NCBI GenBank assembly: GCA_016865015.1
Contig: CP018226.1
Location: 3,441,001 to 3,505,000, forward strand
Direction of reading: 5' to 3'
DNA from: Rhizobiales bacterium IMCC20636
GTDB lineage: Bacteria > Pseudomonadota > Alphaproteobacteria > Rhizobiales > GCA-2746425
Length of the DNA: 64,000 nucleotides
Made by a program: the position numbers and the translations under genes. Every line of letters begins with the position of its first letter. Position 1 is the first letter of the stretch. The notes beneath the pieces were generated by a model that saw only the letters and a program-made list of their open reading frames with translations, searched no databases and was not told the origin of the DNA. Shown one piece after another: positions 1-64,000 of this stretch.

Positions 1-273
1 TTCGGCCATTTTGGAATTCGGCTTGAAAACCTGGTCATCGTAGAGGAGCCACATCCAATCGAGGGTGGTGATGCGCCGATGATGGGGTTTGAGACGATTA
101 CATTCTGCCCGTTTGATCTGCGTGCGGTGGACGTTGATGGCCTCAGTGTTCAGGAACTGACATGGCTGAATGATTACCACCACGATGTGTTTGAGAAGCT
201 GGTCCACACTGATCTACTGACGCAGGAGGAAACCGCCTGGTTGTCACGGGCGACAGCGCCGGTGATCCTCTAA
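1..273 (+). CDS. Xaa-Pro aminopeptidase (M24 family), C-terminal end only
   Basis: The window opens inside this gene; 90 residues and the stop codon are visible in frame from base 1. The segment starts FGHFGIRLENLV, followed by a passage on 'ITFCPFDLRAVD' and ends with a helix ELTWLNDYHHDVFEKL and 'EETAWLSRATAPV'. This is the typical C-terminal domain of aminopeptidase P-like M24 metallopeptidases, which remove an N-terminal residue preceding proline in the cytoplasm. The metal ligands lie mostly upstream and are not visible. The stop overlaps by four bases the stop of the convergent azlD-like gene. The family call rests on C-terminal resemblance only. Confidence 0.8.
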   Translation, partial: FGHFGIRLENLVIVEEPHPIEGGDAPMMGFETITFCPFDLRAVDVDGLSVQELTWLNDYHHDVFEKLVHTDLLTQEETAWLSRATAPVIL

Positions 274-563
274 AGAATATACCGCAACACAGCGACGGTT
301 GCGGTGGACAACACCAGAGCATTCAGCATTGAGAACCGAAAACTCAGCAATACGGCCATTGCTGCGCCGATGAATTCCGGGATTCCGGTCGTGAACGCTG
401 CGGGCGCCACAAGTGCGGTGATGACGGCTGCCGGAACGGCATCAAGAGCCGCTTCGACCCGTGGGTTGATCCGTTTGAACCGTGACAGAATCACATGCCC
501 GCCAAATCGGGTGGCGTAAGTCAGGACCGCCAGCGTCAGGATGAGCTCTACCATGTCAGACAT
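270..563 (-). CDS. azlD: AzlD-family branched-chain amino acid transport subunit
   Basis: This 97-residue protein is almost wholly hydrophobic, with three to four likely membrane segments (e.g. ELILTLAVLTYATR, DAVPAAVITALVAP, and a C-terminal LVLSTATVAVLRYIL). Its size, composition and position just after an AzlC-like gene fit AzlD, the small partner of the AzlCD (YgaZH-like) exporter of branched-chain amino acids in the inner membrane. It overlaps the azlC-like gene by eight bases, so the two are probably translationally coupled. Its stop overlaps that of the M24 peptidase on the other strand. Substrate is inferred from the family. Confidence 0.85.
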   Translation of the reverse strand: MSDMVELILTLAVLTYATRFGGHVILSRFKRINPRVEAALDAVPAAVITALVAPAAFTTGIPEFIGAAMAVLLSFRFSMLNALVLSTATVAVLRYIL

Positions 564-1311
564 TGGTGCCCTCCCCCGATGAATTTTCTGTTGGCGACAA
601 TGCCATCAGATCCTTCGGCTTGCCGCGCCAGGCGGCAAACAGGATGCCGGCAAAGGCGCCGCAGGCGACATGCCAAGGCGGACCGACTATCGAAAACGCA
701 AGCAAAGCAGCACTGCCCGAGACAAGAACGACCGGGAGCCAGCCATAGCGTTCCCGAAAGCCCATCAGCAAGGCGATGAAGTAAAGCGGCAGGATGAAAT
801 CAAACGCAATCGCTTCCGGATTGGTCACGAGCCTTCCAAACGCAGCACCAAAGGCGCTGGACAGCACCCACATGACCCAGATCGGCAAGGCGAGGCCAAA
901 ATAGAAGCCTGTGGTCAGCGGTTTGGACAAAGTCCTTTTTTCAGAAATAGCCCATTGCGGGTCGATCAAGACGAAAAATGCCAAGGCTTTCTGGAGCGGT
1001 CCGAAACGATGCATTTTGCGCCCCAATGATGCGCTGTAGAGAATGTGTCGAAAATTGACTGCAAATACCGACAGCACGATTGTCCAGAATGGCAATGGCG
1101 TTGCCAGCAAATCAATTGCAACCATCTGGCTGGCACCGGCAAAGACAATACCACTCATGAACACTGCATCGAAAAAAGTCATATCATTGGAAATGGCGGC
1201 AGCGCCAAAAACAGCGCCGAAGGGGCTGGCAGCCGCAACGATTGGAATCGCAGCTTTGATACCATCCCTGAATTCCTGAGATTCATTTATCAGCTGTGTG
1301 TCGACAGACAT
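556..1311 (-). CDS. azlC: AzlC-family branched-chain amino acid permease
   Basis: This 251-residue membrane protein has the AzlC architecture: a short cytoplasmic start (FRDGIKAAIPIVAAASPFG), then about six to eight hydrophobic segments. It contains the family-typical stretch 'GASQMVAIDLL' and 'NFRHILYSASLG' in the first half and ends in a charged tail. With the overlapping azlD-like gene it would form a two-subunit exporter for branched-chain amino acids (family knowledge). About 110 bases separate its start from the ligA stop, so it may have its own promoter. The exact substrate cannot be told from sequence. Confidence 0.87.
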   Translation of the reverse strand: MSVDTQLINESQEFRDGIKAAIPIVAAASPFGAVFGAAAISNDMTFFDAVFMSGIVFAGASQMVAIDLLATPLPFWTIVLSVFAVNFRHILYSASLGRKMHRFGPLQKALAFFVLIDPQWAISEKRTLSKPLTTGFYFGLALPIWVMWVLSSAFGAAFGRLVTNPEAIAFDFILPLYFIALLMGFRERYGWLPVVLVSGSAALLAFSIVGPPWHVACGAFAGILFAAWRGKPKDLMALSPTENSSGEGTNV

Positions 1312-1419
1312 GCAGGCCTCTTGAGTATGTCAGTAATACTGTCTTATACGACAGCGAGTCTTGAAACACCCACGCATTGTGTTGAAGGCTTTCATCACCA
1401 AACAGAATGAATGGCTCAA

Positions 1420-3576
<2,157 letters not shown>

Positions 3577-5253
3577 TCAGGACCCGCATGTATCGGCAAT
3601 CAGTTTTTCAGCTGCCGCTCTTGCTTCATTGGTAATTGTGGCGCCAGCCAACATCCGCGCAATTTCTTCCTTGCGGGCATCCCCTACAATCGGGCGGACG
3701 GCTGTTGCAACTCTGTTCTGTCCGGTGACACCCGATTTTTCAATCAACAAGTGGCCGGATGCGCGTGCTGCGACCTGTGGCGCGTGGGTGACAGAGAGAA
3801 CCTGGACCTGCTCGGCCAGCCGTTCCAGTCGACGCCCGATTGCCTCGGCCACGGCACCGCCAACGCCTGTGTCGATTTCGTCAAATATCAGACAAGGCGC
3901 AGAGCCCCTGTCAGCAAGTGCGACTTTCAGCGCCAACAGGAAGCGTGATAATTCACCGCCGGAAGCAACCTTCAACATCGGGCCTGGCCGCGTGCCGGGA
4001 TTTGTCTGAACCCAAAACGCGGCCTGATCAATCCCGCGCTCGCTGCGCTGGGTTTCATCAGTGCGGAAATCCACCACAAAGCTTGCATGCTCAAGCCTCA
4101 GCGATGGCAGTTCTTTGGCAACGGCTGTTTCGAGTGCAAGGGCAGCATGCTGGCGTTGCTCGGATAATGCGCGTGCGGCCGAGACAAATCCGGTTTCCGC
4201 CTCTCTGGTTTCCCGTTCCAGAGCCACAAGTCGGTCTGCACTGTTGTCCAGCGTTTCCAGATCATTTGCCATTTTGATCACAAGGTCATTGAGGTCCTCG
4301 ACCGGAACATTGAATTTCCGCGCAGCTGCCCTCAATGCAAACAACCGCTCTTCGCAGCTTTCAAGAGCGGCGGAATCAAACTCTGTGGCCCTCAGAGCTT
4401 GCCCCAGCGATGAAGCGCCTTCATCCAGTGCCACGAGGGCGCGTTCAAGTGCAGCCAGCGCCTCGTCCAGCAATCCAGGTGCCTGTTCCGCCTTGCGTTC
4501 CAGACGGCGCATCAGACTGGCAATGACGGGAACTGGTGATTGTGGTCCGGCAACCGCCTCATAGGCTTCATTGATATCGCCTGCGACCTTCTCGGCCTGC
4601 ATCATCGACTGGCGCTGCTCTGCAAGCTCGACCTCCTCCCCCGCCTGGGGAGACAAGGCCTCCAGCTCTTCAACACTGGCCCGCAAATAGTCCGCTTCGC
4701 GATGTGCTTCCTCTGCCGTGCGCTTGAGGTCAGCCAGTTCATCCTTCTTGCTGCGCCAGTCCCTGAACAGGACCGCGACCTGCGCACAAGCATTGTCCAG
4801 ACCACCAAACGCGTCGAGCAGCGTCAGATGGGTTGCAGGATCAACCAAAGCGCGGTCGTCGTGCTGGCCGTGAATTTCAATAAGATGTTCGCCGATCCGT
4901 CTTAGCAGCGAAGCGCTGACCGGCTGGTCGTTGATGAAGGCCCGTGTCCGGCCATCAGCAGACTGAACCCGGCGCAGAATCAAATCTCCGCTGCCTTCCA
5001 GATCATGGGCTTTCATGACCGAGAACACCGGATGAGAGGGAGGTAAATCAAAGCTGGCCGTGATGGAGCCTTTTTCCTGGCCTTCGCGTACCAGGCCGCC
5101 ATCGCCGCGCGCGCCAAGCGCCAGGGACAGGGAGTCGAGCAAGATGGATTTGCCCGCGCCGGTTTCTCCGGTCAGAACGGTCAGGCCGGATTCAAAGCTG
5201 ATTTGCAGTTGATCGATAAGAACGATGTCGCGGATCGAAAGATTCGCCAGCAT
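3577..5253 (-). CDS. recN: DNA repair protein RecN
   Basis: RecN is an SMC-like ATPase that acts early in double-strand break repair. The 558-residue protein has Walker A GETGAGKSILL near residue 30, a long central coiled-coil region rich in Glu/Ala/Arg (about 155-370), the ABC signature ASGGELSRFLLALK near 430, and Walker B CLIFDEIDTGVGG, followed by a His-loop-like VTHAPQVAA. Length matches the family (about 550). It starts 50 bases downstream of the bamD stop and precedes ligA. No SOS (LexA) site was recognised upstream, though I could not search systematically. Confidence 0.97.
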   Translation of the reverse strand: MLANLSIRDIVLIDQLQISFESGLTVLTGETGAGKSILLDSLSLALGARGDGGLVREGQEKGSITASFDLPPSHPVFSVMKAHDLEGSGDLILRRVQSADGRTRAFINDQPVSASLLRRIGEHLIEIHGQHDDRALVDPATHLTLLDAFGGLDNACAQVAVLFRDWRSKKDELADLKRTAEEAHREADYLRASVEELEALSPQAGEEVELAEQRQSMMQAEKVAGDINEAYEAVAGPQSPVPVIASLMRRLERKAEQAPGLLDEALAALERALVALDEGASSLGQALRATEFDSAALESCEERLFALRAAARKFNVPVEDLNDLVIKMANDLETLDNSADRLVALERETREAETGFVSAARALSEQRQHAALALETAVAKELPSLRLEHASFVVDFRTDETQRSERGIDQAAFWVQTNPGTRPGPMLKVASGGELSRFLLALKVALADRGSAPCLIFDEIDTGVGGAVAEAIGRRLERLAEQVQVLSVTHAPQVAARASGHLLIEKSGVTGQNRVATAVRPIVGDARKEEIARMLAGATITNEARAAAEKLIADTCGS

Positions 5254-5303
5254 TTATCGTCGGCTCCTCCGGGCACAATCAGGCTTCAGAACAGATGATA
5301 TCC

Positions 5304-6149
5304 CTAGCCGGGAATAACAGCACCAAATGCCCGAGAAATCCAGGAGCCAGTATTGCGCTCCGGTCTGTAACCACCCGTATCCAACAGCGCATAAGCATCC
5401 TTATACCATTCGCTATCAGGATAATTGTGCCCCAGAACAGCTGCTGCAGTCTGCGCTTCGCTGACAATACCCATGGCCATGTAGGTCTCGACCAGACGCA
5501 TCAGCGCCTCTTCAATATGGCGTGTGGTCTGATAGTTGCTGACGACAGTCTTGAAGCGGTTCAATGCGCCAGGGAAATTCTTGCGTTCCAGATAGTAGCG
5601 ACCAACCATCATTTCCTGCCCAGCGAGCTGATCGCGCGCGACCTGAGTCTTGCGGCGGGCGTCATCGGCATATTCACTCTCTGGATATTTCTTTACCACC
5701 TGATCCATGGCCCTGAGCGCCCGGGCGGCCATTTCCTGATCGCGGGTGATATCCGGAATTTGCCGGAAATAGCTCTCTCCGATCAGATATTGCGCATAGG
5801 CAGCATCAGGGCTTTTGGGATAAAGCGACACGTAACGCCTGGCTGACGTCACAGTGGTATCATAATCGCCGGTCTTGTAGCTGGAATAGGCAGACATGAT
5901 AAGCGAACGGCGGGCCCAATCTGAATATGGATGTGCCTTGTCGACTTCCTGAAACTTGTCTGCAGCCTTGCCAACCTTGCCGGCATTCAGCAATGACAGA
6001 CCCTCATTGTAAGTCGTGTCCGCCGGATCCGGATCTTCAAAGGCAAGTTGCTCATAGTCATCAGCCTTGGAGGCACAGGCAGCAACTGCAAGGCCAAGCC
6101 CAGCAACCAGAAAAAGACGTGAAATCATAATCATAGAAGTGCGACTCAT
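5304..6149 (-). CDS. bamD: Outer membrane assembly lipoprotein BamD (ComL)
   Basis: BamD is the essential lipoprotein partner of BamA in the BAM complex that inserts beta-barrels into the outer membrane. From the chosen start the 281 residues begin MSRTSMIMISRLFLVAG and reach a lipobox AVAAC, giving a lipidated cysteine after about 25 residues. Tandem TPR helices follow (e.g. YNEGLSLLNAGKVGKAADKF; DAAYAQYLIGESYFRQIPD). The reading frame stays open up to 6293 with several further ATGs, and none has a clear Shine-Dalgarno, so the start is uncertain; 6149 or 6134 fits a normal lipoprotein signal best. Placement downstream of lpxC links it to envelope biogenesis. Confidence 0.93.
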   Translation of the reverse strand: MSRTSMIMISRLFLVAGLGLAVAACASKADDYEQLAFEDPDPADTTYNEGLSLLNAGKVGKAADKFQEVDKAHPYSDWARRSLIMSAYSSYKTGDYDTTVTSARRYVSLYPKSPDAAYAQYLIGESYFRQIPDITRDQEMAARALRAMDQVVKKYPESEYADDARRKTQVARDQLAGQEMMVGRYYLERKNFPGALNRFKTVVSNYQTTRHIEEALMRLVETYMAMGIVSEAQTAAAVLGHNYPDSEWYKDAYALLDTGGYRPERNTGSWISRAFGAVIPG

Positions 6150-6404
6150 ACAGGACACAAAAGGGGACATATTGGCAAAGGTCATAATTCTGACAGTCTT
6201 GTAATCGCGGCTTAAATTATTCACCAGCGGTTTATACCGGAAAACTTCTTGTGAAACCACCTCAATAAGGCAATCAGATTTGATGTGTAACAAGTGGCGG
6301 TCACCGCAACCCTGTTACGTTCTGTCAATCAAGAATGGCGAAACGGTGTCCAATTGCTGCAAACCAGAGGTCAAAGGACCTGAAAGTTCAGCTGAAGTAA
6401 CGGT
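6150..6404. other. lpxC-bamD intergenic region with a nested palindrome
   Basis: This 255-base spacer separates lpxC from bamD on the same strand. It contains a nested inverted repeat at 6287-6318: outer arms GTAACA (6287-6292) and TGTTAC (6313-6318), inner arms GCGGT (6297-6301) and ACCGC (6303-6307). There is no T-run, so it does not look like an intrinsic terminator. It could be an operator, an mRNA hairpin in the bamD leader, or a factor-independent processing site. No further gene was recognised. Confidence 0.45.
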
Positions 6405-7424
6405 CTATGCCTTGGCAGCGGCAACCGGCTGACTGGCAGCTTCAAGGCCGACAGGTGCACCAACAGGTGCGGAAAACATGGGCTGGTCTTCAGCGGAAGC
6501 CGCGTCTTCATAGCACCAGTTTCTTGGGTCAGCGAACAGAGCTTCCAAAATCATCGAATTGAGCTTGTGCCCGCCGCAAACAGATTTGTATTCACCCAGA
6601 AGCTGTGATCCTGCCAAGGCAAGATCACCGATAGCGTCCAACAGCTTATGACGCACAAATTCGTCTTCATAACGCAACCCGCCCTCATTGAGCACGCGGT
6701 CATCGTCAATCACGACTGAATTGTCGAAGGAAGACCCCTGCGCCAGTCCCATGGCGCGGAGTTGCTTTGCTTCTGCAAGGAACCCAAATGTCCGGGCTCT
6801 GGAGATATCTTTGGCAAAAACTTCAGGTGTCAGATCAGCGATGAAACGCTGACGGCCAATGGCCGGAGATTCAAAGTCGATTTCAACGTCAAACCGTGTG
6901 CCATCATGGGGCCGCAAGACAGCATGCGCCTGTCCATGAGAGGCATTCACCTCACGCAAAACACGGATGTAGCGACGAGGTGCCGATTGTCTGGTTGTGC
7001 CCACTTCGCGTATCGCGTCAACAAATGGGCGGGAACTGCCATCCATAACCGGAACTTCGGCGGCATCAATTTCCACCAGCACATTATCGACACTCATGCC
7101 ACGGAGCGCTGCCAGAAGGTGCTCTACAGTTGCCACATACAATTCTTCAGGATTTCCCAAAACGGTGCAAAGGCGCGTGTCGCCTACATTATCCACATGT
7201 GCAGGAATCAATTGGTCCATGGCATCGCCATCAGACTTGCGCAGAAACGTTATTCCGCTGCCGCTCTTGGCGGGATGCAAAACAATGCTGGAGGGATTAC
7301 CGGAATGAACACCAATACCTTCAATCCGGATACTGTCTTTCAAAGTCGTCTGACGTGCTGTTCTGGTCGTGCAATTTCCGGCAGTCTTGTTCTGCGCGGT
7401 CATCTTCACATCAAACATCGTCAT
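6405..7424 (-). CDS. lpxC: UDP-3-O-acyl-N-acetylglucosamine deacetylase LpxC
   Basis: LpxC is the zinc deacetylase that commits UDP-acyl-GlcNAc to lipid A synthesis. From the start at 7424 the protein is 339 residues. It shows TTLKDSIRIEGIGVHSG at the N terminus, the first zinc histidine region ATVEHLLAAL, and the second ligand pair in RHKLLDAIGDLAL, where H and D are metal/catalytic residues. The frame is open upstream to 7643, but the ATG at 7424 has a good ribosome site (TTGGGG, about six bases upstream) and gives normal family length. It lies at the end of the dcw block after ftsZ, as in many proteobacteria, but with its own long leader. Confidence 0.96.
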   Translation of the reverse strand: MTMFDVKMTAQNKTAGNCTTRTARQTTLKDSIRIEGIGVHSGNPSSIVLHPAKSGSGITFLRKSDGDAMDQLIPAHVDNVGDTRLCTVLGNPEELYVATVEHLLAALRGMSVDNVLVEIDAAEVPVMDGSSRPFVDAIREVGTTRQSAPRRYIRVLREVNASHGQAHAVLRPHDGTRFDVEIDFESPAIGRQRFIADLTPEVFAKDISRARTFGFLAEAKQLRAMGLAQGSSFDNSVVIDDDRVLNEGGLRYEDEFVRHKLLDAIGDLALAGSQLLGEYKSVCGGHKLNSMILEALFADPRNWCYEDAASAEDQPMFSAPVGAPVGLEAASQPVAAAKA

Positions 7425-7735
7425 ATCAGCCCCAATAAATCCGTACGCCAACTCCAACGCACATCTAAAATGCAGTATTGTATCCGCATCCCTGCAACCT
7501 GATCTCAAAAGCCCCGCCCCTGATCGGGTTCTGTCGGCTTTTTCGATTTCAAGACTGTGACGTTGCTGATTGATACAAGCGGTAAGATCGTATCTGCGAG
7601 TCAATGTGCCTTGCTTTCGCCACAGACAATACGGTTTTGACACGAGAAACGAAAATCACGCTTTTTAACCTAATGTGTCACAATTGTAATATTACGAAAC
7701 ATTCGATGAATTTTTGAATTTCTGCCGTGAAAACA
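7425..7735. other. lpxC upstream region
   Basis: About 310 bases lie between the lpxC start and the ftsZ terminator. The stretch is partly A/T-rich near 7640-7735 and should hold the lpxC promoter and leader. The frame of lpxC remains open for a further 73 codons, but the codons there do not resemble LpxC. I see no RNA gene, repeat or convincing -35/-10 pair in it. Confidence 0.4.
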
Positions 7736-7780
7736 AACAATTAACCCCGCTGCGTTGCTCACACAGCGGGGTTAATTGTT
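7736..7780 (-). terminator. Strong intrinsic terminator after ftsZ
   Basis: A perfect 17-base inverted repeat lies at 7736-7752 and 7764-7780 (core AACCCCGCTG / CAGCGGGGTT) around an 11-base loop, about 20 bases beyond the ftsZ stop. On the minus strand the stem is followed by a T-rich tract (GTTTGTTTTC). It should end the ftsQAZ transcript and separate it from lpxC. Confidence 0.9.
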
Positions 7781-7798
7781 ACACAAATTGATCGTGGA

Positions 7799-9643
7799 TC
7801 AGTTTGCCTGACGTCTCAGAAAGGCAGGTATCTCCAACTGGTCATCTTCCTGCGATGAATTTGCCGGATTGTGGCCATGATTCTGAGCCGGATTGCTACC
7901 GTAGTTTGGCGCGGGTGCCCGACCATGCGGATCAAGTTGACCTGCTGCTGGCTGTGGTGCAGCCGGACGCGGTGCTGGCTGTCTCATCGCAGGCTCCGGT
8001 GCCATCTGACGAGGCTGGGCTGCCTGCTGTGGTGGCTGAGCATACTGCTGCGGCGCAGTCTGTTGAGCTACAGGAACCTGTGGCTGACGTGGTTGCTGTG
8101 GCTGAGCGGGATGCCCCTGATCTTCTTCACCACGGCCCAGGCCAACATTGGCAAGCCTGCGCAGCAGACCCATTGGACGACGATCGTCGCCATCATGGGT
8201 CCGGTCGTCCATACCGTCATGAGCACGCATCTGGCGCTGGGCCACTTGCGGGAAGTCTTCGACTTTTGGCATCCGGGGTGTTGTGCTTTCCGGAACCTGG
8301 GCCGCTGCAGGGACGAAACCGGCAGTACGTGGTGCTTCCGGCGTCGGTACCTGATAGGCATCCTGCTGTGGCTGCTGTGGTGCAGGCGCTCTCAATGGTG
8401 CCAACGTTACATTCGGATCAGACGCCGCAGGACGCGCTGCCTGCTGAGAAGCCTGTGGGGCGGGACGAGCAATCTGCAACTCTTCATCCAGCTGATTTGA
8501 AGGCTGTTGATATGCAGTCGGTGCGGGTTCTGCCTGTTGTGCTGCCGGAGCCGCTATCTGCGGCTGTTGGCCTTCAGCTGTCTGGTTTGATGTTGTGATG
8601 GCTGCGCCAGCACCGCCACGAAGGCGTTGGGTCAGTTCTGCCATACGCACGTCAGCTGGAGCTGCATTCAACTCAGCGATGGAGTCGATGCCAGTGGCAA
8701 CAACGGAAACCCGAATGACACCTTCCATGGATTCATCAAAGGTCGCACCCAGAATGATGTTTGCGTCATCGTCGACTTCCTCACGGATGCGCGATGCTGC
8801 TTCATCAACCTCGAACAGTGTCAGATCATTGCCACCGGTGATCGAAATCAGCAGCCCTCTGGCACCGCGCATGGAAACATCGTCCAGAAGCGGATTGGCG
8901 ATAGCGGCTTCTGCCGCCTGTACGGCACGGCCTTCGCCGCCCGCTTCGCCTGTTCCCATCATCGCCTTGCCCATTTCGCGCATCACGGAGCGCACATCGG
9001 CAAAGTCAAGATTGATGAGGCCTTCCTTGACCATCAGATCGGTGATGCAGGCAACACCGGAATAAAGAACCTGATCGGCCATGCCGAAGGCATCGGCAAA
9101 GGTGGTTTTCTCATTGGCAATGCGGAACAAATTCTGATTGGGAATGACAATCAGCGTATCCACGTGTTTCTGCAGCTCTTCAATGCCGGCTTCCGCCAGC
9201 GCCATGCGCCGCTTGCCTTCAAAGTGGAACGGCTTGGTCACGACACCAACGGTCAGAATGCCGGATTCGCGGGCTGCGCGGGCAACCACAGGAGCTGCAC
9301 CTGTACCCGTACCACCACCCATACCAGCGGTAATGAAGGCCATATGAACATTGTTCAGATGATCATTGATTTCATCCATGACCTCTTCTGCCGCAGCGCG
9401 ACCGACTTCGGGCTGGGATCCAGCACCAAGTCCTTCGGTGACTGCAACACCCATCTGAACGACCCGTTCAGCGTGGGACATGGACAGTGCCTGAGAGTCG
9501 GTGTTAGCGACAACAAAGTCCACACCCTGCAGGCCGGCTCGGATCATGTTGTTGACGGCGTTACCACCGGCTCCACCAACCCCGAACACGGTGATCCGTG
9601 GTTTCAATTCGGTTATTTCAGGCATTTGCAAGTTAATCGTCAT
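7799..9643 (-). CDS. ftsZ: Cell division GTPase FtsZ
   Basis: FtsZ is the tubulin-like GTPase that forms the Z ring at mid-cell. The 614-residue protein has the nucleotide-binding region [14 protein letters not shown] near residue 22, the tubulin signature [13 protein letters not shown] near 110, and the synergy loop [11 protein letters not shown] near 212. The conserved globular part ends near residue 320, after which a roughly 270-residue linker rich in Pro, Gln and Ala precedes the C-terminal peptide [10 protein letters not shown] that binds FtsA/ZipA-type partners. The long linker is typical of Hyphomicrobiales FtsZ and about twice the total extra length of E. coli FtsZ. The start has a GAGGG ribosome site. 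It is 127 bases from ftsA. Confidence 0.99.
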
Positions 9644-9770
9644 TGTACCCTCGTTAATGTCTCGGTCGACCGGTTGCTATCGGGCCGCTCCATTTCTCTC
9701 TGCCGGTGGTGAAGGCATTCAGCGTTCCCGTCCGGCGACCTCGTCATCGTTATGCCCTTGAAACTACGCA

Positions 9771-11096
9771 TCAAAAGCTCTCTTTGAACCACTGTCCGAC
9801 ACGGGAAAAATACCCGTCCGTGCCATTCAGCAGAACCTTGGTTGTGGCGCTGGGGCGGATTTGCTCCAGTTGCGCGATCTGGGGATAGATCAGAAGACCT
9901 ACCGCGGCCGAAAATGCTGGCCCTTTGGCCGCTTCCGGCAGTCCGACAACGCCCAAAGGACGTCCAAGCCTGACATTACGCCCGATAATTCTCCGGGCTG
10001 CTTCCGTCATGCCAGTCAGCTGTGACGCGCCGCCAGTCAGAACAATACGGCGGCCCACATGGGGGGCATAACCGGATGCACCGAGGCGATCACGAATAAG
10101 TTCAAGTATCTCTTCCACCCTCGGGCGGATAATGCGGGTCAATGTGGAACGCGGCACCTGATTGGGCACATCGTCATCATCATCTCCCACCTGGGGAATG
10201 GACAGGATGTCACGATCTTCAGAAACGCTTGGCAGCGCGCTGCCATGCAAGGCCTTGATGCGTTCCGCATCGACCATCCGCGTGGACAGGCCACGGGCAA
10301 TATCCATTGTCACATGATGTCCACCGACAGCAATGGCATCAGCATGGACGAAATGACCATCCATGAAGATCGACATTGTGGTGGTTCCACCACCCATATC
10401 GACACAGGTGACCCCGAGACCGGCCTCGTCTTCCACAAGTGAGGCAAGCCCGCTTGCATAGGGAGTCGCCACCATGGTTTCGACGCTCAGATGGCACCGG
10501 TTGATGCACAGTTCCAGATTGCGCAGCGGTGCTGTATCAGCGGTCACCACATGCATGTCGACACCAAGGTTCTTGCCGATCATGCCACGAGGATCATCAA
10601 TGCCGCGATTGCCATCAAGCGCGTAGCCAATTGGTAGGGAGTGGATGGCTCTGCGTCCCTCACTTACCGAGTGAGCGCTGCCAGCCTGAAGAACCCTTTG
10701 AATATCCTGGTCTGAAACTTCGTTGTCGGACAAACCGATGTTGGCGGAATATGATTCACTTGCGACACGGCCGCTGGACACACTGACAATCAGGCTCTCA
10801 ACGGTGATTCCAGCCATGCGTTCGGCAGCATCCACTGCCAGACGGATGGATTGCTCTGCACCATCGAGGTCCACGACAACGCCGGTTTTGATGCCACGGG
10901 ACTGTTGGTGACCAATGCCAAGCACTTCAACCGAATGTGTCCGGCCAGGCAGCACATCCACACTTTCCAATGGGCGCAAACGGGCGATGAGGCAGCAGAC
11001 CTTGCTGGAGCCAATATCCAGCACCGATACCACTGCAGATTTCTTGGGCGCCAGAGGACGAAATGAATTTGATTTGTCAGAACCGAAATGCATCAT
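9771..11096 (-). CDS. ftsA: Cell division protein FtsA
   Basis: FtsA is the actin-like ATPase that anchors FtsZ to the membrane and recruits later divisome proteins. The 441 residues show the phosphate-1 motif LDIGSSKVCCLIA near residue 27, an SHS2/1C domain with VSSGRVASESYSANIG, phosphate-2 VDMGGGTTTMSIF near 212, and the adenosine motif VLTGGASQLTGM near 348. The C terminus GQWFKESF is the amphipathic membrane-targeting helix. Its start codon abuts the ftsQ stop, so ftsQ and ftsA are translationally coupled. Confidence 0.98.
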   Translation of the reverse strand: MMHFGSDKSNSFRPLAPKKSAVVSVLDIGSSKVCCLIARLRPLESVDVLPGRTHSVEVLGIGHQQSRGIKTGVVVDLDGAEQSIRLAVDAAERMAGITVESLIVSVSSGRVASESYSANIGLSDNEVSDQDIQRVLQAGSAHSVSEGRRAIHSLPIGYALDGNRGIDDPRGMIGKNLGVDMHVVTADTAPLRNLELCINRCHLSVETMVATPYASGLASLVEDEAGLGVTCVDMGGGTTTMSIFMDGHFVHADAIAVGGHHVTMDIARGLSTRMVDAERIKALHGSALPSVSEDRDILSIPQVGDDDDDVPNQVPRSTLTRIIRPRVEEILELIRDRLGASGYAPHVGRRIVLTGGASQLTGMTEAARRIIGRNVRLGRPLGVVGLPEAAKGPAFSAAVGLLIYPQIAQLEQIRPSATTKVLLNGTDGYFSRVGQWFKESF

Positions 11097-12037
11097 CAGA
11101 TTGCTCCCGCCTTCAGCTCTTTGACCCGCGTGTCAAAAGCCTTCTTGTGCTCTTCCATGACAGTCTCTGGCAGACGAACCGCCATTCGACCTGGAATGCG
11201 CAAATCAATCGTCTGAATGTCACGATCAAATAACTCATTGTCGGACTGCAGCGTCGCCATTCTGGATAACGCAAGTTCAATGTTGGATTCCGGCAGCTTC
11301 ACTTCCAGGCCATTGTCCAAAACAAGGTTCCATCTACGGCCCGCAACCAGCACGGCGGCGCGAACACGTGATTCGACAATGGTGAAATTGGATAATGTCT
11401 GCAGGAAGGCAGGACCTTCCAGGTCAGCACCATCGCCGACAAGCAAAACAAGAGAGGCAAATTTGTTGCCCTCAAGACCTGTGATGATCCGGCCTTCAGG
11501 ATCGAGTATGGAAACCACCTTGCCGCTCTGCCACAGGGCCAGGGGCTTGCGTTCCTTGATGACGATATCAACGCTGCCGGGATAGGTCTTGCGGATACTC
11601 ACTTCTTCGACCCAGGGCATGGACTGGATGCGTTGGCGAGCAGCAGCGGCATCAAACATGATCATCGATGCGTGATTCTTCAGATCCAGCGAGCGGATGA
11701 TATCCCGCTCGGAGGCCTCAAGCTGGCCCTTAATGCGCACTTCGTGAACTTTCAAACCAACCATGGCTGTGGCATGTCCCACCAAAGTGGTTGCCTGCCC
11801 GCCAAGGACAAGCCCGTAGAGTGCAGTCGATGCCAGCAAGCCGATGGCCGCTTTTTTCCCGATCCATTGCGGGACACGGAATTGCAGGCGCGACAGAACG
11901 CGAACAGGTTTTCGCAGAGCACGAGGAAGAATGGTTTTTTCGGCCGCCAGCATGCGGTGCAAGAATGAAAAATCCAGAACCGGCGTTGCAGGTTGAGGGG
12001 CTGGCCGGCCTATGGCGCGACGGATCAACGATTGCAT
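11096..12037 (-). CDS. ftsQ: Cell division protein FtsQ
   Basis: FtsQ (DivIB) is a bitopic inner-membrane protein that links the early and late divisome. The protein has a cytoplasmic tail, a single transmembrane helix ([19 protein letters not shown], roughly residues 85-105), a POTRA domain starting [12 protein letters not shown], and the beta domain with [18 protein letters not shown]. An ATG at 12058 is also in frame, but the ATG at 12037 is preceded by GGAGG at seven bases and is preferred; this gives 313 residues. The start overlaps the 3' end of ddl by 13 bases. Confidence 0.95.
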
Positions 12038-12945
12038 GACGCGTCCTCCACCATCCATTGCATCAATGCGGGGAAATCATAACCTGCATGTGCTGCCATT
12101 TCGGGAACCAGAGATGTTGGTGTCATGCCTGGTTGGGTGTTGACCTCCAGACAGATGAGGTCCTGAGTTTCTTCATCGTAGCGGAAGTCTGCGCGCGAGA
12201 TGCCGCGACACCCGAGTGCATGATGAGCGGTCAAAGCATGCTTTTGCACTGTCTCGTAGAGAGCAGTCGGCAAATCGGCGGGGAGGATGTGCTGCGAGCC
12301 GCCTTCAGCGTATTTTGCGTCAAAATCATAAAACGGGCTGCCCTGCGAAATGATGTCAGTCACACCCAACGCGGTGTCACCCATGACACCACAGGTCAAT
12401 TCACGGCCAGCAACATACCGCTCGACCATGACAATATCGCCGTAAGGCCATTCATCAGAATACAGTTCCTGCGGCGGATGAGCGGCTTCTGCTGATACAA
12501 TCAACACGCCAAAGCTGGAGCCTTCATTCACCGGCTTCACCACATAGGGTGGTTTCAGAACATGCGCTTCAGCTGCCTGCAGCCTGTGCAACACCCTGGA
12601 TTCGGCCACCGGCACACCGGCAGCCGCTATGACAAATTTGGCTTTTTCCTTGTTCATGGCCAAGGCCGAAGCAAGAACACCGGAATGCGTATAGGGGATG
12701 TTCAGAATCTCGATCACACCCTGGATATTTCCATCTTCGCCGAATGGGCCATGAAGGGCATTGAAAACAACATCGGGTGACAACTCGGCAAGCACCGAAC
12801 TGATGTTGCGATCCATATCGATCTCGGTGACATTGTAGCCGCGTGTGCGCAGGGCCGCTGCGCAGGGTTTACCAGACGCAAGGCTGACCGGGCGCTCCGA
12901 AGACCACCCTCCCATCAAAACAGCAATATGTTTTGCCTGCGTCAT
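12025..12945 (-). CDS. ddl: D-alanine--D-alanine ligase
   Basis: Ddl joins two D-alanines, using ATP, for the peptidoglycan stem. The 306-residue ATP-grasp enzyme begins [19 protein letters not shown], with the substrate Glu in that motif. It has the family region [15 protein letters not shown] near 60, the flexible-loop segment [11 protein letters not shown] near 140, and the metal-binding end [15 protein letters not shown] near 270. The length is that of DdlB-type enzymes. It sits between murB and ftsQ, the common dcw position. A 250-base gap separates it from murB, suggesting a promoter for ddl-ftsQA. Confidence 0.97.
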
Positions 12946-13198
12946 GCAATTCCTAATCCGTATCGATCCAAATCAGATGGATCTGAACTCTGTTTGGCGC
13001 TTTCGCCCTTGCGAGGCACTTCCAGAGCGCGCCACAAACTTTTCTGAACCTCTGTTCCAACCTATCATGGTTAAGAACAGGTAAAAGTTTGGTTTACGAA
13101 TTGCAGATTGCGTGAGTGATTTACGATTTGTGTACCAAAAGCCACGAAATCAGACGGATTCAGTGATCAACCGACTTACAAATATGCTTAATGAAAGC
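12946..13198. other. Upstream region of ddl-ftsQAZ
   Basis: This 253-base region is the largest spacer inside the wall/division block upstream of ftsZ and probably carries a promoter for ddl-ftsQ-ftsA. It contains one TTAACCAT element (listed separately). No open reading frame or RNA gene was recognised. Confidence 0.4.
13067..13074 (-). promoter_or_regulatory. TTAACCAT element, possible CtrA half-site upstream of ddl
   Basis: The minus strand reads TTAACCAT, about 122 bases upstream of the ddl start. This 8-mer resembles a half-site of the alphaproteobacterial cell-cycle regulator CtrA (full site TTAA-N7-TTAA). CtrA control of ftsQA is known in Caulobacter. The second half is not present, and an 8-mer occurs by chance, so this is tentative. 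Confidence 0.35.
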
Positions 13199-14155
13199 TT
13201 ACGATCGCCCGATTGAGGGAATCACTGATGCGCCTGGCGTGAAAATGCCAAGCCGTTTGATTTCCCATTCCAGCTGAATACCGGAATGCGCCATGATACC
13301 GGCGCGGACGGTTTCGCCCAGCGTTTCCAGATCATGGGCCGTGGCACCATCGACATTGATCATGAAATTGCAGTGCTTTTCTGACATTTGCGCACCGCCA
13401 ATGCGGTGTCCCCTGAACCCGGCTTCATCAATCACCCGCCATGCAGAATGACCGGGCGGGTTCTTGAAAGTCGATCCGCCAGTGCGTTCCTTGACCGGCT
13501 GAACGTCTTCACGATATTGCGCGACTTCTTCCATTTCCGCGAACAGATCAGCCGGATTACCGGCTGTGCCGCGATAAATCGCCTTGGTGAAAATATAGTC
13601 CGCAGGTGCAGAACAATGACGATAGGCATACCCCAGATCCGCATTTGACAGGATATGCCGGTTGCCGAGACGGTCGACTGCATGGGCCTCTACCAGAATG
13701 TCTTTGGTCTCTCCGCCATGAGCGCCGGCATTCATGCGCAGTGCGCCGCCAACACAGCCCGGAATGCCGCGGTAAAACGAAAATCCGGCGACACCGGCCT
13801 CTCCGGCAGCTTTTGCCAATCTGACATCCGGCACCGCCGTGCCAACATGAATAGTATTGCCCTCTTTCACCTCAATCTGACCAAATCCCTTGCCAGACAT
13901 GCGGATGACAAGGCCCGGAATGCCCCCATCCCGCACCAGAAGATTGGAGCCAAGACCCAGCACCATGACCGGTACATCCTCATCCAGTGCGGCCAGTACA
14001 TTCGCCAGATCAGAATCATCTGCAGGCATGAACAAGGCTTCGGCGGGACCACCGACGCGGAACCAGGTAATTGTCGACAGATCAGCGTTTTCTGTCAGCC
14101 TGCCTCTGATATCAGGCACGGCTTTGCGGATACGCTCGACAAGCGATTGGGTCAC
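13199..14155 (-). CDS. murB: UDP-N-acetylenolpyruvoylglucosamine reductase MurB
   Basis: MurB is the FAD-dependent enzyme that reduces UDP-GlcNAc-enolpyruvate to UDP-MurNAc with NADPH. The 318 residues show the FAD-domain motifs [14 protein letters not shown] near 30, [13 protein letters not shown] near 80, and [19 protein letters not shown] near 130. The catalytic serine is in [10 protein letters not shown] near 227. The C-terminal part ([18 protein letters not shown]) fits a type II MurB. Its ATG overlaps the murC stop (ATGA), so the pair is translationally coupled. About 250 bases separate it from ddl. Confidence 0.98.
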
Positions 14156-15561
14156 GCGCGCGCTCCGATTTCCTTCAGTGCAACGGGCAAATCATAAGCC
14201 CATTTTGTAATGGACCCGGCTCCCAGACAGATGACCAGATCGCCAGGAGCCGTGTTCTGGCTGACAAGTTCAGCCAATTGGTCCGACGAGGTGAGTTCCA
14301 GAACATGGCGGTGCCCACGCATCCGCAGTCCTTCCACCAACGCTTTTTCATCCGCACCTTCTATATGCTCTTCACCGGCTGCATAGACCGGCGCGACAAT
14401 CACGGTATCAGCATCATTGAAGCAGGCACAGAAATCTTCAAACAGGCTCTGCAGACGGGTGTAACGATGGGGCTGAACAACAGCCACCACGTGGCGCTTT
14501 GCAGCAGATCGCGCTGCCATCAGTACGGCGGCAATCTCGACAGGGTGATGTGCATAATCATCAAAGATCTGAACATCGCCCACTGTTCCGGTATGGGTAA
14601 AGCGCCGCTTCACACCCGAAAACCCGCCCAGACCCTTCCGGATTTCATCATCCGTGAGCCCGAGCTCCAGAGCAACCGAAATGGCTGCGGTGGCGTTGGA
14701 AACATTGTGTATTCCAGGCATCGGCAGAACCAGGTTTTCAATGCTGCGCACCGAGCCTGAGGTGCTGCGGACATCCACCTGGAAATGAGATTTTCCATCG
14801 ATCACCTCAACATTGCGAAACCGGACATCCGCCTGTTGGTTCTGACCATAAGTCACAAAGCGACGGTCTTCGACGCGGCCCACCAGCGCCTGAACCTCTG
14901 GATGGTCGGTGCACATGACGGCACAGCCATAGAAGGGTACATTTTCCACGAAACGCTGAAAGGCGTTCTTGACTTCCTGATAAGTGCCGTAGTGATCGAG
15001 ATGCTCTGGATCGATATTTGTCACCACCGCAATTTCGGCAGGCAGCTTGACAAATGTGCCGTCCGATTCATCCGCCTCGGCAACCAGCCATTCCCCATCA
15101 CCCAAACGCGCATTGGTGCCATAGGCGTTGATGATACCGCCATTGATCACCGTCGGATCAAGATGCCCCGCTTCCAGCAGCGTTGCCACCAGCGAAGTGG
15201 TTGTTGTCTTGCCATGGGTTCCGCCGATCGCGATTGAGGATTTCAAGCGCATCAGTTCAGCAAGCATTTCTGCCCGGCGCACAACTGGCAAACGGTGCTC
15301 TCGAGCCGCTTTCAATTCCGGATTGTCGCGCTTGATCGCCGATGACACGACAACAACAGCGGCATGCTCGACATGAGCGGCGTCATGACCGGTATGTACA
15401 ATGATGCCCTTGTCGCGCAGCCGCAGCACATTCGGACTTTCCGCCATATCCGAGCCCTGAACCGTATAGCCCAGATTATGCAGCACCTCGGCAATCCCGC
15501 TCATGCCAATACCGCCAATACCCACAAAGTGGATCGGCCCGATGGTCAGTGGCAGTTTCAT
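14152..15561 (-). CDS. murC: UDP-N-acetylmuramate--L-alanine ligase MurC
   Basis: MurC adds L-alanine to UDP-MurNAc in an ATP-dependent cytoplasmic step. From the ATG at 15561 the protein has 469 residues, with the N-terminal nucleotide motif [17 protein letters not shown], the ATP loop [14 protein letters not shown] near 110, the Mur-ligase [11 protein letters not shown] near 180, and [10 protein letters not shown] near 325. An upstream in-frame ATG exists at 15612, but 15561 has a GGGG ribosome site seven bases upstream and matches family starts. It follows murG by about 85 bases and overlaps murB. Confidence 0.98.
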
Positions 15562-15646
15562 AAAATTACCCCGGCAGATTCGCGAATTTTGATGTCGCGG
15601 CTTATGCAGCAATTATTGCGGCAAATCTAGGGTCTTGGATGCGAGC

Positions 15647-16729
15647 CTAAACTCTCGCAGTCTTTTCAACGAGATCAGCCAGATGATTGGTAGCCTCTGG
15701 ACGCCCCATAGCGGCGGCGGCAGTGGCCATGGTGGTCAGGCTTGAAGGGTTGTTTGCAAAATCGGCCAGACGCACTGCAAGAGCTTCCGGTGTCAGTTGG
15801 TTTTGGGCAATGACTTCGGCGCCACCTGCTGCAGACAGAACAGCAGCATTGGCAGACTGATCGTGATCCAGAGCATATGGATACGGCACCAGAATTGAAG
15901 GTCGTCCGAGCACTGCAAGTTCCGAAACAGTGGATGCGCCAGCCCGCGCGATGACAAGGTGTGCAGCTGCCATACGCTCAGGCAAATCTCCAAAAAAGGG
16001 CGCAAGTTCAGCCGCAATGTTCAATCTAGCAAGCTCGGCTTCGCAGGTGGAACGGTCTTCATCACGGACTTGCAGGGTCAATGCGATGCGGTTTCGAACC
16101 TTGTCTTCCAACAAGGCCATCGCGGCCGGCAGCAATGCGGAAAAGACCTGTGCCCCCTGGCTACCACCGAATACCAACAGCTTTATCGGCTCATCAGATT
16201 GCGGTGCCGTGAAGGGGCTTCTGGCGTTCAGGACTGCATCGCGCACCGGATTTCCGGTCTCCGCATCGATGGCCTTTCTGGCAAGGGCGGGTCCGGGAAG
16301 GCTGCGCGCACCGGCCGTTGCAAAACGCGCCAGAAACCGGTTTGCGCGTCCCGGGGTCGCGTTGGCTTCGTGAAGCACCACAGGGACCCGTAAAATTGCA
16401 GCCGCGACACCTGGCGGTGCTGTCGGATAACCGCCAAAGCCCACAAAAACAGATGGCTTGATGCGCCCTATCAATTGCAGCGCCGATACAGTGCCAAGGC
16501 AAAGTGAAGCGATCGCCTTGAGGGCTTTCACAGGTGACGACACAGATGGTGTAGCAGAGCGGATTTCATGAACTTCAATCCCCTGAAACCCGCTCAAAAA
16601 ATGGCTTGCCCGTGTGTCCGTTGCCAGATGCACCTGCCAGCCACGTGCGATCAGTTCGCGTCCCAACGCCTGTGCCGGGAACAAATGACCACCAGTACCC
16701 CCTGCTGATAGCAGGGCAATTTTACGCAT
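15647..16729 (-). CDS. murG: Lipid II synthase MurG
   Basis: MurG transfers GlcNAc from UDP-GlcNAc to lipid I at the cytoplasmic face of the inner membrane, giving lipid II. The 360-residue GT28 protein starts MRKIALLSAGGTGGHLFPAQ, the donor/acceptor glycine loop, followed by GFGGYPTAPP and HEANATPGRANRFL. The second domain has VFGGSQGAQVFS and the UDP-binding RAGASTVSELAVLGRPS. The ATG at 16729 is preferred over 16753 because it begins directly before the conserved core; it overlaps the ftsW end by eight bases, implying coupling with ftsW. Confidence 0.98.
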   Translation of the reverse strand: MRKIALLSAGGTGGHLFPAQALGRELIARGWQVHLATDTRASHFLSGFQGIEVHEIRSATPSVSSPVKALKAIASLCLGTVSALQLIGRIKPSVFVGFGGYPTAPPGVAAAILRVPVVLHEANATPGRANRFLARFATAGARSLPGPALARKAIDAETGNPVRDAVLNARSPFTAPQSDEPIKLLVFGGSQGAQVFSALLPAAMALLEDKVRNRIALTLQVRDEDRSTCEAELARLNIAAELAPFFGDLPERMAAAHLVIARAGASTVSELAVLGRPSILVPYPYALDHDQSANAAVLSAAGGAEVIAQNQLTPEALAVRLADFANNPSSLTTMATAAAAMGRPEATNHLADLVEKTARV

Positions 16730-17873
16730 GGCGCAACTCGAGATCGGATCCAAATACCAACCGGTTCCTGTCGAGGCGTTTCTTGGTCAATGCCAACACC
16801 ATGCCCATGCCTATGGCAACGGCCATCATGGAGGAACCGCCATAGGATACAAATGGCAATGTCATGCCTTTTGAGGGCATCAAGTGCAGATTAACGGCCA
16901 TGTTTATAACCGACTGCACACCAAACAGCGCTATCAGGCCGGAGGTTGCCAATCGTGTGAAGGCATCATGCTCTTTCAGGGCATGAGAAAAGCCGCGCAT
17001 GACCACAAAGGTAAAGAGCGCCAGCAGAACCAGACAGATGATGATGCCATATTCTTCGGCTACAACCGCAAAAATAAAGTCGGTATGAGAGTCAGGCAAA
17101 ATGTTTTTCACAGTGCCTTCTCCAGGTCCGCGCCCAAACCAGCCGCCCCGTGTGAACGATTGCAGTGCAGTGTCTACCTGGAACGTATCGCCGCCTTCCG
17201 GATTCAAGAACCGGTCAATACGTCCTGCCACATGCGGGATCAGAGTATAGGCGGTGAGAATTCCAACAACGCTGAGCAATGCGAGGCCGATGATGAAGAA
17301 CCACGGCATGCCTGCCAGAAAGAACACGCCACACCAAACCATGGCAACCAGCATAGTTTGCCCGAAATCCGGTTGCAGAATGAGCAGACCGCAGACCACT
17401 ATCAGCAGGCCAACGGCTATCATATGGCCGTGAATATCCGGTCGTTTGGAGCCTTCTGAAAACAACCAGGCACAGATAACGACAAAGCCAGGCTTGACGA
17501 ATTCGGAGGGCTGTATGGAGAAGCCGGCGATTGAAATCCAACGGCGCGCACCCTTGGCCTCAAATCCGACCAGCAATGTTGCGGCCATCATCACGATCCC
17601 ACCGACCAGCAACAGCAAGGCCAGCCGTCGCACCTGACGCTCATTCAGGAAGGAGATGCCAATCAGCAAAAAGACCGCAGGCACGGCAAAGAAGATGTGG
17701 CGGAACACAAAATGATAGCTGTCCAGCCGCAAACGCTCAGCAATGGGAGGACTGGCCGCAAAGGACAGCACCACACCCGAAATCATCAGAGTCAACAATG
17801 CCGCCAAAAGGTAACGGTCGACTGTCCACCACCAATTCGCAAAACTACTTCTGTCGGCGCGTGAGACTTTCAT
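16722..17873 (-). CDS. ftsW: Septal peptidoglycan polymerase FtsW (SEDS family)
   Basis: FtsW is the SEDS glycosyltransferase that polymerises lipid II at the septum with FtsI. The 383-residue protein has about ten membrane segments. It contains the SEDS hallmarks ARRWISIAGFSIQPSEFVK near 120, the large periplasmic loop with PDSHTDFIFAVVAEEYG near 275 (the Asp there is the presumed catalytic residue), and GMTLPFVSYGGSSMM near 345. Its start overlaps the murD stop as ATGA, and its end overlaps murG, placing it in one coupled transcription unit. Confidence 0.98.
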   Translation of the reverse strand: MKVSRADRSSFANWWWTVDRYLLAALLTLMISGVVLSFAASPPIAERLRLDSYHFVFRHIFFAVPAVFLLIGISFLNERQVRRLALLLLVGGIVMMAATLLVGFEAKGARRWISIAGFSIQPSEFVKPGFVVICAWLFSEGSKRPDIHGHMIAVGLLIVVCGLLILQPDFGQTMLVAMVWCGVFFLAGMPWFFIIGLALLSVVGILTAYTLIPHVAGRIDRFLNPEGGDTFQVDTALQSFTRGGWFGRGPGEGTVKNILPDSHTDFIFAVVAEEYGIIICLVLLALFTFVVMRGFSHALKEHDAFTRLATSGLIALFGVQSVINMAVNLHLMPSKGMTLPFVSYGGSSMMAVAIGMGMVLALTKKRLDRNRLVFGSDLELRHA

Positions 17874-19273
17874 GATTGATCCCTATGCATTTCGTCGTTC
17901 GAAAGATGACTGAACACTGCGGTGCGAAATGCATCTCCGCGTTGTTCGAAATTTGAAAACTGGTCAAAACTGGCACAGGCCGGAGACAGCAAGACCGTGA
18001 TATCTGCTGCAGCATCGTTCCGCGCATCCTTGATCGCTGCAGATGTCGCTTCTTGGAGACTGTCAAAAAGTTCGGATGGCACATGGCCTTTCAAGGTTGC
18101 TGCAAACTGCTCACGCGCCTCGCCGATCAGATAGGCTTTGGTTATCCGCGGAAAATGGTCAGCAAGATCGGCAATGCCGCCAGATTTGGGAACGCCCCCT
18201 GCAATCCAGTAAATATGATCAAAACTCAACAATGCCCGTTCCGCTGCATCAGCGTTGGTGGCTTTTGAATCATTGACCAGACGAATTCGACCTTCCTGGG
18301 CGATGGTCTCCATGCGATGAACCAATCCTGGAAATGACATGAGCCCAGTCGCTATTTCGTCATCCTTCAATCCGCAATAACGGCATACCGCGAAGGCTGC
18401 TGCAGCATTTTGCGCATTATGCGCACCGCGCAGATTGAGTGCCAAGGAAAGTTCAAACAGCTTGCCTGCGCTTCCATCAGTGGTTTCCATCAGCCAATCA
18501 TCCTGCAGCATGATGCCACGGGAAACCGGATTGCGAATTCCGATGCGGGTCAATTGGCGCGACGCTGCTTCCACACCGTCCGCTGCTTTTGCGCTGAACC
18601 GGTCGTCGACACCCACGACTGCCGCATCCGATTTGGTGATGAGCCGAGCCTTGATCGCCGCATAGTTTTCGATCGTGCCGTGGCGGTCGAGATGATCCGG
18701 GCTGACATTCAGTAAAACGCCCACCGAAGGCGCAAGGCCCGGCGCAAGGTCAATCTGGTAGCTGGAGCATTCCACGACATGAATGCGCCCTTGTGCGGGC
18801 GGCTCCAGCGACAGAATAGCCGTTCCAATGTTCCCCCCCATTTCGACAGACCGCCCAGCCTGCTTCAGGATATGGGCAATCAGGGCCGTGGTGGTGGATT
18901 TTCCGTTGGTTCCGGTGATGGCAATGAAAGGGCTGTTCGGTGCGTGGGCGGCGCGTTCGCGGCAGAACAGTTCTATATCGCCAATTATTTCGATATTGGC
19001 GACATGCGCCAAATCCACAGTCCAATGAGGTTTGGGATGTGTCAGTGGAACGCCCGGTGCAAGAATCAGCGCGGTCAGCGTTGAAAAATCAATGTCTCGT
19101 AAATCCTGTGCCTTCAGCCCGGTTTCCACTGCCCCCTGAACCCGACCGGCATTGTCATCCCACACCACGACATCTGCACCGCCTGCCGCAAGTGCACTTG
19201 CGGTTGCGAGGCCGGAACCACCAAGGCCAAAAACAGCAACCCGCTTGCCCGCAAATGTGGTGACAGGAATCAT
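17870..19273 (-). CDS. murD: UDP-N-acetylmuramoylalanine--D-glutamate ligase MurD
   Basis: MurD adds D-glutamate to UDP-MurNAc-L-Ala. The 467 residues show the N-terminal Rossmann motif VAVFGLGGSGLATASAL, the P-loop AITGTNGKSTTTALIAH near 120, NVSPDHLDRHG near 188, and the C-terminal RLVNDSKATNADA near 325. The start lies four bases beyond the mraY stop and the end overlaps ftsW, which is the classical dcw order mraY-murD-ftsW-murG. Confidence 0.98.
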   Translation of the reverse strand: MIPVTTFAGKRVAVFGLGGSGLATASALAAGGADVVVWDDNAGRVQGAVETGLKAQDLRDIDFSTLTALILAPGVPLTHPKPHWTVDLAHVANIEIIGDIELFCRERAAHAPNSPFIAITGTNGKSTTTALIAHILKQAGRSVEMGGNIGTAILSLEPPAQGRIHVVECSSYQIDLAPGLAPSVGVLLNVSPDHLDRHGTIENYAAIKARLITKSDAAVVGVDDRFSAKAADGVEAASRQLTRIGIRNPVSRGIMLQDDWLMETTDGSAGKLFELSLALNLRGAHNAQNAAAAFAVCRYCGLKDDEIATGLMSFPGLVHRMETIAQEGRIRLVNDSKATNADAAERALLSFDHIYWIAGGVPKSGGIADLADHFPRITKAYLIGEAREQFAATLKGHVPSELFDSLQEATSAAIKDARNDAAADITVLLSPACASFDQFSNFEQRGDAFRTAVFSHLSNDEMHRDQS

Positions 19274-19277
19274 CGGC

Positions 19278-20360
19278 TTATCTCAGCTTCAAGGTAGACA
19301 GGCCAATCAGCGCCAGAACCACAGCGATAATCCAGAAACGGATCACAACCTGCGGCTCTGTCCATCCCAATTGTTCGAAATGGTGATGGATCGGTGCCAT
19401 GCGGAAGACCCGCTTGCCGGTCAGCTTGAAGGAGGCGACCTGAATGATCACTGACATGGCTTCCAGAACGAATAAGCCACCAATGATCGCCAGAACGATT
19501 TCGTGCTTGGTTGAGACAGCAATCGCGCCAAGCATACCACCCATTGCCAAGGATCCGGTGTCACCCATGAAGATGGCAGCCGGCGGTGCGTTGAACCATA
19601 GAAAGCCGAGACCGGCCCCAATCAACGCTCCGCACAGAACCGCCAATTCGCCTGATCCGAACACATGATGAATTTGCAAATAATCCGCAAACAGGGAGTT
19701 TCCGGACAGATAGGCAATGATGCCGAAACTGCCAGAAGCGATCATGACAGGCACAATTGCCAGACCATCCAGACCATCGGTCAAATTGACAGCATTGCCG
19801 GCTCCGACAATAACGCAAATTGAAAACGGAATGAAGAACCAGCCAAGATTCCAGATCAGATCCTTGAAGAACGGGAATGTCAGCGAACTTGAAAATGGCT
19901 GCTCGCCGATTGTCATGACCGCATAACCGGCCAGCCCGGCAATAATAACCTCAAGTGTCAATCTGGCTTTACCGGAGAACCCCTTGTGGGACGCCTGCGT
20001 GACCTTCAGATAATCATCATAGAAGCCGATGGCCCCAAACGCGATCGTCACCAGAAGCACAATCCAGACATAAGGGCTTGAAAGATTGGCCCAAAGCAGC
20101 GCGCTGCTGATCAATGCCAAAAGAATAATCAATCCGCCCATGGTTGGCGTGCCCTGTTTTACCATGTGGGTCATGGGGCCATCGGAACGGATGGGCTGTC
20201 CCTTGCCCTGACGGCTGCGCAGCCAGTTGATGATCAGGGGACCGAACAGGAACACCAGCAGCATTGCGGTCATCATGGCACCGCCGGTGCGCACGGTTAT
20301 GTAACGGAACAGATTGAAGACCGGGAGCACTTCCGCAGTCTGACTCAGAAAATAAAGCAT
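19278..20360 (-). CDS. mraY: Phospho-MurNAc-pentapeptide transferase MraY
   Basis: MraY transfers phospho-MurNAc-pentapeptide to undecaprenyl phosphate, forming lipid I. The 360-residue integral membrane protein has about ten helices and the family motifs [11 protein letters not shown] near 70, [11 protein letters not shown] near 115 (catalytic Asp pair), [13 protein letters not shown] near 190 and the His-rich [14 protein letters not shown] near 325. It begins six bases after the murE/murF fusion stop. Confidence 0.98.
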
Positions 20361-20366
20361 TGGTAA

Positions 20367-23366
20367 CTACGCGCCCTCAAATGTTTCTGCATCTATCGCC
20401 TGTTCTGGAACAGCACCAGATGCGAATGTCTCTATCGGCGCGTGAATGCGCTCAAGGGTTTGTACCAAACCACTCATTGCCATGCCCAGGGACCCCTTCA
20501 CCATGACCACATCACCACGAGATATCTCGGCCAGAAGCGGTGCCATCAGATCGCGTGAGGTTGCTGCATAGACGGCGCGCCGCTCTTCCGGGAGCAACTC
20601 CCACAAGGCTGCCATCTGAGGGCCACAAAGCAGAACACGATCAATATCGGTCTGTTCAATTGCTGCGCTCAATTCTGCATGAAGATGCGGCGCATCATGT
20701 CCCAGTTCCAACATATCGCCCAACACCACAATCTTGCGACCTTTGGTCTGCAGATCCCCCAACATGCCGATGGAAGCCGCCATGCTGGCGGGGTTGGCAT
20801 TATAGCTTTCATCAATCAATGTGTAACTGCCTGCCTGCAAGGCCAGTGTTTCCCTGGCTCCACGTCCGCTCATCAGTTTGAACCCTGACAGTGCATTTGC
20901 CACCAGATCAACATTGGCCCCCAATGCGTCAGCGGTTGCCAGAACGGCCATGGTGTTTTCAGCAAGATACCGACCGCTGGTTGGCATGGCGAAGGTCAGT
21001 TCATGGCCTGAAATATTTGCAGCAACAATCGAGCCTGTCTCTGACAGGACAAAATCCACCAACCTTGCTTCCGCCTCAGCTCCCAGACCAAAGCCGATCA
21101 CACGTCCGGCCCAGGCTTTCTCGGCTTCACCCTTGAGGAAACCAAAATAGGAATTGTCACTGTTCAAAATGACGGTTCCACCAGATTCCAGACCGGCGAA
21201 TATCTCCGCTTTTGCTGCTGCGATGCCGTCAATACTGTCAAAAAACTCAAGATGAACCGGGGCAATGGTCGTGATGATAGCCACATGGGGGCGTACCAAT
21301 TTGACCAATGGCTCAATTTCGCCCGCGTGGTTCATGCCAATTTCAAAGACACCATATTCCACATCCAGCGGCATGCGCGCCAGTGACAGCGGAACACCCC
21401 AATGATTGTTGAAACTCTTGATCGACGCGTGCACGCGCCCTTCGGCTGACAGACCTGTGGCCAGCAGTTCCTTGGTACTCGTCTTGCCGACGCTGCCAGT
21501 CACTGCGATGATACGGGCTTCCGTACGTGCCCGGGCTGCCATGCCCAGTTTCTGAAGCGCGCGCAAAACATCTGCCACCACCAAAAATGGACCTGCAGTA
21601 CGTCCGAGAGCGGGAAGCTTGTCTTCGCTGACAATTGCCAGAGAAGCGCCTTGCCGGAATGATTTTGTAACAAAATCATGGCCATCAAAATTATCGCCCT
21701 TGATGGCAAAGAACAGATCACCTGGCTGTGTGGTGCGGCTGTCGATCGAAACCCCATAGACAGCTTTTGGCTGGGAGCCAAACAGACGACCACCCATGGC
21801 CGCTTCCAGTTCCGCGAAGGTCCAAAGCGGTGGCCCCTGCGGGGAAACCCGTTCCTCTGTTGTGGCATTCCGATTTGATTTGCGCTCTACAAGCGCCTTG
21901 GCAATTTCCTCGTGATCAGAAAATGGCAGCACTGTATCGCCGATGATCTGACCCTTTTCATGGCCCTTGCCGGCGACAACAAGCACATCGTCGGTAGTCA
22001 TGATGGAAACGGCTCTTTGAATCGCCTCGCGACGATCTGCGATTTCTATTGCTCGTGGTGCTGCGGCCAAAATTTCGCTGCGGATCTGCGCCGGGTTCTC
22101 GCTGCGCGGATTATCATCGGTTACAATAACCAGATCTGCAATCTCTTGTGCCGCCGCGCCCATGAGTGGACGTTTGCCATGATCCCGGTCACCGCCAGCA
22201 CCGACAATCACCATCAAAAGACGCTTTGGATAGGGGCGCAACGCCTCAAGGGTGGACCGCAGCGCATCCGGTTTATGCGCATAATCGACAAAGATCTGTC
22301 CCGGCACGCCCTGCATGTTCACCGGTTCCAACCGACCGGACACACCTTTCAGTTTCTGCAGAGAATTCAAGACAGCATCCGGGTCCAGCTTGCATGAAAT
22401 GGCAAGACCTGCTGCCATCAGGGCGTTGTCCACCTGAAAGGCTCCCGGCAATGGCAGGGTCACCTGTTTGGTCTGGCCGAAAAACGCAACCGTCAATGCC
22501 TGTTGCGGCCCGTTCTTGCCGTCTTGAACGATGCGCTCTGTCAGCGCGATATCCTGACCCAACCGCATGACGCGCAATTGTGCGCTGTCCGCCAATTCTG
22601 CCGCTCTGTTGCCCCAGGGCGCATTGATATTCACCACAAAGGGCGCGCCTTTCGGCAACAGCTCTGTCGTAAGACGAGCTTTGGCGGCAAAATAATCTTC
22701 TTCGGTCGCATGGTAATCCATGTGGTCGCGGCCAAGGTTGGTAAACGCACCAGCCGTCAGACGAACGCCGTCAAGCCGATGCTGATCGAGCCCATGGCTG
22801 GAGGCTTCCAGAGCCACATGATTGACCCCCTCACGGGACAATCGATCCAATGTTCTGTGAAGCGAAACCGGATCAGGCGTTGTCAGACCACCATAGCTGA
22901 CTTGCCCGTCCACGATGACACCCAGGGTGCCAATACTGGCGGATCGCAAGCCGGCGCTTTGGAATATCTGCGCTGCGAAGTTTGCAACTGAGGTCTTTCC
23001 TGCTGTTCCGGTAATGGCAACAATTGTGTTGGGCTGCCGCGGAAAGAACCGGGCGGCCAGAAGCGCCAAGGCCCGACGCGGATTGTTGGAGCGAATATGT
23101 GGAACCGGCATGGTTGCCGGATCAATATCAACGCTGTCATCTGTCAGTACCGCCACGGCCCCTGCCTGAATGGCGTCGGCAATGAAGGCCGCACCATCTG
23201 TTTGCACCCCAGCCACGGCCACAAAGAGATTTCCGCGCTGAACTTTGCGACTGTCGGCACACAGGCCGGTAATCCGCAGTGTTTCCATATCCGGCGTCAG
23301 TTCGGCGCGGATCAATGCATCGCGGTCCGGTGCATCCAGTTTTAGCAAATCTCCAAGGCGCATCAT
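20367..23366 (-). CDS. murE/murF: Bifunctional MurE-MurF fusion (meso-DAP ligase and D-Ala-D-Ala ligase)
   Basis: One uninterrupted frame of 999 codons encodes two Mur ligases. Residues 1 to about 485 are MurE: ADSRKVQRGNLFVAV, ATP loop ITGTAGKTSVANF, FTNLGRDHMDYH, DYAHKPDAL, and the meso-diaminopimelate motif DDNPRSENP. A linker of about 20 residues (KSNRNATTEERVSPQGPP) leads into MurF from LWTFAELEAAMGG, with its own ATP loop VTGSVGKTSTKELL and the NPASMAASI region. Neither ATG, GTG nor TTG occurs in frame within the linker, so MurF can be made only as a fusion. The start at 23366 has an AGGA ribosome site; a longer frame to 23432 would overlap ftsI. MurE-MurF fusions are known elsewhere (e.g. 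Bordetella). Confidence 0.95.
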   Translation of the reverse strand: MMRLGDLLKLDAPDRDALIRAELTPDMETLRITGLCADSRKVQRGNLFVAVAGVQTDGAAFIADAIQAGAVAVLTDDSVDIDPATMPVPHIRSNNPRRALALLAARFFPRQPNTIVAITGTAGKTSVANFAAQIFQSAGLRSASIGTLGVIVDGQVSYGGLTTPDPVSLHRTLDRLSREGVNHVALEASSHGLDQHRLDGVRLTAGAFTNLGRDHMDYHATEEDYFAAKARLTTELLPKGAPFVVNINAPWGNRAAELADSAQLRVMRLGQDIALTERIVQDGKNGPQQALTVAFFGQTKQVTLPLPGAFQVDNALMAAGLAISCKLDPDAVLNSLQKLKGVSGRLEPVNMQGVPGQIFVDYAHKPDALRSTLEALRPYPKRLLMVIVGAGGDRDHGKRPLMGAAAQEIADLVIVTDDNPRSENPAQIRSEILAAAPRAIEIADRREAIQRAVSIMTTDDVLVVAGKGHEKGQIIGDTVLPFSDHEEIAKALVERKSNRNATTEERVSPQGPPLWTFAELEAAMGGRLFGSQPKAVYGVSIDSRTTQPGDLFFAIKGDNFDGHDFVTKSFRQGASLAIVSEDKLPALGRTAGPFLVVADVLRALQKLGMAARARTEARIIAVTGSVGKTSTKELLATGLSAEGRVHASIKSFNNHWGVPLSLARMPLDVEYGVFEIGMNHAGEIEPLVKLVRPHVAIITTIAPVHLEFFDSIDGIAAAKAEIFAGLESGGTVILNSDNSYFGFLKGEAEKAWAGRVIGFGLGAEAEARLVDFVLSETGSIVAANISGHELTFAMPTSGRYLAENTMAVLATADALGANVDLVANALSGFKLMSGRGARETLALQAGSYTLIDESYNANPASMAASIGMLGDLQTKGRKIVVLGDMLELGHDAPHLHAELSAAIEQTDIDRVLLCGPQMAALWELLPEERRAVYAATSRDLMAPLLAEISRGDVVMVKGSLGMAMSGLVQTLERIHAPIETFASGAVPEQAIDAETFEGA

Positions 23367-23382
23367 AAGTGAACGGTTCCTG

Positions 23383-25134
23383 TTAGCGGGCGGGGCTTGG
23401 GACATCATATTGCGGGATGCCAAGTACAGCATCGTTTTCCATGCGCGGCATCACACCCAACATCGGCGCTGCGCGTTTCACAATGGCCGACAATGTCGGC
23501 GCAGCATTAAGACCGGCCGTCGCTCCAATTCCTTTTCTTTCAGATTTTGGCTCATCTATCACGACCAAGACCAGATATTTCGGGTCATCCATGGGAAATG
23601 CGGCTAAAAAAGAGTTGAAACGAACGGAAGACGAATATTTTCCGTCGACGACTTTTTCAGCGGTGCCTGTTTTCCCACCCAAACGATAGCCCTGAACTTC
23701 AGCGCGTCGACCAGACCCTTTCAGGACATTGAGACGCATCAGATACCGCATCTTATCGCTTGTTTCTTGCGAAACCACGCGTTTTGCGAGTTGATCGGCT
23801 TCCGCTTCACTGCGCGGAAAGAACGTCGGTGGAATAAGCTTGCCACCATTCACCAGAGCAGCTGCAGCAGCAGCTGTCTGCATGGGTGAAACTGAAATGC
23901 CGTGACCGAATGAAATGGTCATGGCGCTGATCTGGCTCCATTTGCTTGGGTATTGTGGATCGGCTGATTCGGGCAATTCGGTGTGCAGGCGATCCATCAG
24001 CCCCAGGCGCGACAGAAATTCCTTGTGGCCATCAATTCCCACTTCCAAAGCCATCTTTGCAGTGCCGATATTTGACGAGTAAATATAGACTTCGGGAACT
24101 GACAAAACGCGATGTTTACCGTGAAAATCATTGATGGTGTAACGCGACACGCGGATCGGACGACGGGCATCAAAGCTGTCATGAATAGAAACCTTGCCGC
24201 TGTCCAGAGCCATGGCTGTCGTGAAGGTCTTGAAGATGGACCCCATTTCGAAGACACCGGCAGTCGCCCGGTTCAACCGGTCTTTCTCCAGTGCCTGCGC
24301 TGGAATATTGGGATCATAATCCGGCTGTGACGACATGGCGATGACTTCGCCTGTATGAACATCGAGCACAATGCCAATCGCGGCAATGGCACGATAGCGT
24401 TCCATGGCCTTTGTCAATTCATCCCGCACGACATGCTGCACCCGGATATCCGTAGAGAGCTTCATGGGCTCCAGATTGCGTTCCATTTGCAATCCAGCTT
24501 CCTGCAGGGCGGACAGTCCCTGACCATCCATATATTTTTCGATACCGGCAATACCTTCATTGTCGATATTCACATGACCCAAAATATGGGAAGCGGTTTC
24601 ATGGCCGGGATAGAAACGGCGGTTCTCGCTGAGGAAACCAACGCCTGGCAAACCCATGCGATGGATCGCGCGCTGTTGTTCTTGCGTGATGGTCCGCTTC
24701 AGCCACATGAAGCCACGGTCGCTGCCAATGCGACTGCGGATGGAATCTGTATCCAGATCAGGAAAGACCGTTGCAAGCCCGTCAACAACTTCATCGGCAT
24801 CAAGAACGCGCCTTGGCTCGGCAAACATGGAAAAGGTTTTGACATCGGTGGCCAGAACTTCGCCATTGCGGTCCAGAAGATCAGGTCTTGCTGCAGAGAC
24901 ACCGCTTGATCCGTATGGGTTGCCTGAATCCAGCTCACCGAACATGGCAATTCCGGCAAGGCGCAACCCAATGATTGCGTAAATCGCCGCAAACAGACCC
25001 ATGGCCAGGAAAAGCCGCAACCTGGATTCATCACCCTTGGTGGCCGCAGTTCCCTTGAATCTGAAGTGCCGTTTGGCGGAGGTCAGAACCGACGCCTTCG
25101 CTTTTGCAGCGCCATATGTATCCGATAAAGCCAT
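23383..25134 (-). CDS. ftsI: Septal peptidoglycan transpeptidase FtsI (PBP3)
   Basis: FtsI is the monofunctional class B penicillin-binding protein that cross-links septal peptidoglycan together with FtsW. From the ATG at 25134 it has 583 residues: a cytoplasmic tail, one membrane helix (FLAMGLFAAIYAIIGLRLAG), a pedestal domain, and a transpeptidase domain with SxxK in EMGSIFKTF, SxN in IYSSNIGTAK and KTG in LGGKTGTAEK. The frame extends upstream to a TTG at 25155 inside ftsL, but ATG 25134 has GGAGG nine bases before it. It begins one base after the ftsL stop. Confidence 0.97.
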   Translation of the reverse strand: MALSDTYGAAKAKASVLTSAKRHFRFKGTAATKGDESRLRLFLAMGLFAAIYAIIGLRLAGIAMFGELDSGNPYGSSGVSAARPDLLDRNGEVLATDVKTFSMFAEPRRVLDADEVVDGLATVFPDLDTDSIRSRIGSDRGFMWLKRTITQEQQRAIHRMGLPGVGFLSENRRFYPGHETASHILGHVNIDNEGIAGIEKYMDGQGLSALQEAGLQMERNLEPMKLSTDIRVQHVVRDELTKAMERYRAIAAIGIVLDVHTGEVIAMSSQPDYDPNIPAQALEKDRLNRATAGVFEMGSIFKTFTTAMALDSGKVSIHDSFDARRPIRVSRYTINDFHGKHRVLSVPEVYIYSSNIGTAKMALEVGIDGHKEFLSRLGLMDRLHTELPESADPQYPSKWSQISAMTISFGHGISVSPMQTAAAAAALVNGGKLIPPTFFPRSEAEADQLAKRVVSQETSDKMRYLMRLNVLKGSGRRAEVQGYRLGGKTGTAEKVVDGKYSSSVRFNSFLAAFPMDDPKYLVLVVIDEPKSERKGIGATAGLNAAPTLSAIVKRAAPMLGVMPRMENDAVLGIPQYDVPSPAR

Positions 25135-25135
25135 G

Positions 25136-25552
25136 TCAGCGCACCTCCGAGCCAATCAGATCAGCCAGGCTGGGCTCACTGGTCTGGTTGATGAGTTTTG
25201 CCAATGTGTTGCTCTCATAGGTGTAGGAGAACGGTTTGCGTCGCGGCACGATAAGCGACATCGGGGATTTCTCGGGAATATGGTCCAGCAACACGATCTG
25301 ATGTGGAGCCAATGGCATCAGCGGCAGCACATCGACATTATTTTCCACCAAGGCCTGCAATCTGGACGGCTGGTTCAGCAGGCTCCACTGCGCCTTCAAT
25401 CGGGAAATATCTTCTTCAAGACCATCGATCTCGGACATCAGATCTCGGGCATCTTCTGTCGCCAGTTCAGCCTGATATTTGATCTTGTAGGTGACCGCGG
25501 CTCCAGCCACCATCATCAGGCAAAGAAACAAGGTCCAGGTATGGCGCAACAT
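25136..25552 (-). CDS. ftsL: Cell division protein FtsL
   Basis: FtsL is a small bitopic protein that forms the FtsQLB complex in the divisome. This 138-residue protein has a short N terminus, one membrane helix (TLFLCLMMVAGAAVTYKI), and a periplasmic coiled coil (ELATEDARDLMSEIDGLEE) followed by a less conserved tail. FtsL sequences are poorly conserved; the call rests on size, topology and position between rsmH and ftsI. The start has GAGG eight bases upstream. Confidence 0.88.
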   Translation of the reverse strand: MLRHTWTLFLCLMMVAGAAVTYKIKYQAELATEDARDLMSEIDGLEEDISRLKAQWSLLNQPSRLQALVENNVDVLPLMPLAPHQIVLLDHIPEKSPMSLIVPRRKPFSYTYESNTLAKLINQTSEPSLADLIGSEVR

Positions 25553-25562
25553 TATTTGGTCC

Positions 25563-26624
25563 TCATTGATCTAGCCCGTCAAATCCCGGCAGGCGTGGCA
25601 CGCCAAGAGCGGACATATCCAGTGCGAATGCAGGGTGTTCCGTGCGCTCGCCGACCCGCAATTTTGCGGATCGGGCACGTGGGTTTTCCCGGCATTCCTG
25701 ATCACTTGCAGCCAGCGCCTTGCGCGATTTCAACTGAAAACTTGGTGGCGCAATGGCAGCCAGTTCAGGTGCATGGCGCGATCCACCCAACCGCGTTTCA
25801 CTGCGGGTGTTGAAAAACGTCTTGGCAATACGGTCTTCCAGAGAATGAAATGTCACGATGACCAGGCGGCCACCTGTTTTGAGCTGGTGTTCACTTGCCG
25901 ACAGCCCCATGGCCAGTTCTTCAAGTTCACGATTGACGAAAATACGCAGCGCCTGAAATGTGCGTGTTGCGGGGTGAATGCGGTCTTTTGCCTTGCGCGG
26001 GATGATGTCAGTGACAGTGTCTGCCAGATCATTTGTCGTTTTCAGCGGTTGCTTCAGCCGACGCTTCAGGATTGCACTGGCAATGCGTCCGGCCTGTCGC
26101 TCTTCACCCAGAAACTTCAATATATGCGCCAATTCACCATGGGACATCTGGTTCACAACATCAGCGGCCGTGGGACCGGAATTGCTCATGCGCATATCCA
26201 GCGGACCATCTTTCTGGAAAGAAAAGCCGCGCTCTGCGGTATCAATCTGCATCGATGACACGCCGATATCCAGCACAACACCATCGGGTGCCGGTGCGTC
26301 TAGCGCCTGCAGATGTTCAGCCAGGTTCGAAAACCGGCCCTCAATCAGTGTCAGTCTGTCGGAAAACTGCGCGCGCAGTGCCTGGCCGGCTGCGATGGCT
26401 GTGGGGTCGCGATCAAATGCGTAAACATGAGCAGCGCCTGCATTCAGTAGTGCTGTGGTATAGCCACCGGCCCCGAACGTTCCATCCACAAAGACGCCCC
26501 CCTCTACGGGCTGGAGCGCCGACAAAACCTCGGACAGCATCACCGGCAGGTGTGGCTGCGGGTTCACCGCGCCGCCCTTGGAACCGTTTTCTGGATCACT
26601 TTGTGATACGTCTGGCGCGCTCAT
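25563..26624 (-). CDS. rsmH: 16S rRNA (cytosine(1402)-N4)-methyltransferase RsmH
   Basis: RsmH (MraW) methylates N4 of C1402 in 16S rRNA using S-adenosylmethionine. The 353-residue protein has HLPVMLSEVLSAL near residue 25, the SAM motif GVFVDGTFGAGGYT near 43, AFDRDPTAIAAG, VVLDIGVSSMQID near 115, and the RNA-binding insert domain, with VIVTFHSLEDRI near 255. It is normally the second gene of dcw clusters, after mraZ; here it is the first protein gene. It is separated from ftsL by only ten bases. Confidence 0.97.
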   Translation of the reverse strand: MSAPDVSQSDPENGSKGGAVNPQPHLPVMLSEVLSALQPVEGGVFVDGTFGAGGYTTALLNAGAAHVYAFDRDPTAIAAGQALRAQFSDRLTLIEGRFSNLAEHLQALDAPAPDGVVLDIGVSSMQIDTAERGFSFQKDGPLDMRMSNSGPTAADVVNQMSHGELAHILKFLGEERQAGRIASAILKRRLKQPLKTTNDLADTVTDIIPRKAKDRIHPATRTFQALRIFVNRELEELAMGLSASEHQLKTGGRLVIVTFHSLEDRIAKTFFNTRSETRLGGSRHAPELAAIAPPSFQLKSRKALAASDQECRENPRARSAKLRVGERTEHPAFALDMSALGVPRLPGFDGLDQ

Positions 26625-26826
26625 CTGTTTGCCGGTCTTTGTCCATTTTCAGTTTGTCATGGCGCGGTATGGCTGACCTGTGGAGATGATGCATTCGCAC
26701 TCCCCTGTCCATCAACGCGCATGGAAACGGGTTTTCAGTGCTCGATAAATAGTCAGGTAACGTTAATAATCTGTGTGTCTCCGGCAAATTGATGTGTCAA
26801 TCTACCGTTGTGTTCAGGGGAAAAAA
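26625..26826. other. rsmH upstream region; mraZ missing
   Basis: About 200 bases lie between rsmH and the end of rnpB. They must contain the promoter of the dcw operon. There is no mraZ open reading frame here on either strand, although mraZ usually sits in this place. I saw no convincing MraZ-type repeat array (TGGGN boxes) or promoter. Confidence 0.4.
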
Positions 26827-27272
26827 CCAGTTGGTCTATAAGCCGGGTTCTGTATCACATTGCGCTGTTCAAGGGTGTAACACCGCAAGACAAGCACAAT
26901 GCATGATGGCCATTCATCTGGGACACCTGTTGCCAGATGCCTCGTGCAACCTACCCGAATGACTGGTTCACAAACAAACCTGGTTCAGAAATTGCTCCTG
27001 ACCCGCGCCATTCCTATTCGGTTTTGCTCCCGGTGGGGTTTACCATGCCAGGTCTGTTACCAGAGCCCGCGGTGAGCTCTTACCTCACCTTTTCACCCTT
27101 ACCTTCAGACGGATTCAAATAAAATGAATCAGCTGCTGGCGGTTCGTTTTCTGTGGCACTTTCCCTAAGATCTCTCTCGCCGGACGTTATCCGGCACCGT
27201 GTTTCTGTGGAGCCCGGACTTTCCTCCCTGCAGAGCTTTCGCGGTATGCAGAGCGGCCATCCGACCAACTGG
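26827..27272 (-). ncRNA. rnpB: RNase P RNA (type A)
   Basis: This is the catalytic RNA of ribonuclease P, which matures tRNA 5' ends. On the minus strand it shows the conserved 5' core GAGGAAAGTCCGGGCTCC (around 27209-27227) and the 3' core ending ACCCGGCTTATAGACC. The P1 helix is visible as a ten-base pairing between 27263-27272 and 26827-26836. Directly after its 3' strand comes a run of six T on the minus strand (26821-26826), so P1 may double as terminator stem. Ends are estimated to within a few bases. It lies between ccrM and the dcw operon. Confidence 0.95.
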
Positions 27273-27436
27273 TAATGCTCATGTGGTCGATCAACCGGAC
27301 AAGGTCAAGTCCAATATCCGGGCAAAGCCTCCTGATTTGGAAGAGCTTTCCCCGGGAATTGCAAACCTCATGTTCTGATTCAGATTCAAGTAGATCCGTC
27401 AAACACCAGATATCACAAAGATTTTTGGCACTTTAT

Positions 27437-28642
<1,206 letters not shown>

Positions 28643-28644
28643 TT

Positions 28645-28652
28645 ATGGTTAA
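28645..28652 (-). promoter_or_regulatory. TTAACCAT element, possible CtrA half-site at ccrM promoter
   Basis: The minus strand has TTAACCAT about 30 bases upstream of the ATG at 28615, within the divergent ccrM/lipoprotein spacer. ccrM is a direct CtrA target in Caulobacter. A full TTAA-N7-TTAA is not present, so this would be a half-site. Confidence 0.4.
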
Positions 28653-28780
28653 CAATAGATGAATATTGGTTTTGTGCAGTCCAACCAAAGCGATAGGACG
28701 TGTCGATATCTTTGTCTGCGTCCTCGCCAAGCCACAATTGACCTGTTATAGAGTGGAATTCCTGTCCACCTGTTGAGTTC

Positions 28781-29335
28781 ATGCGGCTTATTGTTGTGTA
28801 TCAAAAACTGATTTTCCCCGTCGTCGCACTGTTGGTTCTTGCAGGCTGCAATGCTGTCAGCAGCCTGAATCCGATCAGCAAAAAACCAATTGTTGACCTG
28901 AGTGAATTTACCAAAACCGGCTCAACCTACTGCCCCAAGATCGAGCTGCGACAGGGTACCGAGAGTTTCAATGTCTATGAGGGTGGCGCAAAAGGCGATC
29001 CCAAAAAACTGATTTATCAGGCGCGTATCGACGAAACGGCCCGTGAATGCAGTATGGCAAATGGCCAATTGCAGATACGTGTTGGCATCAATGGCCGCGT
29101 TCTGGCCGGACCGCGCAGTTCAACGGCCGATACATTGTCAGTTCCTGTTCGTATCGCCGTGGTCAAATTTCAGGAGTCGGTACTTTTTTCTGAAATCCAG
29201 CCGATTTCGGTGCAGATTTCGGACTTTGACAGAACACCCGATTTCGTCACTGTTGTGAACGTTACCGTGCCGGATCCGGGCGAAGATCGCGACTACATTA
29301 TTTATGTGGGCTTCGACCGCAAGGACGATGCCTGA
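28781..29335 (+). CDS. Putative lipoprotein of unknown function
   Basis: This 184-residue protein has a short positive N terminus, a hydrophobic segment (LIFPVVALLVLAG) and a lipobox VLAGC, so it is predicted to be lipidated and exported. The mature part looks beta-rich, with TYCPKIELRQG, a central basic stretch and the ending DPGEDRDYIIYVGFDRK. I do not recognise a named family with certainty. It is divergent from ccrM and 29 bases upstream of the HAD phosphatase gene, with which it may be co-transcribed. Confidence 0.8.
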   Translation: MRLIVVYQKLIFPVVALLVLAGCNAVSSLNPISKKPIVDLSEFTKTGSTYCPKIELRQGTESFNVYEGGAKGDPKKLIYQARIDETARECSMANGQLQIRVGINGRVLAGPRSSTADTLSVPVRIAVVKFQESVLFSEIQPISVQISDFDRTPDFVTVVNVTVPDPGEDRDYIIYVGFDRKDDA

Positions 29336-29364
29336 CACTTTCCCCTTACCCAAAAGAACAATAC

Positions 29365-30045
29365 ATGCTCATCATCTTTGACTGTGACGGCGTCCTTGTG
29401 GATTCCGAAATCATCGCTTCCGAGGTCAATCTTGAACTCATAAAAGACCTTGGACTGGATTTGACGCTCGATGAATTGTCTCAGCGCTATAGTGGTCTTA
29501 CGGCCGTAAATATTTTTGCCCAAGTGGCCGAAGAGTTGAAAAGGCCCCTGCCCGAAGATCTTGCCGAACGGTCTGACAAGATGCTGGACGAGGCTCTACG
29601 CCAATCGCTCCAGGCTGTGGCAGGTGTCCACGAAATGCTGGATGCCATGGACGATGCACGCTGCATCTGTTCCAATTCCACGACACCCAGACTTGCGCAG
29701 AATCTGAAGCTGACAAATCTGTATGATCGGTTTCACCCGCACATATACTCTGCTTTGGAAGTTCGTCAATTCCTGCCCAAACCCTCGCCTGATGTGTTCT
29801 TGCACGCCGCCGAGACCTTGGGAGCGACACCTGCTGAGTCCATTGTGATTGAAGACAGCAGCCATGGAGTCGAAGGCGCTGTTGCTGCAGGCATGCGCGT
29901 GATCGGCTTTGTTGGCGCGTCTCATTCCTATGCTGGCCACAGTGAAAAGCTGATGGATGCCGGTGCAGAAACGACCGTCAGCAGCCTGAGTGATGTGCCA
30001 GCCACCGTTGAAGCGTTGAAAAGCTGGTCTGGAATTGGCGTTTAA
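29365..30045 (+). CDS. HAD-superfamily phosphatase (beta-phosphoglucomutase-like)
   Basis: The 226-residue protein carries all HAD motifs. Motif I is IIFDCDGVLVDSE at the N terminus, with the nucleophile and acid/base aspartates. Motif II is ICSNST near 98, motif III is the Lys in KPSPDVFLHA near 138, and motif IV is IVIEDSSHGVEGAVAAGM near 160. The alpha-helical C1 cap places it in subfamily IA, like phosphoglycolate phosphatases and beta-phosphoglucomutases. The substrate cannot be deduced. It lies upstream of thrC with an 86-base gap. Confidence 0.9.
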   Translation: MLIIFDCDGVLVDSEIIASEVNLELIKDLGLDLTLDELSQRYSGLTAVNIFAQVAEELKRPLPEDLAERSDKMLDEALRQSLQAVAGVHEMLDAMDDARCICSNSTTPRLAQNLKLTNLYDRFHPHIYSALEVRQFLPKPSPDVFLHAAETLGATPAESIVIEDSSHGVEGAVAAGMRVIGFVGASHSYAGHSEKLMDAGAETTVSSLSDVPATVEALKSWSGIGV

Positions 30046-30131
30046 ACCGGAAGCTTGATAAAGGCTGCCTGCAGCGCGATAAAAAGCGCGGTATAGCAAC
30101 TGCATCAGGCAAACTAACAGGACGTGATTTC

Positions 30132-31532
30132 GTGCGATATGTAAGTACCAGGGGTGAGGCCCCTGAACTTGGTTTTCTTGATGCCATTCTCACCGGGCTT
30201 GCCCGTGATGGTGGTCTCTACATGCCAGCCAGTTGGCCTGCGCTTTCGATATCGGATATCAAGGCGCTGCGCGGAAAATCATATGATGATGTCGCGTTTG
30301 CAATCATGTCGCCGTTTGTTGACGGCGAAATTCCTGATGACGTTCTCAAGAAAATCATCAAAGATGCCTATGCGTCGTTTCGCCATCCAGCCGTTGCGCC
30401 ACTGGTGCAAGTCGGCCCGAATGATTTTGTGCTTGAACTGTTTCATGGCCCGACCCTGGCTTTCAAGGATGTGGCGATGCAATGGCTGGCCCGCGTCATG
30501 GATTATGCACTCGCCGAGCGCAATCAGCGCGCCACGATCATTGGAGCCACATCGGGTGATACCGGCGGTGCGGCCATTGAGGCGTTTCGCGGGCGTGACA
30601 ACACGGATATCTTTATCCTGTTCCCCTATGGCCGGGTTTCCGATGTGCAACGACGCCAGATGACGACGGTTGGCGATGCCAATGTTCATGCCCTTTCCAT
30701 CGATGGCAACTTTGACGATTGCCAGGCATTGGTCAAAGCCATGTTCAATGATCTCAAATTCCGCGATCAGCTTGGCCTGTCAGGCGTCAATTCCATCAAT
30801 TGGGGCCGGATTCTGGCCCAAGTGGTGTATTATTTCACGTCAGCCTTGTCGCTGGGCGCACCGGATCGTGCAATTTCATTTTCAGTACCGACAGGAAATT
30901 TCGGCGATATTCTGGCTGGATTCGTGGCCAAGAAAATGGGGTTGCCGATTGATCGGCTTCTGATCGCCACCAATGTGAACGACATTCTGGTCCGCACCTT
31001 GGAAACGGGCCGCTACGAGGTGACCGGTGTGACCGAGACGACCGCACCTTCGATGGATATTCAGGTCTCTTCGAATTTCGAACGCCTGTTGTTTGAAGCC
31101 AATGGCCGCGATGGTGCAACCGTCAGCCGATTGATGGCCGGACTCAGCCAATCAGGATCATTCACACTTGCGCCGGACGCTCAGGCCTTCATTGCGCAGG
31201 GCTTTGATGCCGCCCGTACAACGCAGGCCGAGACTGCGCAGACCATTCAAGACGTTCTTGAAGGAAGCAGCTATCTGCTGGACCCACACACCGCCATTGG
31301 CCTGTTTGCAGCCCAACAAAGACAAAAAACCAAGACGCCGATGGTGACATTGGGAACAGCGCATCCCGCCAAGTTTCCCGATGCCGTGGAGGCGGCCTGC
31401 GGCCTGCGACCTGCCTTGCCAGCCTGGCAAGGTGATCTGATGTCACGTGTGGAACGGGAACAAACCCTTGCCAATGACTTGAAGACGGTAGAAGACTTCA
31501 TATCAGCCCATGCGAGGGCGTCTGACAAATAA
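30132..31532 (+). CDS. thrC: Threonine synthase
   Basis: ThrC is the PLP enzyme that converts O-phosphohomoserine to threonine. The 466-residue protein begins RYVSTRGEAPELGFLDAIL, typical of the long proteobacterial class. The PLP lysine is in HGPTLAFKDVAMQ near residue 108, and phosphate-binding residues are in GATSGDTGGAA near 140. The middle has SINWGRILAQVVYY and VPTGNFGDILAGF. The start is GTG at 30132, preceded by AGGA about nine bases upstream. It is followed 42 bases later by the M16 peptidase gene, an arrangement common in Hyphomicrobiales. Confidence 0.97.
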   Translation: MRYVSTRGEAPELGFLDAILTGLARDGGLYMPASWPALSISDIKALRGKSYDDVAFAIMSPFVDGEIPDDVLKKIIKDAYASFRHPAVAPLVQVGPNDFVLELFHGPTLAFKDVAMQWLARVMDYALAERNQRATIIGATSGDTGGAAIEAFRGRDNTDIFILFPYGRVSDVQRRQMTTVGDANVHALSIDGNFDDCQALVKAMFNDLKFRDQLGLSGVNSINWGRILAQVVYYFTSALSLGAPDRAISFSVPTGNFGDILAGFVAKKMGLPIDRLLIATNVNDILVRTLETGRYEVTGVTETTAPSMDIQVSSNFERLLFEANGRDGATVSRLMAGLSQSGSFTLAPDAQAFIAQGFDAARTTQAETAQTIQDVLEGSSYLLDPHTAIGLFAAQQRQKTKTPMVTLGTAHPAKFPDAVEAACGLRPALPAWQGDLMSRVEREQTLANDLKTVEDFISAHARASDK

Positions 31533-31574
31533 TAAGACCGGGGAGTGAAGCATTGCGTTTTAATCAGGTGACCG

Positions 31575-32855
31575 ATGGGTGTTGAGCATACGGTCTTGAG
31601 TAGCGGCATGACAGTGGTGACCCACGCCATGCCGCATCTGGAAAGTGCGGCCTTGGGAGTCTGGGTCCGATCAGGATCCCGCAATGAAACCCACCGCCAG
31701 CATGGCATTTCCCATTTGCTTGAGCATATGGCCTTCAAGGGCACCAAAAAGCGATCTGCCCGAGCGATTGCAGAAGAGATTGAAGCTGTTGGCGGCGATC
31801 TGAATGCTGCTACCAGCGTTGAAAACACCTCGTATTATGCCCGCGTTTTAAAAGATGACGTGCCGCTGGCGCTGGATATCCTCAGCGATATTCTGCTCAA
31901 TGCACGTTTTGACGATGAGGAATTGCGTCGGGAACAGCATGTCATTCTTCAGGAAATCGGCGCGACTCTGGATAATCCGGAAGATCTGGTCTTTGACGCT
32001 TTTCAGGATGCAGCCTTTCAGGACCAGTCCATTGGACGCACAATTCTGGGAACTGCAGAGACGGTCAACGGATTTTCGACCGAAGATTTGAGACTGTTTT
32101 TGCGGTCCCAGTATCAACCTGCCGATATCGTTGTTTCGGCCGCTGGTGCGGTTGACCATGACAAATTTGTCCGCCAGACAGCAGAAGCATTCAGCTCTCT
32201 CACCAAACCGGAAGTGCCTGTCAACGACCATCAGAAAGCCCGTTACACGGGTGGCCAGTTCATCCAGCCAAAAGACCTTATGGAAGCGCAGCTTCTGATC
32301 GGGTTTGAGGGGCATTCCTACAAGGATGATGAGTTTTACGGAACACAGCTTCTGGCCAGCGTTCTGGGCGGAGGCATGGCATCGCGCCTGTTCCAGGAAG
32401 TTCGAGAATCCAGAGGACTTTGTTACTCTATCTACGCCTTTCACTGGGGTTTTTCCGATTCTGGCCTGTTTGGTATCCATGCCGCCACCGGGCGGGAGGA
32501 CATTCCAGAACTTGTGCCGGTTGTGCTGGATGAGTTGCTGCGTGCCTGTGATGATATTTCCGAAGACGAAGTGAAACGTGCGCGTGCGCAGGTTCGTGCC
32601 AGTCTGTTGATGAGCCTTGAAAGCCCATCGGCCCGTGCTGCCCAGATTGCACGCCAGATGCTTGTCTTTGGCAGGGTGATCGACCTCAATGAACTGGTCG
32701 CCAAGGTTGATGCAATCACACCTGCGAACCTTCGTGATCTCGGCCAATCTATTTTCACCGACTCGGTTCCCACACTGGCGTCAATCGGTCCCATCGACGG
32801 CGTGGAAACAGTGCTTTCAACGGATCGCATTTCCGGGCATCTTAAACGAAACTGA
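31575..32855 (+). CDS. M16-family zinc metallopeptidase (processing peptidase-like)
   Basis: This 426-residue protein resembles the beta subunit of mitochondrial processing peptidase. The inverted zinc motif HXXEH is present as HLLEHMAFKGT near residue 50, with the third ligand Glu in a downstream helix (around NAATSVENTSYYARVL). The C-terminal half includes GGGMASRLFQEVRESRGLCYS, the usual glycine-rich loop. It is a cytoplasmic or periplasmic oligopeptidase in this family; no signal peptide is visible. Start has AGGTGA upstream. It follows thrC and precedes an acetyltransferase by 18 bases. Confidence 0.94.
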   Translation: MGVEHTVLSSGMTVVTHAMPHLESAALGVWVRSGSRNETHRQHGISHLLEHMAFKGTKKRSARAIAEEIEAVGGDLNAATSVENTSYYARVLKDDVPLALDILSDILLNARFDDEELRREQHVILQEIGATLDNPEDLVFDAFQDAAFQDQSIGRTILGTAETVNGFSTEDLRLFLRSQYQPADIVVSAAGAVDHDKFVRQTAEAFSSLTKPEVPVNDHQKARYTGGQFIQPKDLMEAQLLIGFEGHSYKDDEFYGTQLLASVLGGGMASRLFQEVRESRGLCYSIYAFHWGFSDSGLFGIHAATGREDIPELVPVVLDELLRACDDISEDEVKRARAQVRASLLMSLESPSARAAQIARQMLVFGRVIDLNELVAKVDAITPANLRDLGQSIFTDSVPTLASIGPIDGVETVLSTDRISGHLKRN

Positions 32856-32873
32856 TTTCACTGGCGGCTCGGC

Positions 32874-33488
32874 ATGACATTTGCCTTTTTGCATAACACC
32901 ACTCGTATCCCGACCCAGGAGACAGCACGCGGTGGCACCAAGGCTGGTGAAGATATTTTTCTGCGCCCTCCGCAGGTCTCCGACTATCCCATGTGGGCAG
33001 AACTGCGTGCGGCCAGCCGCGACTTTCTGAAGCCATGGGAGCCAAGCTGGGCATCGGATGATCTGACTCGAAACGCCTTTCGACGCCGCATTCGCCGCTA
33101 TCAACAGGAAAATCGTGAAGGCCATGCGCATGCGTTATTTATTTTTCGCAAGCAGGATGAGCAATTGGTCGGAGGGTTGAACCTGTCAAACATCCGGCGC
33201 GGTGTTACGCAGGCGGCAAGTCTGGGTTACTGGATGGGACAATCTTTTGCCGGCCAAGGATATATGTCAGCCGCGGTCCGCTCCACCTTGCCATTTGCGT
33301 TCAACTCTCTGGGTTTACATCGGGTCGAAGCGGCCTGCATTCCGGACAATCAACGCTCGATCTATCTGTTGCAGCGGCTTGGCTTTCAACGCGAGGGCTT
33401 TGCAAGAGAGTATCTGTGCATAGATGGTCGCTGGCGCGATCACGTGCTTTTTGCCATTTTGAAAAAAGACCTGAATAGCGAAGCCTGA
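32874..33488 (+). CDS. GNAT N-acetyltransferase, RimJ-like
   Basis: The 204-residue protein has the RimJ/RimL pattern: IFLRPPQVSDYPMWAELR near residue 35, a central NLSNIRRGVTQAASLGYWMG, the acetyl-CoA loop QSFAGQGYMSAAVRS, and GLHRVEAACIPDNQRSIYLLQRLGFQREG in the C-terminal half. Such enzymes acetylate N-terminal amines of ribosomal proteins or small substrates. It is probably in an operon with the M16 peptidase. The substrate is not predictable. Confidence 0.9.
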   Translation: MTFAFLHNTTRIPTQETARGGTKAGEDIFLRPPQVSDYPMWAELRAASRDFLKPWEPSWASDDLTRNAFRRRIRRYQQENREGHAHALFIFRKQDEQLVGGLNLSNIRRGVTQAASLGYWMGQSFAGQGYMSAAVRSTLPFAFNSLGLHRVEAACIPDNQRSIYLLQRLGFQREGFAREYLCIDGRWRDHVLFAILKKDLNSEA

Positions 33489-33722
33489 GCAGCGCACAGT
33501 GTGTTTTTGAATTCCGGCTGTTTCATTTGAATTAAAATGGACCATAATCGGCCCCTAACTAGACAAATCGCGCTTCTGACACCTTGTGTCCGGGGTGCGA
33601 ACTCAATAGTAAGAGGGCACTCAAGCCTTGCTGGTCTGATTTCGTGGTAAACGCTGTATTCAGCATGCTCCAGAGCTTGACTGGTTTGTATTGAGTATCC
33701 AACCGCTTTGGAGAAACACGAG
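33489..33722. other. Spacer upstream of the GGDEF-EAL gene
   Basis: This 234-base region contains no recognised gene. It must carry the promoter of the downstream cyclic-di-GMP gene. A GGAG at 33709-33712, nine to ten bases before the TTG at 33723, looks like that gene's ribosome site. Confidence 0.35.
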
Positions 33723-36629
33723 TTGCGTTGCCTGCGTTCCATCCGTGACAATATTTTGGTTCTGACTGCCCTATGGATGACCGTGCTTGCGGTGCTTTCA
33801 TTTGGTGCGCCGGCCTATGCTGTCGAAGCGATCAGCGTTCCGCTTGACGGGCGGACGCTCGACTTGCGCGCGGCGCTGGAACTTTACTCCGATGCCGGAG
33901 CGCGGCTGCAGGTTTCCACCGCACCCGGGCCAGATGGCATTATTCGACGGATCGAAGTCCAGGCGCGGGATCCCGAAATTGCATCTAACTGGGCGGTGTT
34001 TGCTCTAGCCAATACGGGGAACCAGCAGATCGACCGCCTGCTGGTTGCGCCACATTACTGGCTGCCCGGATCAGGGTTCTTTACACCCGACCTTGGCCAG
34101 TCGCGCATTACTAATATCACCCCCAGTGAAGGCTTCGCACCCGAGCGGGTGCCCAGCAAGGAATCCGATGTGTTTCTCATCACATTGGACCCCGGAGCGG
34201 TGGTTACCTTTATTATCGAGTTACAGGATGCGCGCCTTCCCAAACTGGATCTTTGGGAGGCAGACACATATCGCGACAGTGTAAACAACTACACGCTCTA
34301 TAGAGGCCTTGTGATTGGAATTGCAGGCCTTTTGGCCGTGTTTCTCACAATCATCTTCGTTGTGAAGGGCACAGCAATGTTCCCCGCGGCGGCTGGGCTG
34401 GCGTGGGGCGTGCTGATTTATGTGTGTATTGATTTCGGCTTCTGGAATGAGTTCTTTGATCTCACCTTCACCCAGAACCAGATCCATCGCGCGGCGGCAG
34501 AGATATTTTTAGCAGCCAGCCTTGTGGTGTTCATTTACACCTATCTGAACCTTGACCGCTGGAATACGACGTACCGCATCGCAGTGATGGGTGTGCTGCT
34601 TGCAATGGCAGTCGTGGTTGCCATTTCCATGATTGAGCCAAGCTTTGGTGCCGGTGTCGCGCGGATCGCATTCGGCCTGACAGTCATCGGTGGAATGGGC
34701 CTGATCGGCTGGATGAGCTGGATGGGCTATGACCGGGCCGTGATGATCATTCCGACCTGGATTCTGCTGGTGTTCTGGTTGACGGCTGCAACGGCCAGCG
34801 TGCTGGGCTTCCTGGACAATGATACGGTACAACCCGCTCTGGCTGGCGGGATGGTGCTGATTGTTCTGCTGATCGGCTTCACGCTCATGCAGCATGCATT
34901 TTCCGGTGGAACGGTGATTACCGGTGATCTGGGCGATCAGCAACGCCGGGCGCTGGCGCTGACAGGATCCGGCGACATGATCTGGGACTGGGATGTCATG
35001 CGGGACCGCATGATCGTCAGCCCGGAAGTGGAGCAGAAACTTGGCCTGCGCAGAGGCACGCTGGAAAGTCACGCGCGGGATTGGCTGGAGTTCATTCACG
35101 AATCAGACCGGGACCGGTTCCGGCTGATGCTGGACACTGTTCTGGTGCAGCGGCGCGGACGTATCGTGCAGGATTTCCGACTGCGCTCCAAGAATGATGA
35201 TTTTCACTGGTTCTCATTGCGCGCGCGGCCAGTGATTGGATCCGATGGTGAAGTTGTCCGCTGTGTCGGCACTCTGACCGACATCACAGAGCAGAAAATT
35301 GCGCAAGAGCGCCTGATGCATGATGCCGTGCATGACAATCTGACTGGACTGCCCAATCGGGAATTGTTCATTGACCGGTTACAGACCGCTCTCACCCGTT
35401 CCGAAGTGGATGATGCCGGTTACCCGTCAGTGATCATTATCGACATCGATCAGTTCAGTGACATCAATGATAATTTCGGGCTGGCAATCGGTGATTCAGT
35501 TCTGCTGGCTGTCTCCCGCCGTCTGTCTCGCATGACACGGCCTCAGGACACGGTGGCGCGGATTGGCGGTGACCAGTTTGCCATGATGCTGATTTCCGAA
35601 GAAGACACGGCAAAGGTCGAGAACATTGCCACAGCCGTATTGCGGACCCTGAAGTCAGCTATTCCCATTGGGGATGAAGAGATATTCCTGTCCGCATCTG
35701 TTGGCATTGCCCATTTTGAAGAAGAACAGATCAGTGCCGAAGATCTGCTGCGTCAGTCGGAAACCGCGCTTTATGATGCGAAACGAAAGGGCGGCAACGA
35801 GATCAGCGTCTTTGCCGACGTCAGTGGCGATGCTGCGGGCAGCCGACTGGAAATCGCAAGCCGTTTGCGCCTGGCATTGGAACAGGAAGAACTGACGCTG
35901 TATTACCAGCCCATCATTCGGCTGGAGGATCGCTCCATTGCCGGTTTTGAAGCCCTGATGCGATGGGAACATCCAGAGCTTGGCACATTGGCCCCAGCGG
36001 AGTTCATTCCAATTGCCGAGGAAAGTAATCTGATTGCCGATATCGGGCTGTTTGCGCTGGAAGAGGCAACACAGCAATTGGCTGAGTGGCAACAATCACC
36101 GCGCATCCGCACGCCGCTGTTCATGAATGTCAATGTATCGAGCCGCCAGATTTTCCGTCAGGATCTGATCAATGATGTGAAATCCGTGTTCCTGCGCTCG
36201 CCGGTCCACCCAGGCAGCCTGAAGCTGGAAATTACAGAATCACTTGTGATGGAAAATCCGGAATATGCAGCACAGGTTCTGGAACGGTTGCGCGATCTTG
36301 GAACCGGTCTTGCGCTGGATGATTTCGGCACCGGATATTCCTCCCTCTCCTATCTCCAGCGCTTCCCGTTTGATACGCTGAAGATCGACAAGTCCTTTGT
36401 GCGCCAGAACGGTCAGGAGAGCCAATTGGTCATCCTGCGGTCCATCATCGCGCTGGCCCATGATCTTGATATGGATGTGATCGCGGAAGGTGCCGAGAAC
36501 GAAAGTGACGTGGTGGAACTGACAGATCAGGAGTGCGAATACGCACAAGGCTTCCTGTTTGGCCAACCCATGAAAGCCAGCGAAGCCGAAGAGATGCTGT
36601 TCCGCAGCACGTCTTACTCGACGACCTGA
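33723..36629 (+). CDS. Membrane-bound 7TM-sensor/PAS/GGDEF/EAL protein, likely c-di-GMP phosphodiesterase
   Basis: The 968-residue protein has a signal peptide (cleavage after GAPAYA), a periplasmic beta domain of the 7TMR-DISM-ED2 type (about 40-190), seven membrane helices (about 195-395), a PAS domain with MIWDWDVMRDRM and FRLRSKNDDFHWF, a GGDEF domain and a C-terminal EAL domain. The GGDEF motif reads GGDQF, so cyclase activity is doubtful. The EAL domain looks intact: FEALMRWEHP, NVNVSSRQIF, LEITESLVM, LDDFGTGYSSLSYL, KIDKSF and EGAENES. It is therefore predicted to hydrolyse c-di-GMP. No ATG is available near the front; TTG 33723 has GGAG upstream, TTG 33708 is an alternative. Confidence 0.92.
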   Translation: MRCLRSIRDNILVLTALWMTVLAVLSFGAPAYAVEAISVPLDGRTLDLRAALELYSDAGARLQVSTAPGPDGIIRRIEVQARDPEIASNWAVFALANTGNQQIDRLLVAPHYWLPGSGFFTPDLGQSRITNITPSEGFAPERVPSKESDVFLITLDPGAVVTFIIELQDARLPKLDLWEADTYRDSVNNYTLYRGLVIGIAGLLAVFLTIIFVVKGTAMFPAAAGLAWGVLIYVCIDFGFWNEFFDLTFTQNQIHRAAAEIFLAASLVVFIYTYLNLDRWNTTYRIAVMGVLLAMAVVVAISMIEPSFGAGVARIAFGLTVIGGMGLIGWMSWMGYDRAVMIIPTWILLVFWLTAATASVLGFLDNDTVQPALAGGMVLIVLLIGFTLMQHAFSGGTVITGDLGDQQRRALALTGSGDMIWDWDVMRDRMIVSPEVEQKLGLRRGTLESHARDWLEFIHESDRDRFRLMLDTVLVQRRGRIVQDFRLRSKNDDFHWFSLRARPVIGSDGEVVRCVGTLTDITEQKIAQERLMHDAVHDNLTGLPNRELFIDRLQTALTRSEVDDAGYPSVIIIDIDQFSDINDNFGLAIGDSVLLAVSRRLSRMTRPQDTVARIGGDQFAMMLISEEDTAKVENIATAVLRTLKSAIPIGDEEIFLSASVGIAHFEEEQISAEDLLRQSETALYDAKRKGGNEISVFADVSGDAAGSRLEIASRLRLALEQEELTLYYQPIIRLEDRSIAGFEALMRWEHPELGTLAPAEFIPIAEESNLIADIGLFALEEATQQLAEWQQSPRIRTPLFMNVNVSSRQIFRQDLINDVKSVFLRSPVHPGSLKLEITESLVMENPEYAAQVLERLRDLGTGLALDDFGTGYSSLSYLQRFPFDTLKIDKSFVRQNGQESQLVILRSIIALAHDLDMDVIAEGAENESDVVELTDQECEYAQGFLFGQPMKASEAEEMLFRSTSYSTT

Positions 36630-36659
36630 CAATTTACTCAACGGCCTGACACTCTGAAC

Positions 36660-37289
36660 TCAGGCGCGGCCGCTTGTGCTGACAAGCCCTGCCAAATCAA
36701 CACCAAGCCGGTCCAGCGCAGTCTGATAAATGCCTTCCGGCGGTGTTTTCAAGATCATTTGAACATCGGCATCGCAGACGAGCCAGGCGTTTTCGCGCAA
36801 CTCTTCTTCCAGCTGTCCTGCACTCCAGCCTGCATAGCCCAGTGCAATTCGGGCATCGGGCGGGCCAACACCTGCGGCCAGACCCTGGATCGCTTCCATC
36901 GTTGCGCACAGTGCAAGATCATCTGCGATCTGAAGCGAAGTCGAATAGCCTTCTGATATCCGATGCAAGACGAAGCCTCTGCCAATCTCCACCGGTCCGC
37001 CGGCCAGCACAGGTGTCTCCATTGAATCCGGATCATCGGTCTCGTCGGGAACAGCCAGTTTAAGTTTTTCACACAGGGTTTGAAAATCGATATTCTGGTG
37101 CGCTCGGTTCACGACCAGTCCCATCGCCCCCTCTTCATCGTGGCTGCACAGGAAGATGACGGTTTTGTTGAAACGGGGGTCGGTCATCGAGGGCATTGCA
37201 ATCAGACAAGAGCCAGTCAACCAGCCGTTCTTCGCACCGGGCGTTTCCGGTTGCGCACTTGAATCCGGTATTCTGGACACGATATTCAT
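36660..37289 (-). CDS. YqgE/AlgH family protein
   Basis: The 209-residue protein matches the UPF0301 (YqgE/AlgH) family: LTGSCLIAMPSMTDPRFNK near residue 25, FLCSHDEEGAMGLVVNRAH near 47, VLAGGPVEIGRGFVLH near 95 and LGYAGWSAGQLEEELREN near 148. The biochemical function of the family is not established, although AlgH was linked to alginate regulation in Pseudomonas. It is convergent with the GGDEF-EAL gene and divergent from the DsbD-N-like gene. Confidence 0.95.
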   Translation of the reverse strand: MNIVSRIPDSSAQPETPGAKNGWLTGSCLIAMPSMTDPRFNKTVIFLCSHDEEGAMGLVVNRAHQNIDFQTLCEKLKLAVPDETDDPDSMETPVLAGGPVEIGRGFVLHRISEGYSTSLQIADDLALCATMEAIQGLAAGVGPPDARIALGYAGWSAGQLEEELRENAWLVCDADVQMILKTPPEGIYQTALDRLGVDLAGLVSTSGRA

Positions 37290-37432
37290 CCCTGTTCGCG
37301 AATGGTTTCCAACACTATGGCATATAGACGCTTGCCGTTACATGCCGGGAAAGCTGTCACCTTCACGTAGATATGATCACAATGGGAAGATGCAAGCATT
37401 CCCGAAGTGATCTTTAGGGGTTACAAACAGGT

Positions 37433-38281
37433 ATGACAAAGAGATTTCAGACGTTGGTGCTATTTTTGGCTCTGGGCCTTGCAAGCGCCCTTTCACTGCC
37501 CGGTCCCGCTCATGCATTTGAGGGACAATGGGTTGATCTGCCAAACGCCAGAGCGCGTCTGCTTGCCAGTGGCGATCCGATGAGTGGACGCATTCTGGCC
37601 GGTCTGGAAATTGAACTGGATGACGACTGGAAAACCTATTGGCGCTTCCCCGGCGATTCCGGTATTCCACCAACATTCGACTGGTCAGGTGCGCAAAATG
37701 TTGCTGCAACGCATCTGTTGTTTCCGGCCCCGGAGCGCTTCTCCGATGAATATGGACAATCAGTCGGATACAAGCACCGGGTGGTGTTTCCAATCGAGAT
37801 CGAGTTGGAAGGCGCCGGGCGTCCGACACATCTGAAACTGGACATTGTGCTGGGCATATGTCGGGACGTCTGCATTCCTGTCATGGAACAATTTTCCCTG
37901 AAACTGCCCCCTGTCTTCATGGCGACCGAGGCTGCCAAAACCGTTCTCATTGCGGCAAGCAACTCGGTTCCAACACAAACCATCGAAGCGCAGCGTCCTG
38001 TGATCGAGATAGAGGAACGCGCGGGCAAAACGCCCATGCTGACGATTTCCGTACCATCGGACCTACAGATCACTGATGTTTTTGTTGAAGGCCCTGATAC
38101 GTGGTTTCTGACCTTGCCGGAAAAGGTCTCAGAGGACGACGCTGACGCTGTTCAGACATGGCAACTTGCTTTGGATGGCACACCCGTCGGAACAACGCCA
38201 TGGGGCGCTGCCATGCGCCTGACGATGGTTGGTCCGGACAAATCCTTCGAACAGGATTTTACCCTGATTGAACCAGAATAA
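37433..38281 (+). CDS. Secreted protein with DsbD N-terminal-like domain
   Basis: This 282-residue protein has a signal peptide (LVLFLALGLASALSLPGPAHA). Its mature part resembles the periplasmic N-terminal domain of DsbD/ScsB: GLEIELDDDWKTYWRFPGD, then TFDWSGAQN and the cysteine pair in LGICRDVCIPVMEQF. It lacks the membrane and thioredoxin domains of a full DsbD, so it is a stand-alone periplasmic thiol domain. The two cysteines (C-R-D-V-C) may undergo disulfide exchange, inferred from the family. It lies 85 bases upstream of a peroxiredoxin gene, which suggests a redox context. Confidence 0.85.
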   Translation: MTKRFQTLVLFLALGLASALSLPGPAHAFEGQWVDLPNARARLLASGDPMSGRILAGLEIELDDDWKTYWRFPGDSGIPPTFDWSGAQNVAATHLLFPAPERFSDEYGQSVGYKHRVVFPIEIELEGAGRPTHLKLDIVLGICRDVCIPVMEQFSLKLPPVFMATEAAKTVLIAASNSVPTQTIEAQRPVIEIEERAGKTPMLTISVPSDLQITDVFVEGPDTWFLTLPEKVSEDDADAVQTWQLALDGTPVGTTPWGAAMRLTMVGPDKSFEQDFTLIEPE

Positions 38282-38366
38282 GTTCGCGACGGATTGCCTA
38301 CCGGCAATGAGCGCACTAAATAACATTCTTCAACGCTGACACCTGCCCTCAACAAAAGAGTTATGC

Positions 38367-38861
38367 ATGACGATCTCCATTGGCGACACACTCCCCTTTG
38401 CCCATTTCTTTGTAAAAGCTGGTGGCGAAATAGACCGACTGTCAACTGACGACATCTTTGCCAACCGGCGCGTAGTTCTGTTTGGTGTTCCAGGTGCCTT
38501 TACGCCGACCTGCCATGCTGATCATCTGCCGGGCTATCTGGAACATCTGGACACTATCAAAGCCAAGGGCGTTGATGAAGTGGCTGTGGTTTCGGTTAAT
38601 GACCCACACGTTATGGACGCCTGGGCGAAGGCCACTGGCGGCAAGGGAAAAATCCTGTTTCTTTCCGATGGCAACGCAGATTTCACGCGCGCTATCGGCT
38701 TGGATGCGGATGTGTCTGTGGTTGGTATGGGCACCCGCTCACAACGTTATTCGATAATCGTCGACAATGGTGTGGTGACCCGGTTCAATCTGGAAGAGGT
38801 TCGTGGCCAGGCCATCCTGTCAGGCGCAGCAGCCATCATGGACCAATTGCAGGACGCTTGA
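38367..38861 (+). CDS. Peroxiredoxin (Prx5 type)
   Basis: The 164-residue thioredoxin-fold protein reduces peroxides through a peroxidatic cysteine in the motif GAFTPTCHADHLPGYL (Pro-x3-Thr-x2-Cys) near residue 50. The Prx5-like pattern continues with VVSVNDPHVMDAWAKATG and ends with NLEEVRGQAILSGAAAIMDQL. No obvious second resolving cysteine is visible near the C terminus, so it would be one-Cys, reduced by glutaredoxin/glutathione or thioredoxin. It is convergent with surf1. Confidence 0.94.
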   Translation: MTISIGDTLPFAHFFVKAGGEIDRLSTDDIFANRRVVLFGVPGAFTPTCHADHLPGYLEHLDTIKAKGVDEVAVVSVNDPHVMDAWAKATGGKGKILFLSDGNADFTRAIGLDADVSVVGMGTRSQRYSIIVDNGVVTRFNLEEVRGQAILSGAAAIMDQLQDA

Positions 38862-38919
38862 TTGGACCGGTATCTGAGGCAAGCTTGTTTCATAGTCTCA
38901 GTACAAATCCGGAAATCAA

Positions 38920-39690
38920 CTAATCCGCGCCGCGCCGATACTCCCGGACAGCAAATGCTGTGAACACACCAATAAGTGTCAGAGCAATTCCGTACCAGGT
39001 CAGAACGTAGCCGAAATGCCGATTGCTGAAGGCAATTCTGGTTTCTCCTGCTTGTGGCAGTGACAGACTATCATCGGCTTCAAGATCAACGAAGAACGGT
39101 GCGACGGGTTCGGCTTTCAGGCCTGACTGAAGTGTCATCTCTGCGGTGTCGCGCACGAACCAGAGCGTGCCATCAAACCCGACTTTGTTTCCAGGTGTCG
39201 CAAAGCCAGCTTTTTCGGATGGCCGCATCAGGCCATTCACCGTGATCAGACCATCCTGCCCGCTGGTAATGTCCTGGTCGGCAAGATGAAGTGGCACGAA
39301 GCCACGGTTGATCCAGACCACACCGCCACCGGTCAATTCAAACGGGGTCATGACCCAATGCCCCTGTCCGCCAAAAGGACCGCCTTGGGGGGCACTGACC
39401 ACCATATAGGCGCGTTGCTCATAGTCATGCAGATAGCGCCCGCTCAGTGTCACACGCTGGTACTGATAAAGATCAGGGTCCAATTTGGTCCACTCGGCAG
39501 GCGGTGGCAAGGCAACCGGATCTGAATCCAGTCGTGCCGAAACACTGGCGATCAGATCGTCTTTCCAGTGCATGCGCTGCACCTGCCACGTCCCCAGTGA
39601 CAGTAAAACTGCCAAGGCAAGCAATGACAGGATTCCTGGCCATAACAGCCGCCGCCAAAGCGGCGCTAAGTCCAGGGCATCACTTTGCAT
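38920..39690 (-). CDS. surf1: SURF1-family cytochrome oxidase assembly protein
   Basis: SURF1 helps insert heme a into subunit I of cytochrome c oxidase. The protein has two membrane helices, one at each end (WPGILSLLALAVLLSLGTWQVQR; FGYVLTWYGIALTLIGVFTAF), flanking a periplasmic domain with GGGVVWINRGFVP and a C-terminal pattern FSNRHFGYVLTWYGIA. Start at 39690 gives 256 residues and overlaps the DUF983 gene by eleven bases; the frame runs open to 39753. It is the last gene of the cox operon. Confidence 0.93.
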   Translation of the reverse strand: MQSDALDLAPLWRRLLWPGILSLLALAVLLSLGTWQVQRMHWKDDLIASVSARLDSDPVALPPPAEWTKLDPDLYQYQRVTLSGRYLHDYEQRAYMVVSAPQGGPFGGQGHWVMTPFELTGGGVVWINRGFVPLHLADQDITSGQDGLITVNGLMRPSEKAGFATPGNKVGFDGTLWFVRDTAEMTLQSGLKAEPVAPFFVDLEADDSLSLPQAGETRIAFSNRHFGYVLTWYGIALTLIGVFTAFAVREYRRGAD

Positions 39691-40090
39691 CGACGTCCGT
39701 TCCACTATTCTGCAACGCACCTTCTGCGGCTTTGCGCTTGTACTGCTGTGCAATCAGAAGGCCTTTCAAAGGACGCAGGAATATCAAACAGAGAAACAGC
39801 GTCATCGGTATCCAGATCATCATATTGAGCCAGATAGGCGGGGTGAACATGACCTCTGTCATCAACACACCGACAACGGCCAGAAAACCCACAATAAAAA
39901 TCACGAAGATCGCCGGACCATCGCCACTGTCGATAAATTCAAAATCAAGATTGCAGTGGTCACAATGATCTGCAGTTTTGATAAAGCCCGAGAACAGATG
40001 CCCCTGACCGCATCTGGGGCACCGCCCTTTCAAGCCTGTCTGACTGATACTCAGGACAGGATAGCGCATCAGGTCATCCATATTATTCAA
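39680..40090 (-). CDS. DUF983 family membrane protein
   Basis: This 136-residue protein begins with a zinc-ribbon-like region: GRCPRCGQGHLF followed by DHCDHCNLDFEF, two CxxC pairs. Two membrane helices follow (PAIFVIFIVGFLAVVGVLM; LNMMIWIPMTLFLCLIFL). DUF983 proteins are usual members of alphaproteobacterial cox operons between coxC and surf1; their role is unknown, presumably oxidase assembly. The TTG start at 40090 has a GGAG seven bases before it; ATG 40081 is the alternative. Confidence 0.92.
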   Translation of the reverse strand: MNNMDDLMRYPVLSISQTGLKGRCPRCGQGHLFSGFIKTADHCDHCNLDFEFIDSGDGPAIFVIFIVGFLAVVGVLMTEVMFTPPIWLNMMIWIPMTLFLCLIFLRPLKGLLIAQQYKRKAAEGALQNSGTDVDAK

Positions 40091-40120
40091 CGTAGAACTC
40101 CATTCTAATGATCAAAACAA

Positions 40121-40155
40121 AAAAGGCGCGCCCGGAGATGCCGGGCGCGCCAAAA
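40121..40155 (-). terminator. Intrinsic terminator downstream of coxC
   Basis: An eleven-base perfect inverted repeat (GGCGCGCCCGG at 40125-40135 and its complement at 40141-40151) encloses a five-base loop. On the minus strand it is followed by TTTTTTGTTTTG. It lies between coxC and the DUF983-surf1 pair, so readthrough or a second promoter must feed the latter. Confidence 0.88.
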
Positions 40156-40174
40156 ATTACGATCTCACGTAAAT

Positions 40175-41008
40175 TTAGTGGATTGTCGCGCCGACAGATC
40201 CCCAAATATATATTGAGACAAACAGGAACAGCCAGACCACATCGACAAAGTGCCAGTACCAGGCAGCGGCCTCAAAACCGAAATGATGCTCCGGTGTGAA
40301 ATCACCTTTCAATGCACGCACCAGGCATACAATCAGGAAGATTGTTCCAATCAACACGTGGAACCCGTGGAAACCGGTCGCCATATAAAATGTTGAGCCA
40401 TAGATGCTTCCTGAGAAAGCAAAGGCGGCGTGAGAATACTCATAAGCCTGAACCACCGAAAACAGCGCGCCCAGAATGATCGTCAGGATCAGACCCCATT
40501 TGAGGCCATTGCGATCATTGTGGAGCAGCGCATGATGCGCCCAGGTAACAGTTGTGCCGGATGTCAGCAGTATCAACGTGTTGAGCAATGGCAGATGCCA
40601 CGGATCAAACACTTCAATTCCAACCGGAGGCCAATGCCCACCGGTATGCTCAACGCGGGCAACCTGCTGCACTTCGCCAGCAAACAGACTGGCATCGAAG
40701 AACGCCCAGAACCAGGCGACGAAAAACATCACCTCAGAGGCAATGAACAAGATCATCCCATAGCGCAAATGCAATTGCACCACTTTGGTGTGATGGCCTT
40801 CATGGCTTTCCTTGATGACATCGCCCCACCAGGCGATCATGGTATAGATGACACCCAGAAATCCGGGCAGCATCCACAGAGCCGAAGCCTCATGAAAATA
40901 GCTAACCGCACCCAAAGCCAGTGCCAACGCAGACACTGACCCCACAAAGGGCCAGGGGCTTGGGTCTACAAGGTGGTAGTCATGATCGTTGGCGTGTGTG
41001 TCAGCCAT
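40175..41008 (-). CDS. coxC: Cytochrome c oxidase subunit III
   Basis: CoxC (277 residues) is the seven-helix subunit III of the aa3 oxidase in the inner membrane. It begins HDYHLVDPSPWPFVGSVSAL, and has FIASEVMFFVAWFWAFFDASL near 95, WAHHALLHNDRNG, and the conserved ending HHFGFEAAAWYWHFVDVVWLFLF. The start has a GGGGAACCAC ribosome site. A strong terminator follows it. Confidence 0.98.
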   Translation of the reverse strand: MADTHANDHDYHLVDPSPWPFVGSVSALALALGAVSYFHEASALWMLPGFLGVIYTMIAWWGDVIKESHEGHHTKVVQLHLRYGMILFIASEVMFFVAWFWAFFDASLFAGEVQQVARVEHTGGHWPPVGIEVFDPWHLPLLNTLILLTSGTTVTWAHHALLHNDRNGLKWGLILTIILGALFSVVQAYEYSHAAFAFSGSIYGSTFYMATGFHGFHVLIGTIFLIVCLVRALKGDFTPEHHFGFEAAAWYWHFVDVVWLFLFVSIYIWGSVGATIH

Positions 41009-41093
41009 GTGGTTCCCCGATCTTTCTCGTCACTTTTATTAGCGCTTCAATAGCGCGATTTCTCGTTCGCTCATAGAGCTTTCTGGTCATGTC

Positions 41094-41714
41094 CTAAAGC
41101 TTTTCAGCCGGATTATCTTTTGCACCATCATCCAGCTTTGCAACAGGTTCAACGCTGCTTTCAACCGGAAAGAAGGTATAGGACAGTGTTATTGTGTTGA
41201 CCGAATCCAAATCCGGATCGTCAGCAATGGCAGGATCAATAAAGAACACCACTGGCATTTCAACAGTTTCACCGGCAGCCAGTACCTGTTCAGTGAAGCA
41301 GAAACACTCCAGCTTGTTGAAATAGGCCCCAGCCGATTGTGGCGTCACGTTAAACGTGGAGGTTCCGATGGTCTGCGTTTCAGCTGAATTGGAAAAGCTG
41401 TAAGACGCCTCACCGGTCTCACCGACCTGCAATACCATCTGACGCTGGGTTGGCTTGAACGACCAAGGCAGCCCTCCGGCAATGTTGGCATCGAATCGTA
41501 TGGTCACCTTCCGATCGAGCACCTGCCCCGCTTCGCTCTCTGCGATTTGGGTGGTTCCGCCATAACCGGTGACCTTGCAGAACAGATTGTAAAGCGGCAC
41601 GGCCGCATAGGACATCCCAATCATCGCTGACAGAAAAACAACACAGGCCGCTGCCGTCAGGCGCTGCCGCTTCATGCGTTTGTCATTGTTGGTGATCGTT
41701 GGCTCGCTCTGCAT
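41094..41714 (-). CDS. ctaG: Cytochrome c oxidase assembly protein CtaG (Cox11)
   Basis: Cox11 delivers copper to the CuB site of subunit I. The 206-residue protein has one N-terminal membrane helix (AACVVFLSAMIGMSYAAVPLY) with the conserved FCKVTGYGG following, and the copper-binding motif ECFCFTEQ near residue 140. PVVFFIDPAIADDPD and ITLSYTFF complete the family pattern. It lies between coxF and coxC. Confidence 0.97.
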   Translation of the reverse strand: MQSEPTITNNDKRMKRQRLTAAACVVFLSAMIGMSYAAVPLYNLFCKVTGYGGTTQIAESEAGQVLDRKVTIRFDANIAGGLPWSFKPTQRQMVLQVGETGEASYSFSNSAETQTIGTSTFNVTPQSAGAYFNKLECFCFTEQVLAAGETVEMPVVFFIDPAIADDPDLDSVNTITLSYTFFPVESSVEPVAKLDDGAKDNPAEKL

Positions 41715-41730
41715 CGGATGGGAACCTTTC

Positions 41731-41901
41731 CTAAAACGGCTTGTTCAAGAGTTCAGGGCCAAATTTGAAAATTGTCATCAGATAGAACAAAGCCACGAGA
41801 AAAATAAGGCCAAGGGCAATTGCAACGGATCGCTTGTTGCGTCGTTTCTTGTCATCGGCAGATAGTTCAACACCGTCTTCTGCAATAATCGGTTCACTCA
41901 T
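41731..41901 (-). CDS. Small single-helix CoxF-like protein of the cox operon
   Basis: This 56-residue protein starts MSEPIIAEDGVELSADDKKRR and has one membrane helix (SVAIALGLIFLVALFYLMTIF) near its C terminus. Small CtaF/CoxF-like proteins of this design occur between ctaB and cox11 in Alphaproteobacteria. The frame runs back to a GTG at 41913, but ATG 41901 lies just eight bases after the ctaB stop and is preferred. A function in oxidase assembly is inferred from position. Confidence 0.85.
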   Translation of the reverse strand: MSEPIIAEDGVELSADDKKRRNKRSVAIALGLIFLVALFYLMTIFKFGPELLNKPF

Positions 41902-41909
41902 GGCTGGTC

Positions 41910-42878
41910 TCACAATGCAATTTTGATGACAGCTTCAAACAGAAGCACGCCAAACAGGGCAAACAGATACAGAATAGAATAGGCAAACAACCGTTTCGCT
42001 GCGCGGTTGGTGTTCTCTGTGTTTTTATCGCGGTAGACGTAAATTGCATTGGCAATAAAACCGAGGCTGAGTGCCGCTGTCGTCACACCATAGACAAGCC
42101 CGCCAAAACCAAGAAACCAGGGAGACATTGCGACAGGCGCCAGCAAAACCGAATAGATCAGGATTTGTTTCCGCGTATAGGCATCACCGGAGACAACCGG
42201 CATCATCGGAATGCCCGCACGTGCATAATCCTGGCTGGCAAACAGCGCCAGAGCCCAAAAATGCGGCGGGGTCCACATGAAGATGATGAGGAACAGAACA
42301 AAGGCCTCAATACCCACAGATCCAGTCATGGCAGCCCAGGCAACAACCGGTGGCAACGCACCTGCTGCGCCCCCAATCACGATGTTCTGCTGCGTGAAGC
42401 GTTTCAGCCAGATGGTGTAGACAACGGCATAGAAGAAAATTGTAAAAGCCAGCAGACTGGCGGCCAGCCAATTGGACACCAGTCCCAGCACCATCACCGA
42501 CAATGCTGCCATGAACAGGCCAAATGCCAATGCCTCACCACGGGACACGCGACCGGCTGGAATTGGGCGGTTAGCGGTCCGCTTCATCAGTTTGTCGAGA
42601 TCGGCCTCATACCACATGTTCAGCGCACCGGAGGCACCGCCGCCAATGGCAATGCATAATAGTGCAATCGCGCCAGTTACCGGACCCAAGAGCATCGTTC
42701 CCGATGTGGCTGCTGCGCTGACCAGACCGACCAGTGCCGTGAAAACCACAAGACGCATGACGCCCGGTTTCATCAGAGCGAAAAAGTCCTTTGGCTCTGC
42801 CTGGGAAATGCGATGTTCAACAGCCGTTGCGGCCAGCGCCTGCAATTCCGTTCGTGCCTCGATATCCGCTGTCGACAT
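41910..42878 (-). CDS. ctaB: Protoheme IX farnesyltransferase (heme O synthase)
   Basis: CtaB attaches a farnesyl group to heme b, giving heme O, the precursor of heme A in the oxidase. The 322-residue UbiA-type membrane protein has the first Asp-rich motif [21 protein letters not shown] near residue 90 and the second region [18 protein letters not shown] with [14 protein letters not shown]. About nine membrane helices are visible. It sits between coxA and coxF in the operon. Confidence 0.97.
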
Positions 42879-43027
42879 GTTTGCCCGTGTAACTTTTCTG
42901 GTTCAATTTGTTTCAGTTATGTGAATGGGATCTGCATTCAACGTGTCAATTGACCCCAGACACTAAACAAACTGCCAGCCTGTTCTTTCGAAAGGCCGGC
43001 AGCGGAGTTTCATAATATTGCCGACGC

Positions 43028-44683
<1,656 letters not shown>

Positions 44684-44752
44684 TTACGGTCCCGGCGGGC
44701 CCAACCGGGCCCATTTCAATATCATACAGCCTGACGTTCGCAGCCCGAAGGC

Positions 44753-45637
44753 CTAGCGCTGCGCCAGCTTGCGTTGTTCATCCAGAAGGCCAGCCAGCAT
44801 TTCGTTGGCCCCTTCCACATCTTCTGCTGCCATGTTGGCCCATTGTGTGAATTGCTCGTCACTGACGACACGGATCACAATTGGCATGAAAGCATGCAGG
44901 GTGCCACAAAGCTCCGAGCACTGGCCGTAATAGACGCCTTCGCGCTCAGCCTCAAACCAGGTTTCATTCAACCGACCGGGAACCGCATCCATTTTCAGGC
45001 CCATAGAAGGCATCGCAAATGAGTGCAAAACGTCTGCGGCAGTGACCTGAACACGCACGACCTTGCCAACGGGAACAACGATCTCATTATCGACGGCCAG
45101 CAGACGCGGGTCATTTGGACCACGTTCGTCGTCTTGCAGCATGTAGGAATCGAAGGAAATATCGTTGTTATCAGGGTATTCGTAACCCCAATACCACTGA
45201 TAACCAGTTGCCTTGATCGTCATGTGGGCTTCCGGAATCTCCAACTGATTGTAGAGCAGACGGAAGGACGGAACGGCCAGAACAACAAGAATCAGAACCG
45301 GCGCAACGGTCCAGACAATCTCGATCATGGTGTTGTGAGTCGTCTTCGACGGGGTCGGGTTCGCTTTTCTGTTAAACTTCACCGCGCAGAGGATGAGAAG
45401 CAACAGGACGAACAACACGATCGGGACGACAATCCACAACGTAAATGTGTTGAAGGAGTTGATCTGCTCCATGACGGGAGATGCAGCTTCCTGAAAACTT
45501 ATCTGCCAGGGATGCGGTTGATCAGCAAATGCGGCGCTTCCCAGCCCAAGCAATGCGGTAGTCCCGCCCAAAAGGACAGTTGCTGTCCGCTTTGAAAACT
45601 TCAAAAGCGCGGGCGCACTGCGCTTCAACTTCATCAT
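44753..45637 (-). CDS. coxB: Cytochrome c oxidase subunit II
   Basis: CoxB (294 residues) carries the dinuclear CuA centre that accepts electrons from cytochrome c. It has a signal peptide ending near AAFADQP, two membrane helices (TFTLWIVVPIVLFVLLLLILC; MIEIVWTVAPVLILVVLAVP), the aromatic region KATGYQWYWGYEYPD, the first CuA histidine in DVLHSFAMPSMGLK, and the CuA loop YYGQCSELCGTLHAFMP. It is the first gene of the cox operon, with a 538-base untranslated region before the divergent ialB. Confidence 0.99.
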   Translation of the reverse strand: MMKLKRSAPALLKFSKRTATVLLGGTTALLGLGSAAFADQPHPWQISFQEAASPVMEQINSFNTFTLWIVVPIVLFVLLLLILCAVKFNRKANPTPSKTTHNTMIEIVWTVAPVLILVVLAVPSFRLLYNQLEIPEAHMTIKATGYQWYWGYEYPDNNDISFDSYMLQDDERGPNDPRLLAVDNEIVVPVGKVVRVQVTAADVLHSFAMPSMGLKMDAVPGRLNETWFEAEREGVYYGQCSELCGTLHAFMPIVIRVVSDEQFTQWANMAAEDVEGANEMLAGLLDEQRKLAQR

Positions 45638-46175
45638 AATGACAACCTTTTGCCAGTTTGTATTTCTGAATGGTGCCGCTGCAAAAGCGACTCCGTTTCA
45701 ACTAAGTACCCCAGTGTCTGGCGTTGATCCATCCTTGCGAGCATAAAAAGCTGAAAATGTGATCCATATTTCCGCCTTCATATACGAGGCTTGCCCAGCT
45801 GTGTCGAGAGGAACTTACGTCCAAACCCTGCTACTTTTCGCCACCATGCAAAATAATATTCATCAACCTGAATATAACATTTGATCACGAGGAACAAGTC
45901 AGTCTCCCACGTCATGCGTTTTGGCACTGTCCAGGATACAATAGGGCGCTGCATTCAATTGTACCTGCGACAGATTATCGCCCGAATTCACAGGCAACCG
46001 GTTCCCACAGCAGCGTCAGACTGTGATTGCCTCTCCTGCATATTAAATTCGTGTAAGAAAAGTTCGATTTGCAACGATTTGGGGGGCGAACATCACGCTT
46101 GACCGCTGCATTGCTTGACAGCGTGCCATGCTCTGCTAGGGACGTTACAACTTTGGTTAATCGAGATCAGGTCCC
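45638..46175. other. Divergent regulatory region between coxB and ialB
   Basis: This 538-base region contains no convincing open reading frame and no RNA gene that I can recognise. It should contain the cox operon promoter on the minus strand. The plus strand has a candidate ialB promoter near 46115-46142, listed separately. The coxB start is preceded by AAAAGG. Confidence 0.4.
46115..46142 (+). promoter_or_regulatory. Candidate promoter for ialB-tldD
   Basis: A perfect -35 hexamer TTGACA (46115-46120) is followed 16 bases later by TAGGGA (46137-46142), a weak -10. It lies about 34 bases before the ialB start. The -10 is a poor match, so the call is moderate. Confidence 0.45.
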
Positions 46176-46679
46176 ATGCAGATTTCTTTTCGAGCGTTCT
46201 CCGCTTTTGTATTTTTTAACATCGTGATGCTGGTTTCTTTGCCAGCCAGTGCACAGCAGTCGCAGACACCGTATGGTGACTGGAACATGCGTTGTGAGAC
46301 GCCGCCCGGGGCTCAGGGGCCTCAATGCGCGCTGATGCAATATGTTGTCGCCGAATCCCGTCCCAATGTCGGGCTCAGCGTGATCATGCTGAAAACCGCC
46401 GATGGCAAGGCAAAACTGCTGCGTATCATTACGCCGTTGGGTGTACTCCTGCCATCCGGCCTTGGTCTGAAAATTGATGATGATGACATCGGCCGCGCCG
46501 GTTTTGTGCGTTGTATTGCGGAAGGTTGTCTGGCTGAAGTCATTCTGGAAGATGAGTTGCTGAACAAATTGCGCCGCGGGCAGCAGGCCACCTTCATTGT
46601 CTTCGTTTCGCCAGAAGATGGCATAGGCATTCCGATCTCCCTGTCCGGCTTCAGCGCCGGCTATGATGCCCTGCCATGA
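46176..46679 (+). CDS. Invasion-associated locus B (IalB) family protein
   Basis: This 167-residue protein has a signal peptide (FFNIVMLVSLPASAQ) and then the IalB family core: YGDWNMRCETPPGAQGPQCALMQ, an alternating basic/hydrophobic stretch with RIITPLGVLLPSGLGLKID, and FVRCIAEGCLAEVILEDELL near residue 120. Four cysteines probably form two disulfides in the periplasm. IalB was described in Bartonella; function in free-living relatives is unclear. Its stop overlaps the tldD start (ATGA). Confidence 0.92.
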   Translation: MQISFRAFSAFVFFNIVMLVSLPASAQQSQTPYGDWNMRCETPPGAQGPQCALMQYVVAESRPNVGLSVIMLKTADGKAKLLRIITPLGVLLPSGLGLKIDDDDIGRAGFVRCIAEGCLAEVILEDELLNKLRRGQQATFIVFVSPEDGIGIPISLSGFSAGYDALP

Positions 46680-48121
46680 CAACGGCGTCCAAACCAGATG
46701 ATTTTTTTGAAGGTCTCGACCTGTCCTCGTCCCGAACCCGTGGTCGTGTTGCGGATGCGCTGACGCATTCGGACGATGGCGAATTGTTTGCAGAATACCG
46801 CCAGCAGGAAAGCCTGAGTTTCGACAATGGCCGTTTGAAAAGCGCAACCTTTGATGTGGATCAGGGCTTTGGCCTGCGCAGCGTTTGTGGTGAAGCTGTT
46901 GGCTACTCCCATTCAAGTGAATTGTCCGATGCTGCAATGGCGCGCGCTGTCGATGCTGTGAGTGCTGTGAGCAAGGGCTATTCCGGGACTTATTCTGATG
47001 CGCCAATGCGCACAAATGCCAAATTATACAGCGATGAAAATCCACTGACCTCTCCCGAATACGGTCAGAAAATCGCATTGCTTGAAGCTGTTGACGCCTA
47101 TGCCAGGGATACCGGGTCAGATATTGCTCAGGTTTCCGCAAGCCTGGCTGCCAGTTGGCAGATCGTCAAAATCCTGCGCGCCGATGGTCATCTGGTGGAA
47201 GATATCCGCCCGATGCTGCGGTTCAATGTGTCGGTGATTGCCAAAGATGGTGCACGCCAGGAAACCGGTTCGTTCGGATTTGGCGGACGCGACGGGTTTG
47301 ACGCATTTGTCACAGAGGCCGCCTGGAAATCCGGCGTTGATGAAGCCATACGTCAGGCGCGCGTCAACCTCGGTGCTGAGGCCGCTCCTGCCGGCGAAAT
47401 GGACGTTGTATTGGGGCCGGGCTGGCCAGGCATCCTGCTGCATGAAGCGGTTGGGCATGGCTTGGAAGGAGACTTCAACCGCAAAGGCACGTCCGCCTTT
47501 GCCAGCCTGATGGGAGAGCAAGTCGCCTCAAAAGGCGTCACCATTGTTGATGATGGAACGATCGAGGCCAGACGCGGATCGCTGACCGTGGATGATGAAG
47601 GCACTCCGACCTCCCGTACCGTCCTGATTGAGGATGGCAAGCTGGTTGGTTACATGCAGGACCGTCAGAACGCCCGGCTGATGGGTGTTGCGGCTACAGG
47701 CAATGGACGTCGGCAATCCTATGCTCATGTCCCCATGCCACGCATGACGAACACATATATGCTTGGCGGGAATGATGCACCCGAGGACATTGTCGGGTCT
47801 TTGAAAGACGGGCTTTATGCGGTCGCCTTTGGTGGTGGTCAGGTGGATATCACATCAGGCAAGTTCGTGTTCTCCTGTACAGAAGCATATCGTGTCAAAA
47901 ACGGCAGAATTGGCACACCGGTGAAGGGTGCCATGCTGATTGGAAACGGACCCGATGCAATGCGGCGCGTGTCCATGATCGGCAATGATATGCAACTGGA
48001 CCGGGGCATGGGAACATGCGGCAAGGCCGGACAATGGGTGCCGGTAGGGGTTGGCCAACCAACCCTGCGCATTGATGCCATCACGGTCGGCGGCACGCAA
48101 AAAGGCGCAACACCGGGCTGA
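46676..48121 (+). CDS. tldD: Metalloprotease TldD
   Basis: TldD forms with TldE (PmbA) a zinc protease that unfolds and cuts peptides; known roles include CcdA degradation and microcin maturation. The 481-residue protein contains the zinc motif HEAVGHGLEGDFNRKG near residue 260, and the C-terminal cysteine ligand region GTCGKAGQWVPVGVGQPTLR near 445. Sites such as DDEGTPTSRTVLIEDGKL are conserved. It is translationally coupled to ialB and no tldE is visible in the window. Confidence 0.97.
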   Translation: MTTASKPDDFFEGLDLSSSRTRGRVADALTHSDDGELFAEYRQQESLSFDNGRLKSATFDVDQGFGLRSVCGEAVGYSHSSELSDAAMARAVDAVSAVSKGYSGTYSDAPMRTNAKLYSDENPLTSPEYGQKIALLEAVDAYARDTGSDIAQVSASLAASWQIVKILRADGHLVEDIRPMLRFNVSVIAKDGARQETGSFGFGGRDGFDAFVTEAAWKSGVDEAIRQARVNLGAEAAPAGEMDVVLGPGWPGILLHEAVGHGLEGDFNRKGTSAFASLMGEQVASKGVTIVDDGTIEARRGSLTVDDEGTPTSRTVLIEDGKLVGYMQDRQNARLMGVAATGNGRRQSYAHVPMPRMTNTYMLGGNDAPEDIVGSLKDGLYAVAFGGGQVDITSGKFVFSCTEAYRVKNGRIGTPVKGAMLIGNGPDAMRRVSMIGNDMQLDRGMGTCGKAGQWVPVGVGQPTLRIDAITVGGTQKGATPG

Positions 48122-48129
48122 TCTGCACC

Positions 48130-48306
48130 TCAGATGTTGCCAAACACGACCCCAGCCAGCATTGCCACATAGGCAACCATCAGAATTTCAAATGTATTTC
48201 CGGAGACAACCGGTATTGCGATATTCACATATTTGACTGCGACGACGAGGCAGAACAGCACAACGGATATTATGAAGACGCCAAATGACGGGCTGCTGAG
48301 TTTCAT
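48130..48306 (-). CDS. Small membrane protein, 58 residues
   Basis: A 58-codon frame on the minus strand begins with ATG at 48304-48306, has AGGAG nine to ten bases upstream, and ends just after the convergent tldD. The product starts MKLSSPSFGVF and has two hydrophobic segments, FIISVVLFCLVVAVKYV and TFEILMVAYVAMLAGVVFG. I do not recognise the family. The good ribosome site and clean two-helix design make it a likely real gene. Confidence 0.7.
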   Translation of the reverse strand: MKLSSPSFGVFIISVVLFCLVVAVKYVNIAIPVVSGNTFEILMVAYVAMLAGVVFGNI

Positions 48307-48366
48307 GGCTTCAGGCTCCTGATGATTCGCCGGATTATGCCAGTGTGGAACAAGATTTATAACCGC

Positions 48367-48885
48367 CTATTGTTCCGAAAACTCAGCCAAATATGCTTTT
48401 AGCCACGCATCCAGCCTTTCTCTGTTTACGCCAAAGTCTTCGATGCCGAGCAAACTTTGCGACAGGATCACGACGCTCACCCGGCCATCCTCCAGTGGCA
48501 CAACTTCAATATCAATGATATCGGGAAATTTGAGCCCGCGGGACAGTGCCTCAAAGCGTGCTTTTCTCTGCCCGTTGTCTCGTGACATCAGGCGGGCGCG
48601 GGGGTTTTCATCGCCAGCGACATATCTCATGAACCACTCAAAAACAGCGTCTTCGTCAGCTTTGACTGCCGGACTTGTATGCGTCCGTTTTGCCCTCGTG
48701 CAGTAGCTGCCATCTGATATATCCGGACATGCCAGTGCCCAATTCGGGGTGGATCGCCCCGACCAGGTCGACAATGCAACAGGCTCGATTTGAGCGAGTC
48801 GGTGCCACAATTTTTCAGGGCCGATCATCATCAGGCTCATCCCAAGGAAGGCGAGCAACAACACCAGTACAAGGAGTATTTTCAC
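48367..48885 (-). CDS. DUF1499 domain protein
   Basis: The 172-residue protein has an N-terminal membrane segment (LLVLVLLLAFLGMSLMMIGP) and a periplasmic domain with the DUF1499 pattern: PNWALACPD, DAVFEWFMRYVAG, SRGLKFPDIIDIEV and FGVNRERLDAWL. DUF1499 function is unknown. The start is GTG, with a poor ribosome site. It lies between the small membrane gene and the sugar dehydrogenase gene on the same strand. Confidence 0.85.
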   Translation of the reverse strand: MKILLVLVLLLAFLGMSLMMIGPEKLWHRLAQIEPVALSTWSGRSTPNWALACPDISDGSYCTRAKRTHTSPAVKADEDAVFEWFMRYVAGDENPRARLMSRDNGQRKARFEALSRGLKFPDIIDIEVVPLEDGRVSVVILSQSLLGIEDFGVNRERLDAWLKAYLAEFSEQ

Positions 48886-48920
48886 TATCAGGTTTCTTTT
48901 CGATCTGGATTGAGGGGCAG

Positions 48921-50132
48921 CTACTCTGTTCGGGGCGAAATTTTGAACAAACCACCCTCATATTCATCGGTCAGGAACCAGATGTTGCCCGAAGCGTCGA
49001 CATCCACATCGCGAATGCGACCCCATTTTGACATGTCCCATCGCTCCTCGTGAATGACCTCAGGCAAGTCGCCGCTGATATCGAGAGCAAGACGAGCAAT
49101 CAACTGATCTTTCAATGCTCCGACAAAGGCATTCCCACTCCACGCCTGCGTGCCATTCGATCCGTAAAAAGCCAGACCCGACGGGGCGATTGACGGGTCC
49201 CAGTAATAAACCGGCTGCTCAAACCCCTCGCCTTGCGTTCCCTGACCAATCTTGAACCCTGAATAATGGCGGCCATAGGAGATTTCGGGCCACCCATAAT
49301 TCAGACCGGCCTTTGGCTGGTTGAGTTCGTCGCCACCTCGAGCGCCATGTTCAACAACCCAGTACAGTCCGGTCGTCGGATGAATGGCAGCGCCCTGAGG
49401 ATTGCGGTGTCCAATAGACCACAATTCGGCAAGCGCGTCAGGATCGCCAACAAAAGGGTTGTCCTGCGGAATTGAGCCATCTGCATTGATGCGAATGACC
49501 GATCCGGCATGATCGCCCTTGTCCTGAGCTCTCTCTGATTCTCCGCGCTCGCCAATCGTGACGAACAGCGTACCGTCAGGCGCAAAAGTGAGACGAGAGC
49601 CAAAATGGCGGCCACTGTCCGTTTTTATGTTTTGACGAAAAATCACCTGCTGCTGATCAAGGCTGGCTTCAAGACCCTCCCGATTCAAACGAGCACGCAA
49701 GACAGCCGTTCCGGCACCGTTGTCACCCGGTTCAGAAAAGGACAAATAAATCAGCTGATTATTGGCAAAATCGGGGTCAAGCGCGACATCGAGCAGGCCG
49801 CCCTGCCCGCCATCATAGACCGCTGGAACGCCTTCTATTGCCGGGCCCAATTGTCCGTTGCCAGCGAGCCGCAGCCGGCCGGGACGTTCCGTCACCAGAA
49901 CCGTGCCATCCGGCAAAAAGCTCATGCCCCAGGGGTTTTCAAGACCAAGAGCAATGGCCGTCACATCCACCGTGGCCTGCTCGGTGGCAAATTCGCCGGA
50001 CCATTTGTCGAGGTCACGTTTTTCAAACACCGTGTTGGCGGCACTGGCGTCTTTTGCCCAGTGCAATTGAAGAGGTCCGCTCAATATTGCGAGGCTGACA
50101 AAGCCCAACGCAAATTTCCTGTGAAGTTCCAT
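48921..50132 (-). CDS. PQQ-dependent sugar dehydrogenase (GSDH/soluble aldose family)
   Basis: The 403-residue protein starts with a signal peptide (FVSLAILSGPLQLHWAKDASA) and then the six-bladed propeller typical of soluble PQQ sugar dehydrogenases: GLENPWGMSFLPDGTVLVTER near residue 70, GGQGGLLDVALDPDFANN, GSRLTFAPDGTLFVTIGER, IGHRNPQGAAIHPTTG and DVDASGNIWFLTDEYEGGLF. It would oxidise aldoses in the periplasm; substrate unknown, and no PQQ synthesis genes are seen here. Start 50132 has GGAAGG six bases upstream; an open frame to 50195 is not needed. Confidence 0.93.
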   Translation of the reverse strand: MELHRKFALGFVSLAILSGPLQLHWAKDASAANTVFEKRDLDKWSGEFATEQATVDVTAIALGLENPWGMSFLPDGTVLVTERPGRLRLAGNGQLGPAIEGVPAVYDGGQGGLLDVALDPDFANNQLIYLSFSEPGDNGAGTAVLRARLNREGLEASLDQQQVIFRQNIKTDSGRHFGSRLTFAPDGTLFVTIGERGESERAQDKGDHAGSVIRINADGSIPQDNPFVGDPDALAELWSIGHRNPQGAAIHPTTGLYWVVEHGARGGDELNQPKAGLNYGWPEISYGRHYSGFKIGQGTQGEGFEQPVYYWDPSIAPSGLAFYGSNGTQAWSGNAFVGALKDQLIARLALDISGDLPEVIHEERWDMSKWGRIRDVDVDASGNIWFLTDEYEGGLFKISPRTE

Positions 50133-50198
50133 GATACGCCTTCCGCAAAGCCCTTTGATATGGGGTGACATGGGGCGTATGCGGAAGATCGCCAAGGT

Positions 50199-50390
50199 CT
50201 AGTCAAGAAATTTTGCCCGGGCTCTGCGCTGAATCCGCTGCAATTCGGGTTTCTGGTCCCTGTAACTCTGCCAAAGAAGCGTCGCGACAGCAGTCACCAT
50301 GCAAGCAAAGCCAAGGGCGAGAAGCGCTGACAGTGTACCTGCCTCATCCAAACCCAATATTGTGCCGATGGAAATCAAAGACGATGTCAT
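50199..50390 (-). CDS. Small single-helix protein of unknown function
   Basis: This 63-residue protein begins MTSSLISIGTILGLDEAG, has one membrane helix (LSALLALGFACMVTAVATLLW), and ends with a basic tail (YRDQKPELQRIQRRARAKF). ATG 50390 has GGAG nine bases upstream; a TTG at 50405 is also in frame. It lies between the sugar dehydrogenase and RluA genes on the same strand. I do not recognise it. Confidence 0.6.
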   Translation of the reverse strand: MTSSLISIGTILGLDEAGTLSALLALGFACMVTAVATLLWQSYRDQKPELQRIQRRARAKFLD

Positions 50391-50510
50391 CACGGGGTTC
50401 TCCAACTATGTTCAAGCTGGAGCCAGGATGCTGTCCAAAGCCGACTCTAGAATGGAAAAATTGAGGCAAATGCGTGATTTTTCGTTAACGCACTCTGAAT
50501 CAATAAATTT

Positions 50511-51182
50511 CTAAAACGGCACGGCAGCCGTCAGGTGGAGACGAGCACCTCCAGTGGGGTGATACAGCGACAAGGTTTCGGCGTGCAGCTGCAGGCGGTC
50601 GGCCAAAGCCAGAACATCTGGCGGTGCGTAAAACGAGTCTCCAAGGATCGGATGTCCGATCGCCAGGCAATGGACGCGAAGTTGATGGGAGCGGCCTGTC
50701 TTGGGAAACAGAGCCAAACGTGTTGCGTTGGCCTCGTGCGACAGCACCTTGAAGCGGGTTTGTGACGCCTTGCCCAGGTCCCAGTCCACTTTTTGCAACG
50801 GTCGGTTGGGCCAATCGCAGATCAGCGGCAGGTCTATCTGGCCAGTTTGCGTCACGAGTCGGCCTGACACCCGGGCTATATAGCGTTTCTCAATGTGCCG
50901 TCGTTCGAATTGCAATCCAAGATGCCGTTGCGCTGCGCGGTTCATGGCAAACACCATGATGCCTGATGTATCCAGATCCAGACGGTGAACCAATAGCGCG
51001 TCAGAAAAAGCCGCTTTGACCCGCGCTTCCAGGCAATCTGCATGGTGTTGTGCTTTGCCCGGCACACTCAACAACCCCGATGGTTTATCGACAACCAGCA
51101 GATCGTCATCGTGATGCAGCACCGTTAATCCGGTATCAGGTGGCGGCGAATAGATGAATTCGGGAAGCAAGATCTTTGTCAA
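50511..51182 (-). CDS. RluA-family pseudouridine synthase
   Basis: The 223-residue enzyme isomerises uridine to pseudouridine in rRNA or tRNA. It shows motif I VVDKPSGLLSVPGK near residue 35, the catalytic aspartate in LLVHRLDLDTSGIMVFAMN near 65, KRYIARVSG, and the C-terminal SHQLRVHCLAIGHPILGD. No S4 domain is present, as in RluA. The start is a TTG with no strong ribosome site, so the first few residues are uncertain. The target position is not predictable. Confidence 0.93.
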   Translation of the reverse strand: MTKILLPEFIYSPPPDTGLTVLHHDDDLLVVDKPSGLLSVPGKAQHHADCLEARVKAAFSDALLVHRLDLDTSGIMVFAMNRAAQRHLGLQFERRHIEKRYIARVSGRLVTQTGQIDLPLICDWPNRPLQKVDWDLGKASQTRFKVLSHEANATRLALFPKTGRSHQLRVHCLAIGHPILGDSFYAPPDVLALADRLQLHAETLSLYHPTGGARLHLTAAVPF

Positions 51183-51352
51183 TCCGCGTGGGTTAAATTG
51201 CGCTCCACCTGATAGTCAGGATTTAGGTTACCGGCAAGGTGTCGTGTTCGAGACGGTCCGCGTTGACAACAGTGCAGCACCACTTTTTTCTTCCACCAGC
51301 TTGATGAGCACTTATATAGAAATGTGACAGCTGGAAAAACATGGGTGATGTG

Positions 51353-51652
51353 ATGGCAGACAAACTGAGTGATGCGGCGCGGGAAACCTCAATGAATGAG
51401 CTCACGCGGTGGAGTCTGGATGGTGACCGGGATGCTATTTCAAGACAATTTGTCTTCAAGGATTTTGTCGAGGCTTTTGGCTTCATGAGCCAATGCGCCC
51501 TGATTGCGGAACGACTGAACCATCACCCTGAATGGTCGAATATATATAAAACTGTCACAGTGACGCTGACCACTCATGATTGCGATGGTTTGAGTGAACT
51601 GGATATAAAACTGGCCAGGGCAATGGACAGGATTTCTGACAAATATAGTTAG
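51353..51652 (+). CDS. 4a-hydroxytetrahydrobiopterin dehydratase (PCD/DCoH)
   Basis: Pterin-4a-carbinolamine dehydratase recycles the oxidised pterin cofactor of aromatic hydroxylases. The protein has the family core FKDFVEAFGFMSQCALIAER and the active-site region NHHPEWSNIYKTVTV, where the His-His-Pro and Trp are signature residues. A slightly earlier ATG at 51341 is in frame; 51353 is preferred by spacing to GGGTGATG, giving about 99 residues. No phenylalanine hydroxylase is visible in the window. Confidence 0.93.
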   Translation: MADKLSDAARETSMNELTRWSLDGDRDAISRQFVFKDFVEAFGFMSQCALIAERLNHHPEWSNIYKTVTVTLTTHDCDGLSELDIKLARAMDRISDKYS

Positions 51653-51678
51653 ATATGAGATCAACACAGGGGATCGTC

Positions 51679-52110
51679 ATGGCGTCAGATGGCCAGAAAA
51701 CCGACCAGAGCACCGAACAAAAAGATGTCCTTGAAGGGGAAATCATCTTGCCGGAGAAGGTGCTTGAGCATGTCAAAGGCAATTTTGAGGGCCAGCGGAA
51801 CCGTGTCCGGAAACGTTTCTGGCCGACAGTCCGCAAGGCTTTGCGCCATATCCCATTCATGGAGGATGTTGTAGCGGCCTATTATTGCGCAATGGATTCC
51901 ACCACCCCGTTTCGGGTTCGCGCTGCCCTGATTGGCGCTCTGGCGTATTTCGTGTTGCCGATAGATGCTATTCCCGATGTTCTCACACTGGTCGGGTTTG
52001 CCGATGATGCGTCAGTCCTTCTGGCCGTTCTGGCGCTGGTTGGCTCACATATCAAAGACACCCATAAGGAACAGGCCCGTGCTGCCCTGCGGGATCAGGA
52101 CGAGATCTGA
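51679..52110 (+). CDS. YkvA-family (DUF1232) membrane protein
   Basis: The 143-residue protein has a charged N-terminal region and then the DUF1232 core: VAAYYCAMDSTTPFRVRAAL, followed by IGALAYFVLPIDAIPDVLTL and GFADDASVLLAVLALV. DUF1232 proteins are small inner-membrane proteins of unknown role. ATG 51679 has GGGGATC upstream and is preferred over 51655. It follows the PCD gene by about 25 bases. Confidence 0.9.
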   Translation: MASDGQKTDQSTEQKDVLEGEIILPEKVLEHVKGNFEGQRNRVRKRFWPTVRKALRHIPFMEDVVAAYYCAMDSTTPFRVRAALIGALAYFVLPIDAIPDVLTLVGFADDASVLLAVLALVGSHIKDTHKEQARAALRDQDEI

Positions 52111-52122
52111 TCTTGCCGGGCG

Positions 52123-52776
52123 TTACTCCAGATCAATTTCCGGATCAGATTCCAGACCACGCCGCAGCCGTGAAAAGGCGAGCCGAATGCGGGACTTGAC
52201 AGTGCCGAGCGGTAAATTTGTCTGTTCGGCAATCTGGCTGTGGCTCAAACCCTTGAAAAACGCCAAACGCACCAGATAGAGTTGCTCTTCTGGGAGTGCA
52301 TTCAGACACTCGCGAACCCGCCGGTCACGTGTTTCAGAATCGATTTGTTCACCGGCTTCCACTTCTCCCTGAGGCTGCAAATACGGATCATCTTCATCCA
52401 GTTCACCACGTTTGTCCCGCCGCATGGAATCGATGTGTCGGTTTCTTGCGACCCGAAACAACCAGGTTGACAGAGAAGATTTGGACGGATCGAACAGATT
52501 GGCCTTGCGCCAAAGGGTAATCATCACCTCCTGCACCAGTTCTTCTGCCTGCCCGCCTTGAGCACCAAGCCGCAAGAGATAGGCTTTCAAACGCGGTGCA
52601 AAATAATCGAATATTTCTTCGAAAGCAGCCTTGTCCTGTGTCTCGGCAACCCGCCGGGCAAGTTGGGAAAAGACTTTTGCCCTGTTGGCGCTGCTCGCAC
52701 TGGTGCTAGCTTCACCAGCAGGCGAAACCTTGCTGGCGGGAGACCTAACCTCATCTGATAAATTAGTTTTGGTCAT
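52123..52776 (-). CDS. ECF-subfamily RNA polymerase sigma factor
   Basis: From ATG 52776 the protein has 217 residues: a Ser/Ala-rich N terminus, sigma region 2 (FEEIFDYFAPRLKAYLLRLGA; EELVQEVMITLWRKANLFD; STWLFRVARNRHIDSMRR), a variable acidic linker, and region 4 (LPEEQLYLVRLAFFKGLSH; IAEQTNLPLGTVKSRIRLAF). It resembles the RpoE/SigK type of Proteobacteria. An AAGG ribosome site lies five bases before the start. No ChrR-like or other anti-sigma gene is adjacent; the downstream side is the convergent YkvA gene. Confidence 0.93.
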   Translation of the reverse strand: MTKTNLSDEVRSPASKVSPAGEASTSASSANRAKVFSQLARRVAETQDKAAFEEIFDYFAPRLKAYLLRLGAQGGQAEELVQEVMITLWRKANLFDPSKSSLSTWLFRVARNRHIDSMRRDKRGELDEDDPYLQPQGEVEAGEQIDSETRDRRVRECLNALPEEQLYLVRLAFFKGLSHSQIAEQTNLPLGTVKSRIRLAFSRLRRGLESDPEIDLE

Positions 52777-53448
52777 AAATGCCTTGCCAATTTGTGTGCT
52801 TTGGCATGACGCAATCAGCGTTTTTGAGCGTCGACTCACCCTTGTGAAAACGCCAGCCTATCCAATGCACCAAACGATTCCTGTCCGTCCCAGCCGACAT
52901 AACGGCCCAATCCCTACTTTACCACAGTCTGGCGACTGCAATCTTTCAACTGTATCGTTCTATCGTTGAAGCCTGCAACAGGCCAAGCACATCCTGCAAT
53001 CCGGTTGGAGCTCGTCTCGGCTGACAAAAAAGAATGCTATTTTCCAAACCCTATTGCAAGCCAAGCATAGGTGAGGATGTGTTAATGTAGCCCGGCCATT
53101 TTGTTGTGTCAGGAAGCCACTTTACACATAATCTCGTCACAAATTACGGTTTAAGACAGATCACGGTATGTTTCGGCAGATGACGAACTGTAGAAATTGT
53201 GCCTTTTGAAACCACTTTCGGCGTCATATTCACTGTTTGGTAATGATAATTCGGTCATTTTAGGAATGTTATGCTGAATGCACGCGATAGGCGTTGCACT
53301 TTCAATTGTGCGCGGATCGCGATAAAAGAGCAGGCAATAAAGAATCAGGTCGGTTTTGGGTGAATCCCGGGATGGATCGGGTGATGTGAAACAGACGCAG
53401 AAGCTTTGTAGAGACACACAAACTTAATTTAGGACACGACAGTTCATC
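52777..53448. other. Divergent region between the sigma factor and the second ialB
   Basis: This 672-base region is the longest stretch without a gene. A frame of 88 codons on the minus strand at 53151-53417 has no resemblance to a protein and is not counted. Near the sigma gene lies a short palindrome (see 52785-52806). Otherwise I see no repeat or RNA gene; promoters for both flanking genes must lie here. Confidence 0.4.
52785..52806 (-). promoter_or_regulatory. Palindrome next to the sigma-factor ribosome site
   Basis: TGCCAA (52785-52790) and TTGGCA (52801-52806) form a perfect six-base inverted repeat around ten bases. On the minus strand it ends right at the AAGG ribosome site (52782-52785) of the ECF sigma gene. 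It could be an operator or a hairpin that limits translation. Confidence 0.35.
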
Positions 53449-53994
53449 ATGATGGCAGCCATGACATTGACATCCGGATTTCACAGACATTTCAAAACCC
53501 TGATTGCAGCGGGTCTGGTCGCGTTGATGGCGGTGCCAGCCGCATTTGCGCAATCACCGTCTCCAATCGGCCAATTCAGGGATTGGGCGGCTTATACCTA
53601 CAATTCCAGCAATGGTCGTGTCTGCTACGCAATTACCCAGCCGAAGGAAACCCAGCCGGCTGGCGTAAACAGAGACGAGATTTATTTCTTTGTAAGTCAA
53701 CGACCCGGCGAGGGCGTACGCAACGAAATCAGCATAATTACGGGATATCCCTACAAAGAGGGTTCAACCACAACCGTTGAAATCGGCACCGATATCTTCA
53801 ACCTCTTCACTCAGGATGATGGTGCGTGGATACGCGACCAGGCTGAGCAAGATCGTCTTGTGGCATCGATGCGCAGTGGTTCGAACATGATTGTCAAGGG
53901 AACCTCGACAAGAGGCACACTGACAACCGACACGTATTCCCTGCTTGGCGTCACAGCCGCGCTCAATGAACTCGTCAAGGTTTGCGGTAGCTAA
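53449..53994 (+). CDS. Second IalB-family secreted protein
   Basis: The 181-residue protein has a signal peptide (LIAAGLVALMAVPAAFAQ) and an IalB-like mature part: FRDWAAYTYNSSNGRVCYAITQPKE, YFFVSQRPGEGVRNEISIITGYP and TYSLLGVTAALNEL. It keeps fewer cysteines than the copy at 46176 and is a distant paralogue. It is probably transcribed alone, as a strong terminator follows 31 bases after the stop. Confidence 0.88.
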   Translation: MMAAMTLTSGFHRHFKTLIAAGLVALMAVPAAFAQSPSPIGQFRDWAAYTYNSSNGRVCYAITQPKETQPAGVNRDEIYFFVSQRPGEGVRNEISIITGYPYKEGSTTTVEIGTDIFNLFTQDDGAWIRDQAEQDRLVASMRSGSNMIVKGTSTRGTLTTDTYSLLGVTAALNELVKVCGS

Positions 53995-54024
53995 CTCCAG
54001 CCGCTATCAATGTTAGTTACAATC

Positions 54025-54049
54025 AGGCGGGGCAAGACCCCGCCTTTTT
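54025..54049 (+). terminator. Intrinsic terminator after the second ialB
   Basis: GGCGGGG (54026-54032) pairs with CCCCGCC (54038-54044) around a five-base loop, followed by five T and a further T-rich stretch. It is about 30 bases beyond the ialB stop and before rlmN. Confidence 0.93.
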
Positions 54050-54122
54050 CTTTTGTGCTTTTTCTTTGACCCCCCTCCTGCACACCTGATAAGGAAGGCC
54101 TCTTAATTGAGAGGCTCGAAAG

Positions 54123-55358
54123 ATGACCGTTTCTCTGGATATTTCAGCGAAAAACACCAATGCGCCTGCCGTTCTTGTGAGCGAGCGGGCAGAACCAGTC
54201 CTGGAAAAGCCCAATCTCGTGGGCATGTCCCGTGAGGAGATGCTCCATGCATTGATTGAAGCCGGCGTTCCTGACAGGCAGGCGAAGATGCGTGTTCAGC
54301 AGGTCTGGTATTGGATCTATGTGCGTGGCGTCTCCGATTTCAGCGATATGACCAATCTGTCGAAAGCACTGCGCAGCGATCTTTCCGAGCGCTTTTCGCT
54401 GGATCGACCGGAACTTGTTGAAGAACAGATTTCTGTGGATGGCACCCGCAAATGGCTGTTCCGCTTTCCTCCGCGGGGCGCAGGTGCGCCGGTTGATATT
54501 GAAACCGTCTACATTCCGGAAGAAGGCCGTGGCACCTTGTGCGTCTCGTCACAGGTCGGTTGCACGCTGACCTGCACCTTCTGCCACACCGGCACCCAAC
54601 GCCTGGTGCGCAATCTGACGTCCGAAGAAATTGTCATGCAGGTTCTGGTGGCGCGGGAACGCCTTGGCGATTTTCCTGACAAGGAAACTCCGCCTGGCAC
54701 TTACGTTCCCAGCGAAGGCCGTCTTGTCACCAATGTGGTGATGATGGGGATGGGCGAGCCGCTGTATAATTTTGAAAATGTCAAACAGGCTCTTTTGATC
54801 GTATCTGACGGCGAAGGTATTGCGCTGTCCAAGCGCCGCATCACCCTGTCCACCTCCGGGCATGTGCCGAATATTCAACGCACCGGCGACGAAATCGGCG
54901 TGAGCCTTGCGATTTCGCTCCATGCGGTTCGCGATGAGTTGCGTAATGAATTGGTTCCCATCAACAAGAAATATAATATCGAAGCTCTGCTGGATGCCTG
55001 TCGCAACTATCCCGGCGCGTCCAATTCCAGACGCATCACCTTTGAATATGTCATGTTGAAGGGCATAAATGACAGTCTGGAAGATGCCATCAAGCTGGTC
55101 AAACTTCTGAAAGGCATTCCGGCAAAGATCAACCTCATTCCATTCAATCCATGGCCGAATTCACCCTATGAATGTTCGGATTGGGAGCAGATTGAAACCT
55201 TTGCTGAAATTGTGAACAATGCGGGCTATGCGTCTCCTATCCGCACGCCACGCGGACGCGATATCTTCGCCGCTTGCGGACAGTTGAAGTCCGAAAGTGA
55301 ACGTATGAAGAAACGCGATCGCGAAGCGCTGGAGCCAGTACAAGGTGTCGGTGGCTAG
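54123..55358 (+). CDS. rlmN: Dual-specificity RNA methyltransferase RlmN
   Basis: RlmN is a radical-SAM enzyme that methylates C2 of A2503 in 23S rRNA and A37 in some tRNAs. The 411-residue protein has the cluster motif [13 protein letters not shown] near residue 145, [12 protein letters not shown] near 210, [10 protein letters not shown] near 240, and [16 protein letters not shown]. The C-terminal cysteine that carries the methyl is in [10 protein letters not shown] near residue 385. Length is typical of Alphaproteobacteria. Confidence 0.97.
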
Positions 55359-55363
55359 AGCAG

Positions 55364-55819
55364 ATGTCGGCCCTTTTTCGCCTGATACTTGTTGTGCCTC
55401 TGGCCTATATTTGCGGGTGCGCAGCCGCTGGCTTGACCATTTATGCTGCCTGGCAAAGCACAGGTCTGGTGCTGGAAGACACCCAGTTTGAATTGATTTT
55501 AGGCGGGACGATGGTGGCAATGGCGTTTGGCGCTGTGGCATTCCCTGTCAGCCTGATCGGCATCATCATTGCCGAGGCTTTCGAAATCCGGTCATTTGTC
55601 TGGTATGTGCTGTTGGGCATGTTCAATGGCTATGTTCTGTCCTGGACACTCCCCGAACTTTCAACGGTGTTTTACTATCAGGACTTATATCAGCATGCAG
55701 CTTTCCAGGGCTTTCAGCCAGGAACGACAGCTTATCTGGCCGGGGGCAGTGCCTTTGGTTTGGTTTACTGGTTGCTGGTTGGACGGAAATCAGGCTTTGG
55801 AAAATCAGCACTCAGCTAG
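55364..55819 (+). CDS. Membrane protein of unknown function
   Basis: The 151-residue protein has four likely membrane helices: LILVVPLAYICGCAAAGLTI, TMVAMAFGAVAFPVSLIGIII, FVWYVLLGMFNGYVLSW and AYLAGGSAFGLVYWLLVG. It begins six bases after rlmN and may be in its transcript. It overlaps the convergent lysE gene by eight bases. I do not recognise a named family. Confidence 0.78.
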   Translation: MSALFRLILVVPLAYICGCAAAGLTIYAAWQSTGLVLEDTQFELILGGTMVAMAFGAVAFPVSLIGIIIAEAFEIRSFVWYVLLGMFNGYVLSWTLPELSTVFYYQDLYQHAAFQGFQPGTTAYLAGGSAFGLVYWLLVGRKSGFGKSALS

Positions 55820-56456
55820 ACCGTGCCAACAGCAATTTGATGGCAAAACCGCCGAGAACCGTTGCGAACACCCAATCGACGATTCGTGTTGCTTTGGGAG
55901 ATCGCATCAACAGGCTGGCGATGCGATTTGCTGACAGGATCAGAACAGCGCAAATCGGAATTGCAATCGCCACAAACAGAATGCCGAGAAACAGCAGTTT
56001 TTGGGTTGCGAATGGATCCCCCACACGGACGAACTGAGGCAGGAAGGTCACGAAGAATACAATGATCTTGGGGTTGAACAGATTGATCCACAATCCCTTG
56101 AGGTAAAGCGATCCGATTGACTCCCGCTTGCGCTCGGTCTGATCCGGCGCAAAAGAAGACCCGTTGCGCAGCGCATCCCAGGCAAGCCACAGCAGGTAGA
56201 GACATCCGACGATCTTGAGTATCGTGAACGCGGTTGCGGATGCTGCCAGAAGTGCCGACAGACCGAGTGCAACTGCAAATGTGTGGAGCAACAATCCCGT
56301 TATGGCACCTGAGAAGGCAGCGAAGCCCGCCATGCGTCCCTGAACAATGGTCTTGCCCAAGAACAGTGTCATGTCCGGACCAGGTGTCAGCGTCAGCGCA
56401 AGGACGGCGACAGAGAATGTGATCAGTACTGAGAGATCGGGTAAGAACACCATCAC
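55812..56456 (-). CDS. LysE-family amino acid exporter (RhtB type)
   Basis: This 214-residue protein has about six membrane helices and the LysE/RhtB hallmarks: LTPGPDMTLFLGKTIVQGR near residue 25, GLLLHTFAVALGLSALLA, ILKIVGCLYLLWLAWDALR and LKGLWINLFNPKIIVFFVTFLPQFV. It exports an amino acid or homoserine lactone; substrate unknown. It is convergent with the preceding membrane protein and divergent from argG. Confidence 0.93.
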   Translation of the reverse strand: MMVFLPDLSVLITFSVAVLALTLTPGPDMTLFLGKTIVQGRMAGFAAFSGAITGLLLHTFAVALGLSALLAASATAFTILKIVGCLYLLWLAWDALRNGSSFAPDQTERKRESIGSLYLKGLWINLFNPKIIVFFVTFLPQFVRVGDPFATQKLLFLGILFVAIAIPICAVLILSANRIASLLMRSPKATRIVDWVFATVLGGFAIKLLLARSS

Positions 56457-56544
56457 TGGACTTTCCTATTATCATATGCGCGCGAAACTAACGCGGGATG
56501 ATTTCCTAACCAATCCATTTCTTGGCCGCAATCATAAGATTCCC

Positions 56545-56572
56545 TTGCGCCCACGCATCTTATTTCTATAGT
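56545..56572 (+). promoter_or_regulatory. Candidate argG promoter
   Basis: TTGCGC (56545-56550) and TATAGT (56567-56572) are separated by 16 bases, about 90 bases before the argG start. A small hairpin (GGCCGC at 56588-56593 with GCGGCC at 56601-56606) lies in the leader, and a GATTC (GANTC) at 56538-56542. Confidence 0.5.
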
Positions 56573-56658
56573 GCGCGACAAAGATCCGGCCGCTTCGACT
56601 GCGGCCATCAATGATATTCACAAGCGCAAAAGCGTTCAGAAAAATTCAGGAGTTCTGC

Positions 56659-57882
56659 ATGTCCCAGACGGGCGACATCAAAAAAGTTGTGCTGGCCTAT
56701 TCCGGTGGATTGGACACATCCATCATCCTCAAATGGCTGCAGACAAATTATCAGTGTGAGGTTGTGACATTTACCGCTGATCTGGGTCAGGGTGAAGAGT
56801 TGGAACCGGCACGCAAAAAAGCCGAGATGATGGGCATCAAGGAGATCTATATTGAAGATCTGCGCGAAGAATTCGTGCGCGACTTTGTCTTCCCGATGTT
56901 CCGCGCCAATGCTCTTTATGAAGGCGTCTATCTGCTTGGAACATCTATTGCACGCCCCCTGATTTCAAAGCGGCTCATCGAAATTGCTGCGCAAACCGGT
57001 GCAGATGCCATTTCCCATGGCGCGACCGGCAAGGGAAATGATCAGGTTCGGTTTGAACTGGCGGCCTACGCCCTGAACCCGGATATCAAGGTTATTGCGC
57101 CATGGCGGGAGTGGGATTTGACCTCGCGGACCCGATTGATCGAGTTTGCCGAGCGCAACCAGATTCCAATTGCCAAAGACAAGCGCGGCGAAGCGCCGTT
57201 TTCCGTCGATGCAAACCTTCTGCACACATCATCGGAAGGCAAAGTGCTGGAAGATCCGTCGGAAGTGGCACCGGAATATGTGTACTCACGCACAGTATCT
57301 CCTGAAGATGCCCCGGATAAAGCGACGATCATTGAAGTCGGGTTTGAAAAAGGTGACGCGGTCTCCATCAATGGTGAAGCCCTGTCCCCTGCCACCATAT
57401 TGACCAAACTCAATGAACTGGGCGGTTCCAATGGTATTGGCCGGCTTGATCTGGTCGAAAATCGTTTTATCGGCATGAAATCACGCGGCATTTACGAAAC
57501 GCCTGGCGGCACAGTGTTGCTGGCAGCGCATCGTGGCATTGAATCCATCACGCTGGACCGGGGTGCGGCGCATCTCAAGGACGAGCTGATGCCGAAATAT
57601 GCAGAGCTGATTTACAATGGCTTCTGGTTCTCGCCCGAGCGGGAAATGATCCAGGCGCTGATCGACAAGAGTCAGGAAATGGTCACCGGCACAGTCACAT
57701 TGAAGCTCTACAAGGGCAATGTGGATGTCATTGCCCGGGCATCACCATACTCGCTGTATGATGAGGATCTGGTCACCTTTGAAGAAGGTGCTGTTGCCTA
57801 TGATCACAATGATGCGGCTGGTTTCATCCGCCTAAATGCGTTGCGTTTGCGGACACTGGCCAATCGCCGAAAACGCGGATAA
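56659..57882 (+). CDS. argG: Argininosuccinate synthase
   Basis: ArgG joins citrulline and aspartate with ATP in arginine synthesis. The 407-residue protein has the PP-loop [17 protein letters not shown] at the N terminus, [14 protein letters not shown] near 115, and the C-terminal [16 protein letters not shown]. The frame is open from 56611 but the ATG at 56659 has AGGAG seven bases upstream and starts just before the conserved core, so it is chosen. It appears monocistronic. Confidence 0.98.
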
Positions 57883-57924
57883 GCGCCATTTTTCGCTGCT
57901 GAGAGGCAGCAAAAGCAACCATGA

Positions 57925-57979
57925 AAGCAATCCCTGACAAGACAGGGATTGCACAATGGCACTATGAGGGATATATCCC
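57925..57979 (+). promoter_or_regulatory. Tandem palindromes in the typA leader
   Basis: GCAATCCCTG (57925-57934) and CAGGGATTGC (57941-57950) form a perfect ten-base stem around six bases, with no T-run after it. The palindrome GGGATATATCCC (57968-57979) follows. Both lie before the typA start and could be leader hairpins. A weak terminator role for argG cannot be excluded. Confidence 0.4.
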
Positions 57980-58044
57980 GCAGTGCAACAGCGCAGCGTG
58001 ACGGCACGTGGCGTCTGATTTTTCCAAAGTTTGAAAGCCTCCTA

Positions 58045-59862
58045 ATGTCCCTGCGAAATATCGCCATCATCGCGCACGTTGATCATGGTAAGACCACCCT
58101 CATCGATGTGTTACTCAAAGCATCTGGCGCGTTTCGTGACAACCAGCAGGTTGATGAACGCGCTATGGATTCCAATGATCTGGAACGCGAGCGCGGCATC
58201 ACCATTCTTGCCAAAGTTACATCGCTGAACTGGAAAGACTCACGGATCAACATCGTTGATACGCCGGGACACGCCGATTTCGGCGGCGAAGTCGAGCGCA
58301 TCCTGAATATGGTGGATGGTGCCATTTTGCTGGTTGATGCGGCTGAAGGCCCAATGCCCCAGACCAAATTCGTTCTGTCAAAAGCGCTCAAAATTGGTCT
58401 GCGGCCGATTGTGGTCATCAACAAGATCGACAAGCACGATGCGCGTCCAGACGAAGTTCTGGATGAAGTCTTTGATCTGTTTGCGAGTCTGGATGCTCAC
58501 GAAGACCAGTTGGACTTCCCTGTCCTGTATGGCTCTGCCAAACAGGGCTGGATGGCTGCTGATGCAGATGGTCCGAAAGACAGCATCAATCCTTTGCTTG
58601 AACTGGTTATGGAAAAAGTTCCAGAGCCTGTTGTCGAAGATGGTGCGTTCCAGTTGCTTGCAACAACCATTGAATCAAATCCTTATCTCGGGCGTATTCT
58701 GACAGGCCGGATTCGGGCCGGGTCGATTAAGCCCAACCAAAGCATCAAAGCACTGGCCCGTGATGGGACAGTTGTTGAGACCGGACGCGTCAGCCGCGTA
58801 CTTGGCTTCCGTGGGCTGGATCGTATTCCGGTCGAGGAAGCATTTGCAGGCGATATTGTCGCCCTGTCCGGCCTGACAATTGCTTCGGTTGCAGACACTC
58901 TGGTTGATCCAAGTGTTGACCAGCCGATTGAAGCGCAACCGATTGATCCGCCAACCCTGTCGATGACCTTCCGCATCAACGATGCGCCGATTGCCGGTAC
59001 CGAAGGTGACAAGGTGCAAAGCCGTGTCATCCGTGACCGTCTTTTGAAGGAAGCCGAAGGCAACGTCGCGCTTCAGGTGACACCGGGTACCGATGGTGAC
59101 AGTTTTGAAGTCGCCGGACGTGGTGAATTGCAATTGGCTGTTCTGATCGAAACCATGCGCCGTGAAGGGTTTGAACTGTCGATCGGCAAACCGCGTGTCG
59201 TGTTCCGTGAAGATGAAAACGGCAACAAGCTGGAGCCCATCGAAGAGGTCATCATTGACGTTGACGACGAGCATTCCGGTACGGTCGTGCAGAAGCTTTC
59301 CGAGCGCCGCGCCGAACTGGTGGAAATGCGCCCCTCGACGGGTGGCCGCACGCGCATCGTGCTGCATGCACCAACACGTGGCCTGATTGGCTACCAGCCG
59401 GAATTGCTGTCCGATACGCGCGGTACCGGCATCATGAACCGTCTGTTCCATGAATATGCACCGTTCAAAGGTGCAATTCCCGGTCGTCGTACCGGAGCAC
59501 TGATTTCCAATGGCCAGGGTGAAGCCGTCGCCTTTGCGCTGTGGAATCTTGAAGATCGTGGTCCTATGATCATTGAGCCCGGCAACCGGGTTTATGAGGG
59601 CATGATTGTTGGGGAACATACCAAGGGCAATGATCTTGAAGTCAATGTTCTGAAGGGCAAGCAGCTGACCAATATGCGTTCATCCGGCAAGGATGATGCT
59701 GTGCGCCTGACACCACCAACGAAGATGACACTGGAAAAGGCCCTGTCTTATATTCAGGATGATGAACTGGTCGAAGTCACGCCCAAATCCATCCGCCTGC
59801 GCAAGCGTCTTCTTCTGGCTCATGAGCGCAAGAAAGCCTCCCGCATGTCTGCTGCCAGCTAA
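58045..59862 (+). CDS. typA: Ribosome-associated GTPase TypA/BipA
   Basis: TypA (BipA) is an EF-G-like GTPase that aids ribosome assembly and stress/cold adaptation. From ATG 58045 the protein has 605 residues: G1 IAHVDHGKTTLIDVLL, G2 RERGITILAK, G3 VDTPGHADFGGEVER, G4 VINKIDKHDARP. The middle and C-terminal OB/TypA domains have GRGELQLAVLIETMRREG and TRGLIGYQPELL. The open frame back to 57949 includes non-conserved codons. It is followed by a strong terminator. Confidence 0.97.
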   Translation: MSLRNIAIIAHVDHGKTTLIDVLLKASGAFRDNQQVDERAMDSNDLERERGITILAKVTSLNWKDSRINIVDTPGHADFGGEVERILNMVDGAILLVDAAEGPMPQTKFVLSKALKIGLRPIVVINKIDKHDARPDEVLDEVFDLFASLDAHEDQLDFPVLYGSAKQGWMAADADGPKDSINPLLELVMEKVPEPVVEDGAFQLLATTIESNPYLGRILTGRIRAGSIKPNQSIKALARDGTVVETGRVSRVLGFRGLDRIPVEEAFAGDIVALSGLTIASVADTLVDPSVDQPIEAQPIDPPTLSMTFRINDAPIAGTEGDKVQSRVIRDRLLKEAEGNVALQVTPGTDGDSFEVAGRGELQLAVLIETMRREGFELSIGKPRVVFREDENGNKLEPIEEVIIDVDDEHSGTVVQKLSERRAELVEMRPSTGGRTRIVLHAPTRGLIGYQPELLSDTRGTGIMNRLFHEYAPFKGAIPGRRTGALISNGQGEAVAFALWNLEDRGPMIIEPGNRVYEGMIVGEHTKGNDLEVNVLKGKQLTNMRSSGKDDAVRLTPPTKMTLEKALSYIQDDELVEVTPKSIRLRKRLLLAHERKKASRMSAAS

Positions 59863-59916
59863 GGCCAATCGCTGATTCGGCACCTCTGCCGAGGCACATG
59901 CCTGCCATCAAGTTTT

Positions 59917-59959
59917 AGCCGTCCGGTTCCTGCAATTATGGCAGGCCGGGCGGCTTTTT
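59917..59959 (+). terminator. Intrinsic terminator after typA
   Basis: AGCCGTCCGG (59917-59926) pairs with CCGGGCGGCT (59946-59955, one G-T pair) with a second inner stem (CCTGC/GCAGG), followed by a run of T. It is 55 bases beyond the typA stop. Confidence 0.9.
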
Positions 59960-60111
59960 CATGTTGATCTCCAGCGCAACGCCATATTCCCAACTCTGTT
60001 TTCGTTCAGTCTGGGTTCAGACACGATATGGGAAAAGTGTCCCGAAATGGGCCCTGACGGGAACCATCAGGCATGCGTAACGTTATGCATGAGTAACAAC
60101 AGGAGATTCCT

Positions 60112-62052
60112 ATGGATCGTTCCAGACCAACGAATAAATTAATCAGAAGCGCAGGAATTGCGTTTGTCCTTGGCGCGAGCATGCTTGCTACGCCTTCATT
60201 TGCTCAAAAAGAGGGCCTTGCGCGCGAGACTCTGGAGCAGTTGGTCACAGTGCCACCCAGCGACTTGAGCGATGCAGACCTTGCTTTACGCATTCAGCTG
60301 AACCGACGCCTGCTGAATGATAATGTCGCTGAGATCGGCGGTATCAAACTTCAAAATCTGCTCCGCGCTGATCGTCAGGAAATGCGCAAGCGCGGTGACT
60401 CCGGAGGTGCACAAAAGAACACTGCCAAAACCCCTGCTGAACAACCTCAAACCGCTCAGGACTCTGGTGCTGCACAAGATAATAACGCTGCAGACGAGAA
60501 AAATGATCGTCAACGCAAACGTGCAGAACGTCGGGCCGCAGAAGAACAAGCGGCTAGCGAAAAGGCAGCACAAGATGCCGCCGCAGAAAAACAACGCCAG
60601 CGCAAGAATCAGGAAGCTGAGGCTGCAAAAGCTGCAGCAGACAAAGCAGCAGCAGACCGGGCAGCAGCAGACCGGGCAGCAGCCAAAGACGCCGAAGCAA
60701 AGCGCGCTGCTGAACAACAGCAAACTGACCGTCAGCCCCGTGCAGACCGTCTTGCCCGCCAATCCCTTCTGGATAACAGAGCTTCTGCCGATATGTCCGT
60801 TGTGCAACTGCGCGAGCGCATTGCAGCGAGTGAGGATATCTTACAGGATAGTGAACTGCGTCGCGCTTTGAAGCGTGCCTTGAACGACCGCGTCAATGCA
60901 GATCGTGCTGCTTTGGAAAGTAAACTGGCAAATCGCCAGGACCGTCGCGATGACCGGCAGGCAGACCGCAAAGATGAGCGCCAGGAACGCAAGGCCGAGC
61001 GGCAAGAGAACCGGAATGACAAACAGGCCGGCAATCAACTCGCGGGTCAATTGCTGGAAGATCAGCGTCCTGCAGGCCAACTGGGCCTGCCTGAATTGCG
61101 CGAGCGCGTTCAAAGGACCCGGGATGCTTTGCAGGCGGAAGATATGCGCGCGAATCTGAACAAAAAACTTCTGGCGCGCCTGTCCGAAGACCGTGATGAA
61201 TTGCGCAATCGCGTTGCCAAGCAGGAAGGGCGCTCCAGAGATCAGGATGTCCGGGAACAGGTTCTGGACAACCGGAATGCGCGCAACGAGTTGCTGTCTG
61301 ACCGACGTCCATCCCGCAGCCTGAATGACCGGGAGTTGGATCGACGCATCGAACAGACCGGTTCCTTGCTGGAAAGCGGTCAGATCCGTCCTTCCGGGCG
61401 GGCCAGTCTGGAACAGATGCTGCGCAGTGACCGTGCCGAAAAGCGTGACCGTTTGCTGCAGGCTCGCGAAGATCGTCGGCGCAATTTGCGCAAACAGGCC
61501 AGGCCGCCCCGCGATTTCACAATCCAACTGGGCCAGTCAGGCATTCGCTTCAATCTGGATATCGTTGCTGCGGAAGAGGACAACAATTCGATTCAGGATC
61601 AGCTTCTGGCAGCACCACGCCGCGAAATCAGACAACGCTATACGTTGAATGAGTTCCGTCAGCGGCCGGAATTGCGCGATATCATGCCCGGTATTGAACT
61701 GGATACAATCCGGTTTGGTACCAACGAAGCCTTCATTCGTGCTGAAGAAATTTCCAATCTCGATACGATTGGTGAAACCATCGAGGAGATCGTCTATTCG
61801 CAACCAGATGAAGTGTTTCTGATCGAGGGCCACACTGATGCTGTCGGCTCGGACAATTACAATTATGCCCTTTCAGAAGAGCGGGCACTGGGCGTGAAAG
61901 AAGCATTGCTGGATTACTTCAATATTCCGGCCAAGAACCTCGTGGCGATCGGTTATGGTGAGCGTTTCTTGCGCATTCCAACACCTTATGCGGAGCAGGA
62001 AAACCGGCGCGTCAGCGTGCGCCGCATCACGCCTTTGCTCTCCGGAAACTAA
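60112..62052 (+). CDS. OmpA-family protein with four copies of a helical repeat
   Basis: The 646-residue protein has a signal peptide (IAFVLGASMLATPSFAQ), a long helical region of unusual composition (Ala, Gln, Arg, Asp-rich, about 95-215 largely coiled coil), and an OmpA peptidoglycan-binding domain at about 530-640 (DTIRFGTNEAFI; IEGHTDAVGSDNYNYALSEERA; VAIGYGERF). Within the helical region I see four copies of a degenerate unit of about 55 residues at 38-94, 216-272, 312-368 and 394-450, each with a core like LRERI...LL and a DR-E-R end. The start has AGGAG eight bases upstream. Role is presumably envelope-peptidoglycan anchoring. Confidence 0.85.
   Translation: MDRSRPTNKLIRSAGIAFVLGASMLATPSFAQKEGLARETLEQLVTVPPSDLSDADLALRIQLNRRLLNDNVAEIGGIKLQNLLRADRQEMRKRGDSGGAQKNTAKTPAEQPQTAQDSGAAQDNNAADEKNDRQRKRAERRAAEEQAASEKAAQDAAAEKQRQRKNQEAEAAKAAADKAAADRAAADRAAAKDAEAKRAAEQQQTDRQPRADRLARQSLLDNRASADMSVVQLRERIAASEDILQDSELRRALKRALNDRVNADRAALESKLANRQDRRDDRQADRKDERQERKAERQENRNDKQAGNQLAGQLLEDQRPAGQLGLPELRERVQRTRDALQAEDMRANLNKKLLARLSEDRDELRNRVAKQEGRSRDQDVREQVLDNRNARNELLSDRRPSRSLNDRELDRRIEQTGSLLESGQIRPSGRASLEQMLRSDRAEKRDRLLQAREDRRRNLRKQARPPRDFTIQLGQSGIRFNLDIVAAEEDNNSIQDQLLAAPRREIRQRYTLNEFRQRPELRDIMPGIELDTIRFGTNEAFIRAEEISNLDTIGETIEEIVYSQPDEVFLIEGHTDAVGSDNYNYALSEERALGVKEALLDYFNIPAKNLVAIGYGERFLRIPTPYAEQENRRVSVRRITPLLSGN
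60223..61461 (+). repeat. Four protein-level repeats in the OmpA-family gene
   Basis: Translated units at 60223-60393, 60757-60927, 61045-61215 and 61291-61461 share a pattern: small/acidic start, hydrophobic-L-x-E-L-R-x-R-I/V, S/T at about ten residues on, a leucine pair, then L-x-x-x-L and D-R-x-E-x-R. Examples are LRERIAASEDIL, LRERVQRTRDAL and LDRRIEQTGSLL. They are diverged at DNA level. I know no named domain for this. Confidence 0.7.
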
Positions 62053-62115
62053 TGCGAACTGTCGCGGTGGACCAATCAGTTTACCGCCGTGACTGCACCG
62101 TTACGAAGAATCGAA

Positions 62116-62140
62116 AAGGTCGGCTTCACGCCGGCCTTTT
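62116..62140 (+). terminator. Intrinsic terminator after the OmpA-family gene
   Basis: AAGGTCGGC (62116-62124) pairs with GCCGGCCTT (62130-62138, one G-T pair) around a five-base loop and ends in a short T-run. It lies 64 bases beyond the stop. Confidence 0.82.
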
Positions 62141-62254
62141 CAATATTCCCCATCAATGCGGATCATCATCACATCAATAAAATGCGATGGATTGATGAGG
62201 ATGGAGACGGCAATATGCTGCGGAAACAGAATGTGTTGAGCAACAGGATCTGCA

Positions 62255-62866
62255 ATGCTGCGATTATACGCCATGCCGGGCTCCGGGAATTCGTACAAGG
62301 TACAATTGCTGGCGAACTTGCTGAAAATCGAGTTGGAGCAGATCAACATGTCCGCTCTGGATGGATCGACCCGCACTGCAGATTATCTGGAGAAAAATCC
62401 CACTGGAAAACTTCCATTGCTTGAACTGGAGGATGGGCGTTTTCTGCCAGAATCCGGCGCAATCCTGGCCTATCTGGCCGAAGGTAGCGAGTTCCTGCCA
62501 GAGGATCGCTTTCAACGAGCACGCTGTCTTGGCTGGATGTTCTTCGAGCAATACAGTCACGAGCCTGCAATCGCCACCAGCCGTTCCATCGCGGTCTATC
62601 CGGAACGGGCCGTCGGCGTGAGCGCATCTGCAAAACAGCAATTGCTCGACAAGGGACATGCTGCCTTGGCTGTCATGGAGACCCAATTGCAGCAAAGCAC
62701 CTATCTGGTGGGTGACAGCCCAACAATCGCAGAAATTGCGCTATATGCGTATACTCATGATTGTGAGACGGGTGGCTTTGCCCTCACCGCATATCCCCAA
62801 ATCTGCGCATGGCTGAAACGCATTGAGGGCCTGGTGAACTACATGAAGATGCCGCAGGGCCACTGA
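62255..62866 (+). CDS. Glutathione S-transferase family protein
   Basis: The 203-residue cytosolic protein has a thioredoxin-like N-terminal domain with the glutathione site MPGSGNSYKVQLLANLLKIE, NPTGKLPLLELEDGRFLPES (cis-Pro and Glu-Ser for GSH) and an all-helical C-terminal domain ending YPQICAWLKRIEGL. The active-site residue may be Ser in PGSGNS. Start has AGGAT about seven bases upstream. Substrate unknown. Confidence 0.93.
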   Translation: MLRLYAMPGSGNSYKVQLLANLLKIELEQINMSALDGSTRTADYLEKNPTGKLPLLELEDGRFLPESGAILAYLAEGSEFLPEDRFQRARCLGWMFFEQYSHEPAIATSRSIAVYPERAVGVSASAKQQLLDKGHAALAVMETQLQQSTYLVGDSPTIAEIALYAYTHDCETGGFALTAYPQICAWLKRIEGLVNYMKMPQGH

Positions 62867-62876
62867 AACTCAGGCA

Positions 62877-63012
62877 CAAAAAAGGCTCCTGACGGAGCCG
62901 AAGTTTCTTGAACGATGTTTCAAAAGATTGCCCGGTCTGAAAGTCACCCCTCAGGTTGGGGGGCTGAAAGAATGGGGTTGTTTCAAACCGGGCTGTCTGA
63001 GGCAACATCATT
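62877..63012 (-). ncRNA. Candidate structured small RNA with strong terminator
   Basis: On the minus strand a long stem-loop spans 63009 to 62914: outer pairing 62914-62919 with 63004-63009 (GATGTT/AACATC), an internal loop, then a 13-pair stem between 62930-62942 and 62981-62993 (GCCCGGT core, one G-T). The 38-base apical region is C-rich on this strand. After about fifteen bases follows a perfect terminator, GGCTCC-GTCA-GGAGCC and six T (62899 down to 62878). The T-run lies on the minus side only, so the transcript is read leftward, opposite to the flanking gst and DUF2794 genes. A possible -10 (TATTAA) sits just upstream. Sequence does not match tmRNA, SRP RNA or 6S RNA as I know them. Confidence 0.5.
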
Positions 63013-63228
63013 AATATGGATAGCCAAGATGGCTGACGAAGGGCTGAAAAAGGGCAAAATTGTGATTATTTGCAACATTACGTGATGTGAAAAATTGCAA
63101 TCCAGGATAGTTTTATTGATAAGAAAAACGTTAAAGTTCAGAAATCATAGTGGAATCCATGCTTGCATTGGTCCAGACTTCACGTCATCCTATTGTAACA
63201 ATTATAGAAAATTTTCGGGCGGACTTTT
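63013..63228. other. Upstream region of DUF2794 gene
   Basis: This A/T-rich 216-base stretch separates the candidate small RNA and the DUF2794 gene. It probably carries divergent promoters. No gene was recognised. Confidence 0.35.
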
Positions 63229-63663
63229 ATGGCGGATATGAATGATAACTCCGGTGCGTCAAATCGCAGACATGCAGACTCAACCTCCGGCGCCCAGATT
63301 CATTCCTTTCCGACAGATAAAACAACATCTCACCAAACCACTTCACTCAACAAAGCCAACCACAAGCAGGTGACGTTCAACCGGACCGAGCTGGATGCCA
63401 TATTGCGCATTTATGGTTTTATGGTCGCTGCTGGCGAATGGCGCGACTATGCGATTGATCATCTCAAAGATCGCGCCGTGTTTTCAATTTTCCGACGCGC
63501 CAGCGAAATGCCCATGTTCTACGTGGAAAAAGACCCGTCACTGGCCCGCAAACAGGGCATGTACAAGGTGGTCGCTGCCAGCGGCCACATCATGAAACGC
63601 GGTCACGAGTTGCGTCAGGTCCTCAAAGTCCTTGAAAAACCGCTGAAACTGATCTCGCAATAG
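63229..63663 (+). CDS. DUF2794 domain protein
   Basis: The 144-residue protein has a polar, low-complexity N terminus (about 40 residues) and then the DUF2794 core: VTFNRTELDAILRIYGFMVAAGEWRDYAIDHL and AVFSIFRRASEMPMFYVEK, ending RGHELRQVLKVLEKP. DUF2794 is restricted to Alphaproteobacteria; function unknown. Start is ATG with CGGAC upstream; an ATG three codons on is possible. Confidence 0.92.
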   Translation: MADMNDNSGASNRRHADSTSGAQIHSFPTDKTTSHQTTSLNKANHKQVTFNRTELDAILRIYGFMVAAGEWRDYAIDHLKDRAVFSIFRRASEMPMFYVEKDPSLARKQGMYKVVAASGHIMKRGHELRQVLKVLEKPLKLISQ

Positions 63664-63708
63664 GGCTCACCCGACCTTCAAAAAAGCCGGTTTTGCGCGC
63701 CGCTCCGT

Positions 63709-64000
63709 TCAGGTTTCTCCATCAGCCTCTTCAGGGATGCTGTGCTTCGTAATCAACGGCATCTGAAACAGGGTGAAGGCCAGTGTGATGGGCATGAAGC
63801 CAAACACTTTGAACGACACCCAGAAGTCGGTTGAAAAATTGCGCCAGACAATTTCATTGATGACTGCTAGGACGAAAAAGAACACACCCCAGCGGAATGT
63901 CAGCAAGCGCCAGCCTTCATCTGTCAGTTTGAAGACACTGTCAAACACATAGCCCAGCAATGATTTGCCAAAGTAGAGGCCACCCAAAAGAATTCCGCCA
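63709..64000 (-). CDS. ispZ: Inner-membrane septation protein IspZ/YciB (N terminus outside window)
   Basis: The visible 96 residues are the C-terminal half of an IspZ/YciB protein: [21 protein letters not shown], then [43 protein letters not shown], with three membrane helices. The frame is open to the window edge, so the start lies beyond. The protein is an integral inner-membrane protein linked to septation and envelope; mechanism uncertain. It is convergent with the DUF2794 gene. Confidence 0.93.

Follow-up and report, generated by a model that had tools for sequence, protein, structure and literature searches.

The window considered here, a stretch of 64,000 nucleotides, holds on its minus strand one frame in which a MurE ligase is followed by a MurF ligase, and the locus raises the question of whether the two enzymes are really joined in one working polypeptide and, if so, how the joined gene arose. 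The frame runs from the ATG at 23366 to the TAG at 20369-20367, with 999 residues and no stop. Its continuity from MurE to MurF is as the original prediction, which named no strand, had described it; the assembly consists of one 4.79-Mb contig. A longer alternative start, the ATG at 23432, is also open and would give 1021 aa. However, an AGGAA element lies upstream of the ATG at 23366, both here and in the relatives L007, L008 and L009, and in the relative that is 79% identical the open frame starts two codons ahead of the matching position. The gene is packed tightly between two genes that we take, from recognition of their proteins, to be ftsI/PBP3-like and mraY-like (Table 1). In another genome, G014, a 1664-residue open frame was considered as a candidate FtsI-MurE-MurF triple fusion and rejected, the PBP-like protein of that locus (L011) lying in another frame.

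Both halves of the protein are assigned to their enzyme families above the curated cut-offs of NCBIfam: residues 24-497 match the MurE models PRK00139.1-2 (736.8 bits, cut-off 476) and TIGR01085 (534.9 bits, cut-off 257.3), and residues 512-976 match the MurF models PRK14093 (665.8 bits, cut-off 544) and TIGR01143 (499.1 bits, cut-off 288.6). All three Mur ligase domain families of Pfam are found, each matched in two stretches of the fused protein. The equivalog model for the fusion, PRK11929 (NCBIfam NF008896), gives 861.1 bits, under its curated cut-off of 1023. When 12 fused proteins were compared, A122 was the sole exception to invariance within residues 119-126 of MurE, and the GKGHE stretch and the MurF motifs were likewise invariant; DNPR is shared by three aligned MurE chains (8g6p, 2wtz and 1e8c) and by 8f5d. 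The TGTAGKTS and TGSVGKT stretches are presumably the ATP-binding loops of the two enzymes, Lys229 is taken to correspond to the lysine that is carbamylated in Mur ligases, and DNPR is assumed to be the meso-DAP specificity motif.

Table 1. Coordinates, in the window, of the fused gene, its parts and its neighbours
Feature	Position	Strand	Description
Fused murE-murF gene	20367..23366	-	999 codons + TAG; continuous frame, no internal stop
MurE part	21876..23366	-	residues 1-497; by family UDP-MurNAc-L-Ala-D-Glu:meso-DAP ligase
MurE TGTAGKTS loop	22989..23012	-	residues 119-126; T119, G120, T121, G123, K124, T125 and S126 invariant in 12 fused proteins
MurE Lys229	22680..22682	-	invariant in 12 fused proteins
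MurE DNPR motif	22104..22115	-	residues 418-421; invariant in 12 fused proteins
Linker	21834..21881	-	residues 496-511; no ATG, GTG or TTG (codon listing); pLDDT <50 at 502-507
MurF part	20439..21833	-	residues 512-976; by family D-Ala-D-Ala-adding ligase
ATG of Met524	21795..21797	-	first in-frame start past the linker; judged non-functional
MurF TGSVGKT loop	21480..21500	-	residues 623-629; T623, G624, S625, G627, K628 and T629 invariant in 12 fused proteins
C-terminal tail, variable	20370..20438	-	residues 977-999; pLDDT <50 at 983-999
ftsI/PBP3-like neighbour, upstream	23383..25155	-	ORF
mraY-like neighbour, downstream	19278..20360	-	ORF; ATG 6 bases past the stop codon of the fused gene

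Comparison of coding sequences indicates that both halves are under purifying selection. Against L007 the dN/dS is 0.052 for MurE and 0.055 for MurF, and against L008 and L009 it is 0.047-0.072 for both ligase parts; these values are rough, because the dS of the ligase parts is near saturation (1.0-2.5 where computable) and the pair at 65% identity is saturated. The C-terminal tail varies within the genus and is modelled with low confidence, and for residues 972-999 four pairwise comparisons gave a dN/dS of 0.6-1.2. A search of the genome with Mur_ligase_M (E 0.001) returned five matches, namely the two halves, two further proteins of the cell-wall cluster, which we read as MurD and MurC, and one protein recognised as FolC-like, whose gene sits behind one recognised as AccD-like. 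None of the five is a second murE or murF, so that the cell would seem to rely on the fused gene for both essential steps.

The AlphaFold2 model, obtained with a 42-row alignment, has a mean pLDDT of 90.3 and a pTM of 0.67, and the latter means that the mutual orientation of the two enzymes is not predicted with confidence. It places a helix at residues 484-501 and a break at 502-507, and MurF is confident from about residue 512. Among PDB entries, 8f5d matches the whole chain best in both sequence and fold, with TM 0.36/0.45 and an rmsd of 19.2 Å at the low-confidence orientation of the model; single MurE or MurF structures were matched to their own halves, several with a target TM of 0.85-0.90 and others with about 0.6-0.75. 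The prediction can be read as a pair of rigid enzymes connected by a flexible hinge.

Thus, the single frame, the family matches, the motifs, the lack of a second copy, the conservation and the purifying selection together make a working bifunctional MurE-MurF ligase the most likely product, a prediction that we hold with high confidence. That the meso-DAP and D-Ala-D-Ala steps are joined in one polypeptide, as originally proposed, follows from the gene; kinetic coupling or substrate channelling between them would be hypothetical. The N-terminal enzyme would add meso-diaminopimelate to UDP-MurNAc-dipeptide, and the C-terminal enzyme, joined to it through some 10-20 flexible hinge residues, would next add D-Ala-D-Ala to yield UDP-MurNAc-pentapeptide. 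The fusion would set a 1:1 ratio of the two enzymes and may hold the two sites near each other.

The frequency of the fusion was estimated in genomes of at least 90% completeness, sampled from the order (397), the class (387) and the phylum (397). In the order, 45 of the 397 genomes have a single joined match with an E value of at most 1e-160, and the DNA of all 45 junctions divides them into 25 fused genes and 20 pairs with a stop between the genes; the 25 fall in four families, that of the window (f1), f11, f18 and f42. The class sample contains 25 joined matches at E 1e-150 among its 387 genomes (13 fused, 12 separate). Both 25/397 and 13/387 are lower bounds, since fusions with long linkers give two matches and escape the joined counts. 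When the fusion model NF008896 was applied to the phylum sample, 14 of the 397 genomes were joined among the matches listed and four of these were fused (two being G000 and G084 again), and only one of the 397 passes the cut-off of the model among those matches. Fifteen fused genes occur in the best 80 contig loci retrieved with the fused query, a choice that favours fused genes. Judged from these sequences, the MurE-MurF fusion is uncommon in the order but not isolated. The earlier view that such fusions are not standard in Alphaproteobacteria is sound as a statement on the majority, at least 25 of 397 genomes being fused in the order and at least 13 of 387 in the class, but it fails if taken to mean that they are absent, as Pseudovibrio and further lineages have them. 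Among 102 representatives with separate genes, 61 have an overlap of the ATGA type, GTG and TTG forms included, 35 have the two genes in frame with a stop between them, and six use the remaining frame.

MurE-MurF fusions were published earlier in other bacteria, and the window gene joins this already known kind. The consulted sections of PMC6420597 describe the two enzymes as a single polypeptide in Bordetella, Pseudovibrio and Desulfobulbus/Desulfobacula, the latter termed archaea in that paper. For the B. pertussis fusion they report a linker of about 20 residues, a protein that is elongated, flexible and able to dimerise, measured activities for both reactions and active sites modelled about 35 Å apart, which bears out the original mention of Bordetella. 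Fusions in a number of proteobacteria and in Bacteroidetes are noted in the consulted part of PMC4929429, the fusion is mentioned in the discussion of Mur ligase evolution in that of PMC11915815, and 8f5d is tabulated under MurF, without an organism, in that of PMC12844806. The title of 8f5d reads “Architecture of the MurE-MurF ligase bacterial cell wall biosynthesis complex”, and we infer that it is the Bordetella protein. The literature search found no paper on gene fusion in the dcw cluster of Alphaproteobacteria.

The B. pertussis protein and 8f5d have MurE and then MurF in one chain, as does the window protein, but 8f5d and the window protein share 33% identity over the structural match and the whole model does not superpose on 8f5d. 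Pseudovibrio (L097) likewise has an alphaproteobacterial MurE-MurF fusion; however, its linker is acidic, with a net charge of -46, and 169 residues long as against 16 in the window protein by an equal measure, and its position in the tree is apart from the genus of the window. In-frame fusions like that of the window, whose linkers measure 6 to 25 residues, are found in f11 (which includes the contigs of Chthonobacter, L060, and Pleomorphomonas, L062, with the same sequences as G147 and G342), in f18, in f42 and in Rhodoblastus sphagnicola (L073), but these are about 50% identical to the window protein, have other linkers and are separated from it on the tree by unfused rows. Most sampled relatives in the order have a separate murE and murF of the same enzyme families, with murE before murF and 46-57% identity (15 pairs aligned); they differ from the window in having two genes, mostly with a 4-nt overlap (61/102).

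Some linkers seen during these comparisons are unusual. Besides that of L097, which comes from Pseudovibrio exalbescens and in which Pfam matched only Mur ligase domains, long ones of 260 and 235 residues occur in the MAG SP118 (L115) and in genome G044 (L194/L028), with net charges of -81 and -66, and all three are rich in Ala, Glu and Asp. Four fusions of the class family f110 (L141, L143, L145 and L147) have 3 residues between the aligned enzyme ends. In the Rhodoblastus MAG SSC7 (L077, match from 4001) the murE frame stays open into the region of MurF homology before a stop ends it, possibly an intermediate state or an error; L073 is fully fused.

A FastTree phylogeny was built from 149 rows, 46 fused and 103 separate, leaving out L013, L028, L081, L083 and L161, which are short, and the loci above L165; L077 was treated as separate in the tree and excluded from the count of 102, and L079 has an ambiguous base in its junction. 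The tree needs at least 15 changes between the fused and the separate state, or 13, 12 and 9 when forks with support below 80, 95 and 99 are collapsed; the changes are 12, 11 and 8 without the four outgroup rows, and 10 when L079 is also dropped and forks below 95 are collapsed. Recurrent fusion is likely on this sequence-based evidence, and is not graded as proven because 39 forks of the tree are open, some long branches meet, its rows are query-biased and the counts are blind to gain versus loss. The genus of the window forms a clade of its own (support 100) amid unfused rows, and is placed with unfused Rhizobiaceae, Phyllobacteriaceae and Brucellaceae rows and G046.

The fusion might instead date back to an ancient ancestor that was already fused, or have spread by transfer of a fused gene, as its scattering across the class and the equal treatment of gain and loss in the counts would allow; we consider this rather improbable, since the genus sits with unfused rows, though the deeper fork has a support of only 91, and since the linkers of separate fused lineages range from 3 to 260 residues and differ in sequence. 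Under a fusion made in this lineage, the ancestor of the genus would have lost the overlapping murE stop and murF start (ATGA), with an in-frame spacer in their place. More broadly, Alphaproteobacteria may have converged repeatedly on this fusion, joining adjacent or overlapping genes on many occasions and retaining the product under selection, with linkers from 3 to 169-260 residues and with tethering repeatedly beneficial, a proposal that in our judgement could fall either way.

Between MurE and MurF lie about 16-20 residues, and the claim that a linker of some 20 residues is devoid of in-frame ATG, GTG and TTG agrees with the codon listing for the window genome; in other members of the genus it differs, L008 having a GTG and L010 (65% identical) a GTG with a TTG just upstream of it. 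Residues 493-512 contain no indel in any of the five genomes of the genus, yet are only 25-45% identical to those of the window genome, and the linker has a dN/dS of 0.49 in the single computable pair. The first in-frame start 3′ of the linker, the ATG of Met524, is ten residues into MurF. One fused frame could still give two proteins, through internal initiation, for example at this ATG, or through cleavage in the disordered linker; the codon of residue 524 is ATG in four of the five genus members and TTG in the fifth, and the low model confidence of the linker was also counted for this explanation. However, the column of Met524 is variable in fused and unfused MurF alike (Met, Thr, Leu, Ala and others) and Met is common in the unfused enzymes (33 of 103 separate rows), which argues against a conserved start at this ATG. 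Moreover, translation beginning at Met524 would lose Leu514-Trp515, residues found in the fused rows of the tree in 42/46 (Leu) and 44/46 (Trp) cases, and none of the linker start codons is conserved across the genus. An internal start at Met524 is unlikely, and the formation of two proteins by either route is very improbable; a single polypeptide with both sites active is probably what is made. No promoter-like site was found within the murE-murF junction. Two terminator-like sites occur at the junction against 0.3 expected, one per strand and each with a 5-pair stem containing 3 G-C pairs; that on the coding strand (21942-21927) falls within the end of MurE and is presumably due to chance.

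The fused frame is present in all five genomes of the family (one genus as sampled), with open frames taken from the assemblies as given, and the window protein shares 88, 87, 79 and 65% identity with its counterparts in the remaining four; comparison of the murE/murF boundary with these close relatives, which had been called for at the outset, revealed an equal frame and gene layout in all four. The fusion is also present in L059 and L066, public contigs of the MAGs Alphaproteobacteria bacterium bin.12 and Hyphomicrobiales bacterium NORP22; over the matched stretches of both enzymes their sequences equal those of L007 and L010, so neither counts as an independent case. A sequencing or assembly error at 21830-21900 that merged two truly overlapping genes, as a small error could do where the murE stop and the murF start overlap in different frames (61 of the 102 separate representatives), can be dismissed almost entirely, because the four congeners have an open frame and an identical linker length despite many sequence differences, and because the junction spacing of 60 nt, against mostly 23 or 26 nt in overlapping relatives by an equal measure, would not be explained by a single-base error. 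The missing or extra base once feared at the boundary is excluded by the four congeners, and the MurE-MurF fusion is confirmed as real and common to the relatives of the organism.

The anomaly flagged at this locus is resolved as a real gene and not a sequencing error. Its interest is modest for the window gene and somewhat greater for the scattered fusions and the long acidic linkers: fusions occur in more alphaproteobacterial lineages than are named in the consulted parts of PMC6420597, PMC4929429 and PMC11915815. The natural linkers, from 3 to 260 residues, and the unfused close relatives are material at hand for asking whether tethering benefits Mur ligases and, if the fusion is indeed recurrent and convergent, the benefit of tethering would be testable with natural linker-length variants.
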